Assembly (NCBI GenBank): GCA_020425085.1
Contig: JAGQRW010000004.1
Coordinates: forward strand, 1 to 64,000
From: Paracoccaceae bacterium
GTDB lineage: Bacteria; Pseudomonadota; Alphaproteobacteria; Rhodobacterales; Rhodobacteraceae
Length of the DNA: 64,000 nucleotides
Direction: 5' to 3'
Shown here piece after piece: positions 1 to 64,000 of the stretch. The position numbers and the translations under genes were made by a program. A model generated the notes under the pieces. The model was not told the origin of the DNA. It ran no database searches and saw only the letters and a list, made by a program, of their open reading frames with translations. Each line of letters begins with the position of its first letter. The stretch's first letter is position 1.

Positions 1-1
1 G

Positions 2-937
2 GCCGGTGGCAAGGTCGAACAATATGTCTACACCAAGGAAGGCAGTCCGGTCCGCCTCAGGATGCCGGCCAATGCCGGTGAATACGAGATCCGCTATGTC
101 CAGGATCAGGGCAAAAAGGTGCTGGCCAGCCAGAATGTCTCGGTGACGGCGGTTGCTGCCAGCCTGTCACATGCCGCCACTGCCAGGGCCGGTGAACCGT
201 TGCTGATCGAATGGCAGGGGCCGGATTATCCGCGCGACTTTATCGCGGTGGCGCGGGTCGGCGACAAGCCGGGGGTCTATGTCCAATATGTGCGTACCAA
301 CGAAGGTTCGCCAACACGGCTGGTGATGCCGCTGCAAACCGGTAGTTACGAGATTCGCTATGTGCAGGATCAGGGCAAAAAGGTGCTGGCAACCAGCCCG
401 ATCGAGGTCGCGGCGGTCGAAGCCAGCCTCAGCGTGGCGACTATCGCCAAGGTTGGTGAGGCTTTGCTGGTCGAATGGTCCGGGCCGGATTATGCCCGTG
501 ATTATATCTCAATCGCCAGGGTCGGTGACAAGGATACCGCCTATCTTGGCTATACGCGCACTTCGGACGGCTCGCCCTTGCGGTTGCCAATGCCGGGTGA
601 GCCGGGAAATTACCAGATCCGCTATATGGCCAAGGGCAGTCCGGACACGAAACTGGCCAGCGCCGACATTACGCTGGAGCCGGTCGAGGCCAGTGTCAGC
701 GGCCCGATCAAGGCTGCGCCCGGTGCCGAAATCCTGGTGAACTGGAGCGGGCCGGATTATCCGCGCGACTATGTTGCCATCGGGCTGAAGGGCGACAAGC
801 GGCAACTGATCTACAAGCGAACCAGCGAGGGTTCGCCGTTGCGGCTGCGGTTGCCGGACCGGCCGGGGCTATATGAGCTTCGCTATGTCCTGAAGGCCGG
901 GGATACCGTGGTGGCGCGTCAGGATCTGACGGTGGAA
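2..937 (+). repeat. In-gene tandem repeats, unit about 264-267 bp
   Basis: The DNA repeats with a spacing of 264-267 bp. The stretches beginning at 101 and at 365 (CAGGATCAGGGCAAAAAGGT and a few bases beyond) are identical, while other parts have diverged. The repeats encode the Ig-like units of the partial gene. Near-identity of two neighbouring units points to a recent duplication or to gene conversion between them. Confidence 0.7.
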
Positions 938-940
938 TAG
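2..940 (+). CDS. Ig-like tandem-repeat protein, C-terminal part (5' end outside window)
   Basis: The reading frame is open from the window edge, so the true start lies upstream. The visible 312 residues consist of a tandem beta-rich repeat of 88-89 residues. Each unit carries a W-x-GPDY-xRDY/F core (three copies), then a GDK segment, an R/KT-x-GSP-x-RL strand and a G-x-YE/QIRY strand. I recall similar repeats at the C-terminus of von Willebrand factor A-domain proteins of Rhodobacterales, but no VWA domain is visible here, so that is inference. The repeats look extracellular or periplasmic. No catalytic residues or membrane segment are seen. The gene is followed by hairpins and faces hutH convergently. 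Confidence 0.75.
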   Translation, partial: AGGKVEQYVYTKEGSPVRLRMPANAGEYEIRYVQDQGKKVLASQNVSVTAVAASLSHAATARAGEPLLIEWQGPDYPRDFIAVARVGDKPGVYVQYVRTNEGSPTRLVMPLQTGSYEIRYVQDQGKKVLATSPIEVAAVEASLSVATIAKVGEALLVEWSGPDYARDYISIARVGDKDTAYLGYTRTSDGSPLRLPMPGEPGNYQIRYMAKGSPDTKLASADITLEPVEASVSGPIKAAPGAEILVNWSGPDYPRDYVAIGLKGDKRQLIYKRTSEGSPLRLRLPDRPGLYELRYVLKAGDTVVARQDLTVE

Positions 941-958
941 CCGCCCATCGGCGGCCAA

Positions 959-1006
959 GGGGGGCTGTCTGCCCCCCTCGGCGCGTTTGGCTCGGCCAAA
1001 CACGCC
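959..1006. terminator. Pair of hairpins between convergent genes
   Basis: Two inverted repeats sit between the Ig-like gene and hutH. The first is GGGGGGC-5 nt-GCCCCCC at 959-977. The second is a 12-bp stem with one mismatch around a TCG loop at 980-1006. Neither is followed by a clear T-run, so they may work as RNA 3'-end stabilisers or factor-dependent terminators for both strands. Confidence 0.4.
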
Positions 1007-1051
1007 TGCCCCCCGAGAGTGTATGCGGAACAATGATGAACGGTGCTGATT

Positions 1052-2569
1052 TCAGCCATCGGTCAGGGGTGGGGGCGATGCGGGCAGCAATGCGCCCTGA
1101 TTGACCAGAATGGTTGCCGTTTTGATGTCGGGCGCAATCAGGCGATCGCTGGTCAGGGCGGGTATCTGCTGGCGGATGCCGGCGATATAAGCTGCCAGTT
1201 TCGGGCTGGTTCCGAGCGGCGCGCGCAACTCAACCCCCTGGGCCGCGGCAAGGGCTTCGATGGCGATGATGCCGGCAAGGTTGTCGGCCATTTCCAGCAA
1301 TCGGCGCGCGCCATGGCAGGCCATCGAGACGTGATCCTCCTGATTGGCGCTGGTGGGGGTCGAATCGACCACGCGGGGATTGGATAGCGCCTTGTTCTCG
1401 CTCATCAATGCGGCCGAGGTGACCTCGGCGATCATCAGGCCGGAGTTCAGGCCGGGTTCTGGCGACAGGAAGGCGGGCAGGCCGAAAGACAGCGCCGGAT
1501 CGACCAGCAGCGCAATCCGCCGCTGCGAAATCGCACCGATTTCTGAGGCAGCCATGGCAAGCTGATCGGCCGCAAAACCAACCGGTTCGGCATGGAAATT
1601 ACCGCCGGATATGATGTCGCCATCCGGCATCACCAGGGGGTTGTCGGTGACGGCGTTGGCCTCGATCCTCAAAACGCGGGCCGCCTGCCGGATGACGTCC
1701 AGCGCCGCCCCCAGCACCTGCGGCTGACAGCGGATGCAGTAGGGATCCTGCACCCGTTCATCGCCGATGCGGTGGCTTTCACGGATGTCGCTGCCGTCTT
1801 GCAGATCTCGCAGCACGGCGGCGGCGTCGATCTGGCCCGGCTGGCCGCGAAGTGCGTGGATCTCGGCGTGAAATGGTGCCGATGAGCCCATCGCCGCCTC
1901 GGTCGAAAGCGCACCGGTCACCAGCGAGCTTAGCGCCAGGTGCCAGATGCGGAACATGCCCGCCAGCGCCAGTGCGGTGGAAACCTGGGTGCCGTTGATC
2001 AGCGCCAGCCCCTCCTTGGGGCCGAGTTCGACCGGCCGAAGTCCGGCCCGTTCCAGCGCCGTTGCCGCAGGCAGGGTCAGGCCCTGATACCGCGCCTCGC
2101 CCTCGCCCATCATCGCAGCTGCCATATGGGCCAGCGGCGCAAGATCGCCCGATGCGCCGACCGAGCCTTGTGACGGAATCAGCGGCAGCAGGTTCTTGTC
2201 GAGCATCGCCTGCAGCATTTCGATCAGCTCCCAGCGGACCCCGCTTGCCCCCCGCGCCAGCGAGATCAGCTTGAGAGTCATCACCAGCCTGACCACATCG
2301 TCGGGCAATGCCGGACCGGTGCCTGCGGCATGGCTGAGGATCAGGTTTCTTTGCAGGTTTTTGGTGTCGCCGGGCGGGATCCGCACCGAGGCAAGTTTGC
2401 CAAAACCGGTATTGACGCCGTAAACCGGCAGATCGCCCGCAGCTGCGCGCGCAACCACGGCATTTGCGGTTTCTACACCGGCCCGGCAGTCAGGGTCGAT
2501 GCGAGCGGCCTGCCCCTGACAGATCGCGAGCAGTTGCTTCAGATCGACCTGCCCGGGTTTCAGGATCAT
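1052..2569 (-). CDS. hutH: Histidine ammonia-lyase
   Basis: This 505-residue enzyme deaminates L-histidine to urocanate and ammonia, the first step of histidine degradation in the cytoplasm. The MIO prosthetic group forms from the Ala-Ser-Gly triad in the motif [15 protein letters not shown]. The N-terminal YGVNTGFG and the downstream NPLV and FHAEPVG segments are typical of the family, and the length matches the usual 500-515. The ATG at 2569 was chosen because homologues begin about here; the frame stays open further upstream but would run into the operator. The gene is divergent from hutF and hutC. The genes hutU, hutG and hutI are not in the window. Confidence 0.95.
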
Positions 2570-2654
2570 GTCGCGCCCCCGATCGCCGGTGCCTGCCATG
2601 GCTGGGAATGGATTTTGATGTTCATGGTGGCGTTCCCCCTTGCGAAGCCGGCGG

Positions 2655-2682
2655 TTCGACCTATTATGTCTGCACATAATAT
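2655..2682 (+). promoter_or_regulatory. Candidate hutF promoter
   Basis: TTCGAC (2655-2660), a 16-bp spacer and TAATAT (2677-2682) form a moderate sigma70 match that overlaps the palindrome. The predicted transcription start is near 2689-2690, right at the first hutF ATG. The -35 is a weak match, so the call is tentative. Confidence 0.4.
2662..2681. promoter_or_regulatory. Probable HutC operator between hutH and hutF
   Basis: A 20-bp perfect inverted repeat with two 8-bp arms (TATTATGT and ACATAATA) and a 4-nt spacer (CTGC). It lies between divergent hutH and hutF, and hutF is followed by a GntR/HutC-type repressor gene. HutC-family regulators bind AT-rich palindromes of the TGTxxxxACA type. 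The repeat covers the hutH -10 region and spacer and the candidate hutF -10, so a bound repressor would block both genes. Assignment to HutC is inference from position and motif type. Confidence 0.75.
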
Positions 2683-2690
2683 TCTGTCAA
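2663..2690 (-). promoter_or_regulatory. hutH promoter
   Basis: On the minus strand TTGACA (2690-2685), a 16-bp spacer and CATAAT (2668-2663) give a near-consensus sigma70-type promoter. The -10 lies within the palindrome at 2662-2681. Transcription would begin near 2656, leaving about 87 nt of leader before hutH. Confidence 0.65.
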
Positions 2691-4066
2691 TGGGGCGTTG
2701 CAAGGTGCAGATACTTTGGGCTGAACAGGCGCTTACCGAAAATGGCTGGCAGAACGCGGTGCGAATCGAGATTGGCAGGGACGGGCGCATTGCCGATTTG
2801 CGCGCGGATTCACCGCCCGAGGGGATGCGTCTAGATACTGCCCTGCCGGCCATGGGCAACGTACATTCGCATGCCTTTCAGCGCGCCATGGCCGGGCTGG
2901 CGGAAAGCCGCACCGACTTGCAAGACAGTTTCTGGAGCTGGCGCAAGCTGATGTACCGGTTTCTGGAGGTGCTGACACCGGAAGACGTGGAAAACATCGC
3001 CGCCTTCGTGCAGATGGAAATGGCCGAGTCCGGGTTTGCCGCCGTGGGCGAGTTCCATTATCTGCACCATCGCCCGGGTGGCGCACCCTATGCCAATATC
3101 GCCGAAATGTCGGAGCGAATTTTTGCGGCGCAAGCAATCAGCGGCATCGGTCTTGCGTACCTGCCGGTGCTGTATCAGAGGGGCGGTTGCGACGGCAGGC
3201 CGCTTCTGGGTGGGCAGATGCGGTTTGGCTGCGATCTTGACCGATTTGCCGATCTCTTGGACGGTGCACGGGCCGGACTCGCCGGTTTGCCGGCAGACTG
3301 CATTCTAGGCATGGCACCCCACAGCCTGCGCGCGGTGTCGCGCGAATCGCTCGATCATCTGCCGGAACTTGCCAGCAGCGGTCCCATTCACATGCATATC
3401 GCCGAACAGCAGGCCGAAGTGGTCGAAGTCACTGCCTATTTCGGCGCCCGACCGGTGGAATGGCTTTTGAACATCTTTCACGTCGACCCCGCCTGGTGCC
3501 TGATCCACGCCACGCAGATGACCCCGGCCGAAACCATCGGTCTGGCGGGCAGCGGTGCAGTGGCGGGCCTGTGTCCGATCACCGAAAGCAATCTTGGCGA
3601 TGGCATATTCGATGGGGTGCGCTATCTGGACCATGGCGGCCGGATTGCCCTGGGCTCGGACAGCAACATTCGAATATCGCTGACCGAAGAAATCAGAACC
3701 CTGGAATATTCCCAGCGTTTGCGCGACTATTCCCGCGCCGCTTTAGCCCAGCCTGGCACCTCCACCGGGCGGGCAATTTATGAGGCCGCCACGCGCGGCG
3801 CGGCGCAGGCACTGGGGCGTGGCGCAGGTGTGATCACAAAGGGTGGCTGGGCCGATATCACCGAAATCAGCCGGGATCACCCCGACCTGGACGGCCTTGC
3901 TGGCGACACCCTGCTTGACGTCTGGCTCTTTGCCGGTGACGACCGTCAGGTCCGCAATCTCTGGTCGGCGGGAAGGCATCTGGTGGTGGACGGACGGCAT
4001 GTCAGGGCGACATCCATCCGCAAGGGTTATCGCAACTGCCGCAAACGGCTGAGGGCGCTGCTGTGA
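2690..4066 (+). CDS. hutF: Formimidoylglutamate deiminase
   Basis: This 458-residue amidohydrolase converts N-formimidoyl-L-glutamate to N-formyl-L-glutamate and ammonia, the branch of histidine degradation that needs HutG deformylase afterwards. Visible signs are the metal-binding HSH in NVHSHAFQRAMAG, a HIAEQ histidine and a C-terminal GSDSNIR with the catalytic Asp. The frame is open further upstream, but that part is antisense to hutH. The start is either ATG 2690, which would be nearly leaderless from the candidate promoter, or GTG 2705, with GGGG about 9 nt before it; family N-termini resemble VQILWAEQAL, which favours the GTG slightly. It overlaps hutC by 4 bp. Confidence 0.93.
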   Translation: MGRCKVQILWAEQALTENGWQNAVRIEIGRDGRIADLRADSPPEGMRLDTALPAMGNVHSHAFQRAMAGLAESRTDLQDSFWSWRKLMYRFLEVLTPEDVENIAAFVQMEMAESGFAAVGEFHYLHHRPGGAPYANIAEMSERIFAAQAISGIGLAYLPVLYQRGGCDGRPLLGGQMRFGCDLDRFADLLDGARAGLAGLPADCILGMAPHSLRAVSRESLDHLPELASSGPIHMHIAEQQAEVVEVTAYFGARPVEWLLNIFHVDPAWCLIHATQMTPAETIGLAGSGAVAGLCPITESNLGDGIFDGVRYLDHGGRIALGSDSNIRISLTEEIRTLEYSQRLRDYSRAALAQPGTSTGRAIYEAATRGAAQALGRGAGVITKGGWADITEISRDHPDLDGLAGDTLLDVWLFAGDDRQVRNLWSAGRHLVVDGRHVRATSIRKGYRNCRKRLRALL

Positions 4067-4755
4067 GCCGGGCCAGTTATCCCGGTATCAAGGCAGAAGT
4101 GCTGCGCCGCATTCGTGACGGCGAATGGAAACCGGGGGCCGCAATTCCCGCCGAAACCGATCTGGCGACCGAATTCGGCTGCGCCCGCGCCACCATGAAC
4201 CGCGCCCTGCGGGAACTGGCCGAAGCAGGCATACTCGACCGGCGCCGCAAGGCCGGCACCCGCGTCAGCCGCTTTCCGGTGCGCAAGGCCACGCTGGAAA
4301 TCCCGCTGACGCGGCTTGAAATCGAAGGCCAGGGTCTGACCTACGCGCATCGGGTGCTGAAATGCCGGCAGATCGCAGCACCGCCCGGGATTACGCAGCG
4401 AATGAACCCGGACGGAACTGCGCGGCTATTGCATCTGTTCTGCCTGCATCTGGCCGACCGGTTGCCCTATGCATTCGAAGATCGCTGGATCAACCTTGAC
4501 GCCGCCCCGGGTATCCTTGATGCCGACCTTACCACGATCAGCGCCAATGAATGGCTGGTGCAGAATGTGCCGATCTCGGATGGCGACATCGCCTTCATGG
4601 CAGAGCCTGCCGGGCGTGACACCGCCGCCGCCTTTGGTATCGCCGAAGGTACGGCGCTGTTCGTGGTCGAGCGACACACCCGGATCAGCCGCCTTCCGGT
4701 CACTCTGGTGCGGCTGTCCTATGCGCCCGGCTACCGGATGGTTACCAGCATCTGA
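4063..4755 (+). CDS. hutC: GntR-family histidine utilisation repressor HutC
   Basis: A 230-residue regulator. Residues about 5-70 form a GntR winged helix-turn-helix (IPAETDLATEFGCARATMNR, then LREL and a GTRVS wing). Residues about 80-230 form a UTRA effector-binding domain of the HutC type, which in characterised members binds urocanate. The GTG start at 4063 overlaps the hutF stop (GTGA), so the two genes are translationally coupled. It probably represses hutH and hutF through the palindrome at 2662-2681 and so controls its own expression with hutF. An ordinary GntR regulator of another pathway is unlikely in this context. Confidence 0.9.
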   Translation: MSRASYPGIKAEVLRRIRDGEWKPGAAIPAETDLATEFGCARATMNRALRELAEAGILDRRRKAGTRVSRFPVRKATLEIPLTRLEIEGQGLTYAHRVLKCRQIAAPPGITQRMNPDGTARLLHLFCLHLADRLPYAFEDRWINLDAAPGILDADLTTISANEWLVQNVPISDGDIAFMAEPAGRDTAAAFGIAEGTALFVVERHTRISRLPVTLVRLSYAPGYRMVTSI

Positions 4756-4774
4756 AAATTTCCAACCAGATTGC

Positions 4775-4810
4775 GGCCCTTCGGGCCATTTCCTTCAGCC
4801 CCTTCGGGGC
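4775..4810 (+). terminator. Tandem UUCG-type hairpins after hutC
   Basis: Two stem-loops follow the hutC stop: GGCCC-TTC-GGGCC (4775-4787), followed by the T-rich ATTTCCTT, and GCCCC-TTC-GGGGC (4798-4810), followed by AAATTC. Both can close as C(UUCG)G tetraloops. The first with its T-rich tail is a plausible intrinsic terminator of hutF-hutC. Confidence 0.6.
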
Positions 4811-4902
4811 AAATTCGCCTCCGGCGGGAGTAGTTGGGCAATAAAGAAGCCAACGGCACCAACCGGGCTGTCATTGTTCGAAAAACCCTCAGGTGGGTGA
4901 AT

Positions 4903-4935
4903 GGCCCAAAGGGCCGGGGGGGGGTCGCAGCCCCC
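4903..4935 (-). terminator. Hairpins downstream of the tRNA genes
   Basis: Downstream of the minus-strand tRNA-Asp gene lie a GGGGG/CCCCC stem (4920-4935) and GGCCC-AAA-GGGCC (4903-4915). On the minus strand neither has a T-run, so they are weak terminator candidates for the tRNA transcript. Confidence 0.35.
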
Positions 4936-4973
4936 TGTGTGCAAGGTGAAAATCCGGTGCGAAGGATTGGAAA

Positions 4974-5050
4974 TGGCGCGGTTGACGGGGCTCGAACCCG
5001 CGACCTCCGGCGTGACAGGCCGGCACTCTAACCAGCTGAGCTACAACCGC
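4974..5050 (-). tRNA. tRNA-Asp (anticodon GTC), copy 1
   Basis: A 77-nt cloverleaf on the minus strand with 7-bp acceptor stem GCGGTTG/CAACCGC, D-arm TAGCTCAGCTGGTTAGAG, anticodon loop containing CTGTCAC (GTC), T-arm with GTTCGAACC, and encoded CCA at 4974-4976. It differs from copy 2 by one base in the D-arm. Confidence 0.97.
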
Positions 5051-5069
5051 AATTCCATTACCGTTTCAG

Positions 5070-5146
5070 TGGCGCGGTTGACGGGGCTCGAACCCGCGAC
5101 CTCCGGCGTGACAGGCCGGCACTCTAACCGGCTGAGCTACAACCGC
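5070..5146 (-). tRNA. tRNA-Asp (anticodon GTC), copy 2
   Basis: A second 77-nt tRNA-Asp, 19 nt upstream of copy 1 in the transcription direction. It has the same acceptor, anticodon and T-arm, with CAGCCGG in the D-arm in place of CAGCTGG. CCA is encoded at 5070-5072. The two were probably made by tandem duplication and are processed from one transcript. Confidence 0.97.
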
Positions 5147-5291
5147 CTACTGAACCGCCAGCACCGTATCCGGACTGGCGTGAGGGGGGTTTTAGGCGGG
5201 CGCATTCGGGCCGTCAAGCAGATTGCGCCAATCGGATCGGGGTTTTTGCCGGCACACTGCTGGCGTTTGATCAAACCCGAGACTGGTGGGA

Positions 5292-5367
<76 letters not shown>

Positions 5368-5480
5368 GGTGAGGGCGATTTAGACTGATATGGCGCAGAG
5401 GGCAAGAGGGCAGATGCAATTTCCGCACCGGGGAACTTGGCGGCAGATTTCAGCCGGAATCCAAGCCGCCGTTTGCCCGG

Positions 5481-5777
5481 CTATTCCTCGGCCTCGACCT
5501 CGTCTTCCTTGCCGAGGGCCAGACGATAGACCATCTTTTCATCGGCGGTCCCGGCCTTGGCCCGGCGCGAAGTGAGGCGGCCAAGCGGCATTGCCAGCAC
5601 CTTTTTTTCCTCGATCAGGGCCTGGCGAATATGGCCCAGCAGCGCATCGGTGGCCTGGCGCGCCTGGTTCTTGTTGAGCGAGGTGACTTCGGCCAGATGT
5701 TCTACCAGATCACGCTTGCGCAGCACGTTTGGGTCTTTCGGTTTTCTGTCCTTCGGCGGGGCGGTATTTTCAGCCAT
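5481..5777 (-). CDS. HU-family DNA-binding protein, divergent
   Basis: A 98-residue protein with an HU/IHF-like N-terminal helical half (KRDLVEHLAEVTSLNKNQAR, then TDALLGHIRQAL) and one short beta segment. The usual beta-arm, with its conserved GFGxF and GRNPxTG motifs, is missing: the protein runs from VLAMPLGRLTSRRAKAG straight to an acidic tail (KEDEVEAEE). It may bind DNA differently from classical HU, or act as a partner. The ATG at 5777 has AGGAAAG 8 nt upstream and is preferred over TTG 5783. It follows lon after a hairpin, a place where HU genes are often found. Confidence 0.75.
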   Translation of the reverse strand: MAENTAPPKDRKPKDPNVLRKRDLVEHLAEVTSLNKNQARQATDALLGHIRQALIEEKKVLAMPLGRLTSRRAKAGTADEKMVYRLALGKEDEVEAEE

Positions 5778-5818
5778 GATCAAAGCTTTCCTGGGGTTGG
5801 ATCGGGTTCAGGTCAACC

Positions 5819-5844
5819 GGGCGGGCACGTTATCGCGCCCGCCC
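5819..5844. terminator. lon-HU intergenic hairpin
   Basis: An inverted repeat GGGCGGGC-10 nt-GCCCGCCC lies between the lon stop and the HU-like start. There is no T-run on the minus strand, so it more likely marks a processed lon 3' end or a partial terminator than a strong stop. Confidence 0.4.
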
Positions 5845-5866
5845 AGCCCAGAGATCGAGCGATCGT

Positions 5867-8272
5867 TCAGTGTGCCACCGGCGCGTTCGGCTGGTTCGGA
5901 TTGGTCAGCAATGCGGCAGCGGCTTCTTCGGCGGCCTCGTCCCACTCGATCGGTTCCGGCATGGAAACCAGTGCGTGTTTCAGCACCGTTCGCACATTCG
6001 ATACCGGAATGATCTTCAGCCCCTTCTTGACGTTATCGGGGATTTCCGCCAGATCCTTCTGGTTGTCGGCCGGGATCAGCACCGTTTTGATGCCGCCCCT
6101 CAGGGCCGCCAGCAGTTTTTCCTTCAATCCACCGATCGGCAGCACGTTGCCGCGCAGCGTCACTTCGCCGGTCATCGCCAGATCCTTTTTCACCGCGATG
6201 CCGGTCAGCACCGAGACGATCGAGGTGACCATGGCCACGCCGGCGCTCGGGCCGTCCTTGGGGGTTGCGCCTTCGGGCACATGCACGTGGATGTCGATCT
6301 TTTCGAACCGCGGTGGTTTCACCCCGATTTCGGTCGAGATCGAGCGGACATAGGATGACGCGGCCTCGATCGATTCCTTCATCACATCGCCGAGTTTACC
6401 AGTGGTTTTCATCCGCCCCTTGCCCGGCAGTTTCAGCGCCTCGATCGACAAAAGGTCACCACCGACGCTGGTCCAGGCAAGGCCAGTGACCACGCCAACC
6501 ACATCTTCGGCTTCGGCCAGGCCGTATTTGAACCGCTTGACGCCAAGGTACTGTTCCAGATTGGCGGGCGTCACGGTGACCTGTTTGGTCTTGCCGCGCA
6601 CGATCTCGGTCACCGCCTTGCGGCTGAGCTTGGCGATTTCGCGTTCCAGATTCCTGACCCCGGCTTCGCGGGTATAGGTGCGGATGATCTCTTTCAAGGC
6701 ATCGTCCTGCAACTTGAACTCGCCCCTTTTCAGCCCGTGGCCCTTCATCTGTTTCGGGATCAGGTACTGCTTGGCGATCTCGCTTTTCTCGTCCTCGGTA
6801 TAGCCCGCGAGCGGGATGATCTCCATCCGGTCCAGAAGCGGGCCGGGCATGTTGTAGGAGTTGGCCGTGGTGATGAACATCACGTTCGACAGGTCGTATT
6901 CGACCTCAAGATAGTGATCGGTGAAGGTCGAGTTCTGTTCCGGATCCAGCACCTCCAACATGGCGCTTGCGGGATCGCCCCGGAAATCCTGGCCCATCTT
7001 GTCGATTTCATCAAGCAGGATCAACGGGTTGACCGTCTTGGCCTTTTTCATCGACTGGATGATCTTGCCGGGCATCGAGCCGATATAGGTCCGCCGGTGC
7101 CCACGGATTTCGCTTTCGTCGCGCACGCCGCCAAGGCTGATGCGGATGAATTCGCGCCCCGTCGCACGGGCTACGGATTTGCCAAGGCTGGTCTTGCCGA
7201 CGCCCGGAGGGCCGACCAGACACAGGATCGGGCCTTTCAGTTTCTGGCTGCGCTGTTGCACTGCCAGATATTCGACGATGCGTTCCTTGACCTTTTCAAG
7301 GCCGTAGTGATCGTTGTCGAGCACTTCCTGCGCCTTGGCCAGGTCTTTCTTGACGCGGGTTTTCTTGCCCCACGGCACCGACAGCATCCAGTCGAGATAG
7401 TTGCGCACGACCGTGCTTTCGGCTGACATCGGCGACATCGACTTCAGCTTTTTCAGCTCGGCCTCGGCCTTTTCTCGGGCCTCATCGCTGAATTTGGTTT
7501 CCGCGATTCGAGTCTCGTATTCCTTGATCTCGTCCTGGCCGTCATTGCCATCGCCGAGTTCCTTTTGAATCGCCTTCATCTGTTCGTTCAGATAGTATTC
7601 ACGCTGGGTGCGCTCCATCTGGGTCTTGACGCGCGACTTGATCTTCTTTTCGACCTTCAGCACCGACATTTCGCCCTGCATCATGCCAAAGATCGCTTCC
7701 AGACGGTCGGCGACATCCAGCGTTTCCAACAGTTTCTGTTTTTCCTCGACCGGGATGCTCAGATGGCCCGCCACGGTGTCGGCCAGCTTGGCGGCCTCGT
7801 CGATTTCGCCGATGGCGGCAAGTGCCTCTTCGGGGACGTTCTTGTTCAGGCGGGCATAGCGTTCAAATTCACGCGTGACCGAGCGGCTGAGGGCAGTCAC
7901 CGAGACCGGGTCGCCGGGGGTTTCATCTAGAATTTCCGCGCGTGCCTCGAAATAATCTTCGTTATCAAGGTATTCGGCAATCCTGACGCGTTTGCGGCCT
8001 TCGACCAGCACCTTGACGGTGCCGTCGGGCAGTTTCAGAAGCTGCAGCACGCTGGCCAGAACACCGGTGCGATAGATACCATCGGCCGTGGGCTCATCGA
8101 CGCTGGGGTCGATCTGCGACGACAGAAGGATTTCCTTGTCTTCGCCCATCACCTCTTCCAGTGCGCGCACCGATTTTTCGCGACCGACAAAAAGCGGCAC
8201 GATCATATGCGGAAACACGACGATTTCGCGCAACGGCAGGACGGGGTAGGTTTGGCTGCTCATCTCGGGCAT
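5867..8272 (-). CDS. lon: ATP-dependent Lon protease
   Basis: An 801-residue LonA protease that degrades damaged and regulatory proteins. It has an N-terminal substrate-binding domain ([20 protein letters not shown], residues about 8-205), a central AAA+ module with Walker [10 protein letters not shown] and Walker [10 protein letters not shown], and a C-terminal protease domain with catalytic Ser in PKDGPSAG and Lys in [10 protein letters not shown]. Length is normal. The ATG at 8272 was chosen because AAGGA lies 6 nt before it; the ATG at 8278 abuts the same AAGGA. A heat-shock-like promoter is seen upstream. Confidence 0.97.
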
Positions 8273-8355
8273 GTTCATTCCTTGGTATGGCAGGAAAGCA
8301 CCGGTCCCTTTTGGCGGCGACTTCTGGCTTTCCTCGGGTTTACTCAGTTCCCTGT

Positions 8356-8384
8356 CAGTTGGGATCGCTGTGACATTCTGTCAA
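8356..8384 (-). promoter_or_regulatory. Candidate heat-shock (sigma32-type) promoter of lon
   Basis: On the minus strand CTTGACA (8384-8378), a 14-bp spacer and TCCCAACT (8363-8356) resemble the sigma32 consensus CTTGAAA-N13/14-CCCCATNT, with 6 of 7 matches at -35 and about 5 of 7 informative positions at -10. It would give a leader of about 75-80 nt before lon. TTGACA could also serve sigma70, but no good sigma70 -10 follows. Confidence 0.45.
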
Positions 8385-8507
8385 GTCTCGGCAATCGACT
8401 CGTTAACGCCATTGTGACGTTTCACCGGCTTCGCGGCAAGGGTGTCGAGGGCGGGATTTTCTGTATCCGGTGTATGTTGGCAACCTTGCGTATCAAAATC
8501 TGATATT

Positions 8508-8523
8508 ATGCCGATTTCGGCAT
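8508..8523. other. Palindrome in the AT-rich lon-tgt intergenic region
   Basis: The 363 bp between lon and the tgt stop hold no supported gene. About 8490-8590 is AT-rich for this genome and contains a perfect 7-bp-arm palindrome, ATGCCGATTTCGGCAT. It could be an operator, a tgt 3'-end hairpin or a curved-DNA element. Nothing nearby decides which. Confidence 0.4.
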
Positions 8524-8635
8524 CAATGGGTTAATAATGCATTAATTGTTTCCATTTGGTAAACGAAAACCAACATCGAAAGCCGTGAAATCCGGTTATT
8601 TGGCCGCCAAACCTGCGCTGCATCTCTGCTTGCAG

Positions 8636-9775
<1,140 letters not shown>

Positions 9776-9907
9776 GTACGAAACCCCAGCCGTTTTGCCC
9801 AGCCCAAAATGTTTTTCAAAAAAGGACGCTTTGGCGCAGATCTGAACACTGGACCTTTCGCCAGCAATACCTTATATGTTTGCTCAGGAATTAAGATTGG
9901 TGAGAAC

Positions 9908-10270
9908 ATGAAAGCATACAGCGAAAAGATGGAAGGAGAGCCGCTTATCCGGCCTTCAACCACGGACCACCCGCTTTATAACGATGTGGTCGAGGCCTGC
10001 CGCACCGTGCATGACCCGGAAATTCCGGTAAATATTTACGACCTTGGTCTGATCTATACCATTGATATCAGTGCAAATAACGATGTCTATATCGAGATGT
10101 CGCTGACAGCGCCCGGTTGTCCGGTTGCTGGTGAAATGCCGGGTTGGGTGGCTGACGCTGTGCTTTTGGTGCCGGGTATCGGAACCGCAAATGTCGAGCT
10201 GGTCTGGGATCCGCAATGGGGCATGGACATGATGTCGGATGAAGCAAGGCTTGAACTCGGCTTCATGTAA
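9908..10270 (+). CDS. SufT-like DUF59 (MIP18-family) iron-sulfur assembly protein
   Basis: A 120-residue protein with the DUF59 fold. The core runs from VVEACRTVHDPEIPVNIYDL through IEMSLTAPGCPVAGEMP to ELVWDPQWGMDMMSDEAR, with the conserved Cys of the PGCP motif. SufT/PaaD-type proteins help assemble Fe-S clusters on target proteins. The ATG at 9908 has GGTGAG 3-4 nt before it. No suf operon is seen beside it, although an A-type Fe-S protein lies 1.6 kb downstream; that link is inference. Confidence 0.85.
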   Translation: MKAYSEKMEGEPLIRPSTTDHPLYNDVVEACRTVHDPEIPVNIYDLGLIYTIDISANNDVYIEMSLTAPGCPVAGEMPGWVADAVLLVPGIGTANVELVWDPQWGMDMMSDEARLELGFM

Positions 10271-10327
10271 GGCTTGCCTGAACCGTCGCTGCCTGTCAGT
10301 TTGCCCTGAAATCATGCGGGACAACGG

Positions 10328-10987
10328 ATGGGCGGTCTAGTTGCAGTTCTGACGGGTGATATCGTCAAATCCTCATCCATGGCGCCGGGGGCGCTGGATG
10401 AGGTTTTTCAGGTTCTGAATGATGCCGCCGAAACCATTGCAGGCTGGGCTGGTCCACCGCGCCCGGCCGAAATCTTTGCCCGTTTTCGCGGCGATGGCTG
10501 GCAGTTTCTGCTGACCCGGCCCAGCCTGGCGCTAAGGGCCGGCCTTTATTTCCGCGCACGGTTGTTTGCAGCCTCGAAATCCTATGACAGCCGCATCGCC
10601 TGTGGCATTGGCAAAGGGCAGGTTCGACGTGGGCTGGAGGATGCCGACGGCGCAGCCTTTCTAACCTCGGGGCGGTTATTGGACGGCTACACACGCAGCC
10701 AGCGTTTGGGTATAGCCAGCGATCTTGCGCCCGATCTGCAACATCTGGCGGCGGCGATATTTGCGCTGGCCGAACAGATATCCAGCGGCTGGACTTCGCG
10801 GCAGGCAATGGTTCTGGCCGAATTCCTTCTGCCGCAGCCGCCGGTTCAGGCCGATATTGCCGCCCGCCTGAACATCACACAGCAAAGCGTTTCGGAACAT
10901 CTGAATGCCAGCGGCTATGCGGCAATTCTTCAAGCGATCGAGTCGTTCGAGGGGCTGAATGTCTGGGATGACTACAGCGCAGAGTGA
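10328..10987 (+). CDS. SatD-like protein: cyclase-homology domain plus C-terminal HTH
   Basis: A 219-residue protein. Residues 1-125 have the landmarks of a class III nucleotide-cyclase-like fold: LTGDIVKSS (Asp11), FRGDGW (Asp56), CGIGKGQVRRG, and a G-x(4)-SGRLLDG segment like the GxAVNxAARL of cyclases. Residues about 165-205 carry a helix-turn-helix (QADIAARLNITQQSVSEHL). This architecture matches SatD-family proteins, of uncertain function. The next gene is DUF3307, a pairing I recall from other bacteria. Whether it makes a nucleotide, senses one or only binds DNA cannot be said. A GGGACAACGG stretch precedes the ATG. Confidence 0.7.
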   Translation: MGGLVAVLTGDIVKSSSMAPGALDEVFQVLNDAAETIAGWAGPPRPAEIFARFRGDGWQFLLTRPSLALRAGLYFRARLFAASKSYDSRIACGIGKGQVRRGLEDADGAAFLTSGRLLDGYTRSQRLGIASDLAPDLQHLAAAIFALAEQISSGWTSRQAMVLAEFLLPQPPVQADIAARLNITQQSVSEHLNASGYAAILQAIESFEGLNVWDDYSAE

Positions 10988-11064
10988 TTGTACATATCAT
11001 AACAGGTTATAAAGCATGTATTTATTTAAACAAGCCGAAAAGGCTGTTATTCAGCAGGTGACTT

Positions 11065-11817
11065 ATGCTTGAAACCATGATTGCCCTTCTGTTGGCGCAT
11101 GCGCTGGCGGATTTCGTGTTTCAAACCCGGCAAATGGTTGCAAACAAGGCGGATTTCCGGGTGCTGCTGGGGCATATCCTGATCGTCGGGCTGACAAGTG
11201 CCGCATTGCTGGGGCGGTTTCACTGGCCGGTTCTGGGGCTGATCGCGGCCAGCCATCTGGCGATGGACGCCATCAAGATCCACGCGATGAACGACCGGCT
11301 TGGCGCGTTCGTGACCGATCAGGCGGTGCATCTGGGATTCATCATCATTGCCGCGCTGATCTGGCCCGGTGCCTATGGCGGCGGCATCTGGGCCATGCCG
11401 CCGGCGTTGCTGGCCGGGTTCATTCCGGCAGGCTGGTTTCAGGCCATGCCCGGCGTGATGGTGGTAATGGCCGGGGCGATCCTTGCCATCAGGGCAGGGG
11501 CGTTTCTGATCGGCAAGGTCATGGACCCGCTGAAACCCCATGCTGAAAGCGACATGAACACCGGCACCGGCCTGCCGGATGGCGGGGCGCTGATCGGCAT
11601 CCTTGAACGCAGCCTGGTGTTCGTGTTCGTGCTTGGCGGCCAGTTTTCCGCAATCGGCTTTCTGGTGGCGGCGAAATCCATCCTCAGGTTCAACCCGGAT
11701 CAGGGCCAGCGGGCGATGACGGAATATGTCATCATTGGCACCCTGCTGAGTTTCGGCTGGGCAATACTTGTGGCCCTGGCAACAACATATCTTTACCGGC
11801 AAACCACCGGGGCTTGA
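11065..11817 (+). CDS. DUF3307 family integral membrane protein
   Basis: A 250-residue protein with about six hydrophobic segments. It has the polar signatures of the DUF3307 family within or beside membrane segments: LLAHALADFVFQTRQM near the N-terminus, SHLAMDAIKIH around residue 73, and FVTDQAVHLGF around residue 90. The repeated His/Asp pairs suggest a metal site or an enzyme active site in the membrane, but no function is established to my knowledge. AGGTGA lies 4 nt before the ATG. It follows the SatD-like gene by 77 bp in the same orientation and probably acts with it. Confidence 0.75.
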   Translation: MLETMIALLLAHALADFVFQTRQMVANKADFRVLLGHILIVGLTSAALLGRFHWPVLGLIAASHLAMDAIKIHAMNDRLGAFVTDQAVHLGFIIIAALIWPGAYGGGIWAMPPALLAGFIPAGWFQAMPGVMVVMAGAILAIRAGAFLIGKVMDPLKPHAESDMNTGTGLPDGGALIGILERSLVFVFVLGGQFSAIGFLVAAKSILRFNPDQGQRAMTEYVIIGTLLSFGWAILVALATTYLYRQTTGA

Positions 11818-11870
11818 GCAACCACAGCCAACACCTTATATTAGGCACGAACCCAATAAGGATCAGAACC

Positions 11871-12236
11871 GTGTTCGGAATTCCAGGCAAACAGGCCGTC
11901 ACCATGACCGAGGCCGCCGCCACGCAAATCGCCCGCCTGATGGCCAAGGGCGAAACCAAGGGCCTGAGGATCGGCGTCAAGAAAGGCGGCTGCGCGGGCA
12001 TGGAATACACCATGGATTACGTATCCGAGGTTGATCCCCATGACGAGGTGGTGGAACAGAACGGTGCCAGGGTGATGATCGCGCCGATGGCGCAGATGTT
12101 CCTGTTCGGCACCGAAATCGACTATACCGTATCACTGCTGGAAAGCGGGTTCCACTTCAACAACCCGAACGTGTCCGAAGCATGCGGTTGCGGCGAATCG
12201 ATCAAGTTCGACGAAAGCCTGATCCAAAATAAATGA
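11871..12236 (+). CDS. A-type iron-sulfur cluster carrier (IscA/SufA/ErpA family)
   Basis: A 121-residue protein of the HesB/IscA family that carries and hands on Fe-S clusters. The three conserved cysteines are visible: one in KKGGCAGMEY and two in EACGCGES near the C-terminus. The frame is open further upstream, but GTG 11871 is preferred: AAGGA lies 8 nt before it, and family members start with a FGIPGKQAV-like segment. It overlaps the TfoX-like gene by 4 bp (ATGA). Confidence 0.9.
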   Translation: MFGIPGKQAVTMTEAAATQIARLMAKGETKGLRIGVKKGGCAGMEYTMDYVSEVDPHDEVVEQNGARVMIAPMAQMFLFGTEIDYTVSLLESGFHFNNPNVSEACGCGESIKFDESLIQNK

Positions 12237-12556
12237 GCGTTTCAGACGCCGACATCGCCTTTGCCCTTGATCTGTTCGTGCCATTGGGGGCGATCACCTC
12301 AAGAAAGATGTTCGGCGGCATGACCATCTATCATCAGGGGCAAATCTTTGCCCTGCTCAGCAGTCAAGGCGATATCTACCTGAAAGCCACCGGAAAATTC
12401 GCCGATGAAATGGCGGCAACCGGGGCGCGGCCATTTAGCATGTCCTCCAAAGATGGAAAAACCCATAGCATGGGGTACTGGACGCTGCCCGAGGCAGCAC
12501 TGGACGACCCTGACCTGGCCTGCGACTGGGCACGCCGGGCGCTGGCCGAACTTTGA
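12233..12556 (+). CDS. TfoX N-terminal-domain protein
   Basis: A 107-residue single-domain protein similar to the TfoX/Sxy N-terminal domain ([20 protein letters not shown], then [11 protein letters not shown] and [12 protein letters not shown]). The C-terminal domain of gamma-proteobacterial Sxy is absent. Sxy is a competence regulator in gamma-proteobacteria, but short alphaproteobacterial proteins have no assigned role. It is coupled to the IscA-like gene upstream and lies 11 bp before tpiA. Confidence 0.85.
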
Positions 12557-12567
12557 AGGAAAAACCG

Positions 12568-13314
12568 ATGCGCCGCAAACTTGCTGCCGGAAACTGGAAG
12601 ATGAACGGCCTCAGATCGGCCCTGTCCGAGGTTGAAATCCTGGCGGCAGCACACCCTGCCCCCAAGGCCGAGGTGGTCCTGTGCCCGCCCGCGACGCTGG
12701 TTCGCTCCATGGCGCGGGTTTGTGCCGACAACTGCATCACCATCGGCGCACAGGATTGCCACCAAAATCAAAGCGGCGCCCATACCGGCGACATCTCCGC
12801 CGAAATGCTGGCGGATGCGGGTGCTGAATACGTCATCGTCGGCCATTCCGAACGGCGCGAAACCTACGGCGAAACCGATGAGATGGTCCGCCGCAAGGCA
12901 ACTGCCGCCTGGGCTGCCGGGTTGCGCGCCATCGTCTGCATCGGCGAATCCGGCGAAGAACGCCACGCCGCAAACACGCTTGACATCATCGGCGGGCAGC
13001 TTGCCGCCTCGGTCCCCGATGCCGCCACCGGCGAGAATCTGGTAATCGCCTATGAGCCGATCTGGGCCATCGGTACCGGGCTGACGCCGACCCTTGGCGA
13101 TATCGGTGAGGTGCACGATTTCATCCGCGCCCGGCTGGAGCGGCGATTCGGCAACGGCGTCGGGCGCTCGGTGCGCCTGCTTTACGGTGGCTCGATGAAC
13201 CCGGGAAACGCCACTGAAATTATCCGCGTGCCAAATGTCGATGGCGGGCTGGTCGGTGGCGCCTCGCTCAAGGCGGCGGATTTCAGCAAGATCATTGCGG
13301 CGCTGAATGGTTGA
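12568..13314 (+). CDS. tpiA: Triose-phosphate isomerase
   Basis: A 248-residue TIM-barrel enzyme that interconverts dihydroxyacetone phosphate and glyceraldehyde 3-phosphate. Catalytic residues are visible: Lys in GNWKMN, His in VGHSERRE and Glu in [10 protein letters not shown], with the phosphate-binding [10 protein letters not shown] and GGLVGGASL at the C-terminus. The ATG at 12568 has AAGGA about 7 nt upstream and is preferred over TTG 12553. Confidence 0.97.
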
Positions 13315-13475
13315 TGCCTGACCCCGCGCCAGTGGCGATTATGGCCGATGGTGACAATTCGGCATCAAACAAAATGTCGCCAAAAAACCACCAGATATTG
13401 ATATTTTTCGAACTCCTGCTACCATAATCATGGCAGAACGCCACCGGCACAGGCAACCTTTCATGCGCGGCGGAT

Positions 13476-13495
13476 TAACCCACAGGATATCCACA
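13476..13495 (+). promoter_or_regulatory. Two DnaA-box-like sites upstream of dnaB
   Basis: TAACCCACA (13476-13484) matches the DnaA box TTATCCACA at 7 of 9 positions and ATATCCACA (13487-13495) at 8 of 9. They are same-strand direct repeats spaced 11 bp apart, about one helical turn. They lie 78 bp before the dnaB start, in the 258-bp tpiA-dnaB gap. They could couple dnaB transcription to DnaA activity; two sites alone do not make an origin. Confidence 0.4.
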
Positions 13496-13572
13496 GGATT
13501 TCCAGAATACTGTCCCATTGCAGAGAATCGCCTGGTCTGAAATACCCGCTGGTGGACATCGAGGGGAAAATA

Positions 13573-15078
13573 ATGACCGGCATAACGGCAATTCACGAAA
13601 AAACCCAAATCAGCCAGGAAACACCCCTTGCCCCGGTCAGCCTGCCGCATAACAGCGAGGCGGAACAGGCACTGCTGGGGGCATTGCTGGTTAATAACGA
13701 CGTTTACGACCGGATTTCCTCGCTGGTCAACGAGACGCATTTCTTTGACCCGGTGCATCGGCGGATCTTCGAAATCGCCGCACAGCGCATCCAGAAAAAC
13801 GCCCTGGCCTCACCGGTAACGCTGAAGGCGTTCATGGAGGATGACCCGGGTCTGGCAGTGCTGGGCGGGCCATCCTATCTGGCGCGTCTGGCGCATTCGG
13901 CGATTTCGGTCTACGCGTCGCGCGATTATGCGCAGATGATCTATGATCTGGCGATCCGCCGCGATCTGATCACCATCGGCCAGGAAATCAGCGAAAAAGC
14001 CGCGCGGGTCGAGGTGCAGTCCGAACCGAAAGACCAGATCGTCGAGGCCGAACAACGGCTTTACCAGCTGGGCGAAAAAGGCAGCGCCGACACCGGGTTT
14101 CAAAGCTTTTTAAAGGCTGCAACCGATGCGGTACAGATCGCCAATGCTGCCTATATGCGCGATGGCGGGCTGGCGGGCATTGCCACTGGCCTGACCGATC
14201 TCGACAAGAAGCTCGGCGGGCTGCACAAATCCGATCTGCTGATTCTGGCCGGGCGGCCTTCGATGGGCAAGACGGCGCTGGCGACCAACATCGCCTTCAA
14301 CATCGCCAGGGCCTATCGCCACGGCACCCTGCCCGATGGCAGCGAAGGTGCGGTCGAAGGTGGCGTGGTCGGGTTCTATTCGCTGGAAATGTCGGCTGAA
14401 CAACTTGCGGCACGCATCCTGTCGGAAGCCAGCGAGGTACCGTCTGACCAGATCCGCCGCGGTGAGTTGAACGAGGGTGAATTCCGCCGTTTCGTCGAGG
14501 CCGCTAAGGCGCTGGAAAACTGCCCGCTTTACATCGACGATACCGCCGCCCTGCCGATCAGCCAGCTTGCGGCGCGGGCGCGGCGGCTGAAACGCACCCA
14601 CGGGCTGGATCTGCTGATCGTCGATTACCTGCAACTGGTGCGCCCGGCCTCGGCCAAGGACAACCGGGTGAACGAGGTTTCCGAGATTACCCAGGGCCTG
14701 AAGGCCATCGCCAAGGAATTGGACATCCCCGTGATCGCCCTCAGCCAGCTTTCGCGCCAGGTGGAGAACCGCGAGGACAAGCGCCCGCAACTGTCGGATT
14801 TGCGCGAATCCGGTTCGATCGAACAGGATGCCGACGTGGTGATGTTCGTGTTCCGCGAGGAATATTACAAGGAGCGCGAAAAGCCCGGCGATCATGAGGT
14901 TGAATTGATGATGAAATGGCAGCAGGAAATGGAGCATCTGCATGGCCGCGCCGAAGTGGTGATCGGCAAGCAGCGCCATGGCGCCATCGGCCATGTCGAT
15001 CTGAGCTTTGAGGGAAAATTCACCCGTTTCGGCAATCTGGTCCGGTCCTATCAACAAAATATCGGCAGCGATTTCTGA
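13573..15078 (+). CDS. dnaB: Replicative DNA helicase
   Basis: A 501-residue hexameric 5'-3' helicase of the replication fork. It has an N-terminal primase-interacting domain (HNSEAEQALLGALLVNNDVY), a linker near residues 150-190 and a RecA-like motor with Walker A AGRPSMGKTALA, Walker B LLIVDYLQL and the DnaB signature SQLSRQVENREDKRP. The ATG at 13573 has GAGGGG about 7-8 nt upstream and is preferred over GTG 13552. The length is normal and no intein is present. It is probably transcribed from the 258-bp upstream gap with the DnaA-box-like pair. Confidence 0.97.
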   Translation: MTGITAIHEKTQISQETPLAPVSLPHNSEAEQALLGALLVNNDVYDRISSLVNETHFFDPVHRRIFEIAAQRIQKNALASPVTLKAFMEDDPGLAVLGGPSYLARLAHSAISVYASRDYAQMIYDLAIRRDLITIGQEISEKAARVEVQSEPKDQIVEAEQRLYQLGEKGSADTGFQSFLKAATDAVQIANAAYMRDGGLAGIATGLTDLDKKLGGLHKSDLLILAGRPSMGKTALATNIAFNIARAYRHGTLPDGSEGAVEGGVVGFYSLEMSAEQLAARILSEASEVPSDQIRRGELNEGEFRRFVEAAKALENCPLYIDDTAALPISQLAARARRLKRTHGLDLLIVDYLQLVRPASAKDNRVNEVSEITQGLKAIAKELDIPVIALSQLSRQVENREDKRPQLSDLRESGSIEQDADVVMFVFREEYYKEREKPGDHEVELMMKWQQEMEHLHGRAEVVIGKQRHGAIGHVDLSFEGKFTRFGNLVRSYQQNIGSDF

Positions 15079-15149
15079 TTGTAAATACAGGGTTGACCAG
15101 CCCTGCCCGGTTATGGCCCAAGTCACGCCAACACCCTTGGGAGAATCCG

Positions 15150-16193
15150 ATGGCCGCCGCCGATCTGACCATTGATCTTGATGCAATCATCGCCAACTGG
15201 CGTGCGCTGGATGCGGTTTCGGCGGCACATGTGACAACCGGTGCAGTGGTCAAGGCGGATGGCTATGGTCTGGGCGCGGGTGCGGTGGCGATGGCGCTGC
15301 ACAGAGCGGGCGTTGACAGCTTTTTCGTAGCCCTGGCCGAAGAAGGCGCCACTCTGCGCAAAACGCTGGGGCCGGAGCCTGAAATTTTCGTCTTTTCCGG
15401 GCATATGGTCGGGGACGACAAGTTGTTGCGTGAATTTGATCTGGTGCCGCTTCTGAACTCGGTCGAACAGATTGAACGGCAATTCAAGGCGCTGCCGGGA
15501 AAACCCTTCGGGGTGCAACTGGATACCGGCATGAACCGCCTTGGGCTGGAGCCTGACGATTTCACGCATCTTCGCAATGAACTGATGGCAAAGGGGCCAA
15601 GGCTGTTGATGAGCCACCTCGCCTCGGCCGACGAGGCAGAGCATCCGCAGAATGTGGCACAACTGGCGGCATTTCGTCGGCTGACCGATGGTCTTGCCTG
15701 CCGCCGCTCGCTGGCCGCAACCGGTGGCATGCTGCTGGGTTCGGCTTATCACTTTGATCTCTGCCGACCGGGCATCGGGCTATATGGTGGATCCCCCTTT
15801 GCGGCTGCAAAACCGGTTGTCAGACTGTCACTGCCGGTGATCCAGTGCCGCGATGTATTGATCGGTGAAACGGTTGGCTACAACGCCACCTGGACCGCCA
15901 CCAGACCGTCAAGAATCGCCACACTGTCAGCGGGTTACGCCGATGGCTTGATCCGGGCCATCGGGGGGGCGGCAAAGATCTGGGCCGAAGATCGACCCTG
16001 CCCGCTGGTGGGACGGGTTTCCATGGATCTGATCGGGGTGGATGTGACCGGCCTTGCCGCTGATCCTGAGCGACTGGACATTCTTGGCCCGGTTCAAGGC
16101 ATCGACCGGCTTGCCGCTGCTGCCGGCACCATCGGCTATGAAATACTGACCAGCCTTGGCGCGCGCTACAATCGCGTCTACATTGGCGGCTGA
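15150..16193 (+). CDS. alr: Alanine racemase
   Basis: A 347-residue fold-type III PLP enzyme that makes D-alanine for peptidoglycan. The PLP lysine is in AVVKADGYGLGA near residue 38. QLDTGMNRLG, the GIGLYGGSP segment and the second catalytic Tyr region ETVGYNATW are visible, as is VSMDLIGVDVT in the C-terminal domain. The ATG at 15150 has GGGAGA 6-7 nt upstream; the frame runs further upstream without a family match. It lies 12 bp before mlaE, which suggests co-transcription with the mla genes. Confidence 0.95.
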   Translation: MAAADLTIDLDAIIANWRALDAVSAAHVTTGAVVKADGYGLGAGAVAMALHRAGVDSFFVALAEEGATLRKTLGPEPEIFVFSGHMVGDDKLLREFDLVPLLNSVEQIERQFKALPGKPFGVQLDTGMNRLGLEPDDFTHLRNELMAKGPRLLMSHLASADEAEHPQNVAQLAAFRRLTDGLACRRSLAATGGMLLGSAYHFDLCRPGIGLYGGSPFAAAKPVVRLSLPVIQCRDVLIGETVGYNATWTATRPSRIATLSAGYADGLIRAIGGAAKIWAEDRPCPLVGRVSMDLIGVDVTGLAADPERLDILGPVQGIDRLAAAAGTIGYEILTSLGARYNRVYIGG

Positions 16194-16205
16194 GCGGATA
16201 GTGAA

Positions 16206-17012
16206 ATGAATGGACAGGCTGGAATCATGACATTGTTGCAGTCACTGCTATCGCCAATCGGGCGATCCACACTGGGGTTGATGGCAACGGTCGGGCGGAT
16301 TTCATCCTATGCCTTTGCCACGGTCAGCCACATTTTCCGCCCGCCATTCTACCTAAAGGAACTTGGCCAACAGATTTTGTTCATTGGCTATTTTTCCCTT
16401 CCTGTTGTTGGCCTGACGGCCCTGTTCACCGGTGGCGCACTGGCCTTGCAGATCTATGCCGGTGGTTCACGTTTCAATGCCGAAAGTGCCGTGCCTTCGA
16501 TCGTTGCCATCGGCATGGTGCGCGAACTTGGCCCGGTCTTGGGCGGGCTGATGGTGGCGGGCCGGGTCGCGGCCTCGATCGCGGCTGAACTTGGCACCAT
16601 GAAAGTGACCGAACAGATCGACGCGCTGGTCACGCTTTCCACCCATCCGTTGAAATACCTGACGGTGCCACGGGTGGTGGCGGCGACACTGACCATGCCG
16701 ATACTGGCCGGGATCGGTGATGTTATCGGCATTTTCGGCGGCTATCTGGTCGGCACCACACGACTTGGCTTTAACTCTGCCGCGTATATATCCAATACCA
16801 TTGACTTTCTACAAAGCTGGGATGTCACATCCGGGCTGATCAAGGCAGCGGTTTTCGGCTTTATCGTGGCGATGATGGGCTGCTATCACGGCATGAATTC
16901 CGGGCGCGGCGCGCAGGGCGTCGGCAAGGCGACGACCAATGCGGTGGTCGGTGCCTCGGTCCTGATCCTGACGTCGAACTATATCCTTACCGAACTGTTC
17001 TTTACCTCATGA
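16206..17012 (+). CDS. mlaE: MlaE-family lipid ABC transporter permease
   Basis: A 268-residue inner-membrane permease with about five or six membrane segments and the MlaE core (VPSIVAIGMVRELGPVLGGL, then AGRVAASIAAELGTMKVTEQ and LKYLTVPRVVA). MlaE works with MlaF and an MCE protein to move phospholipids between the membranes. Start 16206 was chosen; ATG 16227 is also possible. It overlaps mlaF by 4 bp (ATGA). No MlaD or other MCE gene follows; a PqiA-like gene does. Confidence 0.93.
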   Translation: MNGQAGIMTLLQSLLSPIGRSTLGLMATVGRISSYAFATVSHIFRPPFYLKELGQQILFIGYFSLPVVGLTALFTGGALALQIYAGGSRFNAESAVPSIVAIGMVRELGPVLGGLMVAGRVAASIAAELGTMKVTEQIDALVTLSTHPLKYLTVPRVVAATLTMPILAGIGDVIGIFGGYLVGTTRLGFNSAAYISNTIDFLQSWDVTSGLIKAAVFGFIVAMMGCYHGMNSGRGAQGVGKATTNAVVGASVLILTSNYILTELFFTS

Positions 17013-17767
17013 CAACTCCGATGATCCAGTTTCAGGATGTGCATAAATCCTTTGGAAACAACCATGTGTTGCGCGGTGTTAATCTTGATGTGATGAAGGG
17101 CGAAAGCATGGTCATCATCGGCGGCTCGGGCACCGGCAAATCGGTGCTGATCAAGCTGGTGCTGGGCCTGCTGCCGATCACCAGCGGCAAAATCCTGGTC
17201 GATGGTCATGACACCACCAAGGATGAGCGTGACGCCTTTCTGGCGCGTTTTGGCATGTTGTTTCAGGGGGGTGCGCTGTTTGACAGCCTGCCGGTCTGGA
17301 AGAACGTCGCCTTTCGCCTGCTGCGCGGCAGCCTCAAACGCCCAAAGGATGAGGCCCGCGCCATCGCCATCGAAAAGCTGCGCCGGGTCGGGCTGAAGGA
17401 ACGGGTTGCCGATCTTTATCCGGCCGAACTGTCTGGCGGCATGCAGAAACGTGTGGGTCTGGCGCGTGCCATCGCGGCCGAGCCTGAGATCATCTTTTTT
17501 GACGAACCGACCACCGGGCTTGACCCGATCATGTCGGGCGTGATCAACGAACTGGTGCGCGAGATCGTGGTCGAAATGGGTGCCACCGCGATGACAATCA
17601 CCCATGACATGTCGAGCGTCCGCGCCATCGCCGACAGGGTGGCGATGATCCATGAAGGCGTCGTGCAATGGCAGGGGCCGGTCGGCGATCTGGACAATTC
17701 GGGTGATCCCTATCTTGACCAGTTCATCAATGCCCGCGCCGAAGGCCCGATCGAGGCGGTCAGATGA
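17009..17767 (+). CDS. mlaF: MlaF-family lipid ABC transporter ATP-binding protein
   Basis: A 252-residue ABC ATPase with Walker A GGSGTGKS, signature LSGGMQKRVGLARAI, Walker B IIFFDEPTTGLDP and the switch His in ITHDM. The LSGGMQKRV form of the signature is typical of MlaF. It powers MlaE at the inner membrane. It overlaps mlaE by 4 bp and the PqiA-like gene by 4 bp, so all three are translationally coupled. Confidence 0.94.
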   Translation: MTTPMIQFQDVHKSFGNNHVLRGVNLDVMKGESMVIIGGSGTGKSVLIKLVLGLLPITSGKILVDGHDTTKDERDAFLARFGMLFQGGALFDSLPVWKNVAFRLLRGSLKRPKDEARAIAIEKLRRVGLKERVADLYPAELSGGMQKRVGLARAIAAEPEIIFFDEPTTGLDPIMSGVINELVREIVVEMGATAMTITHDMSSVRAIADRVAMIHEGVVQWQGPVGDLDNSGDPYLDQFINARAEGPIEAVR

Positions 17768-18228
17768 CAAGCGGCCCTTTGGCGTTCAGTTGGCCGCTGA
17801 AACTGGCCAATCTCAGCCTGCTGGTGCTGTTTCCCATCGCCTGGACCGCGCCCCTGCTGAAGGCCGGGTTGTTGCCGTTCTTTTCGCTGGATGAAATCAC
17901 CGTTCTGACTGGGCTACAGGAATTGTGGCGTCAGGATGTTTATCTGGCGGTGCTGGTGACGTTTTTCGCGCTGTTCGCGCCTTACCTCAAAACCGTTGGC
18001 GTGGCTTTGATCCAGTTCGGGCTGATGGACAAATCGACCATGCCGATACTGCAACTTCTGGGCAAACTGGCGATGGCAGATATCTTTTTGATCTCGCTTT
18101 ATATCATCCTGTTGAAGGGTATCGGCATCGGGCGCGTCGAAACCGCCTGGGGCTTGTACCTGTTCACCGGATGCGTCATCGCTTCGTTCATCATCTCGTT
18201 CCTCAGCAGCAGGCAGTTCAATGGCTAA
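17764..18228 (+). CDS. Paraquat-inducible protein A-like membrane protein
   Basis: A 154-residue protein with four membrane segments, corresponding to one PqiA module (SLLVLFPIAWTAPLL, SLDEITVLTGLQELW, YLKTVGVALIQFG, LGKLAMADIFLI). E. coli PqiA has two such modules plus zinc ribbons; here only one is present and no cysteine zinc site is seen. PqiA partners the MCE protein PqiB in envelope lipid transport. It is coupled to mlaF (ATGA), so it may be the membrane partner of this MlaEF pair. It overlaps radA by 8 bp. Confidence 0.85.
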   Translation: MTSGPLAFSWPLKLANLSLLVLFPIAWTAPLLKAGLLPFFSLDEITVLTGLQELWRQDVYLAVLVTFFALFAPYLKTVGVALIQFGLMDKSTMPILQLLGKLAMADIFLISLYIILLKGIGIGRVETAWGLYLFTGCVIASFIISFLSSRQFNG

Positions 18229-19591
18229 GGCAAGTTCGTTCACCTGCAATGCCTGCGGGGCTGCCCACAAGAAATGGGCCGGGCGCTGCGAGGCGTGCGG
18301 TGCCTGGAATTCCATCGTTGAAGAGGCAGCGCTGTCAACCGGCCCGGCGAAAAAGTCGCTGGGTGCGATGAAGGGCAAGCAGATTGAACTGACCGACCTG
18401 ACCACCAACGACGCACCGCTGGTTCGGGTGCAATCCGGTCTGGAGGAATTCGACCGCGTGCTTGGCGGCGGCCTTGTGCCGGGTTCGGCCATTCTGGTGG
18501 GCGGCGATCCCGGTATCGGCAAATCGACCCTGCTGTTGCAGGCGGCAGCGGCCTTTGCGCGGCGCGGCACCAGCGCCATCTATGTTTCCGGCGAAGAGGC
18601 CGCCAGCCAGATCAGGATGCGGGCCGAACGTCTTGGCCTTGGTGATGCGCCGGTTCGGCTGGCGGCGGAAACCAACCTCAGGGATATTCTGACCACGCTG
18701 GATGCGGAACGACCGCAATTCGTCATCATCGATTCAATTCAGACCATGTGGGCCGATCACGTGGATTCCGCCCCCGGTTCGGTCAGTCAGGTCCGCGCGG
18801 CGGCGCATGAACTGACCAGTTTCGCCAAACGGCGCGGCATTTCGGTGGTTCTGGTCGGCCATGTAACCAAAGAAGGCCAGATCGCCGGGCCGCGCGTGGT
18901 GGAACACATGGTCGACACGGTGATCTATTTCGAAGGCGAGCGCGGCCATCAGTTTCGCATCCTTCGCGCCGTCAAGAACCGTTTCGGCCCCGCCGATGAG
19001 ATCGGCGTGTTTGAAATGACCGGCATGGGGCTGGCCGAAGTCGCCAACCCCTCGGCGCTGTTCTTGTCGGAACGCGACCGGCCAAGTTCCGGATCCGTGG
19101 TGTTTGCGGGCATCGAGGGTACGCGCCCGGTGCTGGTGGAAATACAGGCGCTGGTGGCGCAAAGCCCGCTGGCAACCCCGCGGCGCAACGTGGTTGGCTG
19201 GGACAGCGGGCGGTTGGCGATGATCCTGGCCGTTCTGGAATCACGCTGCGGTATTTCGTTCGCGGGCATGGATGTTTATCTGAACATCGCCGGCGGCATG
19301 CGGATTTCCGAACCCGCCGCCGATCTGGCGGTGGCCGCCGCCCTGATCTCGGCCCGCCAGGATCACCCCCTGCCCGGCGATATGGTGGTTTTCGGGGAAA
19401 TCAGCCTTTCCGGCGCTTTAAGGCCGATCACCCAGGCCGAAGCCCGCCTTAAAGAAGCCGCAAAACTGGGATTTAGTGCCGCAATCGCACCCGCGTCGAT
19501 AAAAATGCAGTCATCGGATGACTTTACGTTGAAAAAACTTTCCGATCTCGGCGAATTCATTGTAGAGGTTTTCGGGAGCATTGATGAATAA
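18221..19591 (+). CDS. radA: DNA repair protein RadA
   Basis: A 456-residue DnaB-type helicase that extends recombination intermediates. It has an N-terminal C4 zinc finger (CNACG and CEACG), a RecA-like ATPase with Walker A GGDPGIGKSTLL, Walker B FVIIDSIQTM and the RadA motif KNRFG, and a Lon-like C-terminal domain (GGMRISEPAADLAVAAAL). It starts inside the PqiA-like gene by 8 bp. Confidence 0.97.
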   Translation: MAKASSFTCNACGAAHKKWAGRCEACGAWNSIVEEAALSTGPAKKSLGAMKGKQIELTDLTTNDAPLVRVQSGLEEFDRVLGGGLVPGSAILVGGDPGIGKSTLLLQAAAAFARRGTSAIYVSGEEAASQIRMRAERLGLGDAPVRLAAETNLRDILTTLDAERPQFVIIDSIQTMWADHVDSAPGSVSQVRAAAHELTSFAKRRGISVVLVGHVTKEGQIAGPRVVEHMVDTVIYFEGERGHQFRILRAVKNRFGPADEIGVFEMTGMGLAEVANPSALFLSERDRPSSGSVVFAGIEGTRPVLVEIQALVAQSPLATPRRNVVGWDSGRLAMILAVLESRCGISFAGMDVYLNIAGGMRISEPAADLAVAAALISARQDHPLPGDMVVFGEISLSGALRPITQAEARLKEAAKLGFSAAIAPASIKMQSSDDFTLKKLSDLGEFIVEVFGSIDE

Positions 19592-19612
19592 GAACAAGGG
19601 ACAAGGTTCCTG

Positions 19613-20227
19613 ATGGACGGATTTACCATTGTTGACGCAGGCGTCGGCGCAATCATTCTGGTCTCGGCAATTCTGGCGTTTTCACGCGGCTTCGTGCGCG
19701 AGGTTCTGGCCATCGCCGGCTGGATCATCGCCGCCGTGGTGGCGTTCATCTTCACCCCGATGGCCGAACCGCTGGTCAAGGAAGTGCCGGTTCTGGGCGA
19801 ATTTCTGGCCGATAGTTGCGAATTGTCGGTGCTGGCGGCGTTCACGGCGGTGTTTGCCGTGGCGCTGATCGTGGTATCGGTGTTCACGCCGCTTTTCGCC
19901 TCGATCGTGCATAAATCGGCCCTTTCAGGCTTCGATCAGGGGCTTGGTTTCCTGTTCGGGGTGCTGCGCGGCGCGGTTCTGGTGGCGGTGGCGTTCGTTC
20001 TCTATGACCGGGTGGTGCCCGAGGGTCAGGGCATGGAAGTGGTGGACAAATCCCGCTCGGCGGCGGTTTTTGCCGATGCCCGCACCAGCATCGAAAGTCA
20101 GATCCCGACCGAAGCACCACAATGGATCGTTGAGCGTTATGAACAGCTGACCGGATCCTGCCAGCCAAACAACAACAAACCAAAGGCCGAGCCGTCCGAT
20201 ACCTCATCCGGGGCGACCAGCAACTAA
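19613..20227 (+). CDS. cvpA: CvpA family protein
   Basis: A 204-residue inner-membrane protein with four membrane segments (DAGVGAIILVSAILAFSRGF, then VLAIAGWIIAAVVAFIF, a third at 75-97 and a fourth near FGVLRGAVLVAVAFV) and a polar, probably disordered tail. CvpA is named for colicin V production, is linked to envelope homeostasis and commonly precedes purF, as here, though a VOC gene lies between them. Confidence 0.9.
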   Translation: MDGFTIVDAGVGAIILVSAILAFSRGFVREVLAIAGWIIAAVVAFIFTPMAEPLVKEVPVLGEFLADSCELSVLAAFTAVFAVALIVVSVFTPLFASIVHKSALSGFDQGLGFLFGVLRGAVLVAVAFVLYDRVVPEGQGMEVVDKSRSAAVFADARTSIESQIPTEAPQWIVERYEQLTGSCQPNNNKPKAEPSDTSSGATSN

Positions 20228-20317
20228 TCGTTCCGTTGCACGTTTTAACTGGCAGGCGTACAATACCGGCTGGACGCGGCCGTGTCAGAACCGGTCGCCA
20301 AGGCAAAAGGTTCAGGT

Positions 20318-20797
20318 ATGGCAATCGCCAAGAACACCGTCTGTCTGTGGTTTGACAAGGACGCCGAGGCAGCGGCCCGATTTTACGCCGAAACCTTTCC
20401 GAACAGTTCGCTCAACGCCATTCACCGCGCGCCCAGCGATTATCCCTCTGGCAAGGCGGGCGACGTTCTGACGGTCGATTTCACCGTTCTCGGCATTCCT
20501 TGTATCGGCCTGAATGGCGGGACCACTTTTCGCCACAGCGAAGCCTTTTCGTTTCAGATTGCAACCGATGATCAGGTGGAAACCGATCGCTACTGGAGCG
20601 CCATTGTCGGCAATGGTGGCGAAGAAAGCGTTTGCGGCTGGTGCAAGGACCGCTGGGGGATCTCGTGGCAGATTACACCGCGCGTGCTGACCGAGGCGAT
20701 GGCCGCTGGCGGCGCCGAAGCAAAACGCGCATTTGAGGCAATGCTTGACATGAAGAAAATCGACGTCGCCACAATCGAGGCGGCGCGGCGCGGATAA
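20318..20797 (+). CDS. VOC-superfamily protein (PhnB-like)
   Basis: A 159-residue protein of the PhnB/3-dmu-9-methyltransferase-type VOC fold (NTVCLWFDKDAEAAARFYAE, then GIPCIGLNGG, SEAFSFQIATDDQ and CGWCKDRWGISWQITP). Substrates are unknown and the name 3-demethylubiquinone methyltransferase is a misnomer for this family. The ATG at 20318 has AAAGG 7 nt upstream and is preferred over GTG 20282. It is inserted between cvpA and purF. Confidence 0.85.
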   Translation: MAIAKNTVCLWFDKDAEAAARFYAETFPNSSLNAIHRAPSDYPSGKAGDVLTVDFTVLGIPCIGLNGGTTFRHSEAFSFQIATDDQVETDRYWSAIVGNGGEESVCGWCKDRWGISWQITPRVLTEAMAAGGAEAKRAFEAMLDMKKIDVATIEAARRG

Positions 20798-20916
20798 CCG
20801 ATCAAGATTTGTACAGACCCCAGATTTTTTCCGGCGCGCTGCCTTTCAACGGGTGACTCTGGCGCGCTGTCGAATTAAGAGGGGGCATCACTCGCTGCCC
20901 TGAGGTCCGACGCCAG

Positions 20917-22392
20917 ATGCGATCCCTGATGAAGCCGTTTCTTGCCCATCCCTTTGACGATGACCGATTGCACGAGGAATGCGGTGTGTTCGGTGTGATC
21001 GGCGCCCATGAGGCGGCCAATTTCGTCGCTCTTGGCCTGCATGCGCTGCAACATCGCGGCCAGGAGGCGGGCGGCATTGTCAGCCATGACCCCGAAACCG
21101 GTTTCAATTCGGCCCGGCGATTCGGCTATGTGCGCGACAGTTTCACCAAGGCCAGCCTGATGGAAACCCTGCCGGGTGAGCTGTCGATCGGGCATGTGCG
21201 CTATTCGACCGCCGGCAGCAAGGGACAGACGGCGATCCGCGATGTGCAGCCGTTCTTTGGCGAATTTTCCATGGGCGGCTGCGCCATCGCCCATAACGGC
21301 AACATCACCAACGCGGTGGCACTCAGGCGTGAACTGATCGGACGCGGCTCGATCTTTTCCTCGTCCTCGGACAGCGAATGCATCATTCATCTGATGGCGC
21401 GCTCGATCCAGTCGGACATCCCTGAACGGATGAAAGACGCGCTGCGCCGGGTCGAAGGGGCGTTTTCCATCGTTGCCATGACCGACCAGAAGCTGATCGG
21501 CGTACGCGACGCGCTTGGGGTCAGGCCGCTGATGCTGGGCAAGCTGAACGATGCCTGGGTGTTAAGCTCGGAAACCTGTGCGCTTGACATCATCGGGGCC
21601 GAGTTTCTGCGTGAGGTGGAGCCGGGCGAAATGCTGGTGATCGACCAGAAGGGCGTGGAAAGCTATTTCCCGTTTGACCGAAAACCTTCACGCTCCTGCA
21701 TCTTTGAACATGTCTATTTCAGCCGCCCCGACAGCATTCTCGGCGGACGCTCGGTCTATGAAACGCGCCGCCAAATCGGCGTGGAACTGGCCCGCGAGGC
21801 CCCAGTTGAGGCTGATCTGGTCTGCCCGGTACCCGACAGTGGCACCCCGGCCGCGATTGGTTACAGCCAGCAAAGTGGCATCCCCTATGCGATGGGCATC
21901 ATCCGCAACCAATATATGGGCCGCACCTTCATCGAGCCGACGGAACAGATCCGCAACATGGGCGTGCGCCTCAAGCTGAACGTCAACCGGGCGCTGATCC
22001 GGGGCAAGCGGGTCATTCTGGTGGATGACAGCGTAGTCAGGGGCACCACCAGCATGAAGATCAAGGAGATGATCCTGGATGCAGGGGCGTCCGAGGTGCA
22101 TTTTCGCATCGCCTCCCCGCCGACGGCATGGCCGTGTTTTTATGGCGTGGACACACCTGACAAGGACAAGCTGCTGGCCAGCCACATGTCCGAGAATGAG
22201 ATGCGCGATCATCTGGGGGTGGACAGCCTGAAATTCGTCTCGCTGAACGGGCTTTACCGCGCCAACGGGCAGGCCGAAGGCCGCAACAATGCCAGTCCGC
22301 AATTCTGCGACGCCTGTTTTTCCGGCGAATATCCGGTCAGCCCACGCGACATGCTGGATAACGGATTTGAAATGAAGGCAGCGGCGGAATGA
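20917..22392 (+). CDS. purF: Amidophosphoribosyltransferase
   Basis: A 491-residue class II glutamine amidotransferase that makes 5-phosphoribosylamine from PRPP, the first committed step of purine synthesis. The catalytic Cys22 follows a short propeptide (LHEE-CGVFG), so N-terminal processing is expected. The PRPP-binding loop VILVDDSVVRGTTS is visible near residue 370. The start is ATG 20917 or ATG 20929. It overlaps the DUF1801 gene by 4 bp. Confidence 0.97.
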   Translation: MRSLMKPFLAHPFDDDRLHEECGVFGVIGAHEAANFVALGLHALQHRGQEAGGIVSHDPETGFNSARRFGYVRDSFTKASLMETLPGELSIGHVRYSTAGSKGQTAIRDVQPFFGEFSMGGCAIAHNGNITNAVALRRELIGRGSIFSSSSDSECIIHLMARSIQSDIPERMKDALRRVEGAFSIVAMTDQKLIGVRDALGVRPLMLGKLNDAWVLSSETCALDIIGAEFLREVEPGEMLVIDQKGVESYFPFDRKPSRSCIFEHVYFSRPDSILGGRSVYETRRQIGVELAREAPVEADLVCPVPDSGTPAAIGYSQQSGIPYAMGIIRNQYMGRTFIEPTEQIRNMGVRLKLNVNRALIRGKRVILVDDSVVRGTTSMKIKEMILDAGASEVHFRIASPPTAWPCFYGVDTPDKDKLLASHMSENEMRDHLGVDSLKFVSLNGLYRANGQAEGRNNASPQFCDACFSGEYPVSPRDMLDNGFEMKAAAE

Positions 22393-22766
22393 GCGGTACG
22401 CCCGCGACGCCGGAGGCTTATCTCGCCCGCCTGCCCGACGTCCAGCGCCGGACGCTGAGCAATCTGCGCGGCGAAATCCGCGCTTATCTGCCCGAGGCTG
22501 AAGAATGCATGTCCTATGGCATGCCGGGATTTCGTCAGGGCAGGATGGTCGCTGGTTACGCCGCGTTCAAGCATCACATGGGATATTATCCGCATTCCGG
22601 CGGGATCGTCAGCCAGATGACAGAACTTCTGTCGGATTGGAAGACCTCGAAAAGCGGCGTGTTGTTCACGCCGGAAACCCCATTGCCCCGCGATATCTTG
22701 CATCGTCTGATCGACCTCAGGCTGGCCGAAATCGCCGCCATGCCTCCAACACCAAAAGGCCATTGA
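22389..22766 (+). CDS. DUF1801 (YdhG-like) protein
   Basis: A 125-residue protein with the DUF1801 pattern: YLARLPDVQRRTLSNLRGEI, the CMSYGMPGF core and a HHMGYYPHSGGIV strand, then a positively charged LSDWKTSKSGVLF segment. The related Fra-like bacterial proteins are proposed iron chaperones; the function here is unproven. It is translationally coupled to purF (ATGA), an unusual partner for that enzyme. Confidence 0.8.
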   Translation: MSGTPATPEAYLARLPDVQRRTLSNLRGEIRAYLPEAEECMSYGMPGFRQGRMVAGYAAFKHHMGYYPHSGGIVSQMTELLSDWKTSKSGVLFTPETPLPRDILHRLIDLRLAEIAAMPPTPKGH

Positions 22767-22767
22767 T

Positions 22768-23424
22768 ATGACTGATAAAATCGCCCTCGTGACTGGCGCA
22801 TCCCGTGGCTTTGGCGCAGCGGTGGCCGAGGCTTTGGCCGGGGCCGGATACCATGTGATCGCGGTGGCGCGCACCGTCGGCGCGCTAGAGGAACTGGACG
22901 ACCGGATCAAGGCAAAAGGTGGTTCTGCCACGCTGGTGCCGCTTGATATCACCGATGACGTTGGGTTGGCGAACCTTTGCCGGTCGGTGTATGAACGCTG
23001 GGGCAAGGTCGATCTTTGGCTGCATTCAGCGATTTTCGCTTGCCAGTTGTCGCCCGCAGCGCATGTGCCGGTGACCGATTGGGACAAGTCGCTGGCGGTC
23101 AATATCCGTACCACCCAGCGGCTGATCACCATGGTCGAACCCTTGCTGGCGGCGGCGGGTCAGGCCCGGGCGGTTCTGCCGGTGGAAACCGACGTTGCGG
23201 GGCGCAAGTTCATGGCGGCGCATGGTGCCAGCAAGGCGGCGCAACAGGCGATCTGGGACAGTTGGGCGGCGGAAAGCACCACAAGGCCGCTGGAAATCCT
23301 CAGCTTTGCGCCAAATCCGATGCCGACTGCACTAAGGGCAAGGTTTTACCCCGGCGAAAAACGCGACACGCTGGCCGATCCGAATACCGAGGCAAAGCGG
23401 CTGATGGATTTTCTGGCCATCTGA
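22768..23424 (+). CDS. SDR-fold protein lacking the catalytic Ser and Tyr
   Basis: A 218-residue Rossmann protein. The cofactor motif TGASRGFG (TGxxxGxG) and the LDITD acidic turn are intact. The catalytic Asn motif (NNAG) is replaced by HSAIF, the Ser strand reads VLPVETDVAG, and the YxxxK motif reads HGASK, a Tyr-to-His change at the codon CAT. Only the Lys of the tetrad remains. It is therefore probably a non-redox or altered SDR rather than an ordinary oxidoreductase. It starts 1 bp after the DUF1801 gene and is convergent with der. Confidence 0.8.
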   Translation: MTDKIALVTGASRGFGAAVAEALAGAGYHVIAVARTVGALEELDDRIKAKGGSATLVPLDITDDVGLANLCRSVYERWGKVDLWLHSAIFACQLSPAAHVPVTDWDKSLAVNIRTTQRLITMVEPLLAAAGQARAVLPVETDVAGRKFMAAHGASKAAQQAIWDSWAAESTTRPLEILSFAPNPMPTALRARFYPGEKRDTLADPNTEAKRLMDFLAI

Positions 23425-23439
23425 AGTTGGTCAACGCGG

Positions 23440-24921
23440 CTATTTCTTGCGCCCCTGCCACCTGCCCTCAAGATGCTTGTTGAGCTTGGTGATCTTCTTT
23501 TCCTTCTTGTCGCGATACGGATTCTTGTCCGACTGCGAGCGCAGGAAAATACGAATCGGCGTGCCGGGCATGTCAAATCCGTCCCGCAGGCCGTTCACCA
23601 GATAGCGTGAATAGCTGGCGGGCAGAAGTTCGGGATGCGAACACATGATGACAAATGACGGCGGGCGGGATTTCACCTGTGTCATGTAACGCAGACGGAT
23701 GCGTTTGCCGCCGGGGGCGGGTGGCGGATGCATTTCCAGCATGCCGGTCAGCCAGCGGTTGAGCCGGGCGGTGGAAATGCGCATGTTCCAGGTGGAATAG
23801 GCTTTCAGAACCGCGGCATGCAGGCGGTCCAACCCCTTGCCGGTCAGTGCCGATACCATCACCATTGGTGCCCCACGCAACTGCGGCAGCAGGCGTTCGA
23901 ACTTCTCGCGCAACTCTTTCAGGCGTTCCTGTTTATCGCCCTCAAGATCCCATTTGTTGACGGCGACTACAACGGCGCGGCCTTCGCGTTCGGCCAGGTC
24001 GGCCAGTCGCAGATCCTGCTGCTCGAACGAGGATTGCACATCCAGCAACAGCACCACCACCTCGGCGAACTTGACCGCCCTCAAGCCATCTGCGACCGAC
24101 AGCTTTTCCAGCTTTTCCTGCACCCGCGCCTTCTTGCGGATACCGGCGGTATCGAAAATCCGCATCGGCGTTCCCAGCCATTCGGTGCGAACCGAGATCG
24201 AATCCCGGGTGATCCCCGCCTCGGGCCCGGTCAGCAGGCGTTCCTGGCCGATGATCTTGTTGATCAGGGTGGATTTGCCGGCATTCGGCCGCCCGACCAC
24301 GGCAATCTGCAAATGCTTGCCGGGTTCAAGCAGGGGTTTGGTTTCATCGCTGTCTAGGTCAGCATCAAAATCCTCATCCTCGGGCAGATCGACATCGGTT
24401 TCCGGTTCAAACACCCGGTCGGCATATTGTTCGGCAATGGGTTCCAGCAGTTGGGCCAGATCGACCATGCCTTCGCCGTGTTCCGCCGACAGGGAAACCG
24501 GCTCGCCCAAGCCAAGCGAATATGCCTCCAGCAACCCGGCTTCGCCAGCGCGGCCTTCGGCCTTGTTGGCGACCAGGATTACATGCGCCGAGCGTTTGCG
24601 CAGGATTTCGGCAAAAACCTGATCCGACGGGGTCACACCGACGCGGGCGTCGATCATGAACAGGCAGACATCGGCCATGTCGACGGCGCGTTCGGTCAGG
24701 CGGCGCATGCGGCCTTGCAGGCTGTCGTCGGTAACATCTTCCAGCCCGGCGGTGTCGATCACGGTAAAGCGCATCTGGCCCAGCTTCGCCTCGCCCTCAC
24801 GCAAATCGCGGGTGACGCCGGGCTGGTCATCGACCAACGCCAAACGCCGCCCGACAAGACGGTTGAACAGCGTGGACTTGCCCACATTCGGGCGGCCCAC
24901 AATGGCAAGGGTAAAACTCAT
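23440..24921 (-). CDS. der: Ribosome biogenesis GTPase Der (EngA)
   Basis: A 493-residue double GTPase needed for 50S assembly. The first G domain has [13 protein letters not shown] and NKAE; the second has [18 protein letters not shown] and NKWD; a KH-like C-terminal domain ([19 protein letters not shown]) follows. An acidic linker ([18 protein letters not shown]) separates the G domains. It is the last gene of a YfgM-like-bamB-der run, an arrangement also found in E. coli. Confidence 0.97.
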
Positions 24922-24969
24922 GGTGGCACTCAGGGCTTGATCAGACCCCGCCCCTATACCGGTTTTCGG

Positions 24970-26310
24970 TCATTTGAAAGCGTGCAGTTGGCCGTTCTGG
25001 GACAAAACATACAGAACCCCGCCAACAATCGCCGGCTGCGAAGCCGCCCCCGAGGGGATATCGACCACCGATAACAGCTCGCCCGAGGTTGGCGCGAAAC
25101 TGCGAAGGCCACCATCGGATGAAGCAACGATCAGCCGCCCCCCGGCCAGCAGCGGGCCATAATGGGTATAGCTTTGCTTGCGGGTCTTTTCCTTGACATA
25201 TAGCGGCAGATCGACGGCCCAGATCACCTCGCCGGTTCGTGCATCCAGCCGGACCAGTTGCGAGGCATCGGAAACCAGGAATACCGAATTGTCCACCGGT
25301 GCCACCGGGCTGTAGGAACCTTCGGTGGCGGTCCACAGACGCTCGCCATCGCGGGCGGCAATCGCCACGATCCGCCCGGATTGGTTGGCGGCATAGATGC
25401 GCCGCCCCGAGACGACGGGATCCGAGGTGATGTCGCCAATGTTGGAACGTGCCTGGCCGCGGCGCGAACCGGCAACCGCCACGCTCCAGATCCTGAGGCC
25501 ATTTTTGGTCAGGGCCGAAACCAGTTCACCAGAACTGAACGGCAGGATCACGTTGTTGCCGTCAACCGCAGGCGAGGCGCCACCATCCATGCCTGCATCG
25601 GCCGGGGTGCTTTGCTGCTGCCATTCGATGCGCCCGGTCTTGACGTTCAGCGCCCAGGCGTGGTTGTCACGTGATACCACATAGACCCGCCCGTCCTTGA
25701 CGGTCGGTGCGGCAGTGACCGAGGCGCCGAGTTTCTGGGTCCAGATAAGCCCACCATCGCTGGCATCGAGCGCGCGCAGTTCGCCAAAGCCGGTGGTGGC
25801 GTAAAGCACGCCATCCGCATAGGCCAGCCCGCCGCCCGACGCATCCTCGGGGCGGTCGGAAGCAGGCGTCAGGTTCTGCTGCCAGATGGCCGCGCCGATC
25901 ATCGAATGCGCGATTACCGTTGCCTGACTGTCCAGCGTAAAGATCATACCCTGCGCGATGATCGGTTCCGAAGTGATGCGGTGGCGTCGCTGATTGCCCT
26001 GACCAATGCCGGTGGACCAAATGCGCGTCAACTGCTGGGCCAGCGCCAGATGACCGGGATTGTGGCCTACCCCGCCGCTTTTCTCGGGCCAGCTTGACAG
26101 ATTGATCTGGTTTGGCAGGCGGATCGGCACATCGCGGTTGACCGGTTGGTCCATCGCCACGGTTTCGCCTTCAGCAAGGTTGGCGTCCGGGATCGCCTGA
26201 TCCAGCGGGGTTCTGACATCAAATCGCTGACCTTCGAGGATCAGTTCCTTTTTCGCGCATCCCGCCACCAGCACCAGTACCAGAGGCAGAAGAATTATCC
26301 GGTTCCGCAT
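24970..26310 (-). CDS. bamB: Outer-membrane assembly lipoprotein BamB-like, PQQ beta-propeller
   Basis: A 446-residue lipoprotein: residues 1-17 form a signal peptide ending in the lipobox LVAG-C (Cys18). The rest is a beta-propeller of PQQ-like repeats (GLAYADGVLYATTGFGELRA, DGRVYVVSRDNHAWALN, GGVLYVLSQNGQLHAF). BamB helps insert beta-barrel proteins into the outer membrane. The frame runs further upstream, but ATG 26310 gives a proper signal peptide. Position between a YfgM-like gene and der supports the call. Confidence 0.9.
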   Translation of the reverse strand: MRNRIILLPLVLVLVAGCAKKELILEGQRFDVRTPLDQAIPDANLAEGETVAMDQPVNRDVPIRLPNQINLSSWPEKSGGVGHNPGHLALAQQLTRIWSTGIGQGNQRRHRITSEPIIAQGMIFTLDSQATVIAHSMIGAAIWQQNLTPASDRPEDASGGGLAYADGVLYATTGFGELRALDASDGGLIWTQKLGASVTAAPTVKDGRVYVVSRDNHAWALNVKTGRIEWQQQSTPADAGMDGGASPAVDGNNVILPFSSGELVSALTKNGLRIWSVAVAGSRRGQARSNIGDITSDPVVSGRRIYAANQSGRIVAIAARDGERLWTATEGSYSPVAPVDNSVFLVSDASQLVRLDARTGEVIWAVDLPLYVKEKTRKQSYTHYGPLLAGGRLIVASSDGGLRSFAPTSGELLSVVDIPSGAASQPAIVGGVLYVLSQNGQLHAFK

Positions 26311-26374
26311 CACCTTGAAAGCCCTTATGCCTATACCCGCCCGTCGGATCCGATCCTGCCCGCCTGGCCTGATC

Positions 26375-27049
26375 CTATTCCGTAGCCGCGTCTGCCGCTG
26401 TGGACAACTCGCCGCCCAGTGCCACAATCAACTGTTGTGCGCGCTGGATCAAGCCTTGTGTTGCGCCGGGTTCGTTCAAAATATTCTTCAGGATGACCAG
26501 CGCGCCGTCCTTGTCGCCGAATTCGAACATTGCCAGCGCCTGCTGTTCCATTGCCTGCACCCGGAATGGTGCCCCTGCCGTGGCCAGACGTTCCAGCGTC
26601 GCCATGCGAGTCGCGCGATCCTGATCGGCACCGCGCAAGATAACCGCCTTCAGTTCGGCAAGCTGGCGGTAAACCTCGGGCGCATCGGTATCCGCGGCAA
26701 CCGCATCCAGCAGCCTGAGGGCGGCTGTCCTGTCGCCCGCCTCGGTCTGACTGGCGGATTTCAGAAGATCCAGGTAATATTGCGCTTGAGTATTGTCGGT
26801 ACTGATTGTCGCCAGTTGCTGCACACGGCTTTCGGGGCTGACCGCCCCAAGTGCCAGGATGATGCTGTCGCCAAGCGCCTCGGCGGCGGCTTTTTCGCGC
26901 ACCTTTTGCCATTCATAATAGCTGGCCGCACCGACCACCAGCACCACCAGCGCCACGGCAATCCAGCCATATTTGCGGAACAAATGGAACAGCTTGTCGC
27001 GGCGAAGCTCTTCGTTCACCTCGTCGATAAAGGAATCGGTATCGCTCAA
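26375..27049 (-). CDS. YfgM-like membrane-anchored TPR protein
   Basis: A 224-residue protein with a short cytoplasmic N-terminus (SFIDEVNEELRRDKLF), one membrane anchor at about 28-46 (GWIAVALVVLVVGAASYY) and a periplasmic helical TPR-like region. It resembles YfgM, which works with the SecYEG/PpiD chaperone network. The start is taken as TTG 27049 because GGAGG lies 5 nt upstream; the longer GTG/ATG frame has no family match. It is followed by bamB after 64 bp. Confidence 0.83.
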   Translation of the reverse strand: MSDTDSFIDEVNEELRRDKLFHLFRKYGWIAVALVVLVVGAASYYEWQKVREKAAAEALGDSIILALGAVSPESRVQQLATISTDNTQAQYYLDLLKSASQTEAGDRTAALRLLDAVAADTDAPEVYRQLAELKAVILRGADQDRATRMATLERLATAGAPFRVQAMEQQALAMFEFGDKDGALVILKNILNEPGATQGLIQRAQQLIVALGGELSTAADAATE

Positions 27050-27156
27050 GACTGCCTCCGGCTGATTGGCTTGGGTTCGAGGCAACCTCATAGCGCGAAG
27101 TCGGGGTTATTGCCAAGGGAGAATGGCAGGCGAACGCGGGCGCGACCGAACGCCCC

Positions 27157-28311
<1,155 letters not shown>

Positions 28312-28405
28312 ATCTGGCCTGCCAAATTCCGTTTCACTTGAAGCTGCGCAAATGGTTCAGCTTTCCCTAGCATCTAAAGACTTGGCAGATGCTGTTCAAC
28401 CGCCT

Positions 28406-29185
28406 TCACAGGGTGGCGTTCACGTTGCCGCCATCCAGAAGGATATTCTGCCCGACGATAAAACCGGCATGCTGTGAACACAGGAATGCACACATGGCAC
28501 CGAATTCATCAGGCCTGCCGTCACGACCGGCGGGGATTTCGGCCTGACGCAGGGCGCGGGCCTCGGCCAGCGATATTCCCCGCCGCTTTGACACATTCTC
28601 ATCAAGGGCGGCGATCCGGTCGGTATCGTGCGAACCGGGCAACAGATTGTTGATGTTGACACCCTTCGCTGCCACCTGTCTTGAGGTGCCTGCAACAAAT
28701 CCGGTCAACCCGGCGCGCGCGGAATTCGACAGGCCAAGTACCGCAATCGGTGCCTTGACCGATTGCGAGGTGATGTTGACCACCCGGCCCCAGCCCCGGG
28801 CCATCATTCCCGGCAGCACCGCCTGCATCAGGGCAATCGGCGTCAGCATGTTGGCATCAAGCGCCTTGATAAAATCATCGCGCGTCCAGTCGGTCCACAT
28901 GCCGGGGGGCGGCCCGCCGGCATTGGTGACCAGGATATCCGGTGACGCACAGGCCGCCAGGATCTGGCCGCGCCCGTTTTCGGTAGTGACATCGGCGGCG
29001 ACGGCACGAACCTCGACAGCATATTCCTGCCGCAGCGCCTCGGCAGTTTCCTCAAGCGGGGCGCGGCTGCGGGCGTTGATCACCAGATTGACCCCTTCGC
29101 CAGCCAGTGCCCTGGCACAACCACGGCCAAGCCCCTTGGAACTGGCTGTAACCACCGCCCATTTGCCGCTGATTCCCAGATCCAT
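28406..29185 (-). CDS. SDR-family protein, atypical active site
   Basis: A 259-residue SDR. TASSKGLGRG (cofactor), LVTNAGG (Asn) and VNITSQSV (Ser) are present, but the YxxxK position reads LGLSN, so Tyr and Lys are replaced by Leu and Asn. An SDR subgroup with LSNxxRAG at this place is, as far as I recall, common, so this is a family trait rather than damage. Chemistry is unknown. The ATG at 29185 has GGGAGGG about 4-5 nt upstream and is preferred over GTG 29191. Confidence 0.83.
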   Translation of the reverse strand: MDLGISGKWAVVTASSKGLGRGCARALAGEGVNLVINARSRAPLEETAEALRQEYAVEVRAVAADVTTENGRGQILAACASPDILVTNAGGPPPGMWTDWTRDDFIKALDANMLTPIALMQAVLPGMMARGWGRVVNITSQSVKAPIAVLGLSNSARAGLTGFVAGTSRQVAAKGVNINNLLPGSHDTDRIAALDENVSKRRGISLAEARALRQAEIPAGRDGRPDEFGAMCAFLCSQHAGFIVGQNILLDGGNVNATL

Positions 29186-29385
29186 TGCCACCCTCCCGGT
29201 CGATTAGTTGCGAATCCGAGCCTAGTCTGGCGGTGACTTTCGTCAAGTGGCCACATTGGTGACACGATCTGACGTCGGAAATCCATTGGAAAACCCCACT
29301 TCCGGGCAACAATCCGTAGATGGCAAATTCATTGGTTCCGCATGCGAAATAACGGCTTGTTCAAACCACAAATCCTGCCGATTTG

Positions 29386-29414
29386 TTGACACATTTCAGA
29401 ATCAGGCCTAGATT
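29386..29414 (+). promoter_or_regulatory. Sigma70-type promoter of the Hint-domain gene
   Basis: TTGACA (29386-29391), a 17-bp spacer and TAGATT (29409-29414) form a strong sigma70-type match. Transcription would start near 29421, giving about 98 nt of leader. It lies in the 333-bp gap between the divergent SDR gene and the Hint-domain gene; the rest of that gap shows nothing else recognisable. Confidence 0.65.
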
Positions 29415-29518
29415 GAAGGCCTCTTGGCGGTGGGGATTGCCTAGACTTTTGTGCGGATGGGGGTCTGCGGGGTCGAACGGGCGCTGCCTTTTACTTAGTG
29501 ATTGTTGTGGCCATTCCA

Positions 29519-30577
29519 ATGAACGGTTTTGTTGAGCAACAAGTATGCAGTGTCTATCTGCCGTCCGATTTCACCACCATCGCCGGTGTGAATGCAGGCG
29601 AAGCCGTATGCAGTGCCGCTGATTCCTTTGTGGGCGATGTCTATCTGTTCAGCCCCCGCGCCGAGGCTTATCAACTATTGCTGCCGGACCAGTCGGCGCG
29701 TGGGCCGGTCCTGTCCTATGAGCTGTATCACGATCGGAAATTCGGCCCTGAGGGGTTGGCCAGCCGGGAAATCGGCCGGCTGGGCCAGGGTCTGCGGCTG
29801 GACAGCCGCCTTTGTTTCATGGGCAGCAACGGCAGTCAGGTCGAGGCGCTGGTGGTCAGCAATCTAAACCCCGATCCGGGCCGCGGCGCGGCATTCGCCA
29901 GCCGGGAATACCTGCTGCCGCTGATGCCATTGCGTGCCGGCCTCGAATATACCCTGATCCGCGCCGAGGATGACCCCGGCACCTTGCGCCATCACAGCGA
30001 TTGCTATGGCAGTTTCGGGCGCGGCACGCTGATACGCATGGCCGATGGCAGCGCGCGGGCAGTGGAAAAGATCGAAGTCGGCGCGCTACTGGCGACCCGC
30101 GACAACGGTGCACAACCGGTCCGCTGGATCGGTGCGCGGGCGGCCCCGGCATTTGGACCAATGGCACCGGTTCTGATCAGCCGGGATGCGTTGGGCAATT
30201 CCGCCGATCTACTGGTCAGCCCCAGCTTTCGCGTGCTGATGTCGGACTGGCGCGCCGAGGTGATGCTGGGCAGCCGCGAGGTTCTGGTGGCCGCTGCCGA
30301 TCTGGTCAATGACGCAACCATCTTTTACCGTCAGGGCGGCATGGTGGAGTATTATCAGTTCCTGCTGGACCGCCAGGAAATCATCTATGCCGAAGACACC
30401 GCTGCAGTCAGCATGCAGATTTCGGCGGCATCACTGGCCGCCATGGCCGAGGATAGCCGCGCCGAGATCATTGAACTGTTCCCCGATGCGGCAGAGCGGC
30501 ATACACCGGCATCCCTGCACAAGTTCCTGCGATCCGGCGAGGCATCGGAATTCCTGAAACAGGTCGGCCACCGCTAG
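29519..30577 (+). CDS. Hint-domain (Hedgehog/intein-type) protein with degenerate active site
   Basis: A 352-residue protein. Residues 1-150 are an unassigned N-terminal domain. Residues about 165-310 match the Hint_2 domain of Rhodobacterales: GTLIRMADGSARAVEKIEVG, then RDNGAQPVRWIG, a VSPSFRVLM strand and YQFLLDRQEIIYAE. The residue before F-x-x-GT, normally Cys1 (CFxxGT), is Ser here (SFGRGT), and the two His of the usual YxHxLLDRHE motif are Gln (YQFLLDRQE). Autoprocessing is therefore doubtful. Start is ATG 29519 or GTG 29498; neither has a clear ribosome binding site. Confidence 0.8.
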   Translation: MNGFVEQQVCSVYLPSDFTTIAGVNAGEAVCSAADSFVGDVYLFSPRAEAYQLLLPDQSARGPVLSYELYHDRKFGPEGLASREIGRLGQGLRLDSRLCFMGSNGSQVEALVVSNLNPDPGRGAAFASREYLLPLMPLRAGLEYTLIRAEDDPGTLRHHSDCYGSFGRGTLIRMADGSARAVEKIEVGALLATRDNGAQPVRWIGARAAPAFGPMAPVLISRDALGNSADLLVSPSFRVLMSDWRAEVMLGSREVLVAAADLVNDATIFYRQGGMVEYYQFLLDRQEIIYAEDTAAVSMQISAASLAAMAEDSRAEIIELFPDAAERHTPASLHKFLRSGEASEFLKQVGHR

Positions 30578-30592
30578 CCTTTCGCTTGGTGA

Positions 30593-30608
30593 GGGCGGTT
30601 TTCCGCCC
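30593..30608 (+). terminator. Hairpin after the Hint-domain gene
   Basis: GGGCGG-TTTT-CCGCCC begins 16 bp after the stop codon, without a T-run. It is a probable 3'-end hairpin. The rest of the 251 bp before prfC holds no gene that I can support. Confidence 0.45.
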
Positions 30609-30828
30609 CCTGACGATCTGAAAGTGACAGCCCTTTCACGGCGGAAACCCCCCGCGGGCTGCGGTTCACCCGGCATTTCAGCCGAGCCGGATCGACAACC
30701 CCAGAAGAACCACCGAATTCTTAGCATTTGATGAACGAACCCTGTGGCTATTCCTGGCCAGGACCATCGGTGGAATTCCCGTTTAATCAACCCTTTGCTT
30801 TCTTGCCCTTTGCCCAGCCGTCACCTAT

Positions 30829-32445
30829 ATGGCTCGGATGCTTGATCGTGCCTCAAATCAACCGAAACTGCCGCCGGAAATCGACCGTCGCCGGACCTTT
30901 GCCATCATCAGCCATCCGGATGCGGGCAAGACAACGCTGACGGAAAAGTTCCTGCTTTATGGTGGAGCCATCCAGATGGCCGGACAGGTTCGCGCCAAGG
31001 GCGAGGCGCGGCGCACGCGCTCGGATTACATGAAGATGGAACAGGATCGCGGCATTTCGGTTTCCGCCTCGGCGATGTCGTTTCCATTTCAGGATTACTG
31101 GTTCAATCTGGTGGACACACCGGGACATGCCGATTTTTCCGAAGACACTTATCGCACGCTGACGGCGGTTGATTGTGCGGTGATGGTGATCGACGGTGCC
31201 AAGGGAGTGGAAAGCCAGACCCAAAAACTGTTCGAGGTTTGTCGCTTGCGCGATTTACCGATCCTTACATTTTGTAACAAGATGGACCGCGAAAGCCGCG
31301 ACACCTTTGACATCATTGATGAAATTCAGGAAAATCTGGCGATTGACGTGACCCCGGCCAGCTGGCCGATCGGCATGGGGCGCGAGTTTCTGGGCTGTTA
31401 CGACCTGCTGAACGACCGGCTGGAACTGATGGACCGGGCCGATCGCAACAAGGTTGCGGATTCGATCAAGATCAACGGCTTGGATGACCCGATGCTGGCC
31501 AAACACATCCCTGAACACCTGTTGAACAAGTTGCTGGAAGATATTGAAATGGCCCGCGAATTGCTGCCGGCCTTTGATCAGCAGGCGATCCTTGACGGCA
31601 CCCAGACGCTGATCTGGTTCGGCTCCGCCATCAATTCCTTCGGTGTGCAGGAACTGATGCACGGCATCGGTAAATTCGGCCCGAAACCACAGGTCTGCCC
31701 GGCCGAGCCGCGGCGGATTTCACCTGATGAAACAGCGGTTTCCGGCTTTGTCTTCAAGGTTCAGGCGAACATGGATCCCAAGCACCGCGACCGGGTGGCG
31801 TTTGTGCGCCTGTGTTCCGGGCATTTCCGGCGCGGTATGAAACTGCTGCATGTGCGTTCCAAAAAACAGATGGCGATTTCCAATCCGGTGCTGTTTCTCG
31901 CCTCGGACCGCGAACTGGCGGATCAGGCCTGGGCCGGCGATATCATCGGCATTCCCAACCACGGCCAGTTGCGCATCGGTGATGCCCTCAGCGAGGGTGA
32001 GGTGCTGAGGTTCACCGGCATCCCATCCTTTGCGCCGGAACTGTTGCAGACGGTACGCCCGCTGGATCCGATGAAGGCCAAACATCTTGACAAGGCACTG
32101 ACGCAATTTGCCGAAGAAGGTGCCGCCAAGCTGTTCAAGCCGATGATAGGTTCGGGCTGGGTGATCGGTGTAGTCGGCCCGTTGCAGTTCGAGGTTCTGG
32201 CCAGTCGGATCGAGATCGAATACGGCCTGCCGGTCCGGTTCGAGCCGTCGCAATTCACCTCGGCCCGCTGGGTCACGGGGCCAAAACCCCGGCTGGATGC
32301 ATTCATCAATGCCAACAAGGGGCATATCGCCGCCGACCATGACGGCGACCCGGTTTACCTCACGCGGCTGCAATGGGATATCGACCGGATCGAGCGAGAT
32401 TACCCCGAACTCAGTCTGTCAGCGATCAAGGAAATGCAGGTCTGA
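30829..32445 (+). CDS. prfC: Peptide chain release factor 3
   Basis: A 538-residue translational GTPase that recycles RF1 and RF2 from the ribosome. G motifs are visible: SHPDAGKTT (G1), DRGISVS (G2), VDTPGHADF (G3) and CNKMD (G4). Domain II and the C-terminal RF3 domain (GVVGPLQFEVLASRIEIEYG) follow. Length is typical. Start is ATG 30829 or ATG 30838; the sequence before them has no strong ribosome binding site. Confidence 0.97.
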   Translation: MARMLDRASNQPKLPPEIDRRRTFAIISHPDAGKTTLTEKFLLYGGAIQMAGQVRAKGEARRTRSDYMKMEQDRGISVSASAMSFPFQDYWFNLVDTPGHADFSEDTYRTLTAVDCAVMVIDGAKGVESQTQKLFEVCRLRDLPILTFCNKMDRESRDTFDIIDEIQENLAIDVTPASWPIGMGREFLGCYDLLNDRLELMDRADRNKVADSIKINGLDDPMLAKHIPEHLLNKLLEDIEMARELLPAFDQQAILDGTQTLIWFGSAINSFGVQELMHGIGKFGPKPQVCPAEPRRISPDETAVSGFVFKVQANMDPKHRDRVAFVRLCSGHFRRGMKLLHVRSKKQMAISNPVLFLASDRELADQAWAGDIIGIPNHGQLRIGDALSEGEVLRFTGIPSFAPELLQTVRPLDPMKAKHLDKALTQFAEEGAAKLFKPMIGSGWVIGVVGPLQFEVLASRIEIEYGLPVRFEPSQFTSARWVTGPKPRLDAFINANKGHIAADHDGDPVYLTRLQWDIDRIERDYPELSLSAIKEMQV

Positions 32446-32496
32446 ACGCTTTCCGCGCGCCTGCCCGGCAAGATCGGGATTGAAACAATATTTCAT

Positions 32497-32525
32497 TTGA
32501 CATGAGATTATCGCAAGATTATTAT
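32497..32525 (+). promoter_or_regulatory. Promoter of the VPLPA-CTERM gene
   Basis: TTGACA (32497-32502), a 17-bp spacer and TATTAT (32520-32525) form a near-consensus sigma70 promoter in an AT-rich stretch. The start of transcription would be near 32532, and the leader of about 80 nt contains a run of eight T followed by AAGGAG before the ATG at 32614. Confidence 0.7.
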
Positions 32526-32613
32526 ACTACCCTGCAAGTTTCTCTTTTTTTTCAGTTACCGATATCGCTGCGTCATTGCGCGCGATTTGGTTTTATTCAA
32601 GGAGACTAGCTTT

Positions 32614-33345
32614 ATGAAACGGAAACGAATGCTTGATCTTGCTGCTGCGGCCCTCATCGCAAGCAGTGCTTTTGCAACTGCTGCATCCGCTTCGACCGTA
32701 GTTGTCAACAATGATGAATGGACCTTGTCGGATACAGGCTTTGCACAATCCGCGACAACCGGTCAATTCGTGTCCAATCTGGTTGCTGAATTTGGCACCA
32801 CGATCCACGCCTATTCCAACAACTTCAGCTTTACCGGCGCCTCATTGGCGACCGCGATGACCAATGCCGGTGCGACTTACACCACTGGTACGGCGTTCAG
32901 TTTCACGCTGGCCAACATCTCGGCCTATGACGCGATTCTGCTCGGCGGGGATTATCTGAGCGCGTCCGAACTGACCGATCTTTCCGCCTATGTCGCGGCG
33001 GGCGGCAATGTTTATATTGCCGGTGGAACAGGTATTCTGGGACCAGCACTTGAAGCGGCGGCGTGGAACCCGTTTATCGCCGCATATGGTGTGCAGATGA
33101 ACACCGTCTATAACGGCATTACCGGCAATATCTCGGTATCAGGCGATTCACTGTTTGCCGGTGTCTCGACCCTATATCAGCAAAACGGTAACGGGCTTTT
33201 CGGTGCCAGCGTTGTCTGTTGCGGTCAGGATGGGCTTTATGCCATCTACCGAACCCCCGCGACAATTCCGCTGCCTGCCGCAGGCTGGTTGCTTGTCGCG
33301 GGTCTTGGCAGCATCACGGCATTGCGCCGTCGCAAGCACAACTAA
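32614..33345 (+). CDS. VPLPA-CTERM sorting-domain surface protein
   Basis: A 243-residue exported protein: residues 1-24 form a signal peptide (FATAASA then STVVV), the middle is a Ser/Thr/Gly-rich domain with a GGxNVYIAGG segment, and the C-terminus is a sorting signal with IPLPAAGWLL, a hydrophobic helix and RRRK. This matches the VPLPA-CTERM motif, processed in Rhodobacterales by a dedicated exosortase linked to exopolysaccharide. No exosortase gene is nearby. AAGGAG lies 9 nt before the ATG. It has its own promoter and stands alone. Confidence 0.85.
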   Translation: MKRKRMLDLAAAALIASSAFATAASASTVVVNNDEWTLSDTGFAQSATTGQFVSNLVAEFGTTIHAYSNNFSFTGASLATAMTNAGATYTTGTAFSFTLANISAYDAILLGGDYLSASELTDLSAYVAAGGNVYIAGGTGILGPALEAAAWNPFIAAYGVQMNTVYNGITGNISVSGDSLFAGVSTLYQQNGNGLFGASVVCCGQDGLYAIYRTPATIPLPAAGWLLVAGLGSITALRRRKHN

Positions 33346-33362
33346 ACGGTTTTGCCAACCGT
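33346..33362 (+). terminator. Short hairpin after the VPLPA-CTERM gene
   Basis: ACGGTT-5 nt-AACCGT starts directly after the stop codon. It has no T-run, so it is only a weak terminator candidate. Confidence 0.3.
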
Positions 33363-33789
33363 CAGGCGGGCGATCAGAACTGGAACAGATCCTCCGTGGC
33401 ATCTGCCATGGTCACATCTGGCAACTCGATCAGGATCGAGGGGATTTGATGGCGGATCGCTGCACCCCGAGTTTATGGTCGATATGCCGCACTTGGCCGA
33501 GTCGGGTAGCCTGCGATTAACCCTTCGATACTGGCAATACGCCCAAGGGGATTCCCGTTGATCCGGCATTATGTTGCGTAAATGCCCGCTGAAAGATGGC
33601 AAACACGCGAATTTGTATGCGAACCGGAAACAATCAGCGCAATCTGGCCTAATTGGTCAAATATCCGTATGTCGCGTTGACCTTTGGCGGCAAAATCATT
33701 AGGTAGATCGGGCAGAACCACCCTTATTGGGCGGTCATTCCTGTGCGCCGTGAAGGCAAGGAATAAGACACCGTAACAAACGGGAACAT
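33363..33789. other. 427 bp without a supported gene
   Basis: Open frames here on both strands reach at most about 120 residues, lack ribosome binding sites and show unusual, shadow-like composition. One forward frame ends in a plausible-looking beta-rich stretch (MVDMPHLAESGSLRLTLRYW), which might be a relic of a coding sequence, but I recognise no family. The last 100 bp must hold the leader of the DEAD-box gene. Confidence 0.5.
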
Positions 33790-35280
33790 ATGACAAAATT
33801 CTCTGACCTTGAGCTGGACCCGAAGGTCCTGAAAGCCATTGATGAAGCCGGCTATGAAACGCCCACCCCCATTCAGGCGCAAGCGATCCCGCATGCCTTG
33901 AAAGGCCGCGACGTTCTGGGCATTGCACAGACCGGCACCGGCAAGACCGCATCGTTCGTGCTGCCAATGATCACCATGCTCGGCAAGGGTCGGGCAAGGG
34001 CGCGGATGCCGCGTTCCCTGGTCCTGGCACCAACACGCGAACTGGCGGCACAGGTGGCCGAGAATTTCGAAACCTATGCCAAACACACCAAGCTGACGAT
34101 GGCGCTGTTGATCGGCGGCGTCAGCTTCAAGGATCAGGATCGTCTGATCGACCGCGGCGTTGACGTGCTGATTGCCACGCCGGGGCGGTTGCTGGATCAC
34201 TTTGAACGCGGCAAGCTGATGCTGACCGGCGTACAGATCATGGTGGTGGATGAGGCTGACCGGATGCTGGATATGGGGTTCATCCCGGATATCGAACGCA
34301 TCTTCAACCTGACGCCATTCACCCGCCAGACCCTGTTTTTTTCGGCCACCATGGCGCCGGAAATCACCCGCATCACCCAGGAATTCCTGCACAACCCCGA
34401 GCGCGTCGAAGTGGCGCGTCAGGCGACCACCTCGGAAACCATCCGTCAGGGTGTCGTGGTATTCAAGGCCGCCCGCAAGGACAGTGTCAGCAAGGAAAAG
34501 CGCGCGCTTTTGCGGATGCTGATCGAACAGGGCGGCGAAGAGGTCAGGAATGGCATCATTTTCTGCAACCGCAAGGTCGATGTGGATATCGTCGCCAAAA
34601 GCCTGAAGAAACACGGCCTGGACGCCGCCGCCATTCACGGCGATCTGGATCAGAGCGTCAGAACCCGCACTCTCAATGCCTTTCGCGATGGCGAGTTGCG
34701 GTTTCTGGTGGCCTCGGACGTGGCGGCACGCGGGCTGGATGTGCCGAATGTCAGCCATGTATTCAATTTCGATGTGCCGATCCATTCCGAGGATTACGTC
34801 CACCGCATCGGTCGAACCGGTCGCGCCGGGCGCGAGGGCAATGCGCTGATGCTGTGCAACGCGCATGAGGAAAAATATCTGGCGGCGATCGAAGACCTGG
34901 TAAAACAGGAAATCCCGCGTCTGGAAATGCCGGGAATTACCGGGGCTGACACCGCCAGGGCGGAAAAGCCCAAAGCGCCAAAAGCCAAAGCCAGCAAAGC
35001 CGAGACCGAACCTGCCAAAGCCGACAGCGCCAAGGCAAAACCCCGGCGCGAACGCGCGCCCAAGGCAAATGCCGACGAAACGGTCAAAGCGAACAAGCCC
35101 GCTATCGAGGCAGTGGTCGAGCCGGTTGCAGTTCAAGTCGCAGAATCCGGAAAACCTGCCGCCAAACCACCGCGCCAGCCCGCCGAGAAAACGACGCCAA
35201 AACCCCGCAACCGGCCTGACAGCAATGCGGTCGTCGGTATGGGCGATCACGTTCCGGCCTTTTTGCAGCGCAGTTTATAG
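33790..35280 (+). CDS. DEAD-box RNA helicase, RhlE type
   Basis: A 496-residue ATP-dependent RNA helicase. Visible motifs are Q (YETPTPIQAQAIP), I (AQTGTGKT), Ia (PTREL), Ib (TPGRLLD), II (DEAD), III (SAT) and VI (HRIGRTGRAGR). Residues about 390-475 form a Lys/Ala/Pro-rich, disordered RNA-binding-like tail, and the end reads GDHVPAFLQRSL, similar to other alphaproteobacterial RhlE-type proteins. GGGAAC precedes the ATG closely. It is probably a cold- or stress-linked RNA remodeller and degradosome partner; that is inference. Confidence 0.93.
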   Translation: MTKFSDLELDPKVLKAIDEAGYETPTPIQAQAIPHALKGRDVLGIAQTGTGKTASFVLPMITMLGKGRARARMPRSLVLAPTRELAAQVAENFETYAKHTKLTMALLIGGVSFKDQDRLIDRGVDVLIATPGRLLDHFERGKLMLTGVQIMVVDEADRMLDMGFIPDIERIFNLTPFTRQTLFFSATMAPEITRITQEFLHNPERVEVARQATTSETIRQGVVVFKAARKDSVSKEKRALLRMLIEQGGEEVRNGIIFCNRKVDVDIVAKSLKKHGLDAAAIHGDLDQSVRTRTLNAFRDGELRFLVASDVAARGLDVPNVSHVFNFDVPIHSEDYVHRIGRTGRAGREGNALMLCNAHEEKYLAAIEDLVKQEIPRLEMPGITGADTARAEKPKAPKAKASKAETEPAKADSAKAKPRRERAPKANADETVKANKPAIEAVVEPVAVQVAESGKPAAKPPRQPAEKTTPKPRNRPDSNAVVGMGDHVPAFLQRSL

Positions 35281-35368
35281 GCCAAGACCATTGCCGGGCG
35301 TCCATTACTGGCGCTAGAGTTCCGCCATACCATCCACGGTTTCGTGGATCGAATGACGGACGAAACTG

Positions 35369-36325
35369 ATGGCCAGCCTGCTATGCACACTACCCCTGAT
35401 CGGCGCCCTTTTGGCCGATTGCGCACCGCCGCCGCCGCTGGCGACCGGCTATGTCGAAGGGGAATACGTGTTGATTGCGCCCATCACCAATGTCCGCATC
35501 GACAGTCTATCGGTCCGGCGGGGCGACCGGGTGGTCAAGGATCAACAGCTTGTGACGCTGGAAAAGCGCGACGCCGAAATCGCCCTGGCCGGGGCTGATG
35601 CCGGCCTCGCCCGGCTTGAAAGCCAGTTGGCCGATCTGCAACAAGGCCGCCGCCCGGCTGAAATCGCCGTGATCGAGGCAGCACTTTCTTCGGCCCGCGC
35701 CCAGTTGGTCGAGGCCGAGCGTGAGGCCAGCCGCCAGCAGGATCTGTTCGCCCGAAGGGTGTCAACCCAGGCGCAGCTTGATGCCGCCAACACCGCCGTT
35801 TTGGTTGCCAGCGCCGGTGTGACCGAAGGTGAGGCCAATCTGGCAGTGGCCCGCTTGCCCGCCAGACCCGACCAGATCGCCGCCGCTGAAGCCGCGGTCG
35901 CCGAAGCCCGCGCCCAGCTAAGCGCCGCGCAATGGCAGTTGGACAAACGCATTCTGAGCGCGCCGAACAACGGCACCGTCACCGAAATCCTGCGCAATCA
36001 GGGCGAACTTGCCGGCCCGCAAGCACCGGTTTTGGAAATGCTGCCCGAAGGTGCGGTGAAACTCCGCCTATATGTGCCGGAAATCGCCATTTCCAGCATC
36101 AGACCCGGCAGCATTCTGACGGTCAACTGCGATGGTTGCGCCAGCGGCACCGAAGCGACCGTCACTTATGTTTCGGACTCGCCGGAATTCACCCCGCCGG
36201 TGATCTATTCGCTGGAAAACCGCCAGAAGCTGGTGTTCCTGATCGAGGCTGAACCGAACAGCGATGCCCATATCCTGAAGCCCGGTCAGATCGTCGATGT
36301 CGATCTGAAAAAGGACGGATCGTGA
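35369..36325 (+). CDS. HlyD-family periplasmic adaptor of an ABC exporter
   Basis: A 318-residue membrane-fusion protein: a short signal region (residues 1-18) with a lipobox-like LLADC whose Asp is unusual, then a barrel-sandwich half-motif (YVEGEYVLIAPITNVRI and VRRGDRVVKDQQLVTLE). A long coiled-coil hairpin (about 70-185), the second lipoyl half (LSAPNNGTVTEIL) and a beta-barrel follow. It resembles YbhG. It overlaps the ATPase gene by 4 bp (GTGA) and forms an exporter with the next two genes; the substrate is unknown. Confidence 0.88.
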   Translation: MASLLCTLPLIGALLADCAPPPPLATGYVEGEYVLIAPITNVRIDSLSVRRGDRVVKDQQLVTLEKRDAEIALAGADAGLARLESQLADLQQGRRPAEIAVIEAALSSARAQLVEAEREASRQQDLFARRVSTQAQLDAANTAVLVASAGVTEGEANLAVARLPARPDQIAAAEAAVAEARAQLSAAQWQLDKRILSAPNNGTVTEILRNQGELAGPQAPVLEMLPEGAVKLRLYVPEIAISSIRPGSILTVNCDGCASGTEATVTYVSDSPEFTPPVIYSLENRQKLVFLIEAEPNSDAHILKPGQIVDVDLKKDGS

Positions 36326-37245
36326 CCAACGACGCCATCAACGTCACCGGATTGGTCAAGCGATACGGCGGTCGCGCTGTGGTCGATCAGGTATCCCTGA
36401 AGGTCAGACGTGGCGAAATCTCGGGCTTTCTCGGCCCGAACGGATCGGGCAAGACCACCACCATCCGCCTGGTCTGCGGCCTGCTGACTGCGGATGCCGG
36501 CAGCGGCACTGTGCTTGACCTTGATTTGCAGACCCAAAGCCGCAAGATCAAGCGTAAGGTCGGGTACATGACGCAGCGGTTTTCGTTCTATTCCGACCTG
36601 ACGATTGCCGAGAATTTGAACCTCGTGGCTGGTCTTTACCAGCTAAGGCCGGCCAAGCGTCACGTTGCCGATACCTTGGCTGATCTTGGCCTGACCTCGC
36701 GGAAAAACCAGTTGGCGGGCGAGCTTTCCGGCGGCTGGAAACAGCGGCTGGCGCTGGCCGCCTGTATCATGCACCGCCCGGAACTGCTGCTGCTGGACGA
36801 ACCGACCGCTGGTGTCGACCCCAAGGCGCGGCGGGAATTCTGGGATGAAATCCACCAGCTTGCAGCAGGCGGCATGACGGTTCTGGTATCGACGCATTAC
36901 ATGGATGAGGCCGAGCGGTGCCACCGCATCAACTATATCTCATACGGCAAACTGGTGGCCAGCGGCACGGTGGACGAGGTGATTGCCGATGCCGGTCTGA
37001 CCACCTGGGTGCTGGAAGGCGAAAACATCCTGAAGGCCGAGGCGATGCTGAAACCCGATCCGGCAGTTTCCCAGATCGCGCCCTTCGGCACCCGGTTGCA
37101 TGTGGTGGGTACTGATCCCGCCAGCCTGAAAAAGGCGGTGCAGAAGGCGTCGCGTGAAACCGAAACCAGGGCCGAGCCGACCGAAACCAGTCTGGAGGAT
37201 GCGTTCATCCATTTCATGGGCCGAGCAAAGGACAACGTGATCTGA
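36322..37245 (+). CDS. ABC-2 exporter ATP-binding protein
   Basis: A 307-residue ATPase with Walker A GPNGSGKTT, signature LSGGWKQRLALA, Walker B LLLLDEPTAGVDP and switch His in VSTHYMDEAE. Its C-terminal part (SLEDAFIHFMGRAKD) matches YbhF/CcmA-type drug exporter ATPases. The GTG start overlaps the HlyD gene by 4 bp, and the stop overlaps the permease ATG by 1 bp. Confidence 0.92.
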   Translation: MTNDAINVTGLVKRYGGRAVVDQVSLKVRRGEISGFLGPNGSGKTTTIRLVCGLLTADAGSGTVLDLDLQTQSRKIKRKVGYMTQRFSFYSDLTIAENLNLVAGLYQLRPAKRHVADTLADLGLTSRKNQLAGELSGGWKQRLALAACIMHRPELLLLDEPTAGVDPKARREFWDEIHQLAAGGMTVLVSTHYMDEAERCHRINYISYGKLVASGTVDEVIADAGLTTWVLEGENILKAEAMLKPDPAVSQIAPFGTRLHVVGTDPASLKKAVQKASRETETRAEPTETSLEDAFIHFMGRAKDNVI

Positions 37246-38378
37246 TGTGGCGCCTGTCGTTCCGGCGCATCGCGGCGCTGTTCACCAAGGAAGTGATCCA
37301 GATGCGCCGCGACCGCATCACATTCGCCATGACCCTTGGGGTGCCACTGATGCAGTTGATGCTGTTTGGCTTTGCCATCAACACCGATCCCAAGGCGTTG
37401 GCGGCGGCACTTGTCACCTCAAGCCAGGACAATTACAGCCGCGCCATCGTCACCGCGCTTGAGGTGACGGGCTATTACCGCTTCACCCATGTCGCCGTCA
37501 CAGCCGAAGAGGGCGAAAACCTGATCGAGCGCGGACTGGTTTCCTTTGTCGTTACCATCCCGTCGGATTTCAAGCGCCGGGTCGAACGCGGCGACCAACC
37601 GCAACTGCTGATCGAGGTGGACGCCACTGACCCCGCCGTTGCCTCGGGTGCGATTTCCACCCTTGGAACCGTCGCCGCCGATGCCTTGCTGCATGAACAG
37701 GGGGCCGAGGCGCAGGCGGCTGATGCGGCGCGCGGGCGGTTGCAGATCCTGGTTCACCGCCGCTACAACCCCGAAGGGATCACGCAATACAACATCGTGC
37801 CGGGCCTGTTGGGGGTGATTTTGCAAATGACCATGGTGATGATGACCTCGATGGCGCTGACGCGTGAAACCGAAAGGGGCACGATGGAGAACCTTTTGGC
37901 GATGCCTGCCACCTCGCTGGAAATCATGCTGGCCAAGGTGGTGCCCTATCTGGTGGTGGGGGCGGTGCAGGTGCTGGTGGTGCTGGTGGCGGCCAAGCTG
38001 TTATTCTCGGTACCATTCGTCGGGGCGCTGTCGGTGCTGGCGCTTGGGATATTCCTGTTCGTGCTGGCGCTGGTGCTGCTTGGCTATACCATCTCGACGC
38101 TGGCACATACCCAGATGCAGGCGATGCAACTGACGTTCTTTTTCTTTCTGCCGTCGCTGCTGCTGTCGGGGTTCATGTTTCCGTTTGGCGGCATGCCGAA
38201 ATGGGCACAATATCTGGGCGAAACCTTTCCGCTGACGCATTTTCTTAGGATGATACGGGCGGTGATGCTGAAAGGTGCCGATCTGGCGGCGGTCAACAAC
38301 CAGATGGCGGCGCTGCTGATCTTTGTACTGATCTATGCCGCACTGGCGCTGTCACGGTTCCGCCGGACACTGGATTAG
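37245..38378 (+). CDS. ABC-2 type exporter permease
   Basis: A 377-residue permease with one N-terminal membrane segment, a large periplasmic domain (about 45-175) and five C-terminal membrane segments. It contains NIVPGLLGVILQMTM and the ABC-2 signature TRETERGTMENLLAMP. It is similar to YbhS/YbhR. E. coli has two permeases in this operon; here only one is present, so it probably works as a homodimer. It is convergent with rnj and ends in a shared hairpin. Confidence 0.92.
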   Translation: MWRLSFRRIAALFTKEVIQMRRDRITFAMTLGVPLMQLMLFGFAINTDPKALAAALVTSSQDNYSRAIVTALEVTGYYRFTHVAVTAEEGENLIERGLVSFVVTIPSDFKRRVERGDQPQLLIEVDATDPAVASGAISTLGTVAADALLHEQGAEAQAADAARGRLQILVHRRYNPEGITQYNIVPGLLGVILQMTMVMMTSMALTRETERGTMENLLAMPATSLEIMLAKVVPYLVVGAVQVLVVLVAAKLLFSVPFVGALSVLALGIFLFVLALVLLGYTISTLAHTQMQAMQLTFFFFLPSLLLSGFMFPFGGMPKWAQYLGETFPLTHFLRMIRAVMLKGADLAAVNNQMAALLIFVLIYAALALSRFRRTLD

Positions 38379-38424
38379 GGGCAGAAGATCGCGTGCGGCC
38401 AGTCGCCGCGATCTGACCGCCCCT
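38377..38424. terminator. Bidirectional hairpin between the exporter operon and rnj
   Basis: An imperfect inverted repeat with outer arms AGGGGC/GCCCCT and inner arms AGATCGCG (38386-38393) and CGCGATCT (38407-38414). It fills the 45-bp gap between convergent genes and touches both stop codons, so it can serve as a 3'-end structure for both transcripts, including the end of the nuo-rnj unit. Confidence 0.6.
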
Positions 38425-40094
38425 CAGCCACCGACCAGCCGGTTGATCATCACCCGGCATTCCGGTTTCTTGCCGATCACATCCTTTGAAATCTTGCGCA
38501 CCGCGCGCTGGATCAGTTCCTCCAGCGCATCATCCGACATGATAGTCTTGTCGCTGGCGCGGGACAGTTGGTATTCCACCGCTTCCTCGATCAGGTCGGC
38601 CAGCGAATGCTCGCCTTCGGGATCTGGCATGCCGTGGGTTTCCACCCAGGCACCGCCCAGCGGTTCATCGTCTTCGTCAATGATGATGCCGACCACCACA
38701 TGCCCGTTCAGCGCCATGCGGATACGGTCGCGCACCACCCCGTCCATTGCCCCGATCAGGACATTGCCATCAAGATAGATGCGCCCGCTTTCGATATATT
38801 CGACGATTTTCGGCCGCTTGCCGCTCAGATCAGCCATGGCACCGTTCGGCACCACCAACGAGGCGATGCCCTTGGCCTCGCCGATCATCGCATGTTGGCG
38901 CAGATGCCGATGTTCGCCGTGCATCGGGATCAGCATTTCAGGTTTCATCAGGTCGTGCAGCGCCTCAAGATCCGGGCGGTTGGCGTGGCCCGAAACGTGG
39001 TAATGCCCATTGCTGTCATCCACCACATCAACCCCCATTTCGCTGAAACGGTTCATGATGCGGCTGACGGGCAACTCGTTTCCGGGGATGGTCTTGGATG
39101 AAAACAGGAACAGATCGCCGATGCCAAGGGTGATGCCGTTATACTTGCCGTTCGCAAGCTGTGCCGATCCGGCCCGGCGTTCACCTTGGGATCCGGTAAC
39201 CAGCACCATCATGTCGTTGCGCGGGACTGTTCCCCAGTCTTCCTGCGGCACGATCGGCGGAAAGTTGGTCAGAACCCCGGCGGCCTGTGAAACCGAGATC
39301 ATGCGTATCATCGCCCGCCCCATCACCACCACCGAGCGTCCGGCATCCACCCCGGCCTGCGCCAGTGTCCTTAGCCGCGCCACGTTCGAGGCAAAGGTGG
39401 TGGCGACCACCATGCCCTGGCGGTCCCTGATCAGTTCGGTGATCGGGCCGATCAGGGTTGATTCCGAACGCCCCGGTGCCAACGAGAACACGTTGGTGCT
39501 GTCGCAGACCAGCGCCTTGACGCCCGGTTTTGCCACCTCTTTCCACAACAAGGGATCGAACGCCTCGCCGACCTGCGGTTTGCCGTCCAGCTTGAAATCG
39601 CCGGTATGCACGATCCGGCCCTCAGGCGTGTCGATCACCAGTCCGGCGCTTTCGGGAATGGAATGCGAGACCGGCAGGAACGAAACCCGGAACGGTCCCG
39701 CCTCGACGGTTTCAGGATAGGCGGCAACCTCGGTAATGACATTCGGATCCTGCCCCTTTTCCTCCAGCTTCAGCCGTCCGATGGCGGCGGTAAAGGCGCG
39801 GGCATGGACCGGTGCTGCCAGGCGGTCATGCATGAGGCCGAGGGCGCCGATATGATCCTCATGCGCGTGGGTGATGAAGATCGCCTCGATCCGGTCGCGC
39901 CGCTCCTCAAGCCAGGCGATGTCGGCCATGATCAGATCGACGCCGGGCGAACTGTCCATATCGGGAAAGGTCACGCCAAGATCGACCAGGATCAGCCGTT
40001 CCTTGCCTGCCGGGCCATAGCCGTAGACATAGGTGTTCATGCCTATCTCGCCGGCACCGCCAAGTGGCAGGTAGATCAGTCGGTTCTTTGCCAT
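38424..40094 (-). CDS. rnj: Ribonuclease J
   Basis: A 556-residue metallo-beta-lactamase/beta-CASP nuclease for rRNA maturation and mRNA turnover with 5'-3' exonuclease and endonuclease activity. The metal site HAHEDHIGA, VDLGVTFPD and the beta-CASP region with VTGSQGERR are visible, as is the C-terminal domain with VVGIIIDEDDEP. It is the last gene of the nuo unit and its ATG overlaps the coaX stop by 1 bp. Confidence 0.95.
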   Translation of the reverse strand: MAKNRLIYLPLGGAGEIGMNTYVYGYGPAGKERLILVDLGVTFPDMDSSPGVDLIMADIAWLEERRDRIEAIFITHAHEDHIGALGLMHDRLAAPVHARAFTAAIGRLKLEEKGQDPNVITEVAAYPETVEAGPFRVSFLPVSHSIPESAGLVIDTPEGRIVHTGDFKLDGKPQVGEAFDPLLWKEVAKPGVKALVCDSTNVFSLAPGRSESTLIGPITELIRDRQGMVVATTFASNVARLRTLAQAGVDAGRSVVVMGRAMIRMISVSQAAGVLTNFPPIVPQEDWGTVPRNDMMVLVTGSQGERRAGSAQLANGKYNGITLGIGDLFLFSSKTIPGNELPVSRIMNRFSEMGVDVVDDSNGHYHVSGHANRPDLEALHDLMKPEMLIPMHGEHRHLRQHAMIGEAKGIASLVVPNGAMADLSGKRPKIVEYIESGRIYLDGNVLIGAMDGVVRDRIRMALNGHVVVGIIIDEDDEPLGGAWVETHGMPDPEGEHSLADLIEEAVEYQLSRASDKTIMSDDALEELIQRAVRKISKDVIGKKPECRVMINRLVGG

Positions 40095-40867
40095 CAGCTG
40101 GCCTTTCGGTTGAATTGGTTGATTTGGACAAGGCCGGTCATGGTCAGTTCGGGAACAACACGATCAAACAACCCGTCCTCTTGTCCGAACAGGGTCGCAA
40201 GGCCGCCGGTGGCAATCACCTGCATCGACCGTTCACGCTCGGCCTTGATCTGCTGGCAGATGCCGCGAATAAGGCCGACATACCCCCAGTAAATGCCCGA
40301 CTGCATGCAGGCAACCGTGTTGGTGCCGATCACCATGGCAGGTTTGGTCGCATCCACATGCGGCAACGCTGCCGCCGCCTCGTGCAGCGCCTTGACCGAC
40401 AGGTTCACCCCCGGCGCAATGACTCCGCCGATATAGGCACCATCGGATGCCACCACATCAAAGGTAGTGGCGGTGCCGAAATCCACCACGATCAGATCGC
40501 CGCCGAACTGCCGGAACGCACCGACCGTGTTGACCAGACGGTCGGCCCCGACCTGGGTATCCGCATCAACCCGCACATCCACCGGCAACACGCATTCCGG
40601 CTTGCCGACCACCAGCGGGCGGCAGTCGAAATAACGATTGCACAGCAGGCGAAGGTTGAACACCACCTGCGGCACCACCGAAGAAACGATCACCTCATGC
40701 ACTGAAACCTCGATCCCCTTCAGCTTCATCAGGGTGTTCAGCCAGACCCAGTATTCATCGGCGGTTCGCTGGTGCTCGGTGGCACAGCGCCAGTCGGCGA
40801 TGAATTCCTTGCCGTCATGGATGGCGAAAACCGTATTGGTATTGCCAACATCTATGGCCAGCAGCAT
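40094..40867 (-). CDS. coaX: Type III pantothenate kinase
   Basis: A 257-residue kinase of the ASKHA fold that phosphorylates pantothenate, the first step of coenzyme A synthesis. Visible motifs are MLLAIDVGNTNTVFA, VGADRLVN, VVDFGTATTFDV with the catalytic Asp and GGVIAPG. The ATG at 40867 has GGAGC with GGAAAGGAG upstream; the frame further upstream is antisense-like. It is coupled to rnj (1 bp overlap) and lies 23 bp after birA. Confidence 0.95.
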   Translation of the reverse strand: MLLAIDVGNTNTVFAIHDGKEFIADWRCATEHQRTADEYWVWLNTLMKLKGIEVSVHEVIVSSVVPQVVFNLRLLCNRYFDCRPLVVGKPECVLPVDVRVDADTQVGADRLVNTVGAFRQFGGDLIVVDFGTATTFDVVASDGAYIGGVIAPGVNLSVKALHEAAAALPHVDATKPAMVIGTNTVACMQSGIYWGYVGLIRGICQQIKAERERSMQVIATGGLATLFGQEDGLFDRVVPELTMTGLVQINQFNRKAS

Positions 40868-40890
40868 GGTGTTGCTCCTTTCCGGAAGGT

Positions 40891-41628
40891 TCAGAAAAAT
40901 ACATCGGCGGCAGCGATCCGCAAACGTTCGATCGGGGTATTCAGAACCAGCATGCCATCCTTGTCCACCGTCTCGAAAATGCCGCTCATGGTTTTGTCGG
41001 CGTTGGTCCGGACTTTGATCTCCTGCCCCAGCCGCGCGGCATGGGCAAGCCAATCGTTCAGGATCGGTTGAAAACCATAGGTGGTGAACTCCGCCTCACG
41101 GGCGGCATAGGCCGGTGCGAGATGGTCCAGGAACTGTTCCGGGCTAAGGCGATACCCGGTTTTTTCGGCCAGACTTGCCGGCGGCACCGCGCCGGTTTCG
41201 ATCATGCCGGGGTCTGGGGCGGCCAGAAGGTTGACGCCAAAACCGATGGCCAGATGCGCATCGTTGCTTTCCAGCAGGATTCCTGCAACCTTGCCGCCAT
41301 TCAGCAACACGTCATTCGGCCATTTCAACTGAAACGTATCGGGCATGTCGGTGGCGGCGACGAAGGCATCCCGCAGCGCCAGCGCCGCCACAAAGGATCT
41401 GAGGGCGCGTTCGCTGACACTGGCGCTGGATGGCCAGATCAGCGTGGCGGCAAAATTGCCTTCGGGTTGCACCCATTGCCGCCCGCGCCGCCCCCTGGCA
41501 GCGGTTTGCCTGAGCGCCATGATCCAGGTCGGCCCGGCAACCCCCGAAGCTTGTCGGGCAGCCTCGGCCATGGTGCTGTCAAGCGTTGGGTAAACCCGGC
41601 ATTCAACCCCTGCTGGCCAGCCCGGCAT
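40891..41628 (-). CDS. birA: Biotin--[acetyl-CoA-carboxylase] ligase
   Basis: A 245-residue biotin protein ligase without the N-terminal DNA-binding domain of E. coli BirA, so it ligates only. Visible motifs are GRRGRQW (the GRGRxGR-type biotinyl-AMP loop), KWPNDVLLNGGKVAGILLES and IGFGVNL. It begins directly after the nuoN stop. A role in biotinylating acetyl-CoA carboxylase in the cytoplasm is expected. Confidence 0.94.
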   Translation of the reverse strand: MPGWPAGVECRVYPTLDSTMAEAARQASGVAGPTWIMALRQTAARGRRGRQWVQPEGNFAATLIWPSSASVSERALRSFVAALALRDAFVAATDMPDTFQLKWPNDVLLNGGKVAGILLESNDAHLAIGFGVNLLAAPDPGMIETGAVPPASLAEKTGYRLSPEQFLDHLAPAYAAREAEFTTYGFQPILNDWLAHAARLGQEIKVRTNADKTMSGIFETVDKDGMLVLNTPIERLRIAAADVFF

Positions 41629-43071
41629 CTATTTCAGCAAGGTCGCGGCAGCAGCACCGGCCAGGGTTTCAACGCCAAACAGGTTGATGATACCCGCCAC
41701 CATCAAGAAGGCCGTCGCCATCAACGCCGCCCAGTGAACCGTCGGCATGGTGCCATCCAGCGCCTCGCCGGTCTCGCCGAAATACATCAGATAGACGATC
41801 CTGAGATAATAGAACGCGCTGATCACCGAGGCGATGACCCCGGCCACCGCCAGCCAGACCAGCCCGGCATCGACTGCTGCCCGCAAGACGTAGAACTTGC
41901 CGAAAAAGCCCACCAATGGCGGCACCCCGGCCAATGAGAACAACAGCACCATCAGGGCCGCCGCACGCAAAGGCTCGGTCCGGCTGTACATGTTGAGGGA
42001 ATAGATATCGGTGACCGCCTGACCGTCACGTTCCATGTTCAGGATGAAGGTGAAAACGCCGATATTCATCGTCACATAGATCGCCATGTAGATCAGCATC
42101 GCCTGTACGCCCTGTTCGTTTCCTGCCGCCAGACCCATAAGGGCAAAGCCCATGTGGCTGATCGAGGAATAGGCCATCAGGCGTTTGAAATTCTTCTGAC
42201 CGATCCCGGCGACCGCGCCCAGGAACATCGACAGAAGCGACAGCAGCACCACGATTTGAGTCCAGTCGCCGGTGCTGTTGCCAAAGGCGTCAAACATGGT
42301 GCGCGCGAACAGCGCCATTGCCGCCACCTTGGGCGCGGTGGCGAAAAACGCTGTCACCGGGGTGGGCGAGCCTTCATAGACATCCGGGGTCCAGACGTGA
42401 AACGGTACGGCGGAAAACTTGAAGGCCAGCCCGGCCATAAGGAACACAAGACCGACAAGCAGGCCCAGCGACAGCCCCCCCTCATCCACCGCCGCGGTGA
42501 TGCCGTCAAAGCTGGTGGTGCCGGCATAGCCATAGATCAGCGACATGCCATATAGCAGGATACCCGAGGCAAGCGCGCCCAGAACGAAATATTTCAGCCC
42601 CGCCTCGGTCGATTTGATGCTGTCGCGGCGAAACGAGGCAATGACGTATAGCGACAGCGAATGCAGCTCCAACCCCATGTAAAGCGCCATCAGATCGCCC
42701 GCCGAAACCATCATCATCATGCCGACTGTCGCCAACGCGATCAGGATCGGAAATTCGAACTGCAACAGCTTGTTGCGCGTCAGATATTCCTGGCTGAGCA
42801 ACAGAACCACAGCCGCTGAAAACAGGATCATCACCTTGGAAAAGCGGGCAAACCCGTCATTTACAAAGGCACCGTCAAAGGCGGTGACGGTGCCTTCGGG
42901 CTCCAGCCCGATCCAGACGCCAAGGCCCGCCATCACCAGCGCCGTCAGCCAGATCAGCATCGGCGTTTCCGCGTCCTTGCCGCGATAAACTGCCCACATC
43001 AGCGCCACGATCGAATAAGCGACCAGTACCAGTTCGGGCAGAATTACGTTAAGATCAGTTCCAATCATCAT
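41629..43071 (-). CDS. nuoN: NADH-quinone oxidoreductase subunit N
   Basis: A 480-residue antiporter-like membrane subunit of complex I with about 14 membrane helices. The proton-channel Lys-bearing helices ([20 protein letters not shown] and [14 protein letters not shown]) are visible. The ATG at 43071 has GAGG 5 nt upstream; the longer frame overlaps nuoM. It is the last nuo gene and abuts birA. Confidence 0.97.
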
Positions 43072-43078
43072 TCCACCC

Positions 43079-44620
43079 TCAATGCGCGACCGTTGCCAGC
43101 GTACCGCGTGCGGCCGCCAGAACGGGTTCGATGTCATGCAGCAGTGCCGTTACCGACGGGCCGATCAGGTCAAGCACCAGCGCCGGATAGACCCCCAACA
43201 GCAGCGTCATCACCACCAGCGGCGCGAAAATCCATTTCTCGCGCGCCTCCATGTCCTTGATGGATTTCAGGCTTTCCTTGATCAGATCGCCGAACACAAT
43301 CCGCCGGTACAGCCACAGCGCGTAACTGGCCGACAGGATCACGCCCGTGGTGGCGAAGAATGCCACGGTGCTGTTGGTCTGGAAAATGCCGACCAGGGTC
43401 AGAAACTCACCGACAAAGCCCGAGGTGCCTGGCAGCCCGACATTGGCCATGGTGAACAGCATGAACACCAGCGCATAGGCCGGCATCCTGACCACAAGGC
43501 CGCCGTAGGCGTCGATCTCGCGGGTATGCATGCGATCATAGATCACCCCGACGATCAGAAACAAGGCACCCGAGATGAAACCGTGGCTGAGCATCTGAAA
43601 GATCGCGCCGTCAAGACCTTGCTGGTTGAAAGCGAAAATCCCCATGGTGACAAACCCCATATGCGCCACCGAGGAATAGGCGATCAGTTTTTTCATGTCG
43701 TCCTGCATCATCGCCACCAACGAGGTGTAGATGATGGCGATCACGCTCAGCCACAGCATGAAGCCGCTCAGAAGTTCCGAAGCGACGGGAAACATCGGCA
43801 GGCTGAAACGCAGGAAACCGTAACCGCCCATCTTCAACAGGATCGCCGCCAGCACCACCGAACCGGCGGTCGGTGCCTGAACGTGGGCATCCGGCAGCCA
43901 GGTATGCACCGGCCACATCGGCAGCTTGACGGCAAGGCTGGCAAAGAACGCCAGAAACATCAGCGTCTGCGCACCGCCGGCGATGGTGAACCCCAAAAGG
44001 CTGATCGGTGTGGACGAGAATTCATGGTGCAGCAGCGTCGGAATGTCGGTGGTGCCTGCATCCATATACATGAAGATCATGGCAACCAGCATCAGTACCG
44101 AGCCAAGGAAAGTATAAAGAAAGAACTTGAACGAGGCATAGATCCGGTCCTTGCCGCCCCAGATGCCGATGATCAGGAACATCGGGATCAGGCCGCCTTC
44201 GAACACCACGTAAAACAGGATCAGATCAAGCGCACAGAAAACCGCGATCATCAGGGTTTCCAGCACCAGAAAGGTGATCATGTATTCCTTGACGCGGCTT
44301 TCCACCTTCCAGCTTGCACCGATTACCAGCGGCATCAGGAAGGTGGTCAGCAGAACGAACAGCACCGATATGCCATCCACCCCCATCTTGTAGGTCAGAC
44401 CGCCGATCCAGGCGTATTCCTCGACCATCTGAAAGCCGGTATTGGCCGGGTCGAACTGCATGTAGACGGCCAGCGAGATCAGGAAGGTCGCGGTAGTGGC
44501 AAACAGCGCCAGCCATTTCGCAGCGCGCTGCGCGGCTGCATCCTCACCCCGAAGGAACAGCGCCAGGATAATGGCAGCGATCAGCGGCAGAAAGGTGACG
44601 ATCGAAAGCAGGTTTTCCAT
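43079..44620 (-). CDS. nuoM: NADH-quinone oxidoreductase subunit M
   Basis: A 513-residue antiporter-like subunit of the membrane arm, with about 14 membrane helices and the conserved [20 protein letters not shown] and [14 protein letters not shown] segments that carry channel lysines. It starts at the last base of nuoL (1 bp overlap), so translation is coupled. Length is typical. Confidence 0.97.
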
Positions 44621-46611
44621 CAGTGGCCCCCTCCGCTGATAGACATCCAGGTGACAAGGCCGACAACCCCCAGCACCATTATCAGCGCATAATGATAAAG
44701 GTAGCCGGACTGCATCCGCGCCGACAGGCGGGTGAAATAGGGCACGATGCCCATGGCGACACCGTTGATGGTGCCGTCAATCACTGCACCATCGCCTTTC
44801 TTCCACAAGAACCGCCCAAGCCATTTGGCGAAACCCACAAAGATCACGTCGTAAACCTCGTCGAAATACCATTTGTTCAACAGGAACTGATAGGCGGGCT
44901 GGAACATCTCGGCCAGGGCCGGCGCAATACCGGGGCGGCGGATGTAAAACAGCCAGGCCAGAAACAGCCCGATTAGCATGGCGATGAACGGCGACCAGCC
45001 AACCCAGACCGGCACCGAATGCGCATCGTGCAGCACATGGTTGGTCTCGTGATTGGTGTAGATGGCGGCACCAAAGAACTCGGTCACGTTGTGACCAAAG
45101 AAATCGCCGTACCAGATCATCCCGGCCAGGGTCGAACCAACCGCCAGCACGATCAGCGGCACCGTCATGGTCCAGGGGCTTTCATGGGCGTGCTGATGCG
45201 CGTGCTTGTCGCCCTTTTCTTCGCCATAAAAGGTCATGAAGATCAGCCGCCAGCTATAGAACGCGGTCATGGCGGCGGCCAGCACCAGCAAAATGAAGGC
45301 AAACTGCCCGACGCCGGAACCGGCGGCAAAGGTGCTTTCGATGATCGCATCCTTGGACAGGAACCCGGCAAAGCCGATCGGAGTGTCGCCAAGCTTCATC
45401 AGCGAGGCCGGAATGCCGACGCCGGTGATGGCCAGTGTGCCGATCATCATCGCCCAGAAGGTGATGGGGATTTTCTTTCGCAAATTGCCATAACTGCGCA
45501 TGTCCTGTTCATGGTGCATGGCGTTGATCACCGAACCCGCACCCAAGAACAGCATCGCCTTGAAAAAGGCATGGGTGAACAGATGGAACATTGCCACCTG
45601 GTAAACCCCGACACCGGCAGCGGCGAACATATAGCCAAGCTGGCTCATGGTGGAATAGGCGATCACCCGCTTGATGTCGTTCTGAACCAGGCCGATAGTG
45701 GCGGCGACAAAGGCGGTGGTGGCGCCGATGACGGTGACAAAGGCCAGTGTACCGGGCGCATATTCAAACAGCGGCGACATGCGGCAGACCAGAAACACGC
45801 CCGCCGTAACCATGGTGGCGGCATGGATCAGGGCTGAAACCGGTGTCGGGCCTTCCATCGCGTCGGGCAGCCAGGTGTGCAGGAACAGTTGCGCCGATTT
45901 GCCCATGGCTCCCACGAACAGCAGGAAGGCCAGCAATTCCGCCGCGGTGATCTCCATATAAAGGAACGACATTTTTACATCAGCCAGATGATGCCCGGCG
46001 GCGAAAATATCCGTCAGGTTGATGCTGTCCACCATGAAGAACAGCCCGAAAATCCCCAGCCCAAAGCCGAAATCGCCCACCCGGTTGACGATGAACGCCT
46101 TGATGGCGGCCGCATTGGCGCTTGGCTTGCGATAGTAAAACCCGATCAGAAGATACGAGGCCAGACCGACCCCCTCCCAGCCAAAGAACATCTGCAACAG
46201 ATTGTCGGCGGTTACCAGCATCAGCATGGCAAAGGTAAAAAGCGACAGATAGGCAAAAAAGCGCGGCTTGTAACTTTCACCCTCTTTCCACTGGGGATCC
46301 TTGTCCATGTAGCCGAATGAATAAAGGTGAACCAGGCTGGAAACCGTTGTCACCACGATCAGCATGACGGTGGTCAGCCGGTCCAGCCGGATGGCCCAGT
46401 CGGTCGAAAGGCTGCCGCTTTCCACCCAACGCATGATCGGGATCTGCTTCATCTCGCCATCAAAGCCAAGAAACACGATCCAGCTCAGAAGGGCCGACAG
46501 GAACAACAGCGCCGTCGCGGTGGTAATGGCGGCCTTTTCACCGATGATCTTGTGAGCAAAGCCCGAGATCAGCGCGCCGACCAGCGGGGCAAACAGGATG
46601 ACGGTTTCCAT
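44620..46611 (-). CDS. nuoL: NADH-quinone oxidoreductase subunit L
   Basis: A 663-residue distal antiporter-like subunit with about 16 membrane helices and the long lateral helix at its C-terminus. [20 protein letters not shown] and [14 protein letters not shown] are visible, as is a His-rich loop ([10 protein letters not shown]) near residue 475. It is somewhat longer than the E. coli subunit. It lies 5 bp after nuoK. Confidence 0.97.
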
Positions 46612-46616
46612 GAATT

Positions 46617-47538
<922 letters not shown>

Positions 47539-47539
<1 letters not shown>

Positions 47540-47946
47540 CAGTCTTTCCCGTTCTCTTCTGCGTTGAAAACCTCAAGCGCGGCCTGAAGCGCCTGCGTGG
47601 TAGACGGCATACCGCCGAACATCGACATCTGCATGATCACCTCGGTGATTTCCTGCTTTTTGGCACCGGCCACCCGCGCGCTTTCAATCGCCAGTTTCAG
47701 TTGTGGCACCTGCAACACCATTTGCGCGGAAAGCCCGGCAATGGTCACCAGGAACCGCGTCTTGGCATCCAGCCCGTTCTTGTTGATGGTATTGCCAAAC
47801 GCCATTTCCAGAAATGATGCACCAACGCCCGGCATCATCGCCTCGAACGCCTTGGGCGAGAACGCGTTTGGGTCAGGGGCGAACTTTTTGCCCATTTCGG
47901 CCATTTGTTCCATCATTTCCTGAAACATTTTTGCAAAATCGCTCAT
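47539..47946 (-). CDS. Carboxymuconolactone decarboxylase-like (AhpD-fold) protein in the nuo operon
   Basis: A 135-residue all-helical protein. Residues about 60-130 match the CMD fold ([32 protein letters not shown], then [19 protein letters not shown]). The CxxC and His of AhpD-type peroxidases are absent, so a peroxidase role is unlikely. The first 45 residues are Met/Glu-rich and probably helical. It is coupled on both sides, by ATGA with nuoI and by 1 bp with nuoJ, so it is made with complex I. Its role is unknown; an assembly or regulatory function is possible. Confidence 0.82.
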
Positions 47947-48437
47947 CGGTAGGGTGCGTCCAGTTCCAGGTTGCGGGCGATCTCCGCCTCCCAGCGGTCG
48001 CCGTTTTCCAGCAGTTTCGCCTTGTCGTAAAACAGTTCCTCGCGGGTTTCGGTGGCGAACTCGAAATTCGGGCCTTCGACGATGGCATCGACCGGGCATG
48101 CCTCCTGGCAGAAACCGCAATAGATGCATTTGGTCATGTCGATGTCATAACGGGTGGTGCGGCGTGAGCCATCCTCGCGCGGTTCGGCGTCGATGGTGAT
48201 CGCCTGCGCCGGGCAGACTGCCTCGCACAATTTGCAGGCGATGCAGCGTTCCTCGCCGTTGGGATAGCGCCTGAGGGCGTGTTCGCCGCGGAATCGCGGG
48301 CTGAGCGGGCCCTTTTCATGCGGATAGTTGATCGTCGCCTTGGGGGCAAAGAAATATTTCAGGCCGACCTTGAATCCAAGAACAAAGTCCCCCAGCAGAA
48401 AATACCAGCCCGCGCGTTTATAGTCGATCTGTGTCAA
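47943..48437 (-). CDS. nuoI: NADH-quinone oxidoreductase subunit I
   Basis: A 164-residue ferredoxin-like subunit carrying clusters N6a and N6b. The two CxxCxxCxxxCP motifs, [12 protein letters not shown] and [12 protein letters not shown], are intact. The start codon is TTG 48437, read from family alignment (TQIDYKRA); AGGGGA is about 8 nt upstream. It overlaps the CMD-like gene by 4 bp. Confidence 0.96.
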
Positions 48438-48449
48438 CGTCTTGTTCCC

Positions 48450-48872
48450 CTATTCGCTTGGCCGGAAGCGGGCGACAAGTTCCGCCCGCTCGTCCGGCTT
48501 CATCGCAGTTTCGAACGCCGTTACAAACGAGGCTGATGTCGCATCAAATGCCTGTGCCGGTTCGACATAACAGGAAAGCAACCTGTCACTAAAGTAGAGG
48601 CGCACGGAAACCTCCATCAGCTTGCCTTTGCCACCAGCGGCAATGACCTGATCCGGGGTCTGGTCTGCAACAGCCTGATGTGTCTTTTCAAACAGTGCGG
48701 CACCTGCCTGATAGCGGTAAACCGCATCCGGGATGCCATCCTTGCGTTCGGGCGCCTCAGGGGCGCCGATGGACTGATAGGCGGTCCAGATCTGATCGCA
48801 GATGCCAGCCTGGGCGGACATGGCCATCGGGAACAGGATCAGGGTTGCGGCGATCACATGTTTCACAATCAT
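48450..48872 (-). CDS. Predicted periplasmic protein between nuoH and nuoI
   Basis: A 140-residue protein of no family known to me. Residues 1-22 form a clear signal peptide (MIVKHVIAATLILFPMAMSA then QAG). The mature part is mostly helical, with two cysteines (GICDQIW and LLSCYVE) that may form a disulfide. It lies 4 bp after the nuoH stop and 12 bp before nuoI, so it is expressed with complex I. Confidence 0.8.
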   Translation of the reverse strand: MIVKHVIAATLILFPMAMSAQAGICDQIWTAYQSIGAPEAPERKDGIPDAVYRYQAGAALFEKTHQAVADQTPDQVIAAGGKGKLMEVSVRLYFSDRLLSCYVEPAQAFDATSASFVTAFETAMKPDERAELVARFRPSE

Positions 48873-48876
48873 CGGC

Positions 48877-49917
48877 TCACCCCCCCACAACCCAGCGGGC
48901 ATAGGCACCGCCGAACCATCCAAATTGCGCCGCAAACGATACCAGCACCACCCAGCCGATCGACATCGGCAGGAACACTTTCCAGCCGATCCGCATCAAC
49001 TGGTCATAGCGGTAGCGCGGCGTGATCGCCTTGACCATCGAGAAGATGAAAAAGAAGAACATCATCTTGCCGATCATCCACAAGGCGCCGTCCGGCAGGC
49101 CAGGAATGGGCGACAGCCAGCCACCGAAAAACAGGATGGTGATCAGGGCGCACATCAGGACCACCGCCATCAGTTCGCCGATCATGTACAATAGGAACGG
49201 GGTTGATGAATATTCCACCTGATACCCCGCCACCAGTTCGCTTTCCGCTTCGGGCAGATCGAATGGCGGGCGGTTGGTTTCCGCCAGCGCCGAAATCAGG
49301 AACAGGAACACCATCGGGAAATGCGGCAGCCAGTACCATGAAAAGAAGCCGTAACGGCCATCCTGCGCCAGCACGATATCGCTGAGGTTCAGCGATCCGG
49401 TCGAAATCAGCACACCAACGATGATGAAACCGATGGAAACCTCATAGGAAATCATCTGTGCCGCCGAACGCAGACTGCCCAGGAACGGGTATTTGGAGTT
49501 CGAGGCCCAGCCCCCCATGATGACGCCGTAAACCTCAAGCGAGGAGATGGCAAAAATGTAAAGAATGCCGATATTGAGGTTGGAAATCACCCAGCCATCG
49601 GCCCAGGGGATCACCGCCCAGGCGATCACCGCCAGCACGAATGAAATCATCGGCGCCAGAAAATAGACGCCCTTGTCGGCGCCGGCCGGTACCACCACTT
49701 CTTTCACGATATATTTGATGAAATCGGCAAAACTCTGCAACAGGCCAAAGACGCCGACCACGTTGGGGCCTTTGCGCATCTGTGTTGCCGCCCAGATCTT
49801 GCGGTCGGCATACATCAGAAACGCCAGCGCCACCAGGATCAGCACCGTCACCAGAAGGCATTGCCCGAGGATATAAAGGAAAATCCCGAAATTGGTTTCA
49901 AAGAAAAACTCTGCCAT
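48877..49917 (-). CDS. nuoH: NADH-quinone oxidoreductase subunit H
   Basis: A 346-residue membrane subunit forming the quinone chamber with NuoB and Nuo[40 protein letters not shown] and the quinone-site stretch [20 protein letters not shown] are visible. The ATG at 49917 agrees with the family N-terminus ([11 protein letters not shown]); the longer frame overlaps the lipoprotein gene. Confidence 0.97.
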
Positions 49918-49930
49918 CTCTATTCCATCC

Positions 49931-50347
49931 TCAGACCGTCGGGATCCCGTGATCGCGGCAATTTTCCCGGACCACTTCAGCGTCAAGCGTGCGCTTGCCT
50001 TCGGGCAGTGACGCCGAGACGGTATAAACCGCATCTGCGCGCCAAATGCCACCTTCTTCTTTTACATTTGTGCGCACATGCCGCGCAAAACCGTAGCCAC
50101 GGATCAGGGTATATTCGGCCGCCGCGCATTCGGCGTAATCGGCGACATCGGCCTTGGTGCGGGCACCTTTCATCAGCACATGGAAATTCACCAGATCATC
50201 ATCCAATAGCTGGGTATCGACAGCCAGATATTCCGGCTGAAAATCACCCGGCTGTGCTGATTGCCGGCCCATCGCGGATTCACAGGCCGACAACCCGCTC
50301 AGAAGCGTCAGGTTGATGGCCAGAGTCACAAGAAGGGTCCGGTTCAT
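49931..50347 (-). CDS. Predicted lipoprotein between nuoG and nuoH
   Basis: A 138-residue protein with signal peptide and lipobox LSAC (Cys22). The mature part contains three more cysteines (two in the [16 protein letters not shown] stretch and the final NCRDHG) and a beta-rich half. I recognise no family. It lies 6 bp after nuoG and 13 bp before nuoH, so it is co-expressed with complex I. Confidence 0.8.
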
Positions 50348-50353
50348 CGCGCC

Positions 50354-52369
50354 CTACTCCGCCGCCAGCGCGGCCCGGCGCATCCGGGCATTGGCCGACA
50401 ATTCCGCCATCACGGTTGAGGCACGGGCAATCGGGTTGGTCAGGTAGAAATCCCGCGCCAGCGCGTGGATTTCACCCCGCATCATCCGGCCGGCAGTTTC
50501 CGCCTGCCAGGCATTCTCTGCTACCTGATCAATATCGCCCAGATGCGGATGCGCCGCGAACAACACCTTGCGAAGCGCGCCAAGGTTGTCATAGCCAAGC
50601 GTCTGATCCAGTTCGCCGGAAAGGGCGCGAAGGATGGCCCAGTTCTCCTTGGCCTGCCCCGGTGCAAATCCAGCGCGCATCGCCAGTTGCGGGCGGCCTT
50701 CGGTATTGACGAACAGGCCCGGTTCCTCGGTATAGGCAGCGCCGGGAAGTATCACGTCGGCGCGATGTGCGCCACGATCGCCGTGGCTGCCCTGATAGAT
50801 CACAAAGGCACCGGGTTCGATATCGACCTCATCAGCGCCAAGGTTGTAGACCACTTCGGCCCCGTCCAGTGCTGCGGGCAGGCCGCCTTCGGTGACGAAA
50901 CCGATATCCATGCCGCCAACGCGCGATGCCGCCGAATGCAGCACCATGAATTTGGAATCGCTGTTTTTCGCCAGCTTCATTGCATGGCCAAGAACCGCCG
51001 GGCCGTCCTGGCCCATCAGCGCACCCTGACCGATGATCACCAGCGTTTCCATTTCCCTGGCCGGGCCGATTTCACGCACCGCCAATTCGCGCAGCGATTC
51101 GCGGTCAACTCCGACATGTTCAACGTCATAGGTCAGATCATGAAGATCCCCCACCATGCCGATGGTGGCACCCCTCAGCCATGCCTTGCGGATACGCGCG
51201 TTCAGAACCGGTGCCTCATCGCGCGGGTTGGTGCCGATCAACTGGATCATTCTGGCGCTGTCGATATCGTCAATGCGCGCCGTTCCGACATAGCCCGAGC
51301 GGTTGCCGATCGGCAGGTTGGCCCCGTCAACCCGGCATTCAGTGGTGCCGCCAATCGCGTCAACCAGTTGTTTCAGCGCGAACATCGCCTCGACCGGAGC
51401 AAGATCACCGGCCAGCGCCGCCACCTTCTTGCCCTTCATCGCCGATGCCGCAGCGGCCAGTGCCTCGGGCCAGGTGGCCGGGGTCAGCTTGCCCGATTTG
51501 CGGATATAGGGCTGATCCAGCCGCTGCCGCCTAAGCCCGTCCCAGATATGCCGGGTCTTGTCGGAAATCCATTCCTCGTTCACGCCATCGTGGTTTCGCG
51601 GCAGGATTCGCATCACCTCGCGCCCCTTGGTATCCAGTCGGATATTGCTGCCAAGCGCGTCCATCACGTCGATGGATTCCGTCTTTTTCAATTCCCACGA
51701 CCGGGCGGTAAAGGCGTAGGGCTTGTTGGTCAGCGCCCCCACCGGACAGAGGTCAACGACATTGCCCTGAAGGTTGGATTCCAGCATTTCCCCCAGATAG
51801 GTCACGACATCGGAATCCTCGCCGCGTCCGAGAATACCCAGTTCCGGCACCCCCGCCACCTCGGTGATGAAGCGCACGCAGCGGGTGCAGGAGATGCAGC
51901 GCGTCATGGTGGTGGCGACCAGCGGGCCGAAATCATCATCCATGCGGGCGCGTTTCGGTTCGCGGTAGCGGCTGAAATCAACACCATAGGCGATGGCCTG
52001 ATCCTGCAAATCACATTCGCCGCCCTGATCGCAGATCGGACAGTCCAGCGGATGGTTGATCAAAAGAAACTCCATCACCCCTTCGCGAGCCTTCTTGACC
52101 ATGGGGGATTTGGTTTTCACCACCGGCGGCTGGCCTTCCGGGCCGGGGCGCAGATCCTTGACCTGCATGGCGCAGGAGGCGGCTGGCTTGGGCGGGCCAC
52201 CGACCACTTCGACCAGGCACATGCGGCAGTTGCCGGCAATCGACAGACGCTCATGATAGCAGAACCGCGGGATTTCGATGCCCGCCACCTCGGCCGCCTG
52301 AAGGATGGTCATGGCCGGATCAACTTCGACTTCGATCTCGTCGATGATGAGTTTGCGCAGATCACTCAT
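50354..52369 (-). CDS. nuoG: NADH-quinone oxidoreductase subunit G
   Basis: A 671-residue subunit with an N-terminal [2Fe-2S] domain (GNCRMC, PAASC), the His-ligated [4Fe-4S] cluster in [18 protein letters not shown], a further [4Fe-4S] domain (CISCTRC) and a molybdopterin-oxidoreductase-like C-terminal domain that no longer binds molybdopterin. The ATG at 52369 is preferred over GTG 52378. It is preceded by a 59-bp gap with AAGGG. Confidence 0.96.
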
Positions 52370-52428
52370 GTCGTTCACTTACCCTTGTTATCTGAATTCC
52401 TGTCCGGTTCGGTATCCGCACCGTTCAG

Positions 52429-52842
52429 TCATTTGTATTTCAGCAATTTGCCGATCTGGCTGTTTTTGGTCATTTCCGCCTGCCCAAGCGTGCAATAAGT
52501 CTCGGGCTGGTCGCGGTCCACACCATTTTTTTCAAGATACGCATATGTCGCTGCTCTCAGGCGATCCTGTTCCGATTTTGTCTTGCGATAGGCGTCGATT
52601 TCGGCGCGGCTGAAGCCCTGACTTGAGGCATAACTGACGATGCCCAGAACATAAAGGGTGGCCGCGATACGACGCGCCTCGATCGTGGGGCATTTGTCGC
52701 GAATCTCATGGCCGATGGCGGCCGTCAGCAGGCGGTTGAAAATCTCGGCGTTGTCCTTGATTTCCGGTTTGGCGATGGCGCTGGCCGAAAGGCTGCTGGC
52801 CAGCAAGGTGGCGGTGGTGAATCGGGTCAGGTTTTTCAACAT
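52429..52842 (-). CDS. DUF5333-type protein between nuoF and nuoG
   Basis: A 137-residue protein with a signal peptide (residues 1-24, ending SASAIA-K). The mature part is helical, with cysteines in RDKCPTIEARRIAA and ETYCTLG. It matches my memory of DUF5333, a Rhodobacteraceae family found in nuo operons; this is moderate evidence. AAAGGAG lies 8 nt before the ATG. Its role is unknown. Confidence 0.75.
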   Translation of the reverse strand: MLKNLTRFTTATLLASSLSASAIAKPEIKDNAEIFNRLLTAAIGHEIRDKCPTIEARRIAATLYVLGIVSYASSQGFSRAEIDAYRKTKSEQDRLRAATYAYLEKNGVDRDQPETYCTLGQAEMTKNSQIGKLLKYK

Positions 52843-52960
52843 GGATTGGCTCCTTTCAATGGAAAGGAGAGGCAGACGGCATCCGATATGCAATAACAGC
52901 ATCCGACCGGACCCGAGGCCGACCGTTTCGTTACCGCAAATGCCCTCGGTGCCATCATGC

Positions 52961-54256
52961 CTATTCAGCCGCCACCGCAGATACCCCGCCCTTGCGCTTG
53001 GCCTTGATCCGATCTTCGATCTCATCGCGGAAATGCCGGATCAGCCCCTGCACCGGCCAGGCCGCCGCATCGCCAAGGGCGCAGATGGTGTGGCCTTCGA
53101 CCTGCTTGGTCACATCCAAGAGCGTGTCGATTTCCTCGACCTCGGCCTCACCGCGGATCAGCCGTTCCATCACCCGCATCATCCAGCCGGTGCCTTCGCG
53201 GCAGGGGGTACACTGACCGCAGCTTTCGTGCTTGTAGAATTTCGACAGCCGCCAGATCGCCTTGATCACGTCGGTGGACTGATCCATCACGATCACCGCC
53301 GCCGTTCCCAGCCCGGATTTCTGGTCGCGCAGCCAGTCGAAATCCATGATCGCCTCACGCGCGATCGACGCGGGCAGCAGTGGTACCGAGGCACCGCCCG
53401 GGATCACCGCCTTGAGGTTGTCCCAGCCGCCACGAATACCGCCACAATGTTTCTCGATCAGTTCCTGAAACGGGATCGACATCGCCTCTTCGACCACGCA
53501 GGGATTGTTCACATGGCCGGAGATGGCAAACAGCTTGGTGCCGGCGTTGTTGGGGCGGCCGAATGAGGTGAACCAGTCCGGCCCGCGTCTGAGGATGGTC
53601 GGCGCAACCGCGATCGACTCGACATTGTTGACCGTGGTCGGGCAACCATAAAGCCCCGCACCCGCCGGAAACGGCGGCTTCATCCGGGGCAGGCCTTTCT
53701 TGCCCTCGATGCTTTCCAGCAGCGCGGTTTCCTCGCCGCAGATATAGGCACCCGCCCCATGCGCAAGGTAAAGGTCGAAATCCCAGCCGGATTTGGCGGC
53801 GTTTGCCCCCAGCAATCCGGCGTCATAAGCCTCATCAATCGCTGCTTGCAGCGCCTCGCGCTCGCGGATGAATTCGCCGCGGATATAAATGTATCCGGTA
53901 TGCGCACCCATGGCGAAACCGGCGATCAGGCAACCTTCGATCAGGGTGTGCGGATCATGGCGCATGATCTCGCGGTCCTTGCAGGTGCCGGGTTCGGATT
54001 CATCGGCGTTGACCACCAGATAGCTGGGACGGCCATCGCTTTCCTTGGGCATGAAGGACCATTTCAGGCCGGTCGGAAACCCTGCCCCGCCACGGCCACG
54101 CAGGCCCGAGGCCTTCATCTGATCGACCACCCAGTCGCGTCCGTTCTTGATGATTTTTCCGGTTCCGTCCCAATGTCCACGCGCACGCGCACCCTTCAGG
54201 CTGCGGTCATGCATGCCGTAAAGATTGGTAAAGATCCGATCCTGATCCTTTAGCAT
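52961..54256 (-). CDS. nuoF: NADH-quinone oxidoreductase subunit F
   Basis: A 431-residue subunit that binds NADH and FMN and holds cluster N3. The motifs [32 protein letters not shown] (FMN) and the cluster ligands [13 protein letters not shown] are visible, with the fourth Cys in [13 protein letters not shown]. It lies 3 bp after the DUF5337-type gene. Confidence 0.97.
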
Positions 54257-54259
54257 TCG

Positions 54260-54475
54260 TCATTCCTCATTCTTCCGGCGCCTTTGCCAGACCTGAAACA
54301 AAACCACCATCGCCCAGAAAAAGGCGGCAAGCGCCGCCAGATCGGCCAGAATCGCATAGCTTGCGTCCCAACCCATCCTGCCCCCGAGCCAGGAGACCCC
54401 CATCCAGGCCGGAAAGGTCACGATGATCACGATGGCAGCGATCCGTGACTGTCTTTCCGGCGGTTCTGTTGGCAA
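54260..54475 (-). CDS. DUF5337-type small membrane protein before nuoF
   Basis: A 71-residue protein with two membrane segments (residues about 12-30 and 41-61) and a charged tail (QRRRKNEE). Proteins of this kind, labelled DUF5337, occur in Rhodobacteraceae nuo clusters as I recall. The start is TTG 54475 with GGAG 7 nt upstream; no in-frame ATG is nearby. It is probably an accessory membrane protein of complex I; function unknown. Confidence 0.7.
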   Translation of the reverse strand: MPTEPPERQSRIAAIVIIVTFPAWMGVSWLGGRMGWDASYAILADLAALAAFFWAMVVLFQVWQRRRKNEE

Positions 54476-54506
54476 TGGGATACTCCGTATTCATGTATTC
54501 CAGCGA

Positions 54507-55169
54507 CTAATAGACGCTGCCTTTGTCCACTTTCCTTGAAAATTCCGTCTCGCCACCCTCGGCCAGGGTCTTGGCCTGCCCGGACCAGTCATCGCGGCTT
54601 GCCCGGCCTTTGAAGCGGATGAGGTTATCATCGACCCAGGCGATTTCGGCGCTGGTCCAGGCCGCGATCTGGTCGAAATGAAAAATTCCCATGCCGTGAA
54701 GTTGCTTTTCCAGCCCCGGGCCGATCCCCTTGATGCGTTTCAGATCATCCGGCTTGCCGTCCCGCGCTGCCTTGAGCTTTGGCGGGCTGCCGTCCGTGGC
54801 AGCGGTTGCCTTGGTTTCAGCCGGTTTTGCTTCTGGCGCGGCTTTCGATTCAGGTTTGGCAGCCTTTACCGGTTCTGGCACCGCCTTGCGGTCGTCGGCG
54901 GCGGTGGGTTGCCGCTTGGGCACCGGCGCGGCACTGGCTGCCGATTCAGCGCGGGCCAGATTGCCTGCGGTTTCGACACGTCCGCTTACGCAGAACAGCC
55001 GGATCAGCAACCAACCTGCGACAAAGAACACGATGAGGCCGAAAATCAGCGCCAGAATCATGCCCCATTCAAACGACTTCCAGGCGAACAGAAAGGCAAG
55101 TATTCCCAGCAACACCCCGGCCAGCCAGCTAAGCGTGCGGCAGGTGCTTCCGGTTTCAGGGTTGCTCAT
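54507..55169 (-). CDS. Membrane-anchored HhH-domain protein of the nuo operon (short form)
   Basis: A 220-residue protein. Residues 13-30 and 36-58 are membrane segments; about 70-140 is a Lys/Ala/Pro-rich linker; 141-220 is a helix-hairpin-helix domain starting [20 protein letters not shown]. Over these 80 residues about 57 are identical to the NuoE C-terminus, including the shared ending [10 protein letters not shown]. HhH domains of this type are often labelled flap-endonuclease-1-like, but no nuclease residues are seen. GAAGGAGG precedes the ATG. It follows the long-form paralogue. It may dock NuoE or complex I at the membrane; that is inference. Confidence 0.85.
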   Translation of the reverse strand: MSNPETGSTCRTLSWLAGVLLGILAFLFAWKSFEWGMILALIFGLIVFFVAGWLLIRLFCVSGRVETAGNLARAESAASAAPVPKRQPTAADDRKAVPEPVKAAKPESKAAPEAKPAETKATAATDGSPPKLKAARDGKPDDLKRIKGIGPGLEKQLHGMGIFHFDQIAAWTSAEIAWVDDNLIRFKGRASRDDWSGQAKTLAEGGETEFSRKVDKGSVY

Positions 55170-55221
55170 CGCTTCCTCCTTCAGTCGGTTTCGGTTGATA
55201 TTGCAGGTTCAAGTCAATGTC

Positions 55222-56736
55222 CTATCCGGAATTGCGGCTGATCTGGATCGCCTGCTTGCGCCACGCCTCGGCACCGGGTTGGCCATCCTCGATCTGCATG
55301 TTGGCGTCAAGCCAGGCCAGTTCGCGTCGGTTCATGCTGGTAAACTGCGCAAAATGATAGATTCCGGCACGGTTTAGGGCGGTCTGCTGTATCGCGCCGA
55401 TACCGTCGATCTGGGTCAGATCATCGGCCATGCCGTCGATCGGCTGGTCCAGGCCGTTCGGCTCCATCGGAACGATGGCCCGTCTTTGCGGGGTTTCATC
55501 CGGTTGCGTCCCTGTCGGCGGGGCGGTTTCGGTTTCGGCTATGGCCGGTTCATCCATAGCGGCATCGGCGAATTCTGCGGGTTCTTCGGCCCCTGTTGCC
55601 GGTGTGGCGTCAGCCTCATGCGGCTCGGCAGAATAGCCCTCCGGTTCCTCCGGTTCTGGTTCGGCATTGGTTTCAACGTTGGTTTCGCTGCCAGCATCCT
55701 GACCGGTGTCGCCATGCACTGAATCGACCGCCTGTTGCGCCTCGGCTTCGGCCCTGGCGGTCAGGGTGACAAGCTTTTGATGGAACGCCTCATCGGTGTC
55801 GATCGCGGTGGTATAGACGCGGCTGGCATCGGGCACCGCCACCTTTTCGGCGCGGGCATATGCGGCAAGGTCTTCGGCCTCGGCCGCCTCGACCTCGCTG
55901 GCGATTGCCTTGATCCTGTCGGCAACCGCCTTGGCCTTGGCAGCGGCATCCTGCGCCGGGGCGGCAGCTTCCACGGCGTTTTCCAGGTTGGTTTCAAAAT
56001 CGGTTTCCACATCGATTTCCACGGCGGTTTCGCTGTCCGCCTCTGCTGCTGCGGCTTCGGTTTCGACGACCTCGGCACTGTCTTCAGCGGCTGGTTCCAA
56101 AACGGTTTCTTCGGCCATCGCTTGATCGGCTATAGCCGTTTCATCGGGTTGTGCTGATTCCAGCCCGTCGGAGGCGTCATCGACCGGCCCGCTGTCAGCC
56201 TGTTCCCCATTGGCCGCGCGCTTGATCGAGGCGACGACGCGTTCCACCTCGATATCGCCATCACCTTCATCAGTTGGCTTTGTCTCGGATGCGGTCGGTG
56301 TCTTTGCCGGTTTCTCAGGCTTCACCGGCTGTACTGCAACGGCGGTTTCATCTTCTGCCGGATCATCCATGTCCAAATCGGCCACGGCAGCGATGCCTGC
56401 GACACCTGCCTTGGCGGCTGCGGTGATATCCGGGCGTTCGGTGGTTTCCTTGTCGACCTTCAGTTCGTTATAGCGTTTCGGGCGAATCTGGCTGGCGGCG
56501 TCGTCTTCTGCCGAAACAGCGTTGGCGTCGCCGGCCTTTGCCTTGCCGTCGCGACAGAGCAGACGGCTAAGCACCATACCGACCAGAACCATGCCGCCGA
56601 AACCGGCCAGAAGCGAGGTCAGGATTTCCTGTTGCAACTGGATCAAGAACTCGTAAATCAGCGCACCACCGGCGATGGCAGCGACCAGCCAGCAGATACT
56701 GCTGCATCTGCCGCCGCTTTTCTGCTGTTTTGCCAT
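55222..56736 (-). CDS. Long acidic membrane-anchored HhH-domain protein of the nuo operon
   Basis: A 504-residue protein. Two membrane segments lie at about 14-32 and 40-60 and a cytoplasmic Cys-Arg stretch follows. Residues about 70-430 are a very acidic Ala/Glu/Asp/Pro-rich, probably disordered region with repetitive VET/DFET patterns. Residues 438-504 are a diverged HhH domain (DDLTQIDGIGAIQQTALN, then LAWLDANMQ). It lacks the GGETEFSRK tail of the other two copies. The ATG at 56736 has GGGAG about 9 nt upstream. I know of no assigned function. Confidence 0.8.
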   Translation of the reverse strand: MAKQQKSGGRCSSICWLVAAIAGGALIYEFLIQLQQEILTSLLAGFGGMVLVGMVLSRLLCRDGKAKAGDANAVSAEDDAASQIRPKRYNELKVDKETTERPDITAAAKAGVAGIAAVADLDMDDPAEDETAVAVQPVKPEKPAKTPTASETKPTDEGDGDIEVERVVASIKRAANGEQADSGPVDDASDGLESAQPDETAIADQAMAEETVLEPAAEDSAEVVETEAAAAEADSETAVEIDVETDFETNLENAVEAAAPAQDAAAKAKAVADRIKAIASEVEAAEAEDLAAYARAEKVAVPDASRVYTTAIDTDEAFHQKLVTLTARAEAEAQQAVDSVHGDTGQDAGSETNVETNAEPEPEEPEGYSAEPHEADATPATGAEEPAEFADAAMDEPAIAETETAPPTGTQPDETPQRRAIVPMEPNGLDQPIDGMADDLTQIDGIGAIQQTALNRAGIYHFAQFTSMNRRELAWLDANMQIEDGQPGAEAWRKQAIQISRNSG

Positions 56737-56775
56737 TCCCACCTACTCCCTGTTCCTGCTTGCGGTTCCGGGCGC

Positions 56776-57900
56776 CTAGTAAACGCCACCCTTCTTCACT
56801 TTTCTGGAAAATTCGGTTTCGCCGCCTGATGCGAGGATTTTTGCCTGCGCCTGCCAGTCGTCACGGCTGACCCTGCCCCTGAAGCCGGTCAGGTTCTCAT
56901 CGACCCAGGCGATTTCTTCACTGCTCCAGCCGGCGATCTGGTCGAAATGCCAGACGCCGAGACTGTTCAGCAGGGTTTCCAGTTTCGGGCCGACACCCTT
57001 GATGCGTTTCAGATCATCCGCACCGGTATCACGCGCTGATTTCAGCATCGCCGGCTTGATGTCTTTCGGCTTGCCGCTGTCGGCCTGCCCAAAGGCCGAC
57101 TTGGCCACCGCCTCTTTGGTGGTTGCCGGCGCGTCTGACGCAGGTTTGGCCCTGGTGGCCGGTTTGGCTTTGGCTTCGGCGGGTTTTGGCACGGCTTTGG
57201 TGCGGGATTTCAGGATCGGCACCTCGTCACCCTGAATGCGCTTGATGGTGTCGCCAAACGCCACCGCCCGGTCGACCGAAGCATTATATCGCGCGCGCCC
57301 GCTTTCAAAATCGGTGAGGCTGGTCAGCCCGGAAAGCGGTTCGGCAGCATAGCGGCCATTTTGCGGGCCGGGCAACGGCACCTCGCCATTGGCCAGCGTT
57401 GCCATGATGGCGCGGAATTTGTCCGCCGTCAGATCTTCATAGAAATCCTTGCCGATCTGCACCATTGGCGCGTTGGTACAGGCGCCAAGGCATTCCACCT
57501 CTTCCCAACTGAACTTGCCATCGGCGGACAGTTCATGCGCATTCGGTGCGATCAGTTCGCGGCAGATCGAGATCAGGTCCTCGGCACCGCAGATCATGCA
57601 GGTTGTGGTGCCGCAGACCTGAATATGTGCCACCGAACCAACCGGTTGCAACTGGTACATGAAGTAGAAGGTGGCGACTTCCAGCACCCGGATATGCGCC
57701 ATGCCCAGCATGTCGCCGACTGCCTCGATTGCCGGTCTGGTCAGCCAGCCTTCCTGTTCCTGGGCGCGCCACAGAAGCGGGATCACCGCGCTGGCCTGAC
57801 GACCCTCGGGATATTTGGCGATCTGGGCTTCGGCCCATTTCAGGTTGGCTGCAGTAAAGGCAAAGCTGTCGGGTTGGGTATGGTGTAGACGGCGAAGCAT
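56776..57900 (-). CDS. nuoE: NADH-quinone oxidoreductase subunit E with C-terminal HhH extension
   Basis: A 374-residue protein. Residues about 15-170 are a thioredoxin-like [2Fe-2S] domain with Cys96 and Cys101 (CGTTTC) and Cys137 and Cys141 (CLGAC), holding cluster N1a. After residue 180 come a linker (190-290, Lys/Ala/Pro-rich) and an HhH domain (295-374). The extension of about 200 residues is absent from E. coli NuoE (166 residues). The same domain recurs in the next two genes downstream. The ATG at 57900 was chosen; the longer frame upstream is antisense-like and overlaps nuoD. Confidence 0.95.
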
Positions 57901-57949
57901 TATCGTGCGCGTCCTTTTGCAAGTGGTTTCACAAGGCGAACAGGCCGCA

Positions 57950-59158
57950 TCATCGGTCCACCTCGCCGAAAACGACGTCGATCGAACCGATAATGGCAGC
58001 GATGTCGGCCAGTTGGTGCCCCCGGCTGAGGTGATCCATCGCCTGAAGGTGCAAAAATCCCGGTGCGCGTATCTTGGCCTTGTAGGGTTTGTTGCTGCCA
58101 TCCGACACCAGATAGACACCGAATTCGCCCTTGGGCGCCTCGACCGCGGCGTAAACCTCGCCTTCGGGAACGTGGAAGCCCTCGGTATAAAGCTTGAAGT
58201 GATGGATCAGCGCCTCCATCGAGGTTTTCATGTCGCCGCGTTTGGGCGGGGCGATCTTGCCGCGTGTCAGCACATCGCCGGTGGCATGGCCAAGCTTTTC
58301 AATCGCTTGCTGGATGATCTTCACGCTTTCGCGCATCTCGGCCAGACGCACGAGGTAGCGGTCATAGCAGTCGCCGTTCTTGCCGATGGGAATTTTGAAA
58401 TCAAACTCGTCATAGCATTCATAGGGTTGCGAACGGCGCAGATCCCAGGCCATGCCGGATCCGCGCACCATCACGCCGGAAAACCCCCAATCCAGCGCCT
58501 CTTGTTCGGTGACAATGGCGATATTGACGTTGCGTTGCTTGAAGACGCGGTTTTCGGTCAAAAGCAGTTCGATGTCGTCCAGAACGGTCGGAAATTCCAG
58601 CGACCACTGCATGATATCGTCAAGCAGTTCCGGCGGCAGATCCTGATGCACCCCACCGGGGCGGAAATAGGCGGCGTGAAACCGCGCCCCACTGGCGCGC
58701 TCATAAAAGATGCAGAGTTTCTCGCGTTCCTCGAACCCCCAGAGGGGTGGCGTCAGCGCGCCCACATCCATCGCCTGCGTGGTGACGTTCAAAAGGTGGT
58801 TTAGGATGCGGCCGATTTCCGAATAAAGCACCCGGATCAGGCTGGCGCGGCGTGGCACCACCGTGCCGGTCAGTTTTTCTATCGCCAGACACCAGGCATG
58901 TTCCTGATTCATCGGCGCCACGTAATCCAGCCGGTCAAAATACGGCAGGTTTTGCAGATAGGTACGGCTTTCCATCAGCTTTTCGGTGCCGCGATGCAAC
59001 AGGCCGATATGCGGATCGCACCGCTCGACAATCTCGCCGTCCAGTTCCAGCACCAAACGCAAAACACCGTGCGCCGCCGGATGTTGCGGGCCGAAGTTGA
59101 TGTTGAAATTGCGGATTTTCTGTTCGCCTGTCAGGGCGTCGTTATGTACGCCGTCCAT
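57950..59158 (-). CDS. nuoD: NADH-quinone oxidoreductase subunit D
   Basis: A 402-residue subunit related to hydrogenase large subunits; with NuoB and NuoH it forms the quinone site. [28 protein letters not shown] and the conserved C-terminal DVVFGEVDR are visible. The ATG at 59158 has AAGGAGG 9 nt upstream and is preferred over GTG 59161. It overlaps the preceding small gene by 1 bp. Confidence 0.97.
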
Positions 59159-59355
59159 CACGACCGGCCTCCTTCAAGTTTGTCCTTGAACGCAACGACC
59201 CAAAGCAGGACCAGTGCGCCAAGCGGAATGATTGCCACCAGCGCAACCCAGTTCGGAATGCCAAAGCGCGGCAGGATGCGCCAGAACGGGATGACCAGAA
59301 GTGCAGCCATGATCAAAAGGTAAAATACACCCGCCGAACCAAAATTCATCATCAT
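59158..59355 (-). CDS. Small membrane protein between nuoC and nuoD
   Basis: A 65-residue protein with two membrane segments (about 9-24 and 37-54) joined by a short loop ([14 protein letters not shown]) and a charged C-terminal end (KDKLEGGRS). It is coupled on both sides: its ATG overlaps the nuoC stop (ATGATG run) and its TGA overlaps the nuoD ATG. Its size and place suggest an accessory membrane subunit or assembly factor. I recognise no named family. Confidence 0.75.
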
Positions 59356-59957
59356 TTCGCGGACTCCTTTTCGTCACCGGGCAGAATGTATTCCGCCCCC
59401 TCCCAGGGGGACATGAAATCAAACTGCCGGTATTCCTGCACCAAGGATACGGGGTCATAAACCACGCGCTTTTCTTTTTCGTCATAGCGCACTTCGGTAT
59501 AGCCAGTGGTCGGGAAATCCTTGCGCAAGGGATGGCCGCGAAAGCCGTAATCGGTCAGGATGCGGCGCAAATCCGGGTGGCCCGAAAACATCAGCCCATA
59601 CATGTCGAAAACTTCACGCTCAAACCAGTTGGCCGAAGGAAAGACCGAGGTTAGCGACGGCACCAGATCGCGTTCGCGCGTATTCAGTTTCAGGCGAATA
59701 CGCTGATTTCGGTACATCGACAGCAGGTGATAGACCACCTCGAACCGTTCACCACGCGTGGGGAAATCGACGGCAGTGATATCCACCAGCGTCGAGAACA
59801 GGCAGTTGCGGTCGTTTTTCAGGAATTCCACCAGATCGACCAGTCCATTGCCGGTCACCTGCACCGTCAGTTCACCGCCGGCCACCAGCGTTGAGACGAC
59901 GGCATCCGCCTGTCGAGCCTCGATCAGGGCGGCCAGTTCTTTGAGGGCTTCGCTCAT
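59352..59957 (-). CDS. nuoC: NADH-quinone oxidoreductase subunit C
   Basis: A 201-residue 30-kDa-type subunit of the connecting fragment. The signature [20 protein letters not shown], then [20 protein letters not shown] and the [19 protein letters not shown] segment, are visible. It is separate from NuoD, unlike the E. coli NuoCD fusion. It lies 15 bp after nuoB. Confidence 0.97.
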
Positions 59958-59972
59958 TCCATCGTCCTTGAC

Positions 59973-60506
59973 TTAACGGGCAATCGTTCCGGTGCGCCGG
60001 ATTTTCTTTTGCAGTTGCAGGATCCCATAAAGCAGCGCCTCGGCGGTCGGCGGGCAGCCGGGAACATAGATGTCAACCGGCACGATCCGGTCACAGCCGC
60101 GCACCACGCTATAGGAATAGTGGTAATAGCCGCCGCCATTGGCGCAACTGCCCATCGACAGGACATAGCGCGGCTCGGGCATCTGGTCGTACACCTTCCT
60201 CAGGGCGGGGGCCATCTTGTTGGTCAGGGTGCCGGCCACGATCATCAGGTCAGACTGCCGAGGGCTGGCGCGGGGCGCCGTGCCGAAACGCTCCAGATCA
60301 TAGCGCGGCATCGAGGTGTGCATCATCTCGACCGCACAACAGGCAAGCCCGAAGGTCATCCAGTGCAAGGAACCGGTGCGTGCCCAGTTGATGATATCCT
60401 CGGTCGAGGTCAGAAGGAATCCCTTGTCCTGCAATTCGCGATTCAGCGCGATGGTCGCCACCTCATTGTCGGGGCCTGCGGTATTTGCGGCAGTGCTCAA
60501 TCCCAT
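59973..60506 (-). CDS. nuoB: NADH-quinone oxidoreductase subunit B
   Basis: A 177-residue subunit holding cluster N2. The ligands appear as [10 protein letters not shown], a Cys in GSCANGGG and another in [11 protein letters not shown]. The ATG at 60506 is preferred because AAGG lies 9 nt upstream and the protein then overlaps nuoA by 10 bp; the start at 60527 would overlap it by 31 bp. Confidence 0.97.
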
Positions 60507-60862
60507 TCCAGTGCGCCTTTCTTCCATTCATAGGCAAATCCGACGGTCAGAACCCCGAGAAACACCATCATCGACCAGAAGCCAAGTTCGCCGACATGCT
60601 GAAACGAGGCGGCCCAGGGGAACAGGAACGCCACCTCCAGATCGAAGATGATGAACAGTATCGACACCAGATAAAACCGCACATCGAATTTCATCCGCGC
60701 GTCGTCAAAGGCGTTGAAACCGCATTCATAGGCGCTGATTTTTTCAGGATCGGGGTTGCGGACCGCGACCACGAGGGCGGCCAGGATCAGAACTAAGCCA
60801 AGTGCGACGGCAAGCCCGAGGAAGATGAGGATCGGAAGGTAATCTCTTAACAATGCGTCCAA
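60497..60862 (-). CDS. nuoA: NADH-quinone oxidoreductase subunit A
   Basis: A 121-residue subunit with three membrane helices and the conserved [20 protein letters not shown] and [11 protein letters not shown] segments. It is the first gene of the nuo unit, with a promoter about 40 bp upstream and a GAAGGAG ribosome binding site. Confidence 0.97.
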
Positions 60863-60902
60863 CGCCGGCTCCTTCGTGCTGCCTCAGGGGTTTTCCTGCT
60901 GA

Positions 60903-60931
60903 CCTTTACCTGTCAGGCGCATGAACGTCAA
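60903..60931 (-). promoter_or_regulatory. Candidate promoter of the nuo operon
   Basis: On the minus strand TTGACG (60931-60926), a 17-bp spacer and TAAAGG (60908-60903) precede nuoA. The -35 matches 5 of 6; the -10 is weak. The transcription start would be near 60896, giving a leader of about 34 nt that contains the ribosome binding site. Confidence 0.5.
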
Positions 60932-61033
60932 CAGAACCCGGCCCGGTTGCGGCGGGTTATCCGGGCTGAAAACCGGCGTTTTCGGCGGGTTGGCGGAACC
61001 GGTCGTCAGGCTGCGGTGGCAGGGTGGCGGGTT

Positions 61034-62218
61034 TCAGGCGCGGCGGCGGGTCAGGATCGGGTAGTAGATCAGGGTAAAGCCGCCAAATCCGAGGATCCAG
61101 AAGGTACCGGCAAGATCCAGCAACCATCGGGTACTGGGCAGAAATTCCGCCGTCATGCGCGCCAGCGCCGCCAGAATCACCAGCAGATAGACCGCCGTGA
61201 TCCCCCTGGTCGCAGTCAGCTTGCGGCCGGAATGGCCAAGGGCGGCGCGGGTCATCATCGCCAGCGTCATCACCGCCACCGCACCCGCCATCCAGGCATG
61301 CGGCACCAGCCCGGCAATCAGCGGGCTGTCCGGCACCCGGCCAAGCGCGATGGTTAAAAAGCCGAGCGGGATGAACAGATACCCGACATGCATGATCGTC
61401 ACCAGGGGTTCCGCAAACGTGCGCCAGCCGACCCAACGCCACAGCCTTGTCAGCTGCAATGCCCCGACAAGAGCGGCCAGAACCGCCGCCAGCACGCTTT
61501 CCGGGGCGGCGACCCAGACCAGAATGCCGACCGCAGTAGCCGCCAGCACCTGCATGTCGAAACGGTTCATCGGCACCGGCAGGCGTCCGCCTCCCCGCTG
61601 CGCCAGCCAGTTGCGGGTAAAGCTGGGCACCACCCGCCCGCCAATCAGCACGATCAGGAACACTACAGCACCTGCCCCCAGTCTGAGGCCAAGGCCGCCG
61701 TCATCAATGCCGTAGACCGCATCAAGCGTAAACAGAAGATCGGCAATGAACAGAACCGCCAGGATCGCCAGTACCGGCATGTTGCGCCAGTTCCGCGCGA
61801 GGATGATCTCGCGCCCCAGAAGACCGGTCAGCGCCACCAGAAAGCCAAGGTCGATTACCGGTGCGACGATCTCGGGCAGGTAATCCGAGATCAGGATCGC
61901 CAGCCGACCCAGCAGCCACAGCCCCGACAGCATCGCCGTTGGCCAGCCAACCACCGGCAGCCGCCCGGTCCAGTTCGGTACCGCCGTCAACAGGAAACCG
62001 GCAATCACCGCCGTGGTATAGCCAAACAGCATTTCATGCTGGTGCCAGTAGCCCCCGACATAGCGGCTGGGAAGTTCCAGACCTGCCGCCAGTGTTCCGA
62101 CCCAAAGCACCATCGCCAGCGTCGCCCAGATACCTGCGCCCAGGAAAAAGGCGCGAAACCCGTGGCTGAAGACCAGTGGCCCCTTGTAGGCGCGGCGCAG
62201 TTCGGATGTGGTTGCCAT
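61034..62218 (-). CDS. nnrS: NnrS family membrane protein
   Basis: A 394-residue haem- and copper-containing membrane protein family linked to nitric oxide tolerance, with about 12 membrane segments. The family pattern FSHGFRAFFLGAGIWA, GGYWHQHEMLFGYTTAVIAGF, a GGRVVPSFTRNW segment and HAWMAGAVAVMT are visible. AGAGGT lies 6 nt before the ATG. No nitric oxide reductase or nitrite reductase genes are adjacent, so it may be a stand-alone nitrosative-stress gene. It lies upstream of nuoA on the same strand. Confidence 0.92.
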   Translation of the reverse strand: MATTSELRRAYKGPLVFSHGFRAFFLGAGIWATLAMVLWVGTLAAGLELPSRYVGGYWHQHEMLFGYTTAVIAGFLLTAVPNWTGRLPVVGWPTAMLSGLWLLGRLAILISDYLPEIVAPVIDLGFLVALTGLLGREIILARNWRNMPVLAILAVLFIADLLFTLDAVYGIDDGGLGLRLGAGAVVFLIVLIGGRVVPSFTRNWLAQRGGGRLPVPMNRFDMQVLAATAVGILVWVAAPESVLAAVLAALVGALQLTRLWRWVGWRTFAEPLVTIMHVGYLFIPLGFLTIALGRVPDSPLIAGLVPHAWMAGAVAVMTLAMMTRAALGHSGRKLTATRGITAVYLLVILAALARMTAEFLPSTRWLLDLAGTFWILGFGGFTLIYYPILTRRRA

Positions 62219-62355
62219 GATTTACCTCTGTCATTCAGGCGCAATCCGGCGAAAACCGGCTGGTCGGTCGCCGCCAATGGCCGCCTGTGTACCGGCTTGA
62301 TCACGCCAGCACAAGTACCTGAACGATTTTGTCGGAATGCCGGATCAAACCGATC

Positions 62356-63138
62356 TTACCGCGCCCAGAAGGGGCGGCGTTTTTCAAAGAAGGCGGCAAT
62401 TCCTTCGGGTGCCTCGTCGCCTTCCCAGGATGCCACCAGCCGCTCGATGGTCGCCTCGATGATCTCGGGCGTGATGGCCGGCCCCAGCATGCGCGTCAGG
62501 CGTTTGCTATCGGCAACGGCACCGGGTGCGGCCTGAAGGTAAGGCGAAACTTCGGCCTCGACGGCGGTGTCAAGATCGGCCATTGGCACCACGCGGGCGA
62601 TCAGGTTGAGGGTTGCCGCCTCGGCTGCGTCAAACAGGCGCGCCGACATGAACACCCGGCGCGCCTTGTCCTCGCCCATCCGTGCCAGCACATAGGGGCT
62701 GATGGTGGCGGGGATCAGGCCAAGCCGCACCTCGGTCAGCCCGAACCGCGCCTCGGGCACGGCAATCGCCACATCGCAGACCGAGATCATGCCGATTCCG
62801 CCGCCAAACGCATTGCCTTGCACGCGACCAATCAAGGGTTTTGGCAGGGTGTTGAGGCGGTAAAGCGCCTGCGCCAGTTTGCGCGCTTCGCGGCGGCGTT
62901 CATCGGCAGTTGCGCCCATCTGCGCCTGCATCCAGCGAAGATCACCACCGGCACAAAAACTTTTGCCTTCGGCCGCCAGAACCACCACGCGCACCGCCTT
63001 ATCATTGCCAAGCTGTTCGGCAGCCTCGGACAATTCTTCGATCATCTGCCCGGAAAGCGCGTTGTGTTTGTCGCCGCGCGCCAGCCAAAGGGTTGCGACA
63101 CCGCGTGCGTCAAGTTCGATTCTCAGGGTTTCAAACAT
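62356..63138 (-). CDS. Enoyl-CoA hydratase family protein, probably methylglutaconyl-CoA hydratase
   Basis: A 260-residue crotonase-fold enzyme. The oxyanion-hole motifs FCAGGDLRWMQ and NAFGGGIGM, then EARFGLTEVRLGLIPATISPY (with a catalytic Glu), are visible. It overlaps the HMG-CoA lyase gene by 8 bp, which points to 3-methylglutaconyl-CoA hydratase of leucine degradation (liuC-like). That substrate is inferred from context, so the symbol is left blank. Confidence 0.88.
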   Translation of the reverse strand: MFETLRIELDARGVATLWLARGDKHNALSGQMIEELSEAAEQLGNDKAVRVVVLAAEGKSFCAGGDLRWMQAQMGATADERRREARKLAQALYRLNTLPKPLIGRVQGNAFGGGIGMISVCDVAIAVPEARFGLTEVRLGLIPATISPYVLARMGEDKARRVFMSARLFDAAEAATLNLIARVVPMADLDTAVEAEVSPYLQAAPGAVADSKRLTRMLGPAITPEIIEATIERLVASWEGDEAPEGIAAFFEKRRPFWAR

Positions 63139-63994
63139 CAGTATCCCTCCGCATCTGTTGCGCCATTTCGGCGGCTTTCAGCAGCTTTTCACCATCCAGC
63201 CCGGTTTGATAGCCAAGGCTGGTCAGCAGCGCATCCACCGCCTCGGTCGCGACATTGCCCGACGCCCCCGGCGCATAGGGACAGCCACCAAGCCCGCCGA
63301 CGGCAGCATCAAACACCCGCAAACCCATCGCCAGCGACGCCTCGATATTCGCCAACGCCCGGCCCATGGTGTCGTGATAATGGCCGGCCAGCCGGGTGGC
63401 GGGCATCACATCAAGCACCGCCTTCAGCATATTGGTAATGCTGGCCGGGGTCGCATGGCCGATGGTGTCGCCAAGGCTGATCTCATAACAGCCAAGGTCA
63501 CGCAGCTTTGCCGCCACCTCCGCCGCCATTTTGGGCGGGGTCGGTCCTTCAAACGGGCAGTCGGTGACGCAGGAGATATAGCCGCGCACCCTTATGCCAT
63601 CTGCCGTGGCCGCCATGGCAACCGGTTTGAACCGTTCCAGGCTTTCGGCGATCGAACAGTTGATGTTGGCGCGGCTGAACCCTTCGGAGGCGGAGGCGAA
63701 AATCGCCACTTCATCGGCACGGGCCAGCTTTGCCGCGTCATAGCCGCGGATGTTCGGCGTCAACGCGGCATAGGAAACGCCGGGTTGCCGCCGGATACCG
63801 GCCAGAACCTTGTCGCTGTCGGCCATTTGCGGCACCCATTTCGCACTGACAAAAGACGCCACCTCGATCCGCCTGAACCCGGTTTCAGACAAAAGATCAA
63901 CCAGTGCGATCTTTTCACTGGCGGGGATCTGCCGCTTTTCGTTTTGCAAGCCATCGCGCGGCCCAACCTCGAATATCTCGACCAATTCAGCCAT
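63131..63994 (-). CDS. Hydroxymethylglutaryl-CoA lyase
   Basis: A 287-residue TIM-barrel enzyme that cleaves HMG-CoA to acetyl-CoA and acetoacetate in leucine degradation. EVGPRDGLQNEK (metal and substrate site), YHDTMGRALAN (metal-binding His-x-Asp) and the catalytic-Cys signature GGLGGCPYAPGASGN are visible. Both the start (63994) and the stop are inside the window. Further liu genes probably continue beyond the window edge. Confidence 0.95.
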   Translation of the reverse strand: MAELVEIFEVGPRDGLQNEKRQIPASEKIALVDLLSETGFRRIEVASFVSAKWVPQMADSDKVLAGIRRQPGVSYAALTPNIRGYDAAKLARADEVAIFASASEGFSRANINCSIAESLERFKPVAMAATADGIRVRGYISCVTDCPFEGPTPPKMAAEVAAKLRDLGCYEISLGDTIGHATPASITNMLKAVLDVMPATRLAGHYHDTMGRALANIEASLAMGLRVFDAAVGGLGGCPYAPGASGNVATEAVDALLTSLGYQTGLDGEKLLKAAEMAQQMRRDTDV

Positions 63995-64000
63995 CGGGGA

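What the first reader, a model, noticed from the sequence alone, without database searches (positions are those of the whole stretch)
54507..57900. Three consecutive nuo-operon proteins share a C-terminal HhH domain, two of them membrane-anchored
NuoE carries a linker and an 80-residue helix-hairpin-helix domain. The gene at 54507 ends in a paralogous domain (about 57 of 80 residues identical by eye, ending [10 protein letters not shown] in both), and the gene at 55222 ends in a diverged copy. Both non-Nuo proteins begin with two membrane segments. This looks like a lineage-specific module that could tether, cluster or regulate complex I, with the HhH domains perhaps binding each other or DNA/RNA. 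I know of no described function.
Basis: partly seen in the sequence, partly recalled or inferred. Interest (0 to 1): 0.78.

Follow-up and report, generated by a model that had tools for sequence, protein, structure and literature searches.

The report
Complex I-operon cousin of photosynthesis protein-O
A bacterium without photosynthesis genes carries, inside its respiratory complex I gene cluster, relatives of a protein recently seen as a new part of photosynthetic reaction centres, which hints that this protein family serves respiration too and perhaps did so first.

Summary
NuoE, a 504-aa protein (Long) and a 220-aa protein (Short) are consecutive and share a C-terminal HhH-like domain (NuoE/Short 60 of 86 identical; Long diverged, 24 of 63).

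Short is not undescribed. Over nearly its full length it is homologous (E 1.7e-44) to protein-O, the two-helix subunit between RC and LH1 in Dinoroseobacter shibae (PMC12079452), whose gene there also lies between nuoE and nuoF and whose function is unknown. A relative is in a Rhodovulum sulfidophilum LH1-RC entry. Yet the window's genome and its genus (0 of 10) lack reaction-centre genes.

In a one-per-genus sample of the family, 87 of 137 genera carry a hairpin+HhH gene between nuoE and nuoF: 46 of 83 without and 41 of 54 with reaction-centre genes. NuoE and Short-type domains form one sequence pool. Hairpin residues track phototrophy.

Best reading: a membrane-anchored adaptor of complex I, refitted to dock on RC-LH1 in phototrophs. 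Homology is near certain; the adaptor mechanism is inferred.

The parts
56776..57900 (-). nuoE, 374 aa: thioredoxin-like [2Fe-2S] part (about residues 1-230), linker, C-terminal HhH domain
   Evidence: PF01257 6e-51; NCBIfam PRK12373 560 bits over cut-off 514
56779..57036 (-). HhH domain plus tail [16 protein letters not shown] of NuoE (residues 289-374)
   Evidence: predicted helices, mean pLDDT 85.5
55222..56736 (-). Long: hairpin + about 350-residue linker + diverged HhH; lineage-specific paralogue of the protein-O type
   Evidence: present in 7 of 8 fetched congeners
56539..56721 (-). two-helix membrane hairpin of Long with Cys11/Cys15 and Cys61
   Evidence: sequence as printed; phmmer to protein-O type hairpins, best E 7e-7
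55225..55461 (-). diverged HhH domain of Long (no GFKGR part, no TEFS tail)
54507..55169 (-). Short: protein-O homologue, 220 aa, hairpin + linker + HhH + tail
   Evidence: phmmer to 8yy9_O E 1.7e-44 (7-220 vs 7-239) and 9wqv_a E 5.9e-30; model
54978..55160 (-). two-helix membrane hairpin of Short with Cys10 and Cys60 (positions of the D. shibae Cys10-Cys59 disulfide)
   Evidence: sequence as printed; hairpin overlays 8yy9_O at 1.3 A over 47 columns, TM 0.79 by target length
54510..54767 (-). HhH domain plus tail [16 protein letters not shown] of Short (residues 135-220)
54260..54475 (-). small DUF5337 protein, 71 aa read from a TTG, between Short and nuoF (neighbour, not part of the module)
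   Evidence: PF17272 3.6e-26
52961..54256 (-). nuoF, downstream border of the slot

Best explanation
Short is a protein-O homologue in an organism without a photosynthetic reaction centre, and Long is a lineage-specific paralogue of it. SHOWN: homology of hairpin and domain, operon position, conservation in non-phototrophs, one shared pool of HhH domains between NuoE and Short-type proteins. INFERRED: the protein is a membrane-anchored adaptor of complex I. The hairpin sits in the membrane, a flexible linker lets the HhH domain reach the peripheral arm, and this HhH and the one hung on NuoE (also on a linker) bind each other or one common partner, so that complex I is held near another membrane complex. 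In phototrophs the hairpin has been refitted to fill the RC-LH1 gap; in non-phototrophs it binds some other membrane partner, not identified. Recruitment to photosynthesis is thus read as secondary.
For: Near full-length homology to RC-LH1 chain O and the Rhodovulum chain, with the disulfide cysteines kept. No PF00124 in the own genome or genus (0 of 10, own included; 0 of 8 of those at least 90% complete); no LHC PF00556 in the own genome. 46 of 83 non-phototrophic genera keep the gene in the nuo slot. NuoE and Short-type domains are as alike across genomes (66.5%) as NuoE domains are to each other (67.4%) or Short-type to each other (67.1%), and more alike within a genome (70.5%; permutation z 8.4, not corrected for relatedness); the nearest neighbour of a Short-type domain is a NuoE domain in 35 of 88. 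A TEFS-like tail is shared by NuoE and Short-type proteins (both in 37 of 77). In the RC-free genus the Short HhH has pN 0.13-0.24 against pS 0.59-0.73 (3 pairs; pS near saturation). Hairpin residues follow phototrophy: F at column 61 33/41 vs 14/46, Q at 58 13/41 vs 0/46, K/R at 18 1/41 vs 18/46; tree-simulated maximum-statistic p 0.014, 0.048, 0.048. Nearest fold of the domain is the NusA AR2 domain in complex with the protein SuhB (E 0.26).
Against: No interaction of complex I with protein-O has been shown in anything I read; in D. shibae the protein was found in RC-LH1. 34 of 137 genera have the NuoE domain without a hairpin gene in the slot, 11 the reverse and 16 neither, so the two are not obligate partners. 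The NuoE/Short co-occurrence and the link of gene presence to phototrophy are not significant in independent pairs (median p 1 and 0.625), although tree simulation gives p 0.029 for the latter. The domain matches ribosomal-protein and phasin family models, so the ligand may have nothing to do with complex I. Partial correlation of NuoE and Short-type domain divergence beyond the species signal is weak (0.14; permutation sd 0.07, max 0.26).
Confidence: 0.45

Rival explanations
1. Protein-O was a photosynthesis protein first; non-phototrophs carry relics left after loss of reaction centres, still transcribed because they sit in the nuo operon.
For: Gene presence is somewhat commoner with reaction-centre genes (41 of 54 vs 46 of 83, Fisher p 0.018; tree simulation p 0.029). 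Phototrophy changes at least 34 times on the tree, so gains or losses are many.
Against: Kept in over half of the sampled non-phototrophic genera; pN below pS in an RC-free genus; non-phototrophs keep the Cys pair more often (36/46 vs 21/41) and have their own residue signature (K/R at 16-18 in 32/46 vs 4/41; composite chosen after seeing the data), which a decaying relic should not show; the genus duplicated and kept Long.
Confidence: 0.17
2. The HhH domain is a nucleic-acid binding or nucleoid/ribosome-tethering tag that happens to be fused to several abundant proteins, NuoE and protein-O among them.
For: Matches to the L21, S2 and PhaH family models; profile matches to archaeal eL32 (E 5e-4) and, weakly, topoisomerase V, RadA and DNA polymerase IV.
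Against: Mean net charge -1.7 (NuoE type) and -1.0 (Short type); nearest fold is the NusA AR2 domain solved with a protein partner (E 0.26 only); within-genome likeness of NuoE and Short-type domains.
Confidence: 0.2
3. Assembly or stability factors: hairpin proteins act as chaperones for large membrane complexes (RC-LH1 in phototrophs, complex I membrane arm otherwise), and the HhH only raises local concentration.
For: The authors of the D. shibae structure compare protein-O with protein-U and speculate on a role in RC-LH1 assembly (PMC12079452, section 2.3); position inside the nuo operon.
Against: Does not by itself explain why NuoE carries the same domain and tail.
Confidence: 0.18

Closest known systems
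Protein-O of the Dinoroseobacter shibae RC-LH1 complex (same sequence in 8YY9, 8YZ2, 9JPB, 9KM0; PMC12079452)
   Same: Two-helix N-terminal hairpin with a cysteine near each end, linker, C-terminal HhH with GGETEFS tail; gene between nuoE and nuoF; HhH shared with NuoE.
   Different: The window's organism has no reaction-centre or LH match, so Short cannot be an RC-LH1 subunit there; the window has a second, diverged paralogue (Long); Short's hairpin has Arg right after the first Cys and neither Gln nor Phe at the two positions after the turn that go with phototrophy.
Chain a of Rhodovulum sulfidophilum LH1-RC (9WQV), deposited as NADH:ubiquinone oxidoreductase 41 kd complex I subunit
   Same: Homologous over hairpin and domain (E 5.9e-30, residues 14-206).
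   Different: From a phototroph; I saw only the entry's title and sequence match, no paper.
NuoE PRK12373 (long alphaproteobacterial NuoE)
   Same: Same HhH at the C-terminus; the window's NuoE is a member.
   Different: Soluble complex I subunit; no hairpin.
Family models of L21 (PRK12278), S2 (PRK12311) and phasin PhaH (NF045508) whose C-terminal parts match the domain
   Same: Same domain family; one L21-like protein of the own genome carries it.
   Different: Other host proteins, no such hairpin expected; of the four rows that I took for L21-like (L061, L069, L076, L085; not tested) none has the GGETEFS tail.
NusA AR2 domain (6IB8)
   Same: First hit of the fold search with the predicted HhH domain.
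   Different: E 0.26 only; a resemblance of fold, no claim of membership.

Membership tests
protein-O family (sequence family) | N-terminal two-helix transmembrane hairpin homologous to 8YY9 chain O | tested here: met
   Short; Long, to other family hairpins
protein-O family (sequence family) | Cysteine at each end of the hairpin (Cys10 and Cys59 in D. shibae) | tested here: met
   Short Cys10/Cys60, Long Cys11/Cys61 (sequences printed); not universal in the family: 57 of 87
protein-O family (sequence family) | C-terminal HhH domain shared with NuoE | tested here: met
   Short 60/86; Long diverged 24/63
protein-O family (sequence family) | Gene between nuoE and nuoF | tested here: met
   87 of 137 sampled genera
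RC-LH1 subunit | Organism has a reaction centre and LH1 for it to bind | tested here: not met
   No PF00124 and no PF00556 (a short, noisy profile) in the own genome; genus 0 of 10 for PF00124
RC-LH1 subunit | Found in the purified complex | not testable with these tools
   needs biochemistry
NuoE PRK12373 | Score over curated cut-off | tested here: met
   560 vs 514 bits
Pfam HHH_5 (helix-hairpin-helix) | Score over Pfam gathering cut-off | tested here: not met
   about 14 vs 27 bits; 24 of 30 aligned relatives match at E up to 0.1, best 1.7e-5; hence 'HhH-like'
Complex I accessory subunit | Co-purifies with or affects complex I | not testable with these tools
   only operon position and shared domain support it

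The most novel reading that the evidence does not exclude
Protein-O and the NuoE HhH are two halves of a docking system that holds complex I next to RC-LH1 in phototrophic Rhodobacteraceae and next to another quinone-linked complex in their non-phototrophic kin: a photosynthetic-respiratory supercomplex of purple bacteria, with RC-LH1's new subunit being a borrowed complex I adaptor.
Probability: 0.22. Interest if true: 0.9.

Novelty: new variant of a known kind. Interest (0 to 1): 0.62.

Why it matters
The authors of the one structure paper that I found and read in part write that the function of protein-O is unknown and that it is unclear whether its gene was the organism's own, transferred or recruited (PMC12079452, section 2.3). 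The census gives a direct lead: the family sits in the nuo operon of phototrophs and non-phototrophs alike, including over half of the sampled genera without reaction-centre genes, and its hairpin carries residues that go with or without a reaction centre. Its basic function can therefore be sought in non-photosynthetic laboratory strains, and it makes a link between complex I and RC-LH1 in purple bacteria testable.

Tried and rejected
PufX and protein-O as mutually exclusive: rejected; a hairpin+HhH gene is in 24 of 32 phototrophic genera with PufX and 17 of 22 without (Fisher p 1.0). The cysteine pair is rarer with PufX (7 of 24 vs 14 of 17, p 0.0013, no tree control).

The disulfide as a phototroph feature: rejected; the pair is commoner in non-phototrophs (36/46 vs 21/41; 36/46 vs 20/41 by the cruder rule).

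Nucleic-acid binding as the leading idea: lowered by charge and fold, not excluded.

A mobile or phage origin: no phage record matches Short; seven plasmid records match only in the HhH part, below 60% identity.

RNA element in the region: none (one search finds only three tRNAs elsewhere). A promoter scan found none between 54200 and 58200, which says little for this group of bacteria.

Foldseek with the whole Short model gives no hit below E 0.001; RC-LH1 chains lead the list at E 0.05-0.31. The HhH model alone does not list 9WQV chain a among the 50 rows shown of 112, so the 110 residues held for that chain probably do not include the HhH (inference).

First census pass used too strict a hairpin rule (82 of 137); replaced by a hydrophobic-coverage rule (87 of 137). 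Dropped before counts: 6 of 149 genomes without NuoE at E 1e-30, G071, G147 and G151 (contig ends; not fetched), G077 and G193 (no NuoF in span); the window's own genome was kept out of these counts (it is included in the 77 and in the trees). For residue tests one hairpin per genome was used (87; second copies and the window left out). Residue columns come from one MAFFT alignment and 279 screened features; the K/R 16-18 composite was made after looking. The tree is a quick LG+G4 tree of NuoE core plus NuoF, so transfer of the nuo operon would mislead it.
Full report
CHECK. The nuo cluster runs on the minus strand from nuoA (60862) downwards (gene names other than nuoE from sequence, recalled). 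Between nuoE (57900-56776) and nuoF (54256-52961) lie Long (56736-55222, 504 aa), Short (55169-54507, 220 aa) and a 71-aa DUF5337 protein (54475-54260). Gaps nuoE-Long-Short are 39 and 52 bp. The HhH-like domains of NuoE and Short share 60 of 86 residues and both hold [10 protein letters not shown] in the tail; Long's copy shares 24 of 63 with either; all three scores lie far above 500 shuffles. Short and Long each start with a two-helix hydrophobic hairpin, and these hairpins are homologous to each other.

WHAT SHORT IS. phmmer against PDB sequences gives E 1.7e-44 to chain O of the D. shibae RC-LH1 complex over residues 7-220 vs 7-239, and E 5.9e-30 to chain a of the R. sulfidophilum LH1-RC (entry title). 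In PMC12079452 (abstract and outline, section 2.3 in full, the section on mass spectrometry and search passages) protein-O is a hairpin between RC and LH1 with a Cys10-Cys59 disulfide, a flexible unresolved C-terminal part, a gene between nuoE and nuoF, a C-terminus like that of NuoE, and unknown function. So the sharing of this domain with NuoE and the gene position were already in print for D. shibae. The AlphaFold2 model of Short (29 sequences, mean pLDDT 81.9) has a hairpin that overlays 8YY9 chain O at 1.3 A over 47 columns.

NO REACTION CENTRE. The own genome (3.34 Mb, 100% complete by the tool's figure) has no PF00124 and no PF00556; 0 of 10 genomes of the genus, own included, have PF00124. 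Thus Short cannot be an RC-LH1 subunit here.

CENSUS. 149 genomes, one per genus, were drawn evenly from the window's family. NuoE was found in 143. I fetched 139 regions; 137 hold nuoF as well. PF00124 is in 60 of 149, 54 of those 137. A hairpin+HhH gene lies in the slot in 87 of 137: 41 of 54 with and 46 of 83 without reaction-centre genes (Fisher p 0.018; tree simulation p 0.029; independent pairs not significant). NuoE carries the domain in 110 of 137; both are present in 76, NuoE domain alone 34, hairpin gene alone 11, neither 16 (Fisher p 0.008; independent pairs median p 1). Eleven of 137 have a second HhH gene in the slot, ten of them without a hairpin. One sampled genome (G084, L179) has a hairpin identical to the D. 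shibae chain as printed. In an earlier, biased set (best 80 of 235 related loci) 34 loci have a hairpin+HhH gene in the slot; 33 of them lay in searched genomes: 15 with, 18 without reaction-centre genes. Roseibium, Labrenzia and Stappia loci of that set have the NuoE domain but no such gene in the slot, whereas one Rhizobiaceae MAG (L064) has it. Across the class, 10 of 115 genomes match the protein-O profile at E 1e-6, two of them of the own family; in the other eight no match begins before profile position 25, so the hairpin is not fully covered.

ONE POOL OF DOMAINS. Over 77 genomes with both (window included), NuoE and Short-type domains are 66.5% identical between genomes, about as NuoE domains among themselves (67.4%) and Short-type among themselves (67.1%), and 70.5% within a genome (permutation z 8.4). 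That permutation ignores relatedness, so part of the excess may be shared ancestry. The own partner is the best match of a NuoE domain in 7 of 77. The nearest neighbour of a Short-type domain is a NuoE domain in 35 of 88 cases and the reverse in 31 of 113. Either the two exchange sequence or both are held to one ligand. A TEFS-like tail is in both proteins in 37 of 77, in one only in 29, in neither in 11 (for the window this script took Long, not Short, as the partner).

HAIRPIN AND PHOTOTROPHY. Among 87 hairpins (one per genome), Phe at alignment column 61 is in 33 of 41 phototrophs vs 14 of 46 others, Gln at 58 in 13 of 41 vs 0 of 46 and Lys/Arg at 18 in 1 of 41 vs 18 of 46. With phototrophy simulated on the NuoE-core/NuoF tree, maximum-statistic p over 279 features is 0.014, 0.048 and 0.048; a Pro after the hairpin reaches 0.065. 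Columns 58 and 61 lie just after the turn (Gln38 and Phe41 in D. shibae, counted); in D. shibae the periplasmic end of the hairpin touches subunit L, and the cytoplasmic end touches L and H loops. A fit to RC-LH1 in phototrophs would explain both signals. Neither Short nor Long has Gln at 58 or Phe at 61; Short has Arg at column 16, Long has no Lys/Arg at 16-18.

LONG. Its hairpin matches other family hairpins (best E 7e-7), its 350-residue middle matches nothing in the loci held then outside the own genome, and its HhH lacks the GFKGR part and the tail. Nine of ten genomes of the genus (own included) match the Long query at E 1e-5, at least one (G318) only in the HhH part. Of eight fetched relatives seven have Long: four with a Short relative and three without one (one of these, L241, has a 125-aa ORF with a weak Short match); one has neither. 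A MNRRELAW-like stretch is kept in the Long HhH of all seven. pN is below pS in all Long and Short segments measured, linkers included, though pS is near saturation. Long is a maintained genus-level paralogue with its own HhH type.

THE DOMAIN. Profile search finds, after the two RC chains, archaeal eL32 (E 5e-4) and then, among unrelated-looking hits, topoisomerase V, RadA, DNA polymerase IV and NusA at E 0.03-1.1; fold search puts the NusA AR2-SuhB entry first at E 0.26. It looks like an HhH domain of the adaptor/nucleic-acid superfamily; ligand unknown. The own genome has a fourth copy at the end of an L21-like protein and a fifth place at E 0.27 only (the L21 identity is from its sequence as recalled and the PRK12278 match of the domain).

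MECHANISM. Committed reading: membrane-anchored adaptor of complex I. The linkers (about 70 residues in Short, about 58 in NuoE) are long enough in principle to bridge membrane and tip of the peripheral arm (position of the 24-kDa subunit recalled, not measured). Steps shown: homology, position, conservation, residue association. Steps inferred: HhH-HhH or common-ligand binding, tethering, refit for RC-LH1. Probability of the tethering mechanism about 0.45; of a physical RC-LH1/complex I link in phototrophs about 0.22.

NOVELTY. The protein and its nuo position are published for D. shibae; what is added here is that most sampled carriers by a narrow margin (46 of 87) lack reaction-centre genes, the phototrophy-linked residues, the single domain pool and the Long paralogue. 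Paper searches: (listings only, save PMC12079452); no listing showed a treatment of this family in non-phototrophs, but most subscription journals are not held and the supplements of PMC12079452 were not seen.

Noticed in passing
54260-54475 (-): A 71-aa DUF5337 protein (read from a TTG) lies between Short and nuoF; a terminator-like hairpin (54338-54323) sits inside it, among 10 such matches where 5.1 are expected by chance. A gap of similar size (about 220-290 bp) precedes nuoF in many genera of the census that have no hairpin gene.
   Followed up: partly
52432-52848 (-): DUF5333 protein (PF17267) between nuoF and nuoG.
   Followed up: partly
L024:5434-6282 and L036:5641-6279: The same HhH with a TDFA.KV-like tail ends a membrane protein with one N-terminal hydrophobic segment next to an OmpA-like protein, with no nuo gene in the locus: another membrane context of the module.
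   Followed up: partly
L159, L067, L071, L114, L206, L218: Several protein-O relatives end in a different shared tail (..EAFLERAKTNDY-like) instead of TEFS..VY.
   Followed up: no
L102, L104, L137, L155 and the first gene of L160: Hairpin-only genes (83-160 aa) without a detected HhH in the nuoE-nuoF slot.
   Followed up: no
L081:5542-6735: Cohaesibacter protein with two HhH domains and an N-terminal hydrophobic segment; no nuo gene found in its locus.
   Followed up: no
4977-5367 (-): Three tRNA genes close together, two with the same Rfam score (70.2 bits).
   Followed up: no
61037-62218 (-): NnrS family membrane protein (PF05940) just upstream of nuoA.
   Followed up: no
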